From: an uncultured Lentisphaeria bacterium | Lineage (GTDB): Bacteria > Verrucomicrobiota > Lentisphaeria > Victivallales > Victivallaceae | Reading direction: 5' to 3' | Length of the DNA: 39,600 nucleotides | Assembly: GCA_903831825.1 (NCBI GenBank) | Contig: CAIKZE010000385.1 | Span: forward strand, 1 to 39,600 | In this document: one piece after another, positions 1 to 39,600 of the stretch | Layout: each line of letters opens with the position of its first letter | Numbering within the stretch: the stretch's first letter is position 1 | Program-made: the position numbers and the translations under genes | The notes under the pieces: generated by a model | Seen by the model: only the letters and a program-made list of their open reading frames with translations | Database searches by the model: none | Told to the model about the DNA's origin: nothing

Positions 1-225
1 GATCGCAATCCCGCAGGCGCGGGACGAGTGTCTTGCGGCCGTATTTTTCCGTTCCTCCTTCAGGCGATATTCATATCGCCAATCAGTCGGATCGAAAAAA
101 TCCAATCCACAATCCGACTCGTCTATGTTAAATTTTCAACCGCGTAGAGTATATAGTTTTTCGCCGAATGCTATTTTGCATTCATGTCTTCATTGCCCCA
201 CATCTTATTGCCTTGAAGTCAAAGA
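1..225. other. Left-edge non-coding region with three inverted repeats
   Basis: I can support no gene here. Three short perfect inverted repeats are visible: CCCGC/GCGGG at 10-23, GGCGATAT/ATATCGCC at 63-80, and AGTCGGAT (85-92) with ATCCGACT (112-119). This is the stretch downstream of the kdp operon on the minus strand, so one or more may act in transcript 3'-end formation. None is followed by a clear T-run on that strand. Confidence 0.4.
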
Positions 226-1932
226 TCATTTTTGCGGCGGGATTTTCTCTTTTGCGGCATTCAGGCCATCCCATTCTTTGAACAATTCGCTAATTTGGGC
301 TGGATTTTTGGCGGATTTCAGCCGGGGCATGGCAAAACTGTCCATGGACAGACGGCTGAGCCCGCTGAGTATCTTGACATGCTGCGCATTCATATCGGCC
401 GGGCTGAGAATCAGGAAAACGAAGTATGGAGCAACCCCGCTTTCGAGGTCGGCGATGCCTTGCCGGGCGATACCCATTGCCACTACCGGATCCGTCAGGC
501 CGGGAACGCGGGTATGCGGAAATGCCACGCCTTCATTGAGAAAAGTCGATCCCTGTTCCTCGCGTTTAGCGACGGCGTCGCGAATAGTGTCCCGCTGTAA
601 GCCGGAAAGGGCGGGCATGACGAGATCAATCAGCGCATTGACGGCGTCCTTTTTATTCACCGGTGCATCCCAAAAACAAATTCTGGATTCCGGTATCAGT
701 TCGGCAAACTGCAAGCCTTGCCGGGGGAGAATTTTAGCAATGGAGATTTCATTTTCGGCTTTTTCAATAACTTCCTCTGTTTTCTGATGCGACTGCCTGG
801 TGTCCAGCACGGTCAGGGTAATGCCGCTGCTTTCACGGATCAGCCGCTCGACAACACTGGTTTGACCAATCAGCCTGCCCAGCATGGAAATTTTATGGCC
901 GGGAGTGCCGACGACAATGTGGCCGACCCGATATTCTTTCGCGAATTGTAAAATAGTTTTGACAACGTCCTCGCCTTTATAGGTAAAAACCATTGCGCCA
1001 AGCTGTTTGGCCAGAGTAAGCGTGGTTGAAAGAACGCGCTGGGTTCTGGCGTCAATCGCGGCGGGGCTTTCCGCCGGGGTCTGGACGTAAAACGCATACC
1101 AGGAGCGGTTGAGCCGCCCGGCCAGCCTGGACGCGTAGCGCAGCAACATGTCCCGGTTCGGGCCGTGCGAACTTAAACAGACCATAATCTGGTCCGGCGA
1201 TGACGGCGCTAAATTATCCGCCGCCAGATTATCCCGCCGTCTGGAATCTATTTGCGAGGCCAATTCGCGCAGGGTAAGTTCCCGGAGTTCTTCCAAATTG
1301 GACTGTTTAAAGAATTGTTCCATTGCCGCGTTGATGCGGTTTGGAGGATAGACTTTGCCTTCCCCGAGGCGTTTTCTGAGGTCTTCCGCCGTCAAGTCCA
1401 CGTTGATAAGCTGATCCGCCTCCAGCAGAACCTTGTCCGGAATGCGTTCCTTGACTTTGACGTTCAGGTCTCTTTCCACGGTATCGTACAGGCTTTCCAG
1501 ATGCTGAACGTTGAGCGTGGAGATGACGTGAATGCCGGCCTGCAGCAGATCTTCGACATCCTGGTAGCGCTTGGCGTTTTTGCTGCCCGGAATATTGGTA
1601 TGAGCCAGTTCGTCCACCAGCACGACGGCCGGTTTGCGGTTGAAAACCGCTTCGATATCCATTTCTTCGACTTCGATGCCGTGATAGAGAATTTTCGTCC
1701 GGGGAATTATTTCCAATCCCTCCAGCAAGGCGGCGGTATCCTGGCGCTGGTGGGTTTCCACCAGGCCGACCACGACGTCAACGCCTTCTTTTTTCAGGCG
1801 GTGCGCTTCCAGGAGCATCTGATAAGTTTTGCCCACCCCCGCGCAATAGCCGAGGTAAATTTTCAGTTTGCCGCGTTCCGACAACCGGATCATTCGCAGA
1901 AAACTGTCTGCCCGATTTTCGTTGATTGCCAT
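226..1932 (-). CDS. Truncated KdpD: KdpD N-domain + USP domain + PTS EIIA (PtsN-like) domain, no histidine kinase
   Basis: This is the last gene of the kdp operon, 8 nt after kdpC. Residues about 15-225 form the KdpD sensor N-domain, with Walker A GYCAGVGKT and the VVLVDELAHTN motif. Residues about 245-380 form a universal-stress-protein domain that resembles E. coli KdpD around WYAFYVQTP. From about 410 to the end the protein is a PTS EIIA type-2 domain, with the phosphorylatable His in GVAFPHTR (about residue 475). The membrane segments, HisKA and HATPase domains of full KdpD (about 890 residues) are absent. The open frame begins at a TTG at 1938; ATG 1932 behind AGAGGCGG is the likelier start. 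In E. coli, dephosphorylated EIIA-Ntr (PtsN) binds KdpD and modulates Kdp expression, so the fusion suggests that this input is built in. How it signals to a separate kinase is unknown. Confidence 0.88.
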   Translation of the reverse strand: MAINENRADSFLRMIRLSERGKLKIYLGYCAGVGKTYQMLLEAHRLKKEGVDVVVGLVETHQRQDTAALLEGLEIIPRTKILYHGIEVEEMDIEAVFNRKPAVVLVDELAHTNIPGSKNAKRYQDVEDLLQAGIHVISTLNVQHLESLYDTVERDLNVKVKERIPDKVLLEADQLINVDLTAEDLRKRLGEGKVYPPNRINAAMEQFFKQSNLEELRELTLRELASQIDSRRRDNLAADNLAPSSPDQIMVCLSSHGPNRDMLLRYASRLAGRLNRSWYAFYVQTPAESPAAIDARTQRVLSTTLTLAKQLGAMVFTYKGEDVVKTILQFAKEYRVGHIVVGTPGHKISMLGRLIGQTSVVERLIRESSGITLTVLDTRQSHQKTEEVIEKAENEISIAKILPRQGLQFAELIPESRICFWDAPVNKKDAVNALIDLVMPALSGLQRDTIRDAVAKREEQGSTFLNEGVAFPHTRVPGLTDPVVAMGIARQGIADLESGVAPYFVFLILSPADMNAQHVKILSGLSRLSMDSFAMPRLKSAKNPAQISELFKEWDGLNAAKEKIPPQK

Positions 1933-1946
1933 AGTCAAAGCCGCCT

Positions 1947-2516
1947 CTATCTAAAGTTAACTACAATATATGAATCAAGCTCACGATTGACCATCAGTAC
2001 ATTTATCAGCATCGTTTCGTCGCCAAGCGGATTGGCCCGGAAAGCATTTTTATTCAGGATTTCTTTAATTTTATCGATGGACATGTTTCTGGAGTCCGCG
2101 ACTCGTTTGGCCTGAAATAACGCCGCTTTCATGGTTATGTGCGGGTCGAGCCCGCTGCCGGAGGCGGTCGCCAGGTCGGCCGGAAGTTTATTTTTTCCAT
2201 CAGCGTTGAACTTGGCAATCAATGTTTTGGCCCGTTCCGCGATTGCCGGATTATTCGGCGACAGATTGCTGCCGCCGGCTGACGATGCATTATAATCCGC
2301 CGCGGAAGGCCGCGGCTGGAAGTATTTATCCTGCGCGAATGCCTGCGCGATGATCTCGCTGCCAGTGACCTTGCCGGTTTTATCGGTCAGCAGCCAGCCG
2401 TTGGCGGTATATGGCGTGCAGATTTGCGCCGCCGCATAGATGAGCGCGGGATAGGCGATACAGCATACGGCAATGGTCAGGACGATCAGTTTCAACGATA
2501 TTATCAAGTGTTTCAT
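1947..2516 (-). CDS. kdpC: Potassium-transporting ATPase subunit C
   Basis: KdpC is the single-span subunit that stabilises the KdpFABC high-affinity K+ uptake ATPase in the inner membrane. The 189-residue length is normal. A hydrophobic N-terminal span (about residues 7-28) is followed by the periplasmic domain with the family motifs ADYNASSAGGSNLSPNNP and GSGLDPHIT. The gene follows kdpB but is separated from it by about 320 bp holding a repeat insertion, which is unusual because kdpB and kdpC normally abut. Its ribosome-binding site AGGAGG lies 12 nt before the ATG, and that SD/start region is duplicated on the far side of the insertion. Confidence 0.97.
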   Translation of the reverse strand: MKHLIISLKLIVLTIAVCCIAYPALIYAAAQICTPYTANGWLLTDKTGKVTGSEIIAQAFAQDKYFQPRPSAADYNASSAGGSNLSPNNPAIAERAKTLIAKFNADGKNKLPADLATASGSGLDPHITMKAALFQAKRVADSRNMSIDKIKEILNKNAFRANPLGDETMLINVLMVNRELDSYIVVNFR

Positions 2517-2537
2517 TTTATTTATTTTCCTCCTGAA
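2513..2537. repeat. 25-bp direct repeat, copy 1 (covers kdpC SD and start codon)
   Basis: Identical to 2806-2830. On the minus strand it contains AGGAGG followed by AT-rich spacer and the kdpC ATG. The two copies flank the intervening insertion, so this looks like a long target duplication. Confidence 0.9.
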
Positions 2538-2805
2538 TTAGTCGGGCGTTTCCCGGATGAATAGCCGTATTCGTTTTTAACGACCAAATAATTTGAATAT
2601 CCAATATCCAACAAGGAATATCCAATATCCAAGTTTAAAAAAATCGCTGTCGCTCCTGCCTTTTTCCGGCAGTATCTATCATGAAACGATCTTGTAGTTA
2701 GAAATCTATATGATTGTCTTTTCTTTTTTGCCTTTCCTTCATCAGTTGGATATTCCTTGTTGGATATTGGATATTCGTTTTTACCCGCAAATTCTAGTGA
2801 AGTTC
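2538..2805. mobile_element. Small non-coding repeat element inserted between kdpB and kdpC
   Basis: The 268-bp segment is bounded by two identical 25-bp direct repeats. Inside, at 2590-2630, are tandem GAATATCC/AATATCCAA units, and at 2750-2776 is their reverse complement (TTGGATATTCC, TTGTTGGATATTGGATATTC). The element can therefore fold into a large hairpin. TATTCGTTTTTA occurs near both ends. Open frames crossing it translate to repetitive DIGYSLLDIGYSN-like text, which resembles the low-complexity repeat ORFs I recall as common between PVC genes. I see no transposase. It may be a non-autonomous element or a recombination-expanded repeat. Confidence 0.7.
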
Positions 2806-2830
2806 TCATTTTATTTATTTTCCTCCTGAA
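2806..2830. repeat. 25-bp direct repeat, copy 2 (decoy SD and ATG)
   Basis: Exact copy of 2513-2537, located just after the kdpB stop on the minus strand. It presents a second AGGAGG plus ATG that would start a short spurious reading frame (MRTSLEF...) running into the insertion. Confidence 0.9.
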
Positions 2831-2837
2831 AGTTTTA

Positions 2838-4913
2838 TCATGCCAGTTTGAGCAATTCCAGCAGCATGTCAATAAGTTTAATTCCGATAAACGGCAGAAC
2901 AACCCCGCCCAGCCCGTAGATCAGCAGATTGCGGCGGAGCAGCGAATCGGCCCCCGCCGGGCGGTATTTGACCCCTTTGATCGCGACCGGAATCAGCAGC
3001 GGAATGATTACGGCATTGAAAATCAATGCTGAAAGAATCGCGCTGTGCGGCGTCGCCAGGTTCATCACGTTCATTATGCCTAACTGCGGCATCGCCAGGA
3101 TAAACATGGCGGGGACTATCGCAAAATATTTGGCCATGTCATTGGCGATTGAAAAGGTGGTTAGCGCGCCGCGCGTTATGAGCAACTGCTTGCCGATTTC
3201 AATGACTTCTATCAGCTTGGTGGGATCGCTGTCCAGGTCAACCATGTTGCCGGCTTCTTTCGCCGCCTGCGTTCCCGAATTCATGGCGACGCCGATGTCG
3301 GCCTGCGCCAGCGCGGGAGCGTCATTGGTGCCGTCCCCCATCATGGCGACGAGCCGCCCCTGTTTCTGTTCGCGGCGAATATATTCCAGTTTGGCTTCCG
3401 GCCTGGCTTCGGCGATAAAGTCATCCACCCCGGCCTCGCGGGCAATGGTGGCGGCGGTCAATTTGTTGTCGCCGGTGACCATGACGATTCTCAAACCCAT
3501 GGCGCGGAGGCGGGCAAACCGCTCCTGGATGCCGACTTTCAGGATATCGGAAAGTTCCAACACTCCCAGTACCCGGTTGTTTTCGGTCACAACCAGCGGC
3601 GTGCTGCCTTTGACGGCGACCTTTTCAACCACTCCCTGAAGTTCTTCCGGAATGGTTCCGCCCTGTTGACGGATGTATTTGCAGATCGCGTCAAAAGAGC
3701 CTTTCCGGTAGTTGTCCGACCCGATATCCACGCCGCTCAGTCTGGTCTGCGCTGAAAACGGGATCAGTTTAGCGTTGGAATCTTCAGCAGGAAATTTATT
3801 GCCCAGCCGTTCTTCGCCGAGCGTCAGCACGGAGCGGCCTTCCGGGGTTTGATCGCCGAAGGAGGCGACAGTTACAGCCACGGCCAGCGTCTCCGTGTCC
3901 ACTCCGGTCAGCGGATAGTATTCAGTTGCCTGGCGGTTACCCACGGTAATGGTGCCGGTTTTGTCGATCAGCAGCGTGTCGATATCGCCGGCCAGTTCCA
4001 CGGCCTTGCCGCTTTTAGCCAGGATATTCGCCGACAGCGCCCGGTCCATCCCGGCGATCCCGATGGCGGACAGCAGCGCCCCGATTGTGGTCGGAATCAG
4101 ACAGACCAGCAACGCCACCAGCGTCGGCACCGGAATAACCGTGCCGAAAAATTTGCCGATCGGCAGGAGCGTGGCGGTGACCATCAGGAATGCCAGCGTC
4201 AGTCCGGCCAGCGTAACCGTCAACGCCAGTTCATTGGGCGTTTTCTGCCGGGAAGCACCTTCGACCAGCGCGATCATCCGGTCCAGGAAAGAATCTCCGG
4301 CCCCGCAGGTGATGCGCACGATCAACTGATCGGAAAGCAGCCGCGTGCCGCCGGTAACGCCGGAACAGTCGCCGCCGGCTTCGCGCAATACCGGAGCGGA
4401 TTCGCCGGTTACCGCCGATTCGTCCACGCTGGCGGCGCCTTCAAGGATTTCGCCGTCGCCGGGAATGATTTCACCGGCCTGAACTATTATGATGTCGCCC
4501 GCGTTAAGCGCGGTCGAGGGAACCTCCTCAGTTTGCTGATTGTGAAGGAGTTTCCTGGCCGGAGTGCTGCGCCGGGTCATTTTCAGCGATTCGGTCTGGG
4601 CTTTGCCGCGCGCTTCGGCCAGGGCTCCGGCAAAATTGCCGAACAGCACGGTAAGCCATAAGACAACGGCAACAATAAAAGTATATCCGGCGTCCGGAGA
4701 TTTGCTCCATAGATCGCTGATAATAATCATGGTGGTGAGGGCAGCGCCGATTTCCGTGACAAACATGACGGGATTGCCGACCATGATCCGCGGGTCGAGC
4801 ATGGTCAGCGACTGCCGCACGGCTTCCTTTACCAGTTTTTTCTCAAAAATCCCGGCTTTCCGGGAATGCCTGCGCTGCAGTTTGATCTGCTGGTTGATTT
4901 CAATATTATTCAT
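2838..4913 (-). CDS. kdpB: Potassium-transporting P-type ATPase subunit B
   Basis: KdpB is the catalytic P-type ATPase subunit that energises K+ import through KdpA. The 691 residues match the family. The phosphorylation motif DKTGTITVG is intact, as are TGES in the actuator domain ([10 protein letters not shown]), the nucleotide-domain KGS motif, and the hinge [19 protein letters not shown]. Multiple membrane spans lie at the N-terminal, middle and C-terminal positions. ATG 4913 follows AGGAC with a 9-nt spacer, 12 nt after kdpA. The reading frame has no defects. Confidence 0.98.
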
Positions 4914-4925
4914 TTTTAAAAGTCC

Positions 4926-6602
4926 TTATTTAGTTAATACGCTCAAGTGTTCAGCAATCGGGCCGAGCACCGCGACCGGCAGGAACAACAGCGCGCCGAT
5001 AAAGATTACGCTGCCCAGCAGCACAAACCCGAAAAGTGTCCGGTCAGTGTGCAGGGTCCCGCTGGTTTCCGGTACCGGTTTTTTCGCGGCAAGCATCCCG
5101 GCAATCGCCAGCGGCAGGATTATCGGGATAAAACGCGCCAGCAGCATTACGATTCCGGCAACCACATTCCACGGAACAGTGCTGTTTTTGAGCCCGCCCA
5201 TCCCGGAGCCGTTATTGGCGGCGGCGGAAGTGAACTCATACAATATTTCAGTAAATCCATGGCTGCCGGGATTACCGACCGTATCAATGCCCAACGGGGT
5301 CATGGCAAACCAGGCGGTACAACCCAGAATCAGCAGCGGATGCACCAGCAATGCCAGCAGCGCCACCTTCATTTCCGCGGTCTCCACCTTTCGCGCCAGA
5401 TATTCCGGCGACCGTCCGACCATCATGCCGCAGATGAACACCCCGATAATGACATACATGAACATATTGATAAAACCGACGCCGACGCCGCCAAACGCCA
5501 CGTTTGACCACATGCCGAACAGCGGCAGCAGCAGGGTCAGCGGATTCAGACTGTCGTACATGCAGTTCCCCGAACCGTTGCTGGTGGAGGTGGCGACGAC
5601 ACTCCACAACGCGCTTGCTTCAGTTCCAAACCTTAATTCTTTCCCTTCCTGATTGCCGACGTTCTGAGCAACCGCCAGTCCGGTCAAAGCCCTGGCCGGG
5701 GCATTTTCAAAATATTCCGCCAGCCCGGCGCAGGCAATCATCAGGCTGCCCATTACGATAAAAATCACCAGCGCGTGTTTCATTCTGCCGGTAATCCTTC
5801 CGAACATCCAGACACAAGCCATCGGAATGATGATGATGCATAAGCATTCAATCGCGTTCGTGAAAAAACTCGGATTTTCGAACGGGTGCGCCGAATTCGG
5901 GCCGAAAAAGCCGCCGCCGTTGGTGCCAAGCTGCTTGATCGCGACAAATGCCGCCGCCGGGCCGCGGGAGATCAGTTGTTCCGGGCCTTCCAGGGTTATC
6001 GCCTTGATGGTTCCGCCCAGGGTCATGGGAACTCCGGAAAATGCGAGTATCAGCCCGACAATGACAGCCATCGGCAGCAGAATGAAAAGCGTTGCCCGGA
6101 GCGTGTCCCGGTAGAAATTGCCGACATCAGTTGAGCCGCTCAATGCCCGGCAGATTGCCGCCAGCGCCGCGAGCCCAACCGCCGGAGTAACAAACTGCAG
6201 CCACATCAGGGCAAGCTGCGAGAAATAACTCAAGGAGACTTCGCCGGAATAGTGTTGTTGATTCGTGTTGGTTACAAACGAAGCAACCGTATGAAATATC
6301 ATGCTTAATTCCAGCGGACCCTTGCCGTCGGGATTAAGCGGCAGGACTGATTGTCCGAGCAAAACCAGGAATACCGCGGCAAATATCAGGGCATTGAAAA
6401 TCAGCATGGCAATACTGTATTCTTTCCAGTCTGAGCCTTGCGTAATGAATTTGCCGCCGATGCGGGTTATGAATCTTTCCAGCCCGGCATGCAGCGGCGA
6501 AAGCTTCGGCCCCGGTTCCATGACGCGAAACAGGAAATATCCCAGCGGCCAGGAAACCGCGATTGCGACAATAAAAAACAGTATTGTAAAAAGTATGGAC
6601 AT
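4926..6602 (-). CDS. kdpA: Potassium-transporting ATPase subunit A
   Basis: KdpA is the K+-selective channel-like subunit of KdpFABC, homologous to Trk/KtrB K+ transporters. It is 558 residues long, the usual size, with about ten membrane spans. Conserved selectivity-loop and family segments are visible, including TNTNQQHYSGE, GTNGGGFFGPNSAHPFENP and SAAANNGSGMGG. The start ATG 6602 follows AGGAGA at an 8-nt spacing. It sits between kdpF and kdpB with short gaps, consistent with one transcript. Confidence 0.98.
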   Translation of the reverse strand: MSILFTILFFIVAIAVSWPLGYFLFRVMEPGPKLSPLHAGLERFITRIGGKFITQGSDWKEYSIAMLIFNALIFAAVFLVLLGQSVLPLNPDGKGPLELSMIFHTVASFVTNTNQQHYSGEVSLSYFSQLALMWLQFVTPAVGLAALAAICRALSGSTDVGNFYRDTLRATLFILLPMAVIVGLILAFSGVPMTLGGTIKAITLEGPEQLISRGPAAAFVAIKQLGTNGGGFFGPNSAHPFENPSFFTNAIECLCIIIIPMACVWMFGRITGRMKHALVIFIVMGSLMIACAGLAEYFENAPARALTGLAVAQNVGNQEGKELRFGTEASALWSVVATSTSNGSGNCMYDSLNPLTLLLPLFGMWSNVAFGGVGVGFINMFMYVIIGVFICGMMVGRSPEYLARKVETAEMKVALLALLVHPLLILGCTAWFAMTPLGIDTVGNPGSHGFTEILYEFTSAAANNGSGMGGLKNSTVPWNVVAGIVMLLARFIPIILPLAIAGMLAAKKPVPETSGTLHTDRTLFGFVLLGSVIFIGALLFLPVAVLGPIAEHLSVLTK

Positions 6603-6617
6603 AACAGTTTCTCCTGT

Positions 6618-6698
6618 TTAAAATTTTTCCGGCCAAACCAGAGCGTATACCAGGTAGCCGAAGCAAAAAACGGTTGCGATTGTAACGATATAAATCAT
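6618..6698 (-). CDS. kdpF: Potassium-transporting ATPase subunit F (26 residues)
   Basis: This gene is too short for routine ORF calling. ATG 6698 follows AGGAG with a 7-nt spacer, and the frame ends at TAA 6618. The 26-residue product is one hydrophobic helix ending GYLVYALVWPEKF, which closely matches the KdpF consensus GYL.YAL. In known complexes KdpF is a lipid-like stabiliser of KdpA/B/C. Its position directly upstream of kdpA completes the kdpFABC order. Confidence 0.93.
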   Translation of the reverse strand: MIYIVTIATVFCFGYLVYALVWPEKF

Positions 6699-6731
6699 TT
6701 TTAAACTCCTTAATAAGAATGAATCTTTAAA

Positions 6732-8570
6732 TTATTTTTGAACCGGCCGGCCGTTTTCCGCCAGCGGCAGCGTAAACCAGAACGCCGCGCCCTGTCCGGC
6801 GTCGCTTTCCACGCCGACTTTTCCGTCATGCGCTTCAATAATCTCCTTGACGATTGCCAGTCCCAGTCCAGCGCCGGAACTTTTTTCCTGGCCGGGAATA
6901 CGGAAAAACTGCTCGAAAATTTGATCATGATACTGTTTGGGAATACCTTTGCCGGTATCTTTAATGGTAAACTTAACCGCGCCGGCAACCGGTTCCGCGG
7001 AAATCGCAATCAAGCCGCCGGGATTGGTAAAACGCAGCGAATTGGACAACAAATTGCTGAAAACATGATCTATTCTGGCAGGGTCGGCATTTACTTCCGG
7101 CAAGTCATCGGAAACGGCAAATTGAATGTGAATGCCTTTGTCTTTGGCCTCGACCAGAAACGGTTCGGCGCCGTCGCGGGCAAGCTCCGCCGGACGCATT
7201 TTCTGGAATTCCAGAAAATCTTTGCCGGATTCAATGCGGCTGATGTCCAGCAGGTTGTCGAGTATGTCCGCCAGCCTTTCGCTGTCATCCCTGGCCGCAA
7301 TCAGCAGTTCAGTCTGCTTCTCATTAATAATGCCGATTTTTTCATCCAGCAGCAGATGGATGGACATGCGCAGTGAAGTGAGCGGGGTTTTCAACTGGTG
7401 GGAAAGCGTGGCCACCACGCCTCTTTTCAGTTCATTCTGCTCATAATTACGGGTTACGTCTTTAATGACCAGAGAACATCCGGTAAGCTCCCCCTGGTCT
7501 CTGGTCGCCGGAATCGGAACCACCGACGGCTGGAAGAAGTGTTCCCGGTTTTCGATAAAATACTGAACAAATTTACCCTTGCCGGTATTTTCGGCCGGAC
7601 GCCACTCCAGCAAGGCGCGGTCGACCAGTTTTGACAGCCAGTCCAGTTTGACATCTTTGACCAAAACTCCGGGTTTCAGCCCGAAATAACGTTCCGCGGT
7701 TTCCGTGGCCACTTCCACTCTGCCGTCAAGGTCGAGCACCACCACCGCATCCGGCAGCGCTTTGAAAACTTCAATATTGGCCTGCCGGTTGCGCATTAAT
7801 TCGCGCCGGTCGTTGGCGCGCGCGCTCCGGAGACCTTCCGCCATGGCGTTAAACGCTTCGGACAACAGCCCGATTTCATCTTTGGATTTCACTTCCAGCA
7901 CGACATCAAGGTTGCCCTTGCGGATGTCATTGGCGGATTCAATCAAAGTATGAATCGGGGCCAAAATCCAATGGCGGACGAAAAAACTCAAGGCCAGGGC
8001 GGCGGCGGCGCACGCCAGAATCGCGGCCAGCATTTGATTAAAAGCGGCTTCCGCGCGATGCTTCGCCGCATGGTTTGCCTGCTGCATGTTATCCTGATTC
8101 AGTTGAATGATCTCCTGAAGCAGCCCGTTTATCTCGGTCAACTGAGTTTTAAAATATGCGTCCCGCCTGGATTCAAAAGATCGATTTTTATCGTTGAACA
8201 CCGGGATTTTCTTCTCATATTCTTCAAAAAGAGCTTTTAATTTTTCGGCCTTTTCCTTTTCTCCGGGAATGGTGATATTGCTCAGTTCTGTTGCTAAGGC
8301 ATCATGGAATTTTTTCAGGTTTGAATCGATTTGCTTTTGTCCTTCTTCCGGATTGCCAAGCAGGGAATATGCCGTTCCGCTATCAATTCCCTCAAGCGCC
8401 TGGCGCATATTCTGGCAGGCGATGACGCTGATATAATTTTCCCGGAGAATCACATTGATCGACTGGCCGAGATCAATGATATGACCGATCGTAAGCAAGC
8501 CGAGAATGGCAACGATTGCGAACAGGCCGCCAAATCCCAGTAAAAGTTTTGTCCGTATTCCCGAAATCAT
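6732..8570 (-). CDS. KinB-like membrane sensor histidine kinase (HAMP-PAS-HisKA-HATPase)
   Basis: The 612-residue kinase has a membrane span at about 7-27, a periplasmic four-helix-type sensor region (about 28-180) and a second span at about 183-200. HAMP (about 200-252), PAS (about 262-375), HisKA with the phospho-acceptor in LSHQLKTPLTSL (about residue 390) and a HATPase with the GTGKGI and GAGLGLAIVKEII boxes follow. The domain order matches KinB, the partner of AlgB, and the adjacent regulator is AlgB-like. Because the neighbouring KdpD has no kinase domain, this protein probably supplies the kinase for Kdp control (inference from context). ATG 8570 follows AGGGA. It lies 33 nt upstream of kdpF. 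Confidence 0.88.
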   Translation of the reverse strand: MISGIRTKLLLGFGGLFAIVAILGLLTIGHIIDLGQSINVILRENYISVIACQNMRQALEGIDSGTAYSLLGNPEEGQKQIDSNLKKFHDALATELSNITIPGEKEKAEKLKALFEEYEKKIPVFNDKNRSFESRRDAYFKTQLTEINGLLQEIIQLNQDNMQQANHAAKHRAEAAFNQMLAAILACAAAALALSFFVRHWILAPIHTLIESANDIRKGNLDVVLEVKSKDEIGLLSEAFNAMAEGLRSARANDRRELMRNRQANIEVFKALPDAVVVLDLDGRVEVATETAERYFGLKPGVLVKDVKLDWLSKLVDRALLEWRPAENTGKGKFVQYFIENREHFFQPSVVPIPATRDQGELTGCSLVIKDVTRNYEQNELKRGVVATLSHQLKTPLTSLRMSIHLLLDEKIGIINEKQTELLIAARDDSERLADILDNLLDISRIESGKDFLEFQKMRPAELARDGAEPFLVEAKDKGIHIQFAVSDDLPEVNADPARIDHVFSNLLSNSLRFTNPGGLIAISAEPVAGAVKFTIKDTGKGIPKQYHDQIFEQFFRIPGQEKSSGAGLGLAIVKEIIEAHDGKVGVESDAGQGAAFWFTLPLAENGRPVQK

Positions 8571-8703
8571 ATTAATCCCTGAAATTAAAAAGTAATTGCA
8601 AAAATATTATGCTTTAGGATATTAGCAGATGTCATGCCAGAAATTAAAAATCTTTTTCAGGCAAAAGGAAAGGCAAACGCACGGAATATCTTGATTTATG
8701 CAA

Positions 8704-8719
8704 AGCAACCAATCCGCCG
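8704..8719 (-). promoter_or_regulatory. Candidate sigma-54 (-24/-12) promoter before the kinase-kdp operon
   Basis: The minus strand reads CGGCGGATTGGTTGCT. This gives GG at -24 and GC at -12 with exactly 10 bases between them, plus the TTGCT of the consensus TGGCAC-N5-TTGCW; the A, C and G after GGC do not match. It lies about 130 bp before the kinase ATG and directly downstream of an NtrC-family activator gene whose product has the GAFTGA loop. A single motif by eye has a real chance of being random. Confidence 0.4.
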
Positions 8720-8720
8720 C

Positions 8721-8735
8721 ATTGCAAAATGCAAT
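8721..8735. promoter_or_regulatory. Palindrome ATTGCA-AAA-TGCAAT
   Basis: A perfect 6-bp inverted repeat with a 3-bp centre lies between the regulator stop codon and the candidate -24/-12 element. It could be a binding half-site pair or just the end of the regulator transcript; there is no T-run for termination. Confidence 0.35.
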
Positions 8736-8738
8736 ATA

Positions 8739-10100
8739 TTAGATGCCGTATTGTTTCCGTTTGCGCCAGAGGGTCGCCTGATCAATGCCCAGGACATCCG
8801 CGGCTTCATGCAGGGATTTGGCGGCGGCGATTACTCGCCGGATATGGACTTCTTCAATTTTCTCCAGCGAGACCATCGCTCCGAGTTCGGTCATTTCATT
8901 GCGCGGCGCCATTGCTTCCGGCAGATGTTCCGTTCCGATATATTCGTTCTGACAGAGAATCGCGGCGCGTTCGATGACGTTGCGCAATTCGCGGATATTG
9001 CCGGGCCAGCCGTAATTTTTCAACGCCGCAACGGCGTCAGCGGAAAACCCGGCAATTTTCTTGTGGTTCTGAGCTCCGAAAAATGCCAGCATGTTATTGG
9101 CGATGTCCTCAATGTCGTCAGGACGTTCGCAAAGCGGCGGAATTTTAATTTGAATTACGTTCAGGCGGTAATACAGATCTTCCCTGAAACGCCCTTCCTT
9201 GACCGCCTGTTCCAAATTTTCATTGGTGGCGCTGATGATGCGGACGTCCGCCCGGCGGGTTTGATGATCGCCGACCCGTTCATATTCACGTTCCTGGATG
9301 AAACGCAACAATTTAGGCTGGATTGAAAGCGGAATCGCGCCGATTTCATCAAGAAAAATAGTCCCTTTTTCACAAGCGGCAATGCGTCCCGGATTGTCCC
9401 GGACAGCGCCGGTGAACGCGCCTTTGACATGTCCGAAAAGTTCACTTTCCAGCAGTTGTGAGCTGAGCGACGGGCAGGAAATGACGCCCAGCGGCTTGCC
9501 GGCGCGCTTGCTCCAGCCGTGAATGGCCCGGGCCAGCACGGTTTTGCCGGTGCCGCTGGCCCCCAGCAGCATTATGACGGCTTCGGAAGCCGCAACCTGC
9601 CGGGCAATTTCAATTGTGCGCTGCATTTCCGGATGGTTGGAATTGAAAAATCCAGCCGGGTTTGAACGGTCAATATCTTCCTGCAAAATCGCGATGCGCT
9701 GTTCCATGCGGCGCATATCGGCCACGCGGGCGACGACCAGCAGCAACTGTTCGGGATTAAACGGTTTCTGAATATAATCCGTAGCGCCCCGGCGCATGGC
9801 CTCCACCGCCGTGTCAATCGTGGCGTAAGCAGTAATTACGACGATTTTCAGCCACGGCGAAGCGCTCAGCAGAACCGGAATCAAGTCCATTCCATTGTCG
9901 GTGCCCAGGCGCAAGTCCACAAACGCCAAGTCAAAAACCTGTCTCCGGGCTTCCGCCTCCGCGTCATGGATATTGCTGACCGCCGTAACCTGGTTGCCGT
10001 AGGATTCCAGACAAATATTTATGGTTTTCCGGATATTCGCCTCGTCATCCACGACCAGAATATTTAAGTTGCCTTCAAACGGTTGACTGTTTTCTGACAT
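8739..10100 (-). CDS. AlgB-type NtrC-family sigma-54 response regulator
   Basis: The 453-residue regulator has a receiver domain (about 13-130) with phospho-acceptor Asp in FVDLRLGTDNG. An AAA+ domain (about 150-385) carries Walker A GASGTGKT, the sigma-54 contact loop GAFTGA, Walker B GTIFLDEIG and the R-finger region. A C-terminal Fis-type helix-turn-helix ends ATLWRKRKQYGI. Along its whole length it reads like AlgB (449 residues; same RLGxDNG and LYRKRKQYGL-type ending). It should activate sigma-54 promoters after phosphorylation by the adjacent kinase. Canonical kdp operons use the OmpR-type regulator KdpE, which is absent here. It begins 35 nt after recF, so it may also be read from the dnaN-recF transcript. 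Confidence 0.9.
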   Translation of the reverse strand: MSENSQPFEGNLNILVVDDEANIRKTINICLESYGNQVTAVSNIHDAEAEARRQVFDLAFVDLRLGTDNGMDLIPVLLSASPWLKIVVITAYATIDTAVEAMRRGATDYIQKPFNPEQLLLVVARVADMRRMEQRIAILQEDIDRSNPAGFFNSNHPEMQRTIEIARQVAASEAVIMLLGASGTGKTVLARAIHGWSKRAGKPLGVISCPSLSSQLLESELFGHVKGAFTGAVRDNPGRIAACEKGTIFLDEIGAIPLSIQPKLLRFIQEREYERVGDHQTRRADVRIISATNENLEQAVKEGRFREDLYYRLNVIQIKIPPLCERPDDIEDIANNMLAFFGAQNHKKIAGFSADAVAALKNYGWPGNIRELRNVIERAAILCQNEYIGTEHLPEAMAPRNEMTELGAMVSLEKIEEVHIRRVIAAAKSLHEAADVLGIDQATLWRKRKQYGI

Positions 10101-10135
10101 TTTTCTCTCTCTTCTTTATAAATAACTGAGTAAGT

Positions 10136-11227
10136 TTATTCCATTATCTCATTTTTGCAAATGACTTTTCCGTCCTGAATTTCATAGAACGCGGCGGTTT
10201 TGAAAAAATCATCCGCGGGTTTCTCGGTAAAGGTGAAGAATATCTGTCCGGCCTGATTGATTACTTTGAAGAACATTTCCCGGGTAACCGCGTCCAACTC
10301 GCCGGTCACATCGTCCACCAGGACAACAATGTTGTTGTTTTCTTTGCCGGCGGAAAGAAGATTTACTTCGGCCATTTTCATACAAAGCGAAATCAGGCGG
10401 CACTGGCCGGTGGATCCGTAATTTCTTAATAGCTTGCGGTTATAATTGAAGTCAAAATCGTCCAGTTGCGGCCCGAAACTGGTATAACCGCGGCGAAGAT
10501 CGCGCTCTCTTTCCCTCTCGAAAATCTCCATATAGCGGCTGTAATCGTCGGTGCCGGCACTATTGCGGTATTTAATATCGAAAGAAACCTTTTCAGGAAA
10601 GAAATTTTTAATGATCCGTTCGATTTCAGCGCCGAGAATTCCGGAATATTGTTGACGGTGAGCAGCAATGAAACTGCCCGCGGAGGCCATCACCGGCTCG
10701 AACGCTTTAATGACATTTACATTGCGGTCCGACTTGATGACGGCATTCCTGGATTTCAAAGCCAGCGAATAATCGTGCAGCGCCGAAAGGTACTCCGGCT
10801 CCATCATCGAAATAAACATGTCCAGCAGCCGCCGTCTGAGACTTGAGACCCCGGAGATGATGTTGATGTCGTCCGGCGAGAAAGCCACCGCCTTGATGCG
10901 TTTAATGAATTCGCTGGCGCGGGAAACCGGAACATGGTCTATGCTCAATTTCCGTTTACCGGCGTCTGAAATGTTTATTTCCAGAAATTCAGTCCAGTTC
11001 TGCCGGTTTATTTCGGCCCCAACATAGGAATTATCTTTGCCGATAGTTTTTAAATCTTTAATTTGTGAAGTGCGGAATGAACGCAGCATGCTGATAAAAA
11101 AGACAGCCTCCAGCAGATTGCTTTTCCCTTGACCGTTTCTGCCGGTAAAAACATTCAACGGGGAATTTATGGACAGATCCGCATCTATGTAATTTCTGAA
11201 ATTCCTTAAAATAAGTCTTTTAATCAT
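10136..11227 (-). CDS. recF: DNA replication and repair protein RecF
   Basis: RecF is an ABC-type ATPase that binds gapped DNA and helps load RecA with RecO/RecR. The 363 residues match the family. Walker A GRNGQGKS is at residues 29-36, the ABC signature region is STGQCRLISLCMK, and Walker B is IVVLVDDVTGELD. The N-terminus MIKRLILRNFRNY is typical. It lies downstream of dnaN, as in many bacteria, but two extra genes intervene. A 49-nt gap separates it from the TOPRIM gene. Confidence 0.95.
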   Translation of the reverse strand: MIKRLILRNFRNYIDADLSINSPLNVFTGRNGQGKSNLLEAVFFISMLRSFRTSQIKDLKTIGKDNSYVGAEINRQNWTEFLEINISDAGKRKLSIDHVPVSRASEFIKRIKAVAFSPDDINIISGVSSLRRRLLDMFISMMEPEYLSALHDYSLALKSRNAVIKSDRNVNVIKAFEPVMASAGSFIAAHRQQYSGILGAEIERIIKNFFPEKVSFDIKYRNSAGTDDYSRYMEIFERERERDLRRGYTSFGPQLDDFDFNYNRKLLRNYGSTGQCRLISLCMKMAEVNLLSAGKENNNIVVLVDDVTGELDAVTREMFFKVINQAGQIFFTFTEKPADDFFKTAAFYEIQDGKVICKNEIME

Positions 11228-11276
11228 AATTGGCCGCTATTTACATGGGATCATTCTGCCCGGGCGTATCAATTCT

Positions 11277-11837
11277 TCATGATAGTAACTGCCGTAGTCT
11301 CGAATTGAATTCTTTGCAGGCTTTTTTAAGAGAATCCGGCGGATTTTCCAATTCTTTGTTTTGTTTGCAATTATCCGCCAGTCTGTCAATAAACACATGA
11401 GTTTCAGATTCGCAGTTTTTGTATTCATATTTTGGCTTGTATGATGTATTTTCATCCATTTCCACACTATTAAGCCAGGCCAGCCAGGTTTCAATATGCC
11501 GTTTTGGAATAATATGAACTACCGGTTCCGTATCAGAACGCGGTTTAATATTATTTTTTATTGCCGCAGCGTTAAGTTCATTATTATGATCTTTAACAGA
11601 GCCTTTATCAGCATCAATAACTACTACAAGTGCTGTTTTCCCACTGCGGGCACGAAGCGCAATAAGTTCATTTGCATATTTATCTCTAACATGCTTTTCG
11701 CCGGAACCGGCAGTACAAATTTCAGTTCGTATCAAGCGCTGATTAATATTCCACCCCTTCTTCAAAAAACGACAAGCGACTACTTCCTGTAATTTATCTT
11801 CACAAATTATAATAAATTGTGAGACTCTATTGCTCAT
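11277..11837 (-). CDS. Small TOPRIM-like protein (RloB/DUF4276-type), partner of adjacent ATPase
   Basis: The 186-residue protein has no membrane segment. The N-terminal strand FIIICEDKLQE (acidic residue at position 13) and VVVIDADKG (Asp75-x-Asp77) are arranged like the Glu and DxD metal ligands of TOPRIM nucleases. A later IPKRHIETWLAWL segment resembles RloB/DUF4276-type proteins. Its ATG lies 11 nt inside the end of the ATPase gene, so translation is probably coupled. Small TOPRIM proteins paired with an ABC ATPase occur in nuclease defence pairs such as PARIS (AriA/AriB), split OLD-type systems and RloA/RloB. The metal-ligand assignment is by eye. The base composition is more AT-rich than in flanking recF. 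Confidence 0.6.
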   Translation of the reverse strand: MSNRVSQFIIICEDKLQEVVACRFLKKGWNINQRLIRTEICTAGSGEKHVRDKYANELIALRARSGKTALVVVIDADKGSVKDHNNELNAAAIKNNIKPRSDTEPVVHIIPKRHIETWLAWLNSVEMDENTSYKPKYEYKNCESETHVFIDRLADNCKQNKELENPPDSLKKACKEFNSRLRQLLS

Positions 11838-12957
11838 TCTCTTCCCAGCCTCTTGCCATCGTTTCAGCGGGAGTCAATCCTGGTATTTCTGGAAACGGTT
11901 TGGTTATAACCTGCGCGCCATTTTGTCTTGAAAACCATAATTCCGAACCGTGCGCCATATTATTAATTATTTCCGGATGATGAGATATGATTATAGACTG
12001 AACGGATTTTTCTCCACAAACTTCTTCCAACAATTTCAGCCACGGCTGAATTTCACGCAGGGAAACAAAGTTCTCCGGTTCATCAATAAAAAGAACCGAG
12101 AAAACTTTATGTTTTAAAGATTCAAGTATCATATATAAGACTATTAATTGCCGCTGTCCATCAGATAAATTCTTAAACTTAAAAGCATAATTGCTATTTT
12201 CAATTTTAAATTCCGCCTCAAGTCTGCGCATATCGCCGCTTTCGACTAAATTTAGAATCTCAAATCCCGGAAGAACATCTTTTAAATATTCTTGCGCTTT
12301 ATATGCTATTCCGGAATTTTCCTGAATAAGATGCCTATACCATGACGAAAAATTTTCTGCGTGATTTGAAAGCCATTTATCTTCAGATTTTGCAATTTGT
12401 TCTATTAAAGCAGGATTAGGCCGAATAATCAGTAATTTTTTTATTTCTTCTCGAAACTTGATCAACGGCAAATTATCTTCGCGTTTGCCAATGCTGGGAA
12501 TTACTGAACGCCTCCAGTCGGCAGAAAAATGAGTCCCTTCTTTTACTTCTTCTTCTTTTTTTCTCTCTATTCGATAAAGATGAGCCTCATTACCGTCAAA
12601 ATTAAAGAAAACCTGGTTTTTCCATTTAAGGATTTCTTTTTTAATGCGGCATTCATCACTATTTTTTGCATATTCTAAAACAATCTCATAATCATAAGAT
12701 TCTTTATCTATTTCCAATATAAGACCAAATGTCTGTTCATTACGTTTTCCCCATTTTGTCAGAGAATCTTTATTTACAGTATCATCATCACCGGATAATA
12801 TATCTTGCCCTGACAATATCTTTTGAATAATTTTCAAAGCTTCCAGAACAGAGGTTTTTCCAGAACCATTCTTTCCAAGCCATAATTGAAATTTACCCGG
12901 ATTAATCCTGAAATTACTGAAACATCGAAAGTTGTCAATGTAAATTTCTTTTATCAT
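11827..12957 (-). CDS. RecF/OLD-like ABC ATPase (AAA_21/AAA_15 type), putative defence ATPase
   Basis: The 376-residue ATPase has Walker A GKNGSGKT at 28-35, the ABC signature LSDGQ at 264-268, Walker B VLFIDEPE at 288-295 and an H-loop IISHHPE near 326. The middle (about 60-250) is charged and probably helical, without the long coiled coil of SMC/RecN. Its N-terminus MIKEIYIDNFRCFSNF parallels RecF, but the middle and end are unlike RecF. It starts 10 nt after dnaN and overlaps the TOPRIM gene by 11 nt, so all should be co-transcribed. Codon use is A/T-rich, which suggests acquisition. The best guess is the sensor/motor half of a two-gene nuclease defence module; a clamp-linked repair role is the alternative. 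Confidence 0.75.
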   Translation of the reverse strand: MIKEIYIDNFRCFSNFRINPGKFQLWLGKNGSGKTSVLEALKIIQKILSGQDILSGDDDTVNKDSLTKWGKRNEQTFGLILEIDKESYDYEIVLEYAKNSDECRIKKEILKWKNQVFFNFDGNEAHLYRIERKKEEEVKEGTHFSADWRRSVIPSIGKREDNLPLIKFREEIKKLLIIRPNPALIEQIAKSEDKWLSNHAENFSSWYRHLIQENSGIAYKAQEYLKDVLPGFEILNLVESGDMRRLEAEFKIENSNYAFKFKNLSDGQRQLIVLYMILESLKHKVFSVLFIDEPENFVSLREIQPWLKLLEEVCGEKSVQSIIISHHPEIINNMAHGSELWFSRQNGAQVITKPFPEIPGLTPAETMARGWEENEQ

Positions 12958-12967
12958 AACATCTTTT

Positions 12968-14062
12968 TTATCTGTTTCTCATCGGCATAATTACGTAAAG
13001 GAAACCTTCGCCGCCTTCAATCGCCACGGGGCTGAAACCGTCATTAATTTTCATTTTAATCTTGTCGGCGTCACAATGTCTGAACGGATCAGCCAGGAAC
13101 GAAGGATTAAAAGATATGTCAATCCTGTTTTCCTTGTAATCAATATCGATATAGTCATTACCTTCGCCGATATTATTGCTGGAAGCTTCAAAGGTCAGGC
13201 GATTATTATCAAATTTGACGATCATGAATGAACTGGAATCGGAAAGGGCTAATGAAACAAGTTCCAGTTTTGCCAGGAACGTTGCCGCCGGAACTTCAAA
13301 TACTTTACTGAATGAAGCCGGAATCACTTGACGGTAATTGGGATAATTGCCTTCAATTAATTTTGTTGTCAGCAATACCGTCTCTGTTTTAAAAGAAGCC
13401 TGCTTTTCACCAATTTCGATAGTCACTATTCCAGTGCCGTCAAGCAACCTTTTAATTTCCACCGCTGTTTTAAGCGGAATAATCGTATCGCCTTCGTCAC
13501 CGCTGAAACTTTCCGGAACTTTTTCAACCAGCGCCAGACGTTTGCCGTCAGTGGCCACGGCGGTAATCGTATTTTCCTTTACCGAAAAAAGAATGCCATG
13601 CAATACTTTTCTGGTATCATCAAGACTTACCGCATAAGAAATCTGGTCCAGCATCTTGCTGAAATCAGTTTCTTTAAACTTAATTTGTTTTTTGGAAGCA
13701 AAATCCACCGGTACCGGAAAATCATCCGCCGGAAGTCCGAGCAATTTGAAATTACTGGTTCCGCACTGTATTTCCACCTGATTCTTATCATTGGAGCTTA
13801 TACATACTGTATCTCCAATGAATCTGCTGACCAGAGCATGCAACTTTTTAGCCGGAACTGTTGTTCTGCCGCTTTGTTCCACTGCTGCTTCAAGCTTCGT
13901 CGTAATTCTGATTTCAAGATCAGTAGTCGTTAATGTTAAAGCATTTCCATCTGCTTCCAGAAGAACATTACCCAGAACAGGCAGAGTTGACCTGTTGCCG
14001 ATAATGTTGATCACTTTTTGAATTGCCTTTAAAAATTTGTCTTTGCCGATACTTAATTTCAT
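12968..14062 (-). CDS. dnaN: DNA polymerase III subunit beta (sliding clamp)
   Basis: DnaN is the ring-shaped processivity clamp. The 364 residues match the family. Three repeated clamp folds are recognisable: the N-terminal MKLSIGKDKFLKAIQKVINI, the central DDTRKVLHGILFSV...AVATDGKRLALVE, and the C-terminal end FLYVIMPMRNR in place of the usual YVIMPMRL. It is the first gene of a leftward operon that continues into the ATPase/TOPRIM pair and recF. No dnaA lies within the window. The upstream region is extremely AT-rich. Confidence 0.97.
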   Translation of the reverse strand: MKLSIGKDKFLKAIQKVINIIGNRSTLPVLGNVLLEADGNALTLTTTDLEIRITTKLEAAVEQSGRTTVPAKKLHALVSRFIGDTVCISSNDKNQVEIQCGTSNFKLLGLPADDFPVPVDFASKKQIKFKETDFSKMLDQISYAVSLDDTRKVLHGILFSVKENTITAVATDGKRLALVEKVPESFSGDEGDTIIPLKTAVEIKRLLDGTGIVTIEIGEKQASFKTETVLLTTKLIEGNYPNYRQVIPASFSKVFEVPAATFLAKLELVSLALSDSSSFMIVKFDNNRLTFEASSNNIGEGNDYIDIDYKENRIDISFNPSFLADPFRHCDADKIKMKINDGFSPVAIEGGEGFLYVIMPMRNR

Positions 14063-14424
14063 ATCCTATCCTGCCTTTCTTAAGCTGGTTTATTCACAGG
14101 CTATATATTTATATTACTTATTACCTATACTCTATATCTATTTATTTTTATTATTATACCCTGTTAATTCTGTTAATAAAGCTAAATTTGAGCGAAAAAT
14201 CAAAAAAAATCATATTAATAAGATTGTTCGAAAAACTTTACTAAACTAAACCTTATCATCATTTATCAATTATTAACATTAATAATATGTTTTTATTAAC
14301 ACAGTTGTCAATAGATAAGATAAAAAATAGCTTAAAAGAGATTTTTAAATTTCTGAAAAGTAAGCTATATTTAAAAAATACAATATCCTGATAAAGGATT
14401 GAATCAATAAAATTATGGGGAAAA
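14063..14424. other. AT-rich divergent intergenic region; candidate origin of replication (oriC)
   Basis: This 362-bp gap between divergent dnaN and gmhA is overwhelmingly A/T. It contains one exact match to the DnaA-box pattern TTWTNCACA (TTATTCACA at 14090-14098). The 9-mer TTATTAACA, one base off the pattern, occurs three times (14171-14179 on minus, 14270-14278 and 14293-14301 on plus). Genes diverge from this point for 14 kb leftward and 6 kb rightward, and dnaN-recF are next to it, both usual near oriC. Against this, dnaA is absent and exact boxes are few. It must at least hold the divergent promoters for dnaN and gmhA. Confidence 0.4.
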
Positions 14425-15066
14425 ATGGATATTTTATTAAATGACCTTATTCGCCGCTATCCCGGGATTGTTGATTTAAAGGAGGATGTGCGAACAACTT
14501 ATGAAATTATATTGGAATCTTTGAAGAAAGGCGGAACTGTTTTTACCTGCGGCAACGGCGGCAGCGCTTCTGATTCCGAACATATTGCCGGGGAATTGCT
14601 TAAAGGATTTATATTAAAAAGAGAATTAAAGGACGAGTTGAAAAAAGAATTCTCGGATAAATTCGGAGAAGACGGATTTAAACTTGCAAGCAAGCTGCAA
14701 TATGGGTTAAGGGCCATTTCATTAACTTCCCATCCGGCGTTTATAACCGCATTTGCCAATGATGTGGATGCAAATTTGATTTTTGCCCAGCAGCTTTTCG
14801 GTCTTGGCCGCAAGGGAGATGTGCTGATCGCAATATCCACCAGCGGCAATTCCGCCAATATTTATAATTGCATACTTACCGCGTCAATCATGGGTGTTAA
14901 AACCGTGCTGCTGACGGGAAAAAGCGGCGGCAGATGTTGCGCGCTGGCGGATGTGGCATTAAAAATTCCGGAAACGGAAGCATATAAGATACAGGAATAT
15001 CATTTGCCGATTTATCATACCTTATGTTTAATGATAGAGGATTATTTTTATGGGAAAAGAAGCTAA
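14425..15066 (+). CDS. gmhA: Phosphoheptose isomerase-like SIS-domain protein
   Basis: GmhA converts sedoheptulose 7-phosphate to D-glycero-D-manno-heptose 7-phosphate, the first step of LPS core heptose synthesis. The SIS domain shows FTCGNGGSASDSEHIAGELLKGF-type residues at the sugar-phosphate site, the ISTSGNSANI loop and the C-terminal IQEYHLPIYH segment that carries the catalytic His. At 213 residues it is about 20 longer than E. coli GmhA, because of an extra charged helix (about residues 66-90) seen in a known SIS subfamily. The substrate could therefore be another sugar phosphate. ATG 14425 follows GGGGA. It overlaps uppS by 17 nt. Confidence 0.8.
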   Translation: MDILLNDLIRRYPGIVDLKEDVRTTYEIILESLKKGGTVFTCGNGGSASDSEHIAGELLKGFILKRELKDELKKEFSDKFGEDGFKLASKLQYGLRAISLTSHPAFITAFANDVDANLIFAQQLFGLGRKGDVLIAISTSGNSANIYNCILTASIMGVKTVLLTGKSGGRCCALADVALKIPETEAYKIQEYHLPIYHTLCLMIEDYFYGKRS

Positions 15067-15760
15067 AAAGCTTCGCCATATCGCTGTTATAATGGATGGT
15101 AACGGCCGCTGGGCGGAACAGCATAAATTGGATAGGATTGAAGGACACAAAAAAGGTTCGGAAGTCGTTTTGGATATAGTAAAAGCGGCAAAAGAGATTG
15201 GCCTGGAGTATCTTACACTTTATGCGTTCAGTACGGAAAACTGGAAAAGACCCAGTTTTGAAGTCAACGGACTGATGAATATTTTAAATGATTTCCTGAC
15301 AACCCGCCTTAATGAGCTGATGGAGAACGGAATCAGGCTGAAAACGATTGGCAGAACTGAACAACTGCCTGAAAATATCAAAAGAAACCTTAATGACGCC
15401 ATCCGGAAAACCGCAAACAATAAATGCGGAACTTTAGTCCTGGCCCTGAGTTACGGCGGCAGAGCGGAAATCGTGGATGCGGTCAAAAAGATCGTAAAAG
15501 ATGCAAATGACGGAAAAATAAACAGTAAAGATGTTGATGAAACATCTTTCGCGCGCTATCTTTATGACCCGGAAATCCCGGACCCGGACCTGATGATAAG
15601 GACTAGCGGAGAATATAGAATCAGTAATTTTTTGCTGTGGCAGCTCTCTTATTCCGAATTTTATATAACGGAAACATTGTGGCCGGATTTTAGTAAAGAA
15701 GAATTTATGAAAGCGGTTGATGCATATAAAACGCGAAACCGCCGGTTTGGCGGAAGGTAA
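15050..15760 (+). CDS. uppS: Isoprenyl transferase (undecaprenyl diphosphate synthase)
   Basis: This cis-prenyltransferase makes the C55 carrier lipid for peptidoglycan and LPS. The 236 residues match the family. The signature HIAVIMDGNGRWAE has the catalytic Asp (about residue 17). FSTENWKRP and the C-terminal LMIRTSGEYRISNFLLWQLSYSEF segment are conserved. ATG 15050 lies inside the end of gmhA, suggesting coupling. cdsA follows after 3 nt, the usual uppS-cdsA order. Confidence 0.97.
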   Translation: MGKEAKKLRHIAVIMDGNGRWAEQHKLDRIEGHKKGSEVVLDIVKAAKEIGLEYLTLYAFSTENWKRPSFEVNGLMNILNDFLTTRLNELMENGIRLKTIGRTEQLPENIKRNLNDAIRKTANNKCGTLVLALSYGGRAEIVDAVKKIVKDANDGKINSKDVDETSFARYLYDPEIPDPDLMIRTSGEYRISNFLLWQLSYSEFYITETLWPDFSKEEFMKAVDAYKTRNRRFGGR

Positions 15761-15763
15761 CAG

Positions 15764-16627
15764 ATGACTTTTATTTTAAGGACAATCAGTTTCATCGTTC
15801 TGGTTTCGCTGTTTCTCTTTTCAATGTTATGGGAAGGGGTTGCGGCGCAAATCGCCTTTGCCGGATTTGCCACGGTTTCGGCATTTTTTGTGGTTTATGA
15901 AACCTTTTCCATGATTGAAAAGATCAATAAAAAGGGGTTTAAAATATTAACCTCCGGGGTTGCCGCGCTGATGGTGCTGATTATGGTCTTCTATGAAATC
16001 CAGATCATAATGTTTCTGATCGCCATTATTTTTTTAGTCGTCGGAATGTGGGTTTTCATGTTGTTTGTTTATGAAGACCGGGATAAATATGTTGATAAAG
16101 CTGTTAATTCATTGGGCGTATTCATGATGGTGGCGATGCCGCTGAGCTTCATGGTGCTGATTTACCGGATTGATTCGCTGCTGCTGCTGTTTATGGTGGC
16201 GGTAACTAAAATCGGCGATACGGGAGCCTATCTGTCAGGAACCATGTCGGGCAAATTAATGAACGGGAAAAACCATAAAGTGGTTCCCGGAATCAGTCCG
16301 AACAAGTCATATGAAGGCGTAATCGGCGGCCTGATCTGTTCGGTTCTGCTCAGCTTAATTCTGGCGAAAACGATTTTTCCCGAGTTGAATTCGGCGAATA
16401 TCGAGTCGCTGGACAAGCATACCATTCATTTTCCGTTACTGGTTGGCATTGTGCTGTTTTTCGGCGGTTTTGCCGGAGACCTGACCGAATCGGTGTTGAA
16501 GCGGACTTGCGGCGTCAAGGATTCCGGCAGCATGATTCCGGGAATGGGCGGATTTTTCGATTTTCTGGACAGTTTGATGCTGAACGCTCCGCTGTTTTAT
16601 CTTTATTTGTTATATTTTGATGTTTAA
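15764..16627 (+). CDS. cdsA: Phosphatidate cytidylyltransferase (CDP-DAG synthase)
   Basis: CdsA makes CDP-diacylglycerol from phosphatidic acid and CTP in the inner membrane. The 287-residue protein has about seven or eight membrane spans. The C-terminal signature SVLKRTCGVKDSGSMIPGMGG is followed by FFDFLDSLM. It keeps the KR...KDSG...P and Asp positions but has MGG where the textbook signature has HGG, and DFLD for DRxD; I recall the MGG form from other phyla. It starts 3 nt after uppS with GGAAGG upstream. dxr/rseP, which often follow, are absent. Confidence 0.94.
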   Translation: MTFILRTISFIVLVSLFLFSMLWEGVAAQIAFAGFATVSAFFVVYETFSMIEKINKKGFKILTSGVAALMVLIMVFYEIQIIMFLIAIIFLVVGMWVFMLFVYEDRDKYVDKAVNSLGVFMMVAMPLSFMVLIYRIDSLLLLFMVAVTKIGDTGAYLSGTMSGKLMNGKNHKVVPGISPNKSYEGVIGGLICSVLLSLILAKTIFPELNSANIESLDKHTIHFPLLVGIVLFFGGFAGDLTESVLKRTCGVKDSGSMIPGMGGFFDFLDSLMLNAPLFYLYLLYFDV

Positions 16628-16651
16628 TAACGCTCGAAACAGAGGCTAAAA

Positions 16652-17137
16652 ATGAAAAAAAAGATCATTAATCTCCTTACGGAAAATGCCAGAATGGGCA
16701 TTGCCGAAATCGGTGCCCGTCTGGGCATACCGGAAAGTAAAGTTATTAAAATAATCAAGGAACTTGAAGACTCCAAGGTCATCAAGGGTTATAAAGCGAT
16801 TGTGGATGATGATGTGCTGTTCGGCACCTCCGTAGTCCGCGCCCTGATTGAAGTGAAGGTAACTCCCGTCCGCGAAGGCGGATTTGACCGGGTCGCCAAG
16901 CGGATCGCCCGGTTCCCGGAGGTCACGGACCTTTACCTGGTCTCCGGGGGATATGACTTGAGGGTGGAAGTTAAAGGACGTTCCCTCAACGAGATAGCAT
17001 CATTTGTTTCCAGCAAGCTGTCCACGCTGGAGGGAATTATTTCCACATCGACAACGTTTGTTTTGAAAAAATATAAAGAATCCGGAAGGATCATGGATAA
17101 TGAAGAAGAATATGAAAGACTTAAAATTACTCCCTAA
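16652..17137 (+). CDS. Lrp/AsnC-family transcriptional regulator
   Basis: The 161-residue protein has an N-terminal winged helix-turn-helix (IINLLTENARMGIAEIGARLGIPESKVIKIIKELE) and a C-terminal RAM ligand-binding domain (about 65-145, including VTDLYLVSGGYDLRVEV). Its gene overlaps the following aminotransferase gene by about 38 nt. The pairing matches Bacillus alaR-alaT (yugG-yugH), so it probably controls the aminotransferase in response to an amino acid such as alanine; that is an inference by analogy. Confidence 0.9.
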   Translation: MKKKIINLLTENARMGIAEIGARLGIPESKVIKIIKELEDSKVIKGYKAIVDDDVLFGTSVVRALIEVKVTPVREGGFDRVAKRIARFPEVTDLYLVSGGYDLRVEVKGRSLNEIASFVSSKLSTLEGIISTSTTFVLKKYKESGRIMDNEEEYERLKITP

Positions 17138-18317
17138 ACTTCGCGTGGCGAAGCATATTGCGGAGTTGCCGAAAAGCGGCATCAGAGATTTTTTTGAGCT
17201 GGTCAGCTCAATGGACAATGTAATTTCACTGGGTATCGGCGAACCTGATTTCGTAACCCCGTGGAACATCCGCGAAGCGGCGATTTATTCGCTGGAAAAA
17301 GGACATACCAGTTATACCTCCAACCTCGGATTGCTTTCCCTGAGAAAAGAAGTATGCAAATATGTCGCCAGCGACTACGGCGTGGAGTACAAGCCGGAAA
17401 ACGAATGCATTATCACCGTCGGGGTCAGCGAAGCGCTGGACCTGGCCATCCGCGCGCTGGTTAATCCCGGCGACGAAGTTATTTATCACGAACCGTGTTA
17501 CGTTTCCTATGCCTCGGAAATAAAGATGGCATTCGGCGTGCCGGTAGTGGTCGAGACCAGTGAAAAGGACGAGTTCGCGGTTGACCCGGAAGCGATCCGC
17601 AAAAAAATCACGCCGAAAAGCAAAGTGCTGCTGCTGAATTTCCCGTGCAATCCGACCGGCGCAACGTTGAACAAGGTCCAGATGGAAAAAATCGCGAAAA
17701 TCGCGATAGAAAATGACCTGATCGTTATTACCGACGAAATATATTCGGAACTTACCTACGAAAAAAGACTGCATTCAATCGCGTCTTTGCCCGGCATGAA
17801 GGAAAGAACCCTGTTTCTGCACGGCTTTTCAAAGGCGTTCGCGATGACCGGCACCCGTATCGGTTATGCCTGCGGGCCGGCGGATTTGATTGACGCCATG
17901 ATGAAAATTCATCAGTATTCCATGCTTTGCGCTTCGACAACGGCTCAGGAAGCCGCGGTTGAAGCTTTGAGAAACGGCCGAAACGTCATGGAAGAAATGC
18001 GCGACAAATATTGCGAACGCAGAAACATTATTGTTAAAGGCTTGAACGATCTCGGGCTGCCGTGCCTGAAACCGCGCGGCGCGTTCTACGTTTTTCCCCG
18101 GATCACCCAGACCGGACTGACCTCCAAGGATTTTGCTTCCAAGCTGCTGATGGAACAGAAGGTTGCGGTAGTGCCGGGTACGGCTTTCGGCGCCTGCGGC
18201 GAAGGTTATGTCCGGTGCAGTTACGCGTCTTCAACGCAAAATATTCTGAAAGCCCTGGAAAAAATAGCGCTCTTCGTCAAGAACATAAAAGCCCCGGCGA
18301 ATAAAAAAGGGAAGTGA
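17100..18317 (+). CDS. PLP-dependent class I/II aminotransferase, AlaT/YugH-like
   Basis: The 405-residue enzyme has the aspartate-aminotransferase fold. ISLGIGEPDFVTPWNIREA near the N-terminus, NFPCNPTGATL, TDEIYSELTY and the PLP-lysine motif GFSKAFAMTGTRIGY are all present, as is the C-terminal Arg region EGYVRCSYA. The sequence closely follows remembered Bacillus AlaT (YugH), so alanine transamination is the best guess; aspartate or aromatic specificity cannot be excluded. ATG 17100 and ATG 17112 are both possible starts; neither has a strong SD. Either one lies inside the end of the Lrp gene. Confidence 0.9.
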   Translation: MKKNMKDLKLLPKLRVAKHIAELPKSGIRDFFELVSSMDNVISLGIGEPDFVTPWNIREAAIYSLEKGHTSYTSNLGLLSLRKEVCKYVASDYGVEYKPENECIITVGVSEALDLAIRALVNPGDEVIYHEPCYVSYASEIKMAFGVPVVVETSEKDEFAVDPEAIRKKITPKSKVLLLNFPCNPTGATLNKVQMEKIAKIAIENDLIVITDEIYSELTYEKRLHSIASLPGMKERTLFLHGFSKAFAMTGTRIGYACGPADLIDAMMKIHQYSMLCASTTAQEAAVEALRNGRNVMEEMRDKYCERRNIIVKGLNDLGLPCLKPRGAFYVFPRITQTGLTSKDFASKLLMEQKVAVVPGTAFGACGEGYVRCSYASSTQNILKALEKIALFVKNIKAPANKKGK

Positions 18318-18411
18318 TTTACGGCATTCCGCTCTCTCCCTGCCGGGACACATGTAATGTAATAATATATTACGCAAAAAAGAAACAATTTCACCACTTG
18401 GATGCAATACA

Positions 18412-20802
18412 ATGAAACTGGTTTTTGACGATGCGCAGTGGATATGGCGAAAACAAGACGAGGATACGGAACATCAGTATGTCTGTTTTCGCAAAAAGTT
18501 TTCAGTTGCTGACATCAGCAGCGGAGTGCTGTATATTTCCGCCGATACTGATTTTGCGGCATATTTAAACGGCCGCGAAATCGGACGCGGACAGTTCAGC
18601 GATTATCCGGAGGAAAAGACTTACAGCGAATTTCAGATCGAATCGTTGCTGAAGCCTGGAGAGAATGTGCTTTGCGTGCTGGCCTATTACTGCGGCGCGG
18701 ATTTTTCCACTTACCGCAAAGGCCGGGCCGGGCTGATTGCCGGGCTGAAGACGGCTGCTTGCGAAATCGCTTCCGATGACTCCTGGAAATGTATACAATC
18801 CCCGGCGTTTCAATCCGGCGGCTTGCCGCGAGTTACTCTGCAACTTGGCTTTGTAACCAGATTTGACGCAAGACAGGAGTTGGCCTGGCTTTCCCCGGAT
18901 TTCAACGATTCCGGCTGGCCGGACGCGGCAATCAGGGGAAGCGCGGTCGGCGGGTTCTGGAAAAAGTTGTCGCTGCGGCCGGTGCCGTCTTTGACGATGA
19001 GTTCCCGCATTCCGGTCCGGGTCGTTATGCAGGGAAGAATTTTGCGGGAAAAAGAAATGGAAACATTTGCCGATACCGTCGCGCATGACCTGATGGGGCA
19101 TGATCAACTGTCGCAGGTTTTTGAAGGATTTGAAAACGAAGCCGGCGAAAAGGATCCGGGATTAGACGGAACCCCGGAGTCAGCGTTGACGTTTAAACAA
19201 CCGGATGCTTCAGGTAACGGAGTTTTTCTGATTGTCGATTTCGGAGCGGAAAGCGCTGGGTTGATCGATCTTGAACTTAATGCGGCTGCCGGGACCGTGA
19301 TTGATATTTCACACGGGGAACATCTGCTGGACGGCAAAGTCCGTAACAAGATCGGAATCAGAAATTTTACCGACCGCTACATCTGTAAAGCCGGCTTGAA
19401 TCACTACCTGATGCCGTTCCGGCGGATCGGCGGGCGCTATCTCCAGTTGAATATTACGAATGCCTCAGTTCCGGTATCGATTCGCTATGCGGGCATCAGG
19501 CCCCTCAGTGTGCCATTGCCGGCGGCGGGATATTTTCAGAGCGGCGACACGCTGGCGGATCAAACGCATAAAATCGGCGTCAGAACGCTGGAACTGTGCA
19601 TGCATGAACACTATGAAGACTGTCCGTGGCGCGAACAGGCGCTTTATTCATATGATTCCCGCAGCCAGATGCTTTTCGGTTATTATGTATGGGGCAATTA
19701 CGATTTTGCCGCCGCTTCGCTTGATTTATTAGGCAGAGGGATTCGTTCAGACGGCCTGCTGGAATTGTGCGCCCCGGCCAGAGTTCCCATAACGATTCCG
19801 ATCTTCAGCTTTGTCTGGGTTTCCGCGCTGAGAGAGCATTGGTTATACAGCGGGAATGACGCGCTTTTCCATAAATTCGAGTCTCAAATCGAATTTATGA
19901 TCGGCAAAATTCAAGAATTGCATGACCCGGTAAGCGGTCTTTATAGACTTAATACAGGTAAAGAAATATGGCACTTCTACGAATGGGCTCCCGGTTTATC
20001 GACAACCGGGGCGCGTGAAGATGAATTTCATGCGCCGTATAATTTATACTTTTATGAAATGCTGTGTTCATATGCGGAAATGCTGCGGTTGAGCGGACAG
20101 GCCGGAAAAGCGGCTGAATATCAGACTATGGCGACAGAATTGCAAGGCGCAATCAACCGGAATTTCTGGGACGCGCGGCAGAATTGCTATGCCACAAAAA
20201 TGATCGGGGGAAAACTTCAGGAATATCACGACCATATTCAGTTCCTGGCGTTATATAATAACATCGTTCCCGCGGAAAAGCTCCGCGCGGTGCTGCGGAC
20301 GGCTTATTCCGGCAAACTGGAAAAGCTGACTTTCAGCGCCATGCCGTACATGCTCTCAGCGCTGATGCCCATATCGCCGCAAGCACGGAAATATGTTGCG
20401 ACAGAGCTGAAAAATAGTTTTGACCCGATGATATTGTCCGGAGCTTCCAGCTTGTGGGAAACTGGCAAAGGAGCCGCCGATTTTGACGGCGCCGGCAGTC
20501 TATGCCATGCCTGGAGCAGCCTGCCGGTGTATTACTATCATGCCTGGACGCTTGGCGTCAGGCCTCTGGAGCCGGGGTTTAAAAGATTTTTATTATCGCC
20601 ATACCCCGGAAAGTTTAATGCCGCAAAAGGCACGGTTGCAACACCTTCAGGATTTATAGAGGTTGAATGGCATAAATCCGATGACGGCCTGCGCCTGCAA
20701 GCTCACGGTCCGGAAAATTTGTCGCCGGTATTGAACGCGCTTGAAGATGTTTCGATTATCTCCGCAAGCTATAACAAGACACCGATAACTGAAAAGACCT
20801 GA
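18412..20802 (+). CDS. GH78 alpha-L-rhamnosidase
   Basis: The 796-residue glycosidase has N-terminal beta-sandwich domains (about 1-370), an (alpha/alpha)6 catalytic barrel (about 375-720) and a C-terminal beta domain (about 735-790). The barrel contains HEHYEDCPWREQALYSYDSR, the GH78 acidic motif, then HFYEWAPG and SLWETGKGA...LCHAWSS, typical of the family. I see no signal peptide, so it is probably cytoplasmic and acts on oligosaccharides released from rhamnose-rich plant or algal polysaccharide. It stands alone, with no transporter or regulator next to it, and is followed by a terminator. Confidence 0.9.
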   Translation: MKLVFDDAQWIWRKQDEDTEHQYVCFRKKFSVADISSGVLYISADTDFAAYLNGREIGRGQFSDYPEEKTYSEFQIESLLKPGENVLCVLAYYCGADFSTYRKGRAGLIAGLKTAACEIASDDSWKCIQSPAFQSGGLPRVTLQLGFVTRFDARQELAWLSPDFNDSGWPDAAIRGSAVGGFWKKLSLRPVPSLTMSSRIPVRVVMQGRILREKEMETFADTVAHDLMGHDQLSQVFEGFENEAGEKDPGLDGTPESALTFKQPDASGNGVFLIVDFGAESAGLIDLELNAAAGTVIDISHGEHLLDGKVRNKIGIRNFTDRYICKAGLNHYLMPFRRIGGRYLQLNITNASVPVSIRYAGIRPLSVPLPAAGYFQSGDTLADQTHKIGVRTLELCMHEHYEDCPWREQALYSYDSRSQMLFGYYVWGNYDFAAASLDLLGRGIRSDGLLELCAPARVPITIPIFSFVWVSALREHWLYSGNDALFHKFESQIEFMIGKIQELHDPVSGLYRLNTGKEIWHFYEWAPGLSTTGAREDEFHAPYNLYFYEMLCSYAEMLRLSGQAGKAAEYQTMATELQGAINRNFWDARQNCYATKMIGGKLQEYHDHIQFLALYNNIVPAEKLRAVLRTAYSGKLEKLTFSAMPYMLSALMPISPQARKYVATELKNSFDPMILSGASSLWETGKGAADFDGAGSLCHAWSSLPVYYYHAWTLGVRPLEPGFKRFLLSPYPGKFNAAKGTVATPSGFIEVEWHKSDDGLRLQAHGPENLSPVLNALEDVSIISASYNKTPITEKT

Positions 20803-20815
20803 GAACCATTACATC

Positions 20816-20844
20816 TTCGCGAAATATCTCGAAGTGATTTTGGG
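20816..20844 (+). repeat. Rearranged fragment of the 162-bp MITE-like element
   Basis: These 29 bases match 36495-36523 with one difference (core CGAAGTGATTTTGGG). The preceding ACATCTTCGCG (20811-20821) instead resembles the opposite end of the element, so this looks like a deletion or rearrangement product. It lies in the 3' region of the rhamnosidase gene. Confidence 0.7.
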
Positions 20845-20856
20845 TTGCAAGAGTAC

Positions 20857-20881
20857 CGCAAGCATCCTGCTTGCGTTTTTC
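20857..20881 (+). terminator. Intrinsic terminator after the rhamnosidase gene
   Basis: A perfect 8-bp stem CGCAAGCA/TGCTTGCG with loop TCC is followed directly by TTTTT. It also sits just before the stop of the convergent Eco29kI-like gene. Confidence 0.8.
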
Positions 20882-20909
20882 CTACTCAAGTTGAGGAGCT
20901 TGAGATGCT

Positions 20910-21710
20910 TTATTTGAAGCGTTTCTTGGGTTGCTGAATAAAAGTTTTTTCCAGATGTACTTTAATTTCGGCAATAATTTTGACTGCCGACTTGGGATTG
21001 GCAACGTTGTTTTCACTCTTTGCCCAAGGCCTGCCCATGTGGACGGTATCCCAAGGGGAGCGGGTATTGCGCCTGGTGCTGGAACTGTCTCCATGTTTAC
21101 CGAAACCAAAACAGACGTTCATTTCATTATTCCAGACCGGTTGAAATCGTCCAATCAGATAATCTTCGGCGGTCTTTTGCCAAGCGCTTTTCACCACAAG
21201 AAACCGGCAATCAAAATCATCGGCATTGAGATTCCCGGCATACTTAATACTGCGTAAGTGATCTTTCAGCCGTCCAGCCAGTTTTTCGCCTTGTTCCTGG
21301 ACAGATACGGCGTCAAGGTCGGCGGGGTCGGCTTTCCCGACATATAGCGGATGGTCTGTTTTGGAGATAAGCCGATATGCTTCAAAATCGCCTTTGTAGT
21401 ATATGGCATAAACTCCGGAACCATAAAATCGACCAACCGTTTTCAATGGATGTCGAGGCTGTTCCAATAACGTATTGGCAATGATTTTACCAATAACTTT
21501 GGGGTCGGACGGGTCCAAAATCAACTCTGGTTCCCGTACTGGATCAAGCATTTTTGCCAACGTGAGCAACGATTCTCCAGTTTGGGCCAGATGGCGACGG
21601 AATTTTGCCGATTTATAAATATCCTCATCCGTTATCGTCTGGAAATTAGCTTTGATAAACTCGTCCAAATTTTGGACGAGTTCTTTCAGTGTTTCAATAT
21701 TGTCTGGCAT
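20910..21710 (-). CDS. Eco29kI-type GIY-YIG restriction endonuclease
   Basis: This is the restriction half of the R-M operon. The GIY-YIG nuclease core is visible: GVYAIYYKG (GIY), HPLYVGKAD (YIG), the downstream GRLKDHL Arg/His segment, the Glu in TAEDYLIGRF and Asn in PVWN. The fold order and length match Eco29kI, which cuts CCGCGG; the same specificity here is inferred, not shown. The open frame extends to 21740 inside the methylase gene, but ATG 21710 has a strong AGGGGG-CGGA ribosome-binding site and lies 11 nt after the methylase stop. The product is then 266 residues. Confidence 0.85.
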   Translation of the reverse strand: MPDNIETLKELVQNLDEFIKANFQTITDEDIYKSAKFRRHLAQTGESLLTLAKMLDPVREPELILDPSDPKVIGKIIANTLLEQPRHPLKTVGRFYGSGVYAIYYKGDFEAYRLISKTDHPLYVGKADPADLDAVSVQEQGEKLAGRLKDHLRSIKYAGNLNADDFDCRFLVVKSAWQKTAEDYLIGRFQPVWNNEMNVCFGFGKHGDSSSTRRNTRSPWDTVHMGRPWAKSENNVANPKSAVKIIAEIKVHLEKTFIQQPKKRFK

Positions 21711-21721
21711 TCCGCCCCCTG

Positions 21722-22879
21722 TTAACAATTTTCGATACAATGATACAAATGACTTCCCAGTGTTCTCGCCAGTTCCGCGGGAACGGCATTGCCCAATTGA
21801 CGCATAGCCTCAGTCCAGCATCCGTTCAAAACATAATTGTCAGGGAAAGTTTGAATTCTCGCCGCTTCTCGAACCGTGAAATAACGAACGTCGCCATTTG
21901 GCAACACCACCGTGTTTTCTCCGCCAGGCACTCCGTGGTCTCCAGCCTTCAATGTCTTGGCTGGATAATCATAAGGGCTGCCGGTATGTCCGGGATATAT
22001 CCTGGCTCCTCCGCGAAATTCATGATTGTATATTTTTTTTGATAGCGCCGATTGAGTGTCCGGCAAATCGGAAATGGCTTCTCTGACCGTTCGCCACGGT
22101 TTGGTCATTGCCGCCGCTTCCAGCCACTTTTCTTTATTACGGTTTACATTATCAGGTTTGCGGGGACGCTCACGAATTGGAACCTTGTTTCGCTCCCAAT
22201 ACTCGCCGGTTATCCATTGGTCATGAAGCAGGGCTTCTTCTGAATGTGTTGCGACGGGATATGACCATTCACGTTTTAAATCGGCTCTGACGCCAACAAT
22301 GATAACCCGCTCACGTTTCTGCGGGATACCATAGTCGGCGGCAGTCAAAACTCTGGACACTACATTGTAACGCAGTCCGTTGTATGTGCCTTTTGTGTGA
22401 TGCCGCTCAAGAACGGATAAGTGCTCCGTCCAGTCCTGATCGTCTTTTTTGACGACTTCCGGGTAATTCAGTTGAAGCAGGATGTACTGAAAATAAGTGG
22501 CAAATGACTTTCTGGTCAAACCCTTGACGTTCTCAAACAAGAATGCTTTCGGCATCAGTTCTCGAACGGCGCGTATTGCCTGGGGAAACATATTTCGTTG
22601 GTCTTCATTGCCAAGATGCTTGCCTCCCAGGGAAAAAGGCTGACAAGGCGGTCCGCCGGCAAGCAATTCGACGGGCTGATTAAATTTGAACTCGAAGTCT
22701 CTGACATCTTGTTCAAATACAGGCCAATCCGACACCATCTGATTTTTCAACATCTGATTCAGGCGAATGGTATCACAGGAATGTTTGTCCCATTCCACCA
22801 AGGCAAGATGCTTAAACCCGGCAAGCCCCATGCCCAAGGCCAATCCGCCGGCGCCAGTAAAAATTTCCACTGAATTCAT
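21722..22879 (-). CDS. C5-cytosine DNA methyltransferase of the R-M operon
   Basis: The 385-residue enzyme carries the ordered m5C motifs: motif I FTGAGGLALGMG, motif IV with the catalytic Cys in GGPPCQPFS, motif VI FLFENVKGL, motif VIII QKRERVIIVG, and C-terminal motifs IX/X with RQLGNAVPAELA. It should methylate cytosine in the site cut by the adjacent endonuclease. It overlaps vsr by 4 nt (ATGA) and ends just before the endonuclease gene, so the operon order is vsr-methylase-endonuclease. Making the methylase before the nuclease is a common safety arrangement. Confidence 0.95.
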   Translation of the reverse strand: MNSVEIFTGAGGLALGMGLAGFKHLALVEWDKHSCDTIRLNQMLKNQMVSDWPVFEQDVRDFEFKFNQPVELLAGGPPCQPFSLGGKHLGNEDQRNMFPQAIRAVRELMPKAFLFENVKGLTRKSFATYFQYILLQLNYPEVVKKDDQDWTEHLSVLERHHTKGTYNGLRYNVVSRVLTAADYGIPQKRERVIIVGVRADLKREWSYPVATHSEEALLHDQWITGEYWERNKVPIRERPRKPDNVNRNKEKWLEAAAMTKPWRTVREAISDLPDTQSALSKKIYNHEFRGGARIYPGHTGSPYDYPAKTLKAGDHGVPGGENTVVLPNGDVRYFTVREAARIQTFPDNYVLNGCWTEAMRQLGNAVPAELARTLGSHLYHCIENC

Positions 22880-23286
22880 GTTTTATCCAAAAATTCCCTG
22901 ACTCTGTTTTCAACTTCCGTCAGGTTCTTTAGTTCGCACTCCCAAATTACCAAACTTTCCCATCCTAAGTATACAAGTTGTTTCTGATTTTCCAAGTCTC
23001 GCAAATGGTTTCCTGACAGTTTTTTCTCCCAGAAATCCAACCGTGATTTCGGCATTCTTGCGTTCTTGCACCCTTCATGTCGATGCCAGAAACATCCATG
23101 AACGAAGATAACTTTCCGCCTGGACTTGAACACCAGGTCAGGCTTCCCCGGCAACTTGCCGTCGTAAAGGCGATAACGATATCCCATTCCCCACACTAAA
23201 CCCCGAATCACCAGTTCCGGTTTTGTGTTCTTGCTCTTGACCAGAGACATTTGATAGCTGCGCTCTAAATTCATAACTTTTGCCAA
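22876..23286 (-). CDS. vsr: Very short patch repair endonuclease
   Basis: Vsr nicks next to T in T:G mismatches that arise when 5-methylcytosine deaminates, which protects m5C sites from C-to-T decay. The 136 residues match the family. The N-terminal RSYQMSLVKSKNTKPEL, catalytic Asp in GKPDLVF, and the zinc/active-site segment FVHGCFWHRHEGC are intact. Its overlap with the methylase gene matches its known partnership with m5C methylases. Confidence 0.95.
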   Translation of the reverse strand: MAKVMNLERSYQMSLVKSKNTKPELVIRGLVWGMGYRYRLYDGKLPGKPDLVFKSRRKVIFVHGCFWHRHEGCKNARMPKSRLDFWEKKLSGNHLRDLENQKQLVYLGWESLVIWECELKNLTEVENRVREFLDKT

Positions 23287-23880
23287 TATTCAAGGTTCAA
23301 GGATGTCCGGCGGCATTAACGAGTTTATGGCGTTTATTGATGTATCAATGCATTGCTCTAGATTATCTTCTCCCATGATCATATTTATATCCCCGACAGC
23401 CATTTACTATAAGCGGCATTGCTTCATTTGCAACCGAGGAGAAAATAGAAAAAATGGGATCAAAGTTTAAGTTGTTTTTTCTCTATAATTTATAAAATAA
23501 CGCGTAACTTGCAAAGGGCAGCAAAAACAATTGCTCGGCATTCAAAAACATGTTCTCAGTTACTCGTTACCGGCCTTGCTGCTTTTCGAATATTCATTTT
23601 ACCACATCAATTGAGCATGATTTCATGCTTTCCGTTGACAAAATCACTATATATGTAGACTTTGATTTAAAATTTTAAAATGGGGAACTATGAAAACATA
23701 GTTAACAGGATAGACAGGATAAATTATATAAAAGCCCATAGATTTAACAGGTATGAACAGAATAGACAATGAATTATAATAAGAAATCCTATCCATCCTG
23801 CTCATCCCTTCTGCACAAGGGGGTATCCAGAATATGCGCGGGTGTCCAAAATGATTATGAAATTGAAAAGCGTTGCGCGG
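23287..23880. other. Gene-free region upstream of the R-M operon
   Basis: No convincing reading frame was found on either strand. It is A/T-rich, must contain the vsr operon promoter, and ends in AACAGGAT-type repeats. I could not assign a specific promoter. Confidence 0.5.
23702..23806. repeat. TTAACAGGATAGACAGGAT-type intergenic repeat with inverted copy
   Basis: Two related direct units, at 23702-23723 and 23743-23768 (TTAACAGGATAGACAGGAT; TTTAACAGGTATGAACAGAAT), are followed by an approximate inverse at 23785-23806 (ATCCTATCCATCCTGCTCATC). Transcribed, the region could fold into a hairpin. I recall similar AACAGGATnnACAGGAT strings between genes of several phyla; no function is known to me. 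Confidence 0.6.
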
Positions 23881-24153
23881 AAGAGGTCTCTAGTCCTCGG
23901 AGTGACTAAAAGATGTGAATAGTGAATGGTAAATGGTGAATAGCAGGGACAAATGGAAAATGGTTATGCTCAACGGGACTCCAAAACCTCGGGGTGCGAA
24001 AGAGCGAGAAAAGTCGAAAGCGAGAAAAGTTAAAAAATGAAAACCGCTCTGTTCAACGACACTCCAACGGCTCGGAGTCGGGCGAGAAAAACGAAAAGCA
24101 TTATGCTCAACTGGACTCTAAAACCTCGGAGTGTTGGGCGGAGGCCCTGCTTG

Positions 24154-24213
24154 GGAGGGTTGCGCTCTGTCGCAACCGGGGTCGGAACAGGTTGTCACAG
24201 AGGACAACCCTCC
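24154..24213. repeat. Nested inverted repeat: two hairpins with complementary loops
   Basis: The left arm (24154-24177) contains hairpin GGTTGCG-CTCTGT-CGCAACC and the right arm (24190-24213) contains GGTTGTC-ACAGAG-GACAACC. The loops CTCTGT and ACAGAG are reverse complements, and the whole 24-bp arms are inverted copies with four differences. Those differences keep each individual stem paired. The arrangement resembles a BIME-like pair of REP elements. Confidence 0.8.
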
Positions 24214-24233
24214 AAAGGCGGAAGCCCTCTATT

Positions 24234-24250
24234 GCGGAACATAGTTCCGC
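24234..24250. repeat. Perfect hairpin GCGGAAC-ATA-GTTCCGC
   Basis: A 7-bp perfect stem with a 3-nt loop, directly preceding one of the degenerate repeat units. A GGCGGARGCCCT block precedes it at 24217 and recurs at 24137. There is no T-run, so a terminator role is unlikely. Confidence 0.75.
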
Positions 24251-24575
24251 TCAGGGACTATCTAACGACTCGGAGTCATGTGTCCAAAATGTGCAAAATA
24301 GAACAGGATTCAAAATGTTGTCAGTTAACGAAAATCTTAACCGGACATGCAATTGAAAATGGAAAGAAAATGAGAAAACAAAATAACAACAGCCTCAAAG
24401 TAGTCTCTATAATCTCGGAAATGTTGGACATTCCTCAACAACTTTCCGCTCAAGGGGTGTCCAAGTGTCCAAAAAGACAAAAATGTCATTAATTAATAAA
24501 AACCTTAACCGTCTGTCGCAAACACGGGCAAAACAGCCCTGCATATGGTGTGTCCAAAAAGGTTTTGTTGCAGCG

Positions 24576-24592
24576 CCGTCCGTTCCGGACGG
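24576..24592. repeat. Perfect hairpin CCGTCCG-TTC-CGGACGG
   Basis: A 7-bp perfect G/C-rich stem with a 3-nt loop in an otherwise A/T-rich stretch of the repeat locus. No poly-T follows. Confidence 0.75.
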
Positions 24593-24607
24593 TGGCGTCC
24601 AAGATGT

Positions 24608-24623
24608 TCCCGCATTTGCGGGA
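24608..24623. repeat. Perfect hairpin TCCCGCA-TT-TGCGGGA
   Basis: A 7-bp perfect stem with a 2-nt centre, 15 bp after the preceding hairpin. It is followed by one of the TTAACGACAATCTTAACCAGACA blocks. Confidence 0.75.
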
Positions 24624-24940
24624 TTATCAGTTAACGACAATCTTAACCAGACATCGTTAATGTTGTTTGAAAATCATATAAAACCTGAAACACGTTGTGC
24701 TCAACTGATCTCCAAAATCTCGGCGTTGCTGGACAATATTAGATTGGCTGCCGCTCAAACGCTGTCCAGGATGTCCAAAAAGACAAAATTGTATTTTATG
24801 AAGGTGCTTCTTAACCGGTTGTTAGAAACATGGGCGCAACAAAGAGACTTAATAATTTTAGCGGACATTTTTATTTATAATTTTGGATTTGAAACAAATC
24901 AGTGTTATCTTAAAGCCTCTGTAAACAAGGGGATTTAAAA

Positions 24941-26122
24941 ATGAAATTATTGAAAAACGCTGTTTATCTGGTTTTGGTTACGGCAGTTATATTTATTATT
25001 GCCGGCTGTAAAACGCCGCCGCAGTCGGAACCGGTCAAGGTCGGAGTAATCCTGCCGATGTCCGGGGAGTTTGCGCCATACGGCAAAAAACTGTTCTTCG
25101 GCATCAAGCTGATGGCTGACGAGATTAACAATAACGGCGGAATTGAAGGCCGTAAAATTGACCTGGCGCTGGTAGACAACGAGAGCAAGGTTGACCAGAC
25201 CGCGGTCGCGCTTAGAACGCTTGCGGGAAAGAAGATTTTCATTGTAATCGGCGCTTACACCTCCGCGGATACTTTTGCCTTGAAACCCGATGCGCTCAAA
25301 TACAAAGTTACGGTAATTTCTCCGATAGCGACCAATGACCTGGTGACAGAACGCAATGGTTATATTTTCCGGACCTGTTATTCAGACTCTTTTCAAGGAA
25401 AAGCCATTGGCCGTTTTGCTGTTCAGAAAATGCAGTTGGATAAAGTCGGGGTCATGTTGAACGTTGATGAAAACGGGACTTACAGCCGCGACCTCGGCCG
25501 CGCCACCGCCGGCGAAATAACCGCCTCCGGCGGCAGCGTGCTGAAAGTCGAAGGCTACTACCGGAAATCAGAAACTTATGTTCCGCAACTCCAGAGCCTT
25601 CTGGCCGCCGGCGTCAACGGGATTTTTATTCCGTCTTATGCCGAAGAAGCGGCGAAGATGGTCAACGAAGCCAGGAAACTTGGATTCCAGGGCTACATGT
25701 TCGGCGGGGACGGCTGGGACGAAGATGTATTTTTCAATCAGCTCGGCGCAACCCCGGGACACTGTTTTTTCGCATCAATGTTTTCCGCCAGATATGACAG
25801 CCCGGAAACCCGTCATTTTCTGGAAGTGGTACGAAAAGAAACAGGCGGGAAGGAACCGGGGGTATGTGAAGCGCAAGGCTATGATACCATGGGCATAGTT
25901 GCGCAGGCGATCCAGAACAGCATTTCCGAACGTGATATCCGCGATGCATTATACAACACCAAAGATTATCCGGGCGTCACCGGCAAAATCAGCATCGACT
26001 CCAACAGAAACGCGATTAAAAGCCTGTTTATAAAAGAAGTTGTAAAGAAAACAGACGGGTTCTTCGGACCCAGACTGATTGCGGTGATAGATCCGGCAAA
26101 CAGTAAAAATGATAAACAATAA
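24941..26122 (+). CDS. LivJ-type ABC transporter substrate-binding lipoprotein
   Basis: This is a 393-residue periplasmic binding protein (type I fold) of the branched-chain amino acid family. A lipoprotein signal peptide ends at the lipobox IIAGC (Cys about 23). The mature start VKVGVILPMSGEFAPYGKKLFFGIKLMADEINNNGGIEGRKI is typical, as are IGAYTSADTFALKP and the second-lobe FGGDGWDE segment. ATG 24941 follows AAGGGGA. No permease or ATPase genes are adjacent, so it is either an orphan receptor or served by a transporter elsewhere. The ligand (amino acid, amide or other) cannot be read from sequence. Confidence 0.9.
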   Translation: MKLLKNAVYLVLVTAVIFIIAGCKTPPQSEPVKVGVILPMSGEFAPYGKKLFFGIKLMADEINNNGGIEGRKIDLALVDNESKVDQTAVALRTLAGKKIFIVIGAYTSADTFALKPDALKYKVTVISPIATNDLVTERNGYIFRTCYSDSFQGKAIGRFAVQKMQLDKVGVMLNVDENGTYSRDLGRATAGEITASGGSVLKVEGYYRKSETYVPQLQSLLAAGVNGIFIPSYAEEAAKMVNEARKLGFQGYMFGGDGWDEDVFFNQLGATPGHCFFASMFSARYDSPETRHFLEVVRKETGGKEPGVCEAQGYDTMGIVAQAIQNSISERDIRDALYNTKDYPGVTGKISIDSNRNAIKSLFIKEVVKKTDGFFGPRLIAVIDPANSKNDKQ

Positions 26123-26134
26123 GGATTATGACAC

Positions 26135-26803
26135 GTGAACAGTTACCATGTTAAAAAAATTGCCCATCCGGCGGATATTTCCGCAGACTGGAACAGCGCC
26201 GATTGGAAGACTGTGGAAATTATAAAAATCAATAATTTCCGTTCCGAAAGCAGTGATCACCGCCCGGAAGTGGAATGCCGGCTCCAGCATGACGGCAAAG
26301 GCTTCTACGGACTTTTCCAGGTTAAGGATAAATACGTCCGTTGCGTGGTAACCGAGTATAACGGCAGTGTCTGCAAAGACAGTTGCGTCGAATTCTTTGT
26401 GGAGCCGCCCGGCGGCCAGGGATATTTAAATTTCGAATTCAACTGCGGCGGCGCCATGCTGCTTTATCATGTGAAAGATTGCTCCAGAACGGACAAGGGA
26501 TTTAAAGAGTGGGCCGCGGTGCCCGAAAGCGAAGCCGGAGCAGTGAAGATTTTTCACACCATGCCGAAGGTTGTTGATCCGGAAATAATCGATGAAAAGA
26601 CCTGGCGGTTGGGATTTTACATTCCGTTTGCTCTTTTCGAATCGAAAATCAACGGACTGAAAACAGCTTCCGGCCAGACTTGGCGGGGAAATTTTTATAA
26701 ATGCGGCGACAAGACGTCGCATCCGCACTGGGCTTCATGGAATCCGGTTTCTGTGCTTAATTTTCATCTGCCGGAGTGTTATGGCAACATAATTCTTGGC
26801 TGA
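26135..26803 (+). CDS. Carbohydrate-binding family 9-like protein
   Basis: The 222-residue protein consists almost entirely of one CBM9-like beta-sandwich. Motifs include DGKGFYGLFQVKDKYVRC, DSCVEFFVEPPGGQGYLNFEFNCGG and the C-terminal PHWASWNPV, which are typical of the 'family 9-like' domains found alone or on glycosidases. There is no signal peptide. The start is a GTG behind AGGA, 12 nt after the lipoprotein gene, suggesting co-transcription. Its role is unknown; sugar binding or sensing is the family's theme. Confidence 0.8.
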   Translation: MNSYHVKKIAHPADISADWNSADWKTVEIIKINNFRSESSDHRPEVECRLQHDGKGFYGLFQVKDKYVRCVVTEYNGSVCKDSCVEFFVEPPGGQGYLNFEFNCGGAMLLYHVKDCSRTDKGFKEWAAVPESEAGAVKIFHTMPKVVDPEIIDEKTWRLGFYIPFALFESKINGLKTASGQTWRGNFYKCGDKTSHPHWASWNPVSVLNFHLPECYGNIILG

Positions 26804-26828
26804 TATAACGGCGTTCAGGGAAGAATCT

Positions 26829-28100
26829 CTAGTCGAGTTCTTGTCTGAACGCTTTGATTTTAAGGCTGAGAATCTTTCTTTTGTCGGCTTTAAGAACTGT
26901 GAAGTGGGCCACCCCTTCAATGTTCAGCGCTTCTCCGGCTTCCGGTATCCTGCCGAATTCCCCGCAGACATAACCGCCGACCGTGTCCACATCCTCATCT
27001 TCGGGAATTTCAATTTCGAGAATTTCGTTTACATCGCTGATCAGGCTTCTGGCGTCAACGATGATCGACCCGTCCTCCAGCTTGACCGGTTCCGGCTCCA
27101 CATCCTCTTCGGAGTCGTACTCATCGCGGATTTCTCCAACGATTTCCTCCAGAATGTCTTCCAGGGTCACGACGCCGGAAGTGCCGCCGTATTCGTCTAT
27201 AATAATCGCGACATGGATACTGTTGTTCTTGAACTCTTTCAGCAGATCGCCGACGTTTTTGGTTTCCGGCAGAAACAACGGTTTATGGGTAAGTTCTTCA
27301 ATCTTTTCGCACTGTCTGGAATCGTCCAGAAAATCTTTTGCGTACAGAATACCCTTGATTTCGTCAATATTGCGCTGATAGACCGGAATGCGGCTGTGCC
27401 CGCTGGACACAAAGGTCTGCTTTGCTTCTTTAATGGTTGCAGTAGACGGCAGCGCAATCATATCGACCCGCGGCGTCATGATTTCCCGCACCGGAGTGTA
27501 ATCCAGGTCGAAAATCCCTTTTATCATGCGCTTTTCATCTTCCTCCAGCGCTTCTGAACCTTCTTCCTCGGAATCCTGTTCCACCAGCGACATGATTTCA
27601 TCTTCGGCGGACGGCTTTGCTTCCGCCCCTTCCTTGCTCTTCCAACTGAGAATGCTTTTTTCCACAACCTGCATCAGGATGACGACCGGGCGGAAACAGG
27701 TGATGCGGAGCGCGATAATCAGCGGCATGGTAATGTTCAGAATCTTAATATCCAGGCGGCTGTTGATGATGCGCGCCAATTCTCCTGAAAAAATCAGAAA
27801 AAGCAGGATAATGCCGGAAACGGAGCCAATCCGCAACGCGGGCGAGATTCCCGGTTTCAGATCATAGGAAACTTGCATGGCCCCCATGCCGATAAATGCG
27901 ATCAGAAAAAATCCCAGCAGGCCGAAGACGACATTGAATTCATTCTGGCGTTCCAGCCAGTCTTCCAGCTTTTTGGCGAGTTCCTTGTTTTCGGTTTCAA
28001 TGCGCCTGATGCGCCCTCTGCTCAGGCCGCTAAACCCCTCCCAGGTGCAAAGCAGCCAGATAAAGCCGATACAGACGGCGCATAATAATTCAAAACTCAT
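26829..28100 (-). CDS. CNNM/CorC-HlyC family membrane protein with paired CBS domains
   Basis: The 423-residue protein has an N-terminal DUF21-type membrane region with about four spans (about 1-155) and an acidic linker. Two CBS domains follow (about 205-330, with MTPRVDMIALP and the SGHSRIPVYQ...GILYAKDFL motif), then EYGGTSGVVTLEDILEEIVGEI and a C-terminal CorC_HlyC domain (about 345-423). The family is linked to Mg2+/Co2+ efflux (CorC/YbeX) or haemolysis. The longer frame to 28157 starts inside a MITE; ATG 28100 behind GGAG is preferred. It is the last gene of the phoH-pgpH-ybeY operon, in the classic ybeZ-ybeY-ybeX order. Confidence 0.92.
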   Translation of the reverse strand: MSFELLCAVCIGFIWLLCTWEGFSGLSRGRIRRIETENKELAKKLEDWLERQNEFNVVFGLLGFFLIAFIGMGAMQVSYDLKPGISPALRIGSVSGIILLFLIFSGELARIINSRLDIKILNITMPLIIALRITCFRPVVILMQVVEKSILSWKSKEGAEAKPSAEDEIMSLVEQDSEEEGSEALEEDEKRMIKGIFDLDYTPVREIMTPRVDMIALPSTATIKEAKQTFVSSGHSRIPVYQRNIDEIKGILYAKDFLDDSRQCEKIEELTHKPLFLPETKNVGDLLKEFKNNSIHVAIIIDEYGGTSGVVTLEDILEEIVGEIRDEYDSEEDVEPEPVKLEDGSIIVDARSLISDVNEILEIEIPEDEDVDTVGGYVCGEFGRIPEAGEALNIEGVAHFTVLKADKRKILSLKIKAFRQELD

Positions 28101-28121
28101 ATAGAAAATCACTCCGCTTTC

Positions 28122-28283
28122 AGGAGCCGTAAAAAAAGAAACTTTACATCTTCGCAATTCTCCCGGATGCCTTTGTGTTCGCCGGTTCGTTACATACTTT
28201 CAGGTATGCGCCTCTCCGGCAATTCACAAAATCACTTCGGGATATTTCGCGAAACTTGTCAAATTTATTTCTTAACAACTCCC
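28122..28283 (-). mobile_element. 162-bp MITE-like element, copy A (inverted relative to copy at 36465)
   Basis: The inner 117 bp (28147-28263) match the reverse complement of 36486-36602 with about ten differences counted by eye. The outer ends (AGGAGCCGTAAAAAAAG and its imperfect inverse near 28263-28283) are decayed terminal inverted repeats. It lies between ybeY and the CBS gene within the operon, so it will be transcribed. There is no coding capacity. Confidence 0.85.
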
Positions 28284-28336
28284 TGCTACAATTTAATTCA
28301 GTTTCTCTTGAACTCAAACACGGTTTAAATATTATT

Positions 28337-28816
28337 TCAGCGGGAAGGGAATATTTCGTCCAGCGGAAATTCGCGACGTAATACCGCCATGACTTCTTTC
28401 TCACGGCGGCGCATTATTTTTCTGGATGCCGGATCGAGATCGTCTTCACCGGAAGCATGCAGAAAACCATGAACAATATAAAGCGTCATTTCCTCCGCGT
28501 AGGAAGAATCTTCTCTTGCCGCGCCTTCCCGGGCAGCGACGTCTCCGCAAACGACCAGATCAACCCCGGCATCGCCGGGCTCAACCTCTCCCCCGTCAAA
28601 GTAGCTGAAAGTTATTACGTCAGTCGTGCCTTCATGCTGAAGGAAATTCCAATTGATGCCGGCCATGGCTTTGTCGCCGGCAAACATCAGGTTGGCGATC
28701 CAGTCCTTGGATGTGTCCAATCCGCTGAGCGCCGCGGCTTTTTCAAGCATTTTTTTAATCAGTTTGCGGTTCGGCGGGGGAAGGGTTTTTACCTTCCATG
28801 AATATGTCGTCTTCAT
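28337..28816 (-). CDS. ybeY: rRNA maturation endoribonuclease YbeY
   Basis: YbeY is a metal-dependent RNase for 16S rRNA 3' maturation and ribosome quality control. The product is 159 residues from ATG 28816, which has GGAG 6 nt upstream; an upstream frame reaches 28843. NLMFAGDKAMAGINWNFLQHEGTTDVITFSY is typical of the family. The metal site reads HGFLHASGEDD, so the first two His ligands of H-x3-H-x5-H are present but the third position is Asp. It overlaps the end of pgpH by about 62 nt and lies in a phoH-ybeY-corC operon, which supports the identity. Confidence 0.92.
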   Translation of the reverse strand: MKTTYSWKVKTLPPPNRKLIKKMLEKAAALSGLDTSKDWIANLMFAGDKAMAGINWNFLQHEGTTDVITFSYFDGGEVEPGDAGVDLVVCGDVAAREGAAREDSSYAEEMTLYIVHGFLHASGEDDLDPASRKIMRRREKEVMAVLRREFPLDEIFPSR

Positions 28817-31160
28817 CATTCTCTCCGTCTTTCGGATATGCAATCCGGCTGTGATACATCGTAATCAGGGTTTTAACGAAACTTTCCCTTATTTTGGCCA
28901 GCTCGGCAATGGTCAGTTTCGCATTGTCCAGTTGGCCGTCTTTAAGTCGTTTGCGGAATATTTCCCAGACCAGGTTTTCTATTTTGGCCGGGGTCGGCTT
29001 GGGCAGGGACCGCGAGGCGGCCTCGCAGGCGTCCGCCAGGCTGATCAGGACAACTTCCTTCTCCTGCGGAAGAGGGCCGGCATAGCGGTATTCCTGCTCG
29101 TCAACGGTTGAGCCGTCATCTTTGGCGTCTTCCAGCGCCCGCTTGTAGAAATAGTAAACGATGTCAGTGCCGTGATGCTGCTGGATGGCATCCCTGATTA
29201 TTTTCCTGAGATTGTATTTCAGCGCCTGGTCAATGCCCTCTTTAACGTGGTTCTGGATAATCAGGCTGCTCATTCTGGGATGCAGTTCAACGTGTTTTTT
29301 ATCCGCATTAAGATTATTTTCAGTGAAGTATTCCGGTTTTGCCAACTTCCCGATATCATGGAATAATGCGCCGACCCTGGCTTTGATCGGGTTGGCATTG
29401 ATTTCTTTTGCGGCATATTCCGCCAGCGTGGAAACCATCAGGCTATGGTAGAACGTTCCCGGGGCCTCCAACTGTAACCGCTTAAGCAGCGGATGGTTAT
29501 AATCGGAAAGCATCAGCAGCGACATGTTGGTGCTGATATTAAACACCATTTCGAAAATGAAAATCAAAATCAACGCGACGGTCGCGGTGGCGAATCCGTT
29601 GACGAAAGAAACTCCGGCCGACCACAACAGCATTTTCGATCCGGCTGACCATAAATGCATTTTCGACTCCGGTTGAATTTGCCACAACAGATTGAAATCC
29701 AGAACCCAGAAGGAAATAAATATAATAAATACGCTCCTGACAAAAAATGAACGGTAATTTGTGGCGTTTCTTACCACCAGCGCGGAAATGCAGCAGACCA
29801 CCAGTCCTTCAATGGCAATATCGAAAGAATTGCCCATGACCATCGAAGTAATTGCGGCAGTAAAAAAGCCGACGTATATTGCCACCCGCAATCCCAGCAT
29901 CGCCGCCAGCAGAATGGCGCTCAGCGCCAGCGGGATGGCATCGTTAATCAGACCGGGAGGAATTGCAAAACTTGAGCTTAAAAAGTAAAAAAACTCGGCA
30001 AACGCCAGGTTCAGCGCCAGCGAGATGATAATGACGGTGGCGCACAAGCATATTTTCTGGTTGCTTTTGACCACTTCCGGATGAATATGAAACATATAAA
30101 GACCAATGAAAACCATCAGGAACAGGCTCCAGACAAGATCCCTTATGGCTTCCTGGGTAGAAAACCGGTCCTGCAATTTTTCCTGTCCGGCCTTTTCGTA
30201 AGCTCCAAGCAGATTAAGTTCTTTTGCGGTTATAATCTGGCCTTTTAAAACCAGCGGCTGAAATTTTTTAATCTCAACCATGAACGGAGCCACCAGTTTT
30301 TCAGCCTCTTTCTTTTTTATCTCTGTCTGGACGGGATCAAGGATCAGATTGCCTTTGGCGCCGATAATGGCGGATGATGCTTGAATAAGCGCATTGCGCA
30401 TTGCCTGCCGGTCTGACTGGGAAGAGTAATATTTCAGCAGCGAGTCGGATAATTCCGTGGCGGCATCCTGCGGAATCAGGATTTCAATTGCCTGTTTCGG
30501 AAAACGGTCCCTGCCGCGAATGTCAATAATCCTGATCTGCTGTCCGACTTTATAGCTTTCCCGGTCTTTCTGGCTTAAAATGCCCTGTCCGAGAATCAAC
30601 TCCAGTTCCCGCAAATAGTTTTCCCAGAGCTGTTCGTCTTGAACCAGGGAATAAAAAACCTGGACGGAATTATTATCCAGCGCGGAAACTAAAATGGCCA
30701 TAGGGCTCTTAGCGGGAAGAGGCTTAATTTTCTGTTTTTCGTTATCTATGCGGGCTTTTACCGCGGCGGCGAAATCTTCAGCACTTTTGATGCTTTGCTT
30801 GACGTCATCTTCAGAAATTTTGAAATACAGCGGAACCGCTTCAACCGCCAGGTGTTTCTTTTCCAGTGTTTTGTCTTTGTCTTCATATAAAAAGTCAAAG
30901 TCGGCAAAAATAGTTTTTGGCGCCTGCTGCTTTAAAACCAGCGGCATATTCCCGCCGTGGTGGGTAGGAAAAGATAACAATCCCGCACAGAACAACCATA
31001 AAATGAATAAAATGAGGAAGCCGAGCACTTTGGAATGATCGGCTGCGGCAATCAGCCGGTTGTCTTCCGTCCGGCGCTTTCTGGAGCCGATAAAACCGTG
31101 CTGTCCCAGCCGGCGGCGGCTGAGCATTCGATTAATAGGGTCTTTAATGAATGAAAACAT
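28755..31160 (-). CDS. pgpH: PgpH-family 7TM-HD phosphohydrolase (c-di-AMP phosphodiesterase type)
   Basis: The 801-residue membrane protein has one N-terminal span (about 50-68), an extracytoplasmic 7TMR-HDED domain (about 75-340), seven clustered spans (about 345-545) and a cytosolic HD domain (about 570-740). The HD domain carries GALFHDIGKLAKPEYFTEN and a downstream HHGTD. Listeria PgpH of this architecture hydrolyses the second messenger c-di-AMP, which controls K+ transport and osmotic balance. It follows phoH by 8 nt. The same activity here is inferred from architecture. Confidence 0.9.
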   Translation of the reverse strand: MFSFIKDPINRMLSRRRLGQHGFIGSRKRRTEDNRLIAAADHSKVLGFLILFILWLFCAGLLSFPTHHGGNMPLVLKQQAPKTIFADFDFLYEDKDKTLEKKHLAVEAVPLYFKISEDDVKQSIKSAEDFAAAVKARIDNEKQKIKPLPAKSPMAILVSALDNNSVQVFYSLVQDEQLWENYLRELELILGQGILSQKDRESYKVGQQIRIIDIRGRDRFPKQAIEILIPQDAATELSDSLLKYYSSQSDRQAMRNALIQASSAIIGAKGNLILDPVQTEIKKKEAEKLVAPFMVEIKKFQPLVLKGQIITAKELNLLGAYEKAGQEKLQDRFSTQEAIRDLVWSLFLMVFIGLYMFHIHPEVVKSNQKICLCATVIIISLALNLAFAEFFYFLSSSFAIPPGLINDAIPLALSAILLAAMLGLRVAIYVGFFTAAITSMVMGNSFDIAIEGLVVCCISALVVRNATNYRSFFVRSVFIIFISFWVLDFNLLWQIQPESKMHLWSAGSKMLLWSAGVSFVNGFATATVALILIFIFEMVFNISTNMSLLMLSDYNHPLLKRLQLEAPGTFYHSLMVSTLAEYAAKEINANPIKARVGALFHDIGKLAKPEYFTENNLNADKKHVELHPRMSSLIIQNHVKEGIDQALKYNLRKIIRDAIQQHHGTDIVYYFYKRALEDAKDDGSTVDEQEYRYAGPLPQEKEVVLISLADACEAASRSLPKPTPAKIENLVWEIFRKRLKDGQLDNAKLTIAELAKIRESFVKTLITMYHSRIAYPKDGENDEDDIFMEGKNPSPAEPQTD

Positions 31161-31168
31161 GACTGCCT

Positions 31169-32125
31169 TTACAACGCCTGCTGATATGCGTTGATGATTT
31201 TTTCAACCAGGGCATGCCTTACAACATCCCGGGATGTAAATTTGCAAAATGCGATTTCAGGAATGGCCTGCAATGTTTTTTCCGCGTGAAGCAACCCCGA
31301 TCTTTCGTGTTTGGCCAGGTCGTTCTGGGTTGGATCGCCGGTAATTACACATTGCGAATCGTATCCCAGACGCGTCAGGAACATTAGCATCTGCTCTTCC
31401 GTGGTATTCTGCGCTTCATCCAGAATGATGAACGCGTTATTTAAAGTTCTGCCCCTCATGAAAGCCAGCGGCGCAACCTCAATGATGTTCCGTTCAATCA
31501 GCGAAGAGGCTTCTTCAAAAGAAATCATATCGTAAAGCGCATCGTAAAGCGGACGCAGATAAGGCAGGATTTTTTCTTCAAGATTGCCGGGCAGAAATCC
31601 CAGATTTTCTCCGGCCTCTTTGGCGGGACGGGTGAGAATGATGCGGCTGAATCTGCCTTTGAGCAGTGTCGAGACCGCCATTGCCATCGCCAGATATGTT
31701 TTGCCGGTTCCTGCCGGGCCGATTCCGAAAACAATATCTTTTTCGCGGATTGCGCGCAGGTATTCGAGTTGAGCTTTGCTGCGGGGAATGATGTCGCGTT
31801 TTTTCGAGCCGACGGCAATTCTTTCGGCAAAAAGCAGTTTTAATTCAGCATCGCGGTGATCCCGGAAAGCTTTAAGAATCTGGTCGAAGTCGTTTTGATC
31901 CAAATGTCTGTCGCGCAACAGGAAAATGCGCGACAGTTCATTCAGGAATTCTTTTGCGCGGTTGACTTTATCGCGGGAGCCGGAGAGTTTGATCCAGAAG
32001 TCCCGGGAAACCAGCGAGATTCCAAGCTGATCCCCGGCCTGTTTTACATTTTTATTGATATGTCCCGCAAAAACTTCGTTCAGGGACAGGCCATTCTCAA
32101 AATAAAATTTATCTTCAACAGCCAT
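31169..32125 (-). CDS. PhoH-family ATPase (YbeZ)
   Basis: The 318-residue protein has an N-terminal KH-like region (about 10-90) and a PhoH P-loop domain. Walker A is GPAGTGKTYLAMA, followed by the family motif LTRPAKEAGENLGFLPG and Walker B FIILDEAQNTTEEQM, with the ITGDPTQND sensor motif. PhoH/YbeZ works with YbeY in RNA metabolism, and the gene lies two genes upstream of ybeY, consistent with that role. It begins 13 nt after the LysM lipoprotein gene. Confidence 0.94.
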   Translation of the reverse strand: MAVEDKFYFENGLSLNEVFAGHINKNVKQAGDQLGISLVSRDFWIKLSGSRDKVNRAKEFLNELSRIFLLRDRHLDQNDFDQILKAFRDHRDAELKLLFAERIAVGSKKRDIIPRSKAQLEYLRAIREKDIVFGIGPAGTGKTYLAMAMAVSTLLKGRFSRIILTRPAKEAGENLGFLPGNLEEKILPYLRPLYDALYDMISFEEASSLIERNIIEVAPLAFMRGRTLNNAFIILDEAQNTTEEQMLMFLTRLGYDSQCVITGDPTQNDLAKHERSGLLHAEKTLQAIPEIAFCKFTSRDVVRHALVEKIINAYQQAL

Positions 32126-32138
32126 TAAAATATTTGCT

Positions 32139-32675
32139 TCAGCGAGCCGGAATCTGGAGCTTCATGCCCGGAACGATCCGATCACTTCCTTTGAGAACCT
32201 TCTGATTCGCCGCTTTTATCTTGGAAGTAGTGGTCTTAAACTTCTTGGCAATTTTGCCGAGACTGTCATTTTTCACCACGGTATAGGTTTCCGTCTTGCC
32301 GGCGGCAGTTTCCGGAGCCGCGGCTACGGGTGCGGCGGCAGCGGTTTTGTCATCTGTAAGCACCGGAGCCGCGGCGGGAGTTGCGGCAGCGGGAGTGGAT
32401 TCAACAACCGCGCCTTCCGGAGTAACCGCCGGGGTGGCTGTCTCGCCGGTGGTCGCGCCGCCGGGAGTTAATACAATTTCACCTTTATCAATCGGCGTCG
32501 GATTCAAAATTTTATCCGGCGGAATCGTCTGGGGCGGAGTCCAGGAAGAATAATTCTTCTTGACATATTTTTCCCAGCGAACTTCATCTTCACCCATCGG
32601 TTTCTGAGCCAATTGCGGAGCACAACCAAAGGTACCGACTAAAAGAACACAAGCCATAAAATAAAAGGATCTCAT
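32139..32675 (-). CDS. LysM-domain lipoprotein
   Basis: The 178-residue secreted protein has a lipoprotein signal peptide ending VGTFGC (Cys about 18). A Trp/Pro segment follows, then a long low-complexity Ala/Thr/Pro/Val linker (about 65-125). The C-terminal LysM domain is TYTVVKNDSLGKIAKKFKTTTSKIKAANQ...VPGMKLQIP. LysM binds N-acetylglucosamine polymers such as peptidoglycan, so it probably tethers the outer or inner membrane lipid anchor to the wall. It has a good SD (GGGAGG). It is the first gene of the phoH operon. Confidence 0.88.
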   Translation of the reverse strand: MRSFYFMACVLLVGTFGCAPQLAQKPMGEDEVRWEKYVKKNYSSWTPPQTIPPDKILNPTPIDKGEIVLTPGGATTGETATPAVTPEGAVVESTPAAATPAAAPVLTDDKTAAAAPVAAAPETAAGKTETYTVVKNDSLGKIAKKFKTTTSKIKAANQKVLKGSDRIVPGMKLQIPAR

Positions 32676-32858
32676 TTCTGTTTTGCCTCCCTGCTAAAAA
32701 TTATTTTGTTTCCCGGTTAATACTTTCCGGAAATATCTGAATCGCACTTGTATATAAATCTGCGAAATCAGTTTCTTCTATACTATACGTTAATAAAAGA
32801 TCAAAGCAAAGCTGATAATGCTAAAATTTCTAAGCAAAATCAACTGAATTCATAAAAA

Positions 32859-34112
32859 TTACTCAAAACGCTTGAAAACGATCGCTCCGTTGTGTCCGCC
32901 AAACCCCAGATTGGTATTGACCGCATACCTGATTTTTCTTTCTTTGGCGGTATTCGGAGTAATGTCCAGATCGCAATCCGGGTCCGGCGTTACATAATTA
33001 ATCGTCGGAGGAATGATTCCGGTCTGTATTGCCTTGACGCAGGCAATGGATTCAAGACCGCCGGCGGCGCCCAACCCGTGTCCGGTCGTTCCCTTGGTGC
33101 TGCTTACTGAAACTTTGTAAGCGTGATCGCCAAAGGCGGCTTTTATCGCCTTGGTTTCAAATTTATCGTTAAGCGGGGTGCTGGTCCCGTGAGCATTGAT
33201 GTAATCAATTTCTTCCGGCTTGACTCCGGCATGGCCCATTGCCATTTTTATCGCCCTGGCCGCGCCCATTCCTTCCGGATCCGGCGAAGTAATATGATAA
33301 GCGTCTCCGGTGGCGCCGTAGCCGACAATTTCAGCGAGAATGTTGGCTCCGCGTTTTTTCGCGTGTTCGAGCTCTTCCAGAATCATCACGCCGGCGCCTT
33401 CCGACATGACAAAACCTTCACGGTCGGCATCGAATGGCCTGCTGGCGTGCATCGGATCGTCATTTCTCTGGCTCATGGCTTTCATGGAGCAGAAACCGGC
33501 AAATCCAAGCTTGACAATAGAAGCTTCGGTGCCGCCGGCGATCATAATATCCGCATCGTCGCGTTTGACCATCCAGAAGGCTTCTCCGATGGAATGACAT
33601 CCGGTCCCGCATGCGGAGACAATGCCCATGTTGGGGCCCTGCGCGCCGTAACGCATGGAGAGATTGCCGGAAGCCATATCGATAATCATCATTGGAATAA
33701 GCAGCGGTGAAACTCTGGAAGGTCCGCGCGAATCTAATATAGTATTTTGTTCGGTCAGGATTTCAAGTCCGCCGATTCCGCTGGAAACCAGCACGCCGAC
33801 TCTGGTGCGGTCAATGCCGCTGCCGTCAAGCTGCAAGGGGAGTCCGGCCTCAAGCATCGCTTCGTCGGCGGCGGCGACTGCGAACTGGCAGAACAGGTCA
33901 AGGCGTTTGGCCTCCTTTACCGGCATATATTTGGAAATGTCGAAGTTTTTGACTTCCCCTCCAATCTGGGTACGGTATTCTGAGACGTCGAAACGGGTGA
34001 TTTTTCCAAGGCCGCAACGGCCGTTGACTAAAGCATCCCAGAAATCGACAACGCAATTACCTACGCAGGAAACCACGCCGGTTCCAGTTATAACTACACG
34101 CCTTTCATTCAT
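32859..34112 (-). CDS. fabF: Beta-ketoacyl-ACP synthase II
   Basis: FabF condenses malonyl-ACP with acyl-ACP in fatty acid elongation. The 417 residues match the family. The N-terminus RRVVITGTGVVSCVGN is typical. The nucleophile Cys lies in SACGTGCHSIGEAF, and the two catalytic His residues are in NAHGTSTPLND and GTTGHGLGAAGGLE. It is the last gene of fabD-fabG-acpP-fabF, and a terminator structure separates it from acpP. Confidence 0.96.
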   Translation of the reverse strand: MNERRVVITGTGVVSCVGNCVVDFWDALVNGRCGLGKITRFDVSEYRTQIGGEVKNFDISKYMPVKEAKRLDLFCQFAVAAADEAMLEAGLPLQLDGSGIDRTRVGVLVSSGIGGLEILTEQNTILDSRGPSRVSPLLIPMMIIDMASGNLSMRYGAQGPNMGIVSACGTGCHSIGEAFWMVKRDDADIMIAGGTEASIVKLGFAGFCSMKAMSQRNDDPMHASRPFDADREGFVMSEGAGVMILEELEHAKKRGANILAEIVGYGATGDAYHITSPDPEGMGAARAIKMAMGHAGVKPEEIDYINAHGTSTPLNDKFETKAIKAAFGDHAYKVSVSSTKGTTGHGLGAAGGLESIACVKAIQTGIIPPTINYVTPDPDCDLDITPNTAKERKIRYAVNTNLGFGGHNGAIVFKRFE

Positions 34113-34138
34113 CTAAATACCCTCAATATGTCGCGTTA

Positions 34139-34178
34139 ATAAAAAAAATGGGCCACGCCAGCATGTGAAGTGACCCAT
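34139..34178 (-). terminator. Intrinsic terminator/attenuator between acpP and fabF
   Basis: On the minus strand ATGGGTCAC (34178-34170) pairs with GTGGCCCAT (34156-34148) across a 13-nt loop (8 Watson-Crick pairs plus one wobble) and is followed by at least eight T. It lies between acpP and fabF. Partial read-through would give more acpP than fabF transcript. Confidence 0.85.
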
Positions 34179-34199
34179 CTTACTAAGACTTCCGGAAGC

Positions 34200-34439
34200 T
34201 TATTCTTTGCTCTTGCTCTCGATGTACTTGATGGCTTCGCCAACAGTAGTCATCTTTTCGGCATCTTCGTCAGGAATATCTGAACCGAATTCTTCTTCCA
34301 GGGCCATTACGAGTTCAACCTGGTCCAGAGAGTCAGCGCCCAGATCTTCGATGAATTTTGCATCCAAGGTGACCTGATCTTCTGAAACGCCAAGCTGTTC
34401 AACAACGATTTTCTTTACTTTTTCTGCAACTGAAGACAT
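34200..34439 (-). CDS. acpP: Acyl carrier protein
   Basis: ACP carries growing acyl chains on 4'-phosphopantetheine. The 79-residue, very acidic product has the modification serine in [18 protein letters not shown] and the typical [22 protein letters not shown] helix. ATG 34439 follows GGGAGA. It lies between fabG and fabF in the normal order. It is flanked by an RNA-type stem-loop upstream and a strong terminator downstream, which would allow its transcript to be made or kept separately at high level. Confidence 0.98.
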
Positions 34440-34508
34440 TTGGTATCTCCCTTTTTTGTGTTCTTATTTGTTCTGGAAATAATTTTTACTGTTATTTAAT
34501 TATCCAAG

Positions 34509-34578
34509 TCGTCTTTTACAATGCGACAAGATTCGAAAAAATCAAATCTTTTTCTAAAGATTGTCGCGAAAAAGACGA
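34509..34578 (-). ncRNA. 70-nt structured leader element between fabG and acpP
   Basis: Directly after the fabG stop, positions 34509-34517 pair with 34570-34578 (9 bp, TCGTCTTTT/AAAAGACGA). Positions 34523-34529 pair with 34561-34567 (7 bp, GCGACAA/TTGTCGC). Inside, two hairpins compete for bases 34545-34548: 34530-34536 with 34542-34548 (one mismatch), and 34545-34551 with 34556-34562; the second also shares 34561-34562 with the 7-bp stem. No T-run follows, so it is not a simple terminator. It could be an mRNA stabiliser, a processing site or a switch controlling acpP. The pairing is visible directly; the function is inference. Confidence 0.5.
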
Positions 34579-35331
34579 TTACATCAACATTCCGCCGTCA
34601 ATATTGATAACTTGCCCGGTGACATAGTCCGAATCAGGCGAGCACAGAAAATAGACGACATTGGCCACATCTTCCGCGGTTCCGCCCCGTTCCATCGGAA
34701 TCACCTTCATGAAGGCTTCAATGGCTGCCGGCGGCAGTTTTTCCGTCATGTCGGTCTTGATAAAACCGGGAGCAACGGCGTTGGACATGATGTTGCGCTT
34801 GGCAAATTCCTTCGCCACGGTCTTGGTCAAGCCGATAACCCCGGCTTTGGATGCGGAGTAGTTGGCCTGGCCGGCGTTGCCCATCCGCCCGACGACGGAG
34901 GCGATGTTAACGATTTTGCCGTAGCGCGCTTTCATCATCGGACGGATCGCCGCTTTGATGAAGTTGAACGTTCCTTTAAGATTGACGGCAATCACGGAAT
35001 CCCATTCGTTTTCGCTCATTCTCAGCAAAAGATTGTCGCGGGTGATGCCGGCGTTGTTAACCAGAATGTCAATTTTGCCGAATTTTGCAATAACCGCGTT
35101 GACGGTGGCTTCCGCTTCTTCGAGTTTAGCCACGTTTGCGGCAAATGCGGCGGCTTCGATTCCCTGGGATTTGAACTCGGCGGCGGTTTTTTCCGCGACG
35201 TCAAGCATAATGTCAACGATTGCCAGGGAGGCACCTTCATCGGCCAGGCGCTGACAAATGGCTCTGCCGATTCCGCGGGCTCCGCCGGTAACCAGCGCGA
35301 CACGCCCTTTTAAACTTCCTTCACTGCACAT
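34579..35331 (-). CDS. fabG: 3-oxoacyl-ACP reductase
   Basis: FabG is the NADPH-dependent reductase of the fatty acid cycle. The 250-residue short-chain dehydrogenase has the cofactor loop TGGARGIGRAI, the NNAGITRDNLLLRM segment, and the catalytic Ser-Tyr-Lys in ASVVGRMGNAGQANYSASK. The C-terminal DYVTGQVINIDGGMLM is the FabG ending. It lies 28 nt after fabD. Confidence 0.97.
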   Translation of the reverse strand: MCSEGSLKGRVALVTGGARGIGRAICQRLADEGASLAIVDIMLDVAEKTAAEFKSQGIEAAAFAANVAKLEEAEATVNAVIAKFGKIDILVNNAGITRDNLLLRMSENEWDSVIAVNLKGTFNFIKAAIRPMMKARYGKIVNIASVVGRMGNAGQANYSASKAGVIGLTKTVAKEFAKRNIMSNAVAPGFIKTDMTEKLPPAAIEAFMKVIPMERGGTAEDVANVVYFLCSPDSDYVTGQVINIDGGMLM

Positions 35332-35359
35332 AATAAACCTCTTGTTTGTTTTTGGTTGA

Positions 35360-36277
35360 CTAATTTAACGAAAATGCATTCAGGCTTTCATTACTGTTAA
35401 TATTGAACGCCGCAATGTTGCTGTCGGTTCTCTTTAAAAGTCCGGCAAGAACGGCGCCCGGACCGAATTCGATCATGGTGTCGCCGCCGGCGGCGATCAT
35501 CCGCCTGACGCAACCCTCCCAGCGAACGCTGCCGGCCACCTGGGAAACCAGATTGCTTTTGATTTCATCGACGGAAGCAGCGGCTTCCGCCGTAAAATTC
35601 TGGAATACCGGAACCGCCGGACTGTTCATCGGAGTGTCATCCAGCACCGGCTTCAACTGTTCGCCGGCTTTGAACATCAGCCTGGAATGAAACGCCCCCG
35701 CCACTTTCAGCGGAAATATTTTTCGGACCCCTTTTTCTTTAAGCATATTGACTGCGGCTTCCACTTTACTTTTCTGGCCGCTGATGACGATTTGGCCGGG
35801 ACTGTTGAAATTTGCCACATCAATATCGCATGCTTTGCAGACTTCGCTGATAAGGCCTTCCTCGCCGCCGAGGACGCTGGCCATTCCCCCGTCGGTTTCG
35901 CGACAGGCGGCATCCATCAGTTCGGCGCGGCGGGCAACCAGTTTCAGGCCGTCTTCAAAGGAAAAGACCCCGGCGGCAAACATCGCGGCATATTCGCCCA
36001 GACTCAGTCCGGCGCAGCCGACAGGCGTCACCTGCGGAAACTTTTGTTTGAATGCGGCAAGCGCGGCGCAGCTCATCGTGTAAATTGCCGGCTGGCAAAA
36101 GCGGCTTTCTGTCAATTTTTCTTCCGGTCCGTTGAAACAGACATCGCTGACCGGCCAGCTGAGAGTTTTGTCCGCTATGGCAAATATCTCCGCGGCAGCA
36201 GAATTGGCGTCGCACAGGTCTTTACCCATGCCGACGGCTTGAGCTCCTTGACCGGAAAAGGCAAAAAATGCTTTCAT
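35360..36277 (-). CDS. fabD: Malonyl CoA-acyl carrier protein transacylase
   Basis: FabD loads malonyl groups on to ACP. The 305 residues match the family. The N-terminal FAFSGQGAQAVGMGKDL is typical. The nucleophile Ser lies in GLSLGEYAAMFAAG, where Leu replaces the His of the usual GHSLGE; this is not a catalytic residue and I recall the variant elsewhere. The catalytic His is in VAGAFHSRLM. It is the first fab gene in the window, and fabH/plsX are not seen upstream. Confidence 0.95.
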   Translation of the reverse strand: MKAFFAFSGQGAQAVGMGKDLCDANSAAAEIFAIADKTLSWPVSDVCFNGPEEKLTESRFCQPAIYTMSCAALAAFKQKFPQVTPVGCAGLSLGEYAAMFAAGVFSFEDGLKLVARRAELMDAACRETDGGMASVLGGEEGLISEVCKACDIDVANFNSPGQIVISGQKSKVEAAVNMLKEKGVRKIFPLKVAGAFHSRLMFKAGEQLKPVLDDTPMNSPAVPVFQNFTAEAAASVDEIKSNLVSQVAGSVRWEGCVRRMIAAGGDTMIEFGPGAVLAGLLKRTDSNIAAFNINSNESLNAFSLN

Positions 36278-36709
36278 GAACTTCCTTTTGCTTATTTTTG
36301 TTTTGTTCCCTCATGCTTCCGGCCCGGCCATTAAGCTCAAAAGATGACCCGCTTTCGGCATTTATCCCCTTAAAAGAACAAGATAATTTGGTTAAGTTAC
36401 AACCATTTACGGCATTTTTCAAGAGAGCCGTTTTCCCCTGTTGATTCTTTTTCCTCGAATTTTTAGGAGCTGTAAAAAAATAACCTTGACAAGTTTCGCG
36501 AAATATCCCGAAGTGATTTTGGGAATTGCCGGCGAGGCGCATACCTGAAGGTATGTAACGAACCGGCAAACCCGAAGGCATTCGGGAGAAGCGTGAAGAT
36601 GTCAAGGTTATTTTTGTACGGCTCCTTAGTCCGGCGCGGTGAAAGACGCGCAACTTATTTGAACCATTGCAATTGGTTTTATTTTTTTGTTTTATTTTGA
36701 AACAGCCTA
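36278..36709. other. Intergenic region between fabD and the GntR-type regulator
   Basis: Divergent promoters are expected here. The identifiable content is the 162-bp MITE-like element at 36465-36626. A minus-strand frame running through it (36222-36716) overlaps fabD and the element and is not credible as a gene. Confidence 0.6.
36465..36626 (+). mobile_element. 162-bp MITE-like element, copy B, with 26-bp terminal inverted repeats
   Basis: The left end 36465-36490 (AGGAGCTGTAAAAAAATAAC...) and right end 36601-36626 are inverted copies with two mismatches in 26. The interior contains hairpins CATACC-TGAA-GGTATG and CCCGAA-GGCA-TTCGGG. The interior matches copy A at 28122-28283 (inverted). 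A TA dinucleotide lies close to each end, as expected of IS630/Tc1-type insertions, but an exact target duplication is not clear. It has no transposase. Confidence 0.88.
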
Positions 36710-36738
36710 TTGACAAAGCATGAATAAATAGATATAAT
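36710..36738 (+). promoter_or_regulatory. Consensus sigma-70-type promoter of the regulator gene
   Basis: TTGACA (36710-36715) and TATAAT (36733-36738) are separated by exactly 17 bp, a perfect consensus. Transcription would begin near 36745, inside the adjacent palindrome. Confidence 0.9.
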
Positions 36739-36740
36739 CT

Positions 36741-36756
36741 ATATCATACATGATAT
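36741..36756. promoter_or_regulatory. Operator-like palindrome ATATCAT-AC-ATGATAT
   Basis: A perfect 7-bp inverted repeat with a 2-bp centre sits 3 bp after the -10 element, overlapping the expected transcription start. This is where a repressor would block its own promoter. Confidence 0.7.
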
Positions 36757-36773
36757 CACACATGGGGATTATG

Positions 36774-37916
36774 ATGTTAGAAACAAAATACATAGATTTA
36801 AGTGTTTTAATAGAAAAAGGCATAAAAGAAGGCCTTTGGAAAGAACGTCTGCCAAGCGTTAGAGAACTGAGCAAGGAGTTAAATGCCGACCCTGCGACGG
36901 TTTCAAAGGCGTTCAGGCTTTTGTCCGAAAAAGGGTTTGTCAGTATTCGCGGCAACAAAGGCACCTATATAACCCAGCCGGGAAAATGCGTAAAACATAA
37001 AGTCATTGGCATCGTGGGAATGGGCACCGACAATCCGCGTTACTTTGAAGAACTTTCCGTGATGGAAAAAACCGCGGAGGCGAACGGTTATAAAGTGGTA
37101 GGTCTCGTGCATAAAAATGATTTGTTTGTCAAAGGGATGAATCTGCTTCTCAGATTCCCGGTTGACGGCTATATCTTCATGTATTCAAGTTTGTCTCCCG
37201 AAATCGCTTTTTCGCTGCGGGAAAACGGCATTCCTTTTGTCGCCTGCAACAAGCCGACCGGCATTCCCGGCGTAAACTGGGTTGACTTCGATTCCGAAGC
37301 CGCCTTAGAAAAAGGGTTGTCTTATCTGATCGGCCTTGGTCACAAAAGAATAGCCCATATTGATTTTTACAGTACCGCTTATAATTACAGCGAAAGAATC
37401 CTCAATACTTACAAAAAGGTATTGTCTGAATCCGGAATTCCTTTTGATGAATCGATTTTCATTTCGAAGAATATTGCCTCGTATTACCATATATACGGAG
37501 AGAATTATCTGAAGGCGTGCGAAGCGTATGGCGCGGATTGCGCCGTTGAAATCGCAAAACAAAAGGAAAAACCGACCGCGGTTTTGATTGCGTATCCGCA
37601 AATGGCCTACAGTTTCATCGAAAAATTGAAAATAAATAAAATTAAGGTTCCCGGCGATATCTCGGTCATGTCTTATAACTCTTTTCATGATAAGGATGAT
37701 TTTTTAACAGTCCTGTTCAATGATTATGAAAAGAGGAGCTCCACGGCGGTAAAGATACTGATGCATTGCATAGACAACCCCTACAGCGAAGCCAAACAGG
37801 AATTAATAGAAAGCAAGATTATTGTTAAGAAAAGCGTGTCTGATATAAAGAACCGCGAGAAAGTTCAAAAAAAGATTTTAAGGAAAAGAGATTTGTGTTT
37901 GACGGGAAGCGTTTAA
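36774..37916 (+). CDS. GntR-type DNA-binding / LacI-type sensor transcriptional regulator
   Basis: The N-terminal winged helix (about 10-75: LPSVRELSKELNADPATVSKAFRLLSEKGFVSIRGNKGTYI) is of the GntR family. It is fused to a periplasmic-binding-protein-type sensor (about 85-360; IGIVGMGTDNPRYF, DGYIFMYSS, VDFDSEAALEKGLSYLIGLGHKRIAHID) as in LacI/GalR proteins. The sensor probably binds a sugar. The open frame extends to 36750, but that ATG lies inside the operator at about the transcription start; ATG 36774, five bases after GGGGA, is the likelier start (380 residues). It probably represses itself and possibly the downstream pseudopilin and discoidin genes. Confidence 0.88.
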   Translation: MLETKYIDLSVLIEKGIKEGLWKERLPSVRELSKELNADPATVSKAFRLLSEKGFVSIRGNKGTYITQPGKCVKHKVIGIVGMGTDNPRYFEELSVMEKTAEANGYKVVGLVHKNDLFVKGMNLLLRFPVDGYIFMYSSLSPEIAFSLRENGIPFVACNKPTGIPGVNWVDFDSEAALEKGLSYLIGLGHKRIAHIDFYSTAYNYSERILNTYKKVLSESGIPFDESIFISKNIASYYHIYGENYLKACEAYGADCAVEIAKQKEKPTAVLIAYPQMAYSFIEKLKINKIKVPGDISVMSYNSFHDKDDFLTVLFNDYEKRSSTAVKILMHCIDNPYSEAKQELIESKIIVKKSVSDIKNREKVQKKILRKRDLCLTGSV

Positions 37917-37992
37917 GGATTCAGAACGCTGAAAAGTTAGGGTTTGCAATAGGCTTAATTTAGAAAACGATATTGTAAAGGAGGTCATTATT

Positions 37993-38667
37993 ATGAAAAA
38001 GTTCTCTTTATCTCATCCTTTTTCCTGCTTGCCCGGAAAACGAATTTTTACGCTTATCGAACTCCTCGTTGTGATTGCCGTGATTGCCATCCTTGCCAGC
38101 CTGCTTCTGCCGGCGCTTCAGCAAGCCAGGCTGAAAGCTTATGAAGCCAAATGCCTGAATAATCTTAAACAAATAGGCTTCAGCACCTTCAGTTACGCCG
38201 CCGATTACTATGATTATGCGCCATACGGGCAGTTTGGCGCCAACTATATGTACACCAATAACTTTAACAATATATTTCAAAAATATATCGGCACCGCGAA
38301 CATGATAAAAGACAAGACCGGATATTCCCAGTCAATTCTTGTAATGTGTCCTGCCGGAAAACGTTTTGATGAGTCCGCCAGCCCCGGTGTTCCAAATTTC
38401 AGTTACGGCTTCAATGACACGATAAGCCGTTCGTTCGGCACTCTCTCCGCCGCCAAAATACAATATCGACTGGCTGATATTTTAAAGCCGTCGAAGAAGT
38501 TTATGATCAATGACGGAACTGCCGGCAACGGCCTGACGAGCAGCGCCAACTTCATGTTCCGCCATAATAATGCGGCCAATGTCATTTTTGTTGACAGCCA
38601 TGTTGAAACGTTGAAATGGGTTGTGTTAATTCCGTATGACGCCCCTAAAAATACCAACTTTTATTAA
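37993..38667 (+). CDS. Type II secretion pseudopilin-like protein
   Basis: The 224-residue protein has a short basic leader and the prepilin cleavage/methylation motif [16 protein letters not shown] (cleavage before Phe, about residue 17), which gives the N-terminal pilin helix. The C-terminal region [23 protein letters not shown] is a variant of the H-X9-DG motif of Lentisphaerota/Planctomycetota pseudopilins, with Ser replacing Gly. Such proteins occur in large numbers in these genomes, often beside carbohydrate genes. It has a strong SD (AGGAGG). Its specific role is unknown. Confidence 0.88.
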
Positions 38668-38736
38668 TACAATGGCTGGCTCAATTAACAGATTGAATTT
38701 CGAACGTCAAAAAATTAATCATAAAATGAAAACATT

Positions 38737-38756
38737 GCTCGAGCGCCGGCTTGAGC
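38737..38756 (+). other. Stem-loop in the leader of the discoidin gene
   Basis: GCTCGAGC pairs with GCTTGAGC (8 bp, one G-T) around loop GCCG, 22 bp before the discoidin-gene start codon. There is no T-run on the plus strand. It may influence expression of the discoidin gene. Confidence 0.5.
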
Positions 38757-38778
38757 CGCAAACAAAAAAGGGAGTATT

Positions 38779-39480
38779 ATGAAAAAAAAGTTTTCTGTAA
38801 TGATGTGCGCATCACTAATGATGGTGTCTGTTTGTCTGCCGAATATGGTCAATGCGGCGCAAATCAAGGTCACGGCGTCATCAACGGAAACGGACGCTCT
38901 TGCCGCGGAGAAAGCGGTTGACGGCGATATAAATACCAGATGGTCAAGCACTCCTGACGATGGTCAATGGCTTGAGCTTGATTTAGGCGCGGTAAAAAAG
39001 TTTTCCGGACTGAAAATTCTATGGGAAACTGCTTTTGCCAAAGAGTATGAAGTCTTAGTGGCAAATGATAAGCCGGTTCAGTACAAAGACTGGAGAAAGG
39101 TTTACTCAACAGCAGACGGCGCCGGCGGACAGGAGAATGTTAAATTTGCTGAACAGTCAGCAAGATATATAAGATTGAATTTAATAAAACGCGGGACCGG
39201 CTATGGTTTTTCAATTTTTGAAATCGCATTATTGCCGGAAGCCGGTAAAACAGAAGCTGAAGTTCCCGCAGTTAACACCGCCTCAGGCATTAAAGTCAGA
39301 GCATCATCCGTGGAAACCCCCAATTTTTCCGCGGACAAGGCCATTGACGGCGATGTAAATACCAGATGGTCAAGCGAATGTAAGGACGAGCAATGGATCG
39401 AATTTAATTTCGGGATTGCAAAATCATTTGACGGCTTGACTATTACCTGGGAGCTGGCGTTTACAAGGAATATGGGTTGA
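38779..39480 (+). CDS. Secreted F5/8 type C (discoidin)-repeat protein, broken in its second repeat
   Basis: The 233-residue product starts with a signal peptide (about 1-29, ending MVNAA). Residues about 30-150 are a full discoidin-type carbohydrate-binding domain (VTASSTETDALAAEKAVDGDINTRWSS...WLELDLG...GYGFSIFEIALL). A second copy begins at about 172 (VRASSVETPNFSADKAIDGDVNTRWSS...WIEFNFG) but stops after AFTRNMG. The first repeat continues AFAKEYEVLVA at this place. In the +1 frame the second repeat reads KEYGLIA, so a one-base loss near 39465 probably ended the gene. The sequence beyond does not resume the domain. Confidence 0.75.
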   Translation: MKKKFSVMMCASLMMVSVCLPNMVNAAQIKVTASSTETDALAAEKAVDGDINTRWSSTPDDGQWLELDLGAVKKFSGLKILWETAFAKEYEVLVANDKPVQYKDWRKVYSTADGAGGQENVKFAEQSARYIRLNLIKRGTGYGFSIFEIALLPEAGKTEAEVPAVNTASGIKVRASSVETPNFSADKAIDGDVNTRWSSECKDEQWIEFNFGIAKSFDGLTITWELAFTRNMG

Positions 39481-39600
39481 TTGCGCGCTTGCCGCGCAAT
39501 AACCCCTCTTGAACTGGGCCGTGGGATATGGGGATTGCTTTTTCTCGAGGTCTCTTAACAGGCTGAAGCAGTGCATTTTCGACAGTTCAATCCTGGCGTA
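39481..39600. other. Right-edge segment of unclear origin, possibly an insertion
   Basis: It begins with a perfect hairpin TTGCGCG-CTTGC-CGCGCAA (39481-39499) immediately after the premature stop and does not continue the discoidin repeat. A frame stays open through it on both strands. It could be the end of an inserted element reaching past the window, but I do not recognise the sequence. Confidence 0.35.

Follow-up and report, generated by a model that had tools for sequence, protein, structure and literature searches.

The genes dnaN (sliding clamp) and recF are universal DNA-replication and repair genes, and the presence of two further genes between them raises the question of what this pair is and how it came to lie there. 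We examined it in the window, a stretch of 39,600 nucleotides from an uncultured Lentisphaeria bacterium. All four genes lie on the minus strand, a point absent from the initial annotation, and are transcribed in the order dnaN, 10 nt, a gene for an ATPase, an 11-nt overlap, a gene for a small protein, 49 nt and recF (Table 1). The coordinates, the spacing after dnaN and the overlap given in the initial annotation were exact.

Table 1. Features of the dnaN–recF region in the window, and the related locus in genome G238
Feature	Position	Strand	Basis
Best promoter-like site upstream of dnaN, TTGACA-18-TATTAT, 11/12	14282-14311	minus	Consensus match only
dnaN (sliding clamp), upstream neighbour	14062-12968	minus	TIGR00663, 5.8e-87
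ATPase of the pair, 376 aa, RecF/Rad50/OLD-type ABC ATPase, HEC-01A-like	12957-11827	minus	ORF, Pfam, PADLOC
Overlap of the ATPase and small-protein frames, 11 nt	11827-11837	minus	ORF coordinates
Small TOPRIM-type putative nuclease, 186 aa, HEC-01B-like; predicted catalytic motifs E13, D75-x-D77	11837-11277	minus	
recF, downstream neighbour	11227-10136	minus	TIGR00611, 4.8e-93
Pair and AddB-AddA-like genes in G238	L051:3071-9770	minus	

Comparison with the copy in a congener gave dN/dS values of 0.13 for the ATPase and 0.20 for the small protein, with zero stops, and we therefore regard both frames as real genes. In the homologous pairs, too, the two frames overlap or lie almost end to end, and every small-protein relative examined lay directly 3' of such an ATPase gene. 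The GC3 values of the ATPase (0.286) and small-protein (0.294) genes are the two lowest among the 28 long ORFs of the window; dnaN is next (0.408), and recF stands at 0.558, which bears out the earlier remark that both genes are more AT-rich than recF. The scan that yielded the promoter-like site upstream of dnaN detected no minus-strand terminator-like site between dnaN and recF. Since a strong promoter-like site precedes dnaN and no terminator-like site follows within the cluster, it is plausible that the pair is expressed from the dnaN promoter and co-transcribed with dnaN and recF. The location in this cluster, the common strand and the lack of a terminator-like site would also suit a role in repair or replication, in which the ATPase would be a RecF paralogue working with DnaN and RecF, and the TOPRIM-type protein would act like RecR or as a repair nuclease.

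The ATPase contains a complete set of ABC-type motifs, as had been read from the sequence at the outset: Walker A GKNGSGKTS, signature LSDGQRQ, Walker B VLFIDEPE and H-loop ISHH, with residues G28/N30/G31/G33/K34, S265/G267, D292/E293 and S325/H326 invariant across 11 homologues. In Pfam it matched AAA_21 (1.8e-15), AAA_15 (3e-15) and also SMC_N. The PADLOC search proposed with the initial annotation returned HEC-01A as its best family (2e-25, residues 2-334 of 376), and HEC-01A models matched all 11 ATPases of the family. Profile-profile alignment with true HEC-01A ATPases, taken from HEC-01 pairs of the same phylum, gave a probability of 99.4 and an E of 5e-22 over 339 columns. Among relatives of known structure, the ATPase has TsOLD, PtuA and AriA, with TsOLD the best for the ATPase profile. 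With RecF, the product of the adjoining gene, the ATPase shares the ABC ATPase head and a similar N-terminus, a resemblance that would fit a RecF paralogue; however, the alignment covers no more than the first ~85 residues (31% identity over 85 aa). Its RecF score of 46 bits, against a cut-off of 172, with the best stretch in the first 49 residues, led us to reject it as a RecF ortholog, and places it far closer to HEC-01A and OLD-type ATPases than to RecF.

The initial annotation had pointed to TOPRIM-like acidic motifs at position 13 and at Asp75-x-Asp77 of the small protein. This was upheld: C12-E13-D14, D75 and D77 do not vary among 10 proteins from different genomes, namely that of the window and nine others that are 31-72% identical to it. 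Because E13, D75 and D77 persist down to 31% identity, the motifs are conserved and do not arise by chance. The motif test of the TOPRIM superfamily, a Glu after β-1 and a DxD after β-3, finds E13, D75 and D77 in these places, and the invariant residues form the pattern expected of a TOPRIM nuclease. Among Pfam families, only below-threshold matches to DUF3226 and DUF4276 were found, and alignment of the small-protein profile with DUF4276 proteins of family-mates was not significant. The best PADLOC match was HEC-01B, a weak one (8e-4 over 62 residues), and the HEC-01B model PDLC04202 matched 8 of the 10 family members with low scores. In hhalign, the small protein aligned with true HEC-01B proteins from pairs of the same phylum with a probability of 74 and an E of 2.7e-5 over 143 columns, with the acidic motifs in register.

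AlphaFold models of both proteins were poor. That of the small protein, from a four-row alignment, reached a pLDDT of 46, with an order of strands and helices that fits TOPRIM, and returned no Foldseek match below an E of 0.7; that of the ATPase, from a similarly shallow four-row alignment, reached a pLDDT of 58, and in Foldseek this weak model matched Rad50/SMC heads with low TM-scores. With values this low the models do not establish the TOPRIM fold; the assignment is based on the motifs and the profile alignment, from which we describe the small protein as a TOPRIM-type putative nuclease.

The combination of an ABC ATPase with a TOPRIM protein recurs in several defence systems. HEC denotes an Hma-embedded candidate, found by guilt-by-embedding (PMC12111858; PMC12988326). 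HEC-01 resembles the window pair in having two genes, an ATPase followed by a small TOPRIM protein, with homology detected by profile alignment, and close relatives of the window pair (G126, G223) are themselves embedded in Hma. Unlike true HEC-01 members, however, the window ATPase scored 88 bits (true members 460-525) and its TOPRIM-type protein 17 bits (237-283), and the window copy stands alone in the dnaN–recF cluster of a genome without detectable HmaC. Judged by sequence, the window pair and its nine relatives are a divergent HEC-01-like subfamily, with an unusual location in the window. The earlier proposal of an undescribed defence type is not supported, because the family is close to HEC-01. 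Our literature search found no functional report on HEC-01 or on the window-type subfamily; protection against T4 and T5 has been reported for HEC-04, in which ATPase and TOPRIM are fused (PMC12111858).

PARIS (AriA/AriB) likewise has separate genes for an ABC ATPase and a TOPRIM protein, and the sensor-effector logic is likely similar. AriA is only a distant match to the window ATPase: the PADLOC AriA models, which match it at 1e-17, are as long as the general Pfam models AAA_21 and AAA_15 and score nearly the same. The window TOPRIM-type protein had no AriB match, and only one of the 10 family members reached an E of ~0.04 (0.039), so membership in PARIS was rejected. OLD, Gabija GajA and HEC-04 (IbfA) also combine an OLD-type ABC ATPase with TOPRIM, but these are single-chain fusions, whereas the window TOPRIM-type protein is small, with weak similarity to DUF3226/DUF4276; we rejected membership in OLD or Gabija because the window and each of the nine family members examined have two separate ORFs. 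AbiL (AbiLi/AbiLii) and RloA/RloB are two-gene systems of an ATPase and a small partner, and the AbiLi PADLOC model matches the window ATPase (3e-21); these were rejected because searches of Pfam, NCBIfam and PADLOC matched the small protein to neither AbiLii nor RloB.

The distribution of the pair bears directly on how it reached this site. The pair occupies the same dnaN–recF site in two of the three genomes of the genus, that of the window and G001. The third, G002, has an AT-rich dnaN–recF gap of ~120 bp and no copy of the pair anywhere in the genome. As had been suggested as a check, we looked for dnaN and recF adjacent without the pair in relatives and found this in 20 genomes, G002 and 19 others, with gaps of 9-131 bp (21 loci in genomes of the genus, family and order, one genome having two loci); seven further dnaN loci without the pair, where recF was not detected next to dnaN, lie outside this count. 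A search of the class (198 genomes) found small-protein relatives in 6, and a sample of the phylum (388 genomes) in 8. These genomes are MAGs, so absence of the pair carries some uncertainty. The pair is rare, and its carriers at dnaN–recF are some freshwater Lentisphaeria of one genus. Another relative was found in a MAG of a different phylum, Hydrogenedentota, whose ATPase is 59% identical to that of the window as against 54% for the same-order copy in G344; the tree leaves this fork open. The pair is an accessory element that is not vertically inherited in the clade. Its gain in the genus is the simplest reading, and its loss in G002 is possible. A literature search on insertions between dnaN and recF found no papers.

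The divergence between the window and G001 differs along the region. Synonymous divergence (pS) was 0.47 for dnaN, 0.45 for recF, 0.25 for the ATPase gene and 0.55 for the small-protein gene. Nucleotide identity was ~0.94 in the ATPase gene; in the small gene it was ~0.6 over the first two thirds and ~0.9 over the remaining third. The proteins are 92% (ATPase) and 72% (TOPRIM-type) identical. The pair is therefore a mosaic with a history unlike that of its flanks, a pattern that fits recombination; the low synonymous divergence of the ATPase gene would not follow from diversifying selection alone. Comparison of 11500-11840 of the window with L036 shows a mosaic boundary inside the TOPRIM-type gene.

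Relatives of the pair sit at several unrelated sites, among them dnaN–recF, Hma, AddB-AddA-like genes and prfB. In G126 and G223 the pair, whose ATPase and TOPRIM-type proteins are 52% and 45% identical to those of the window, lies inside an anti-phage Hma operon in the order HmaA, one extra gene, HmaB, ATPase, TOPRIM and HmaC; the operon is complete in G223 (HmaA 4.8e-188, HmaB 2.1e-129, HmaC 4.5e-122) and likewise in G126. In G180 the pair is near prfB, and at L034, L035 and G344 its neighbours have no clear theme. Most relatives outside Hma are also outside recognisable defence islands. In G238 the pair lies 20 bp upstream of a gene for a PD-(D/E)XK protein, which is followed by a gene for a protein with both UvrD and PD-(D/E)XK, an AddB-AddA-like arrangement that favours an accessory function in repair; it is the second place where the pair immediately precedes genes for recombination, although the pattern of AddAB-like and recF neighbourhoods was noted post hoc, from very few sites. 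A further precedent for such a function is the archaeal OLD-family ATPase Cran1, which is described as acting in the cell cycle and not in defence (PMC12796447). However, the absence of the pair from G002 and 19 other genomes with adjacent dnaN and recF, its rarity in the class and the scatter of other copies over unrelated sites, with two in Hma, make us regard a repair or replication accessory as unlikely. The suggestion of a lineage-specific RecF accessory is not supported, because relatives occupy other loci in other lineages.

Separately, loci L055 (G126:C1:2281652-2285248) and L048 show a true HEC-01 pair several kb past the HmaA end of an Hma operon in which a window-type pair is already present, so that two ATPase-TOPRIM cassettes lie close together in one region of the genome. 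Scans of viral contigs with both proteins and with a wider ATPase alignment found no relatives, nor did tblastn of phages and plasmids with the TOPRIM-type protein. The corresponding plasmid search with the ATPase returned only two, 24-25% identical, on cyanobacterial plasmids. The one at L046 (CP070234.1 76681-79746), 25% identical, is on a conjugative Dolichospermum plasmid, with an annotated dnaN ~400 bp away in convergent orientation, which is probably a coincidence.

We consider it probable that the pair was acquired horizontally and inserted between dnaN and recF in this one genus, and that it forms an autonomous anti-phage module of two genes, of the HEC-01-like ATPase-TOPRIM type. Its defence association is supported by the Hma-embedded relatives and by homology to HEC-01A and HEC-01B, in line with the defence module first proposed for this locus; its acquisition is supported by the empty junctions, sparse distribution, differing sites, base composition and exchange history. 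Counting against this reading are the lack of close relatives in phages, plasmids and viral contigs, the location of most relatives outside Hma away from recognisable defence islands, the poor structure models and the lack of detectable HmaC in the genome of the window. In PARIS, AriA senses and sequesters, and released AriB cleaves tRNA (PMC12409363). By analogy, the RecF/Rad50-like ABC ATPase of the window would assemble as a sensor and regulator that holds and licenses the TOPRIM-type nuclease. A phage component or phage-altered DNA would trigger release or activation of the nuclease, which may then cut nucleic acid, either tRNA or DNA, by means of metal ions at E13, D75 and D77, and the cleavage would stop phage growth or the cell.

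A toxin-antitoxin-like or plasmid/mobile-element exclusion system, in which the ATPase would restrain a TOPRIM toxin for the sake of stability or in an anti-plasmid role, would share much of this mechanism. The overlapping two-gene layout and the faster evolution of the TOPRIM-type protein between the congeners would agree with it, and PARIS itself has been described as a sensor with a released toxic nuclease (PMC12409363). Its mechanism overlaps that of an anti-phage module, however, and since the embedding in Hma points to defence, we find this alternative improbable. Very unlikely in our estimate is that the co-expressed, RecF-like ATPase guards the replication and recombination apparatus of the host, sensing when a phage interferes with the clamp, RecF or DNA ends, and unleashing the TOPRIM-type nuclease; the G238 pair, with AddB-AddA-like genes just after it, would offer a parallel, and gives a weak hint of clamp or RecF monitoring.

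The pair exemplifies a defence-type cassette inside a core dnaN–recF cluster, at a site that is empty in a congener, and it belongs, with its nine relatives, to a divergent HEC-01-like subfamily that is caught only weakly by existing models. If the pair is active, co-transcription with dnaN and recF would link replication and repair status to a TOPRIM defence nuclease. Elsewhere in the window, ~7 kb from the dnaN cluster, a type II restriction-modification system was found at 20910-22879 (minus strand), where a gene for an Eco29kI-type restriction endonuclease (PF09517, 4e-39) overlaps one for a C-5 cytosine methylase (PF00145, 2e-56). Just beyond recF, the region 226-8570 (minus strand) holds Kdp transporter genes, KdpA among them, and also encodes a KdpD sensor domain, a sensor histidine kinase and a response regulator of the sigma-54 type.
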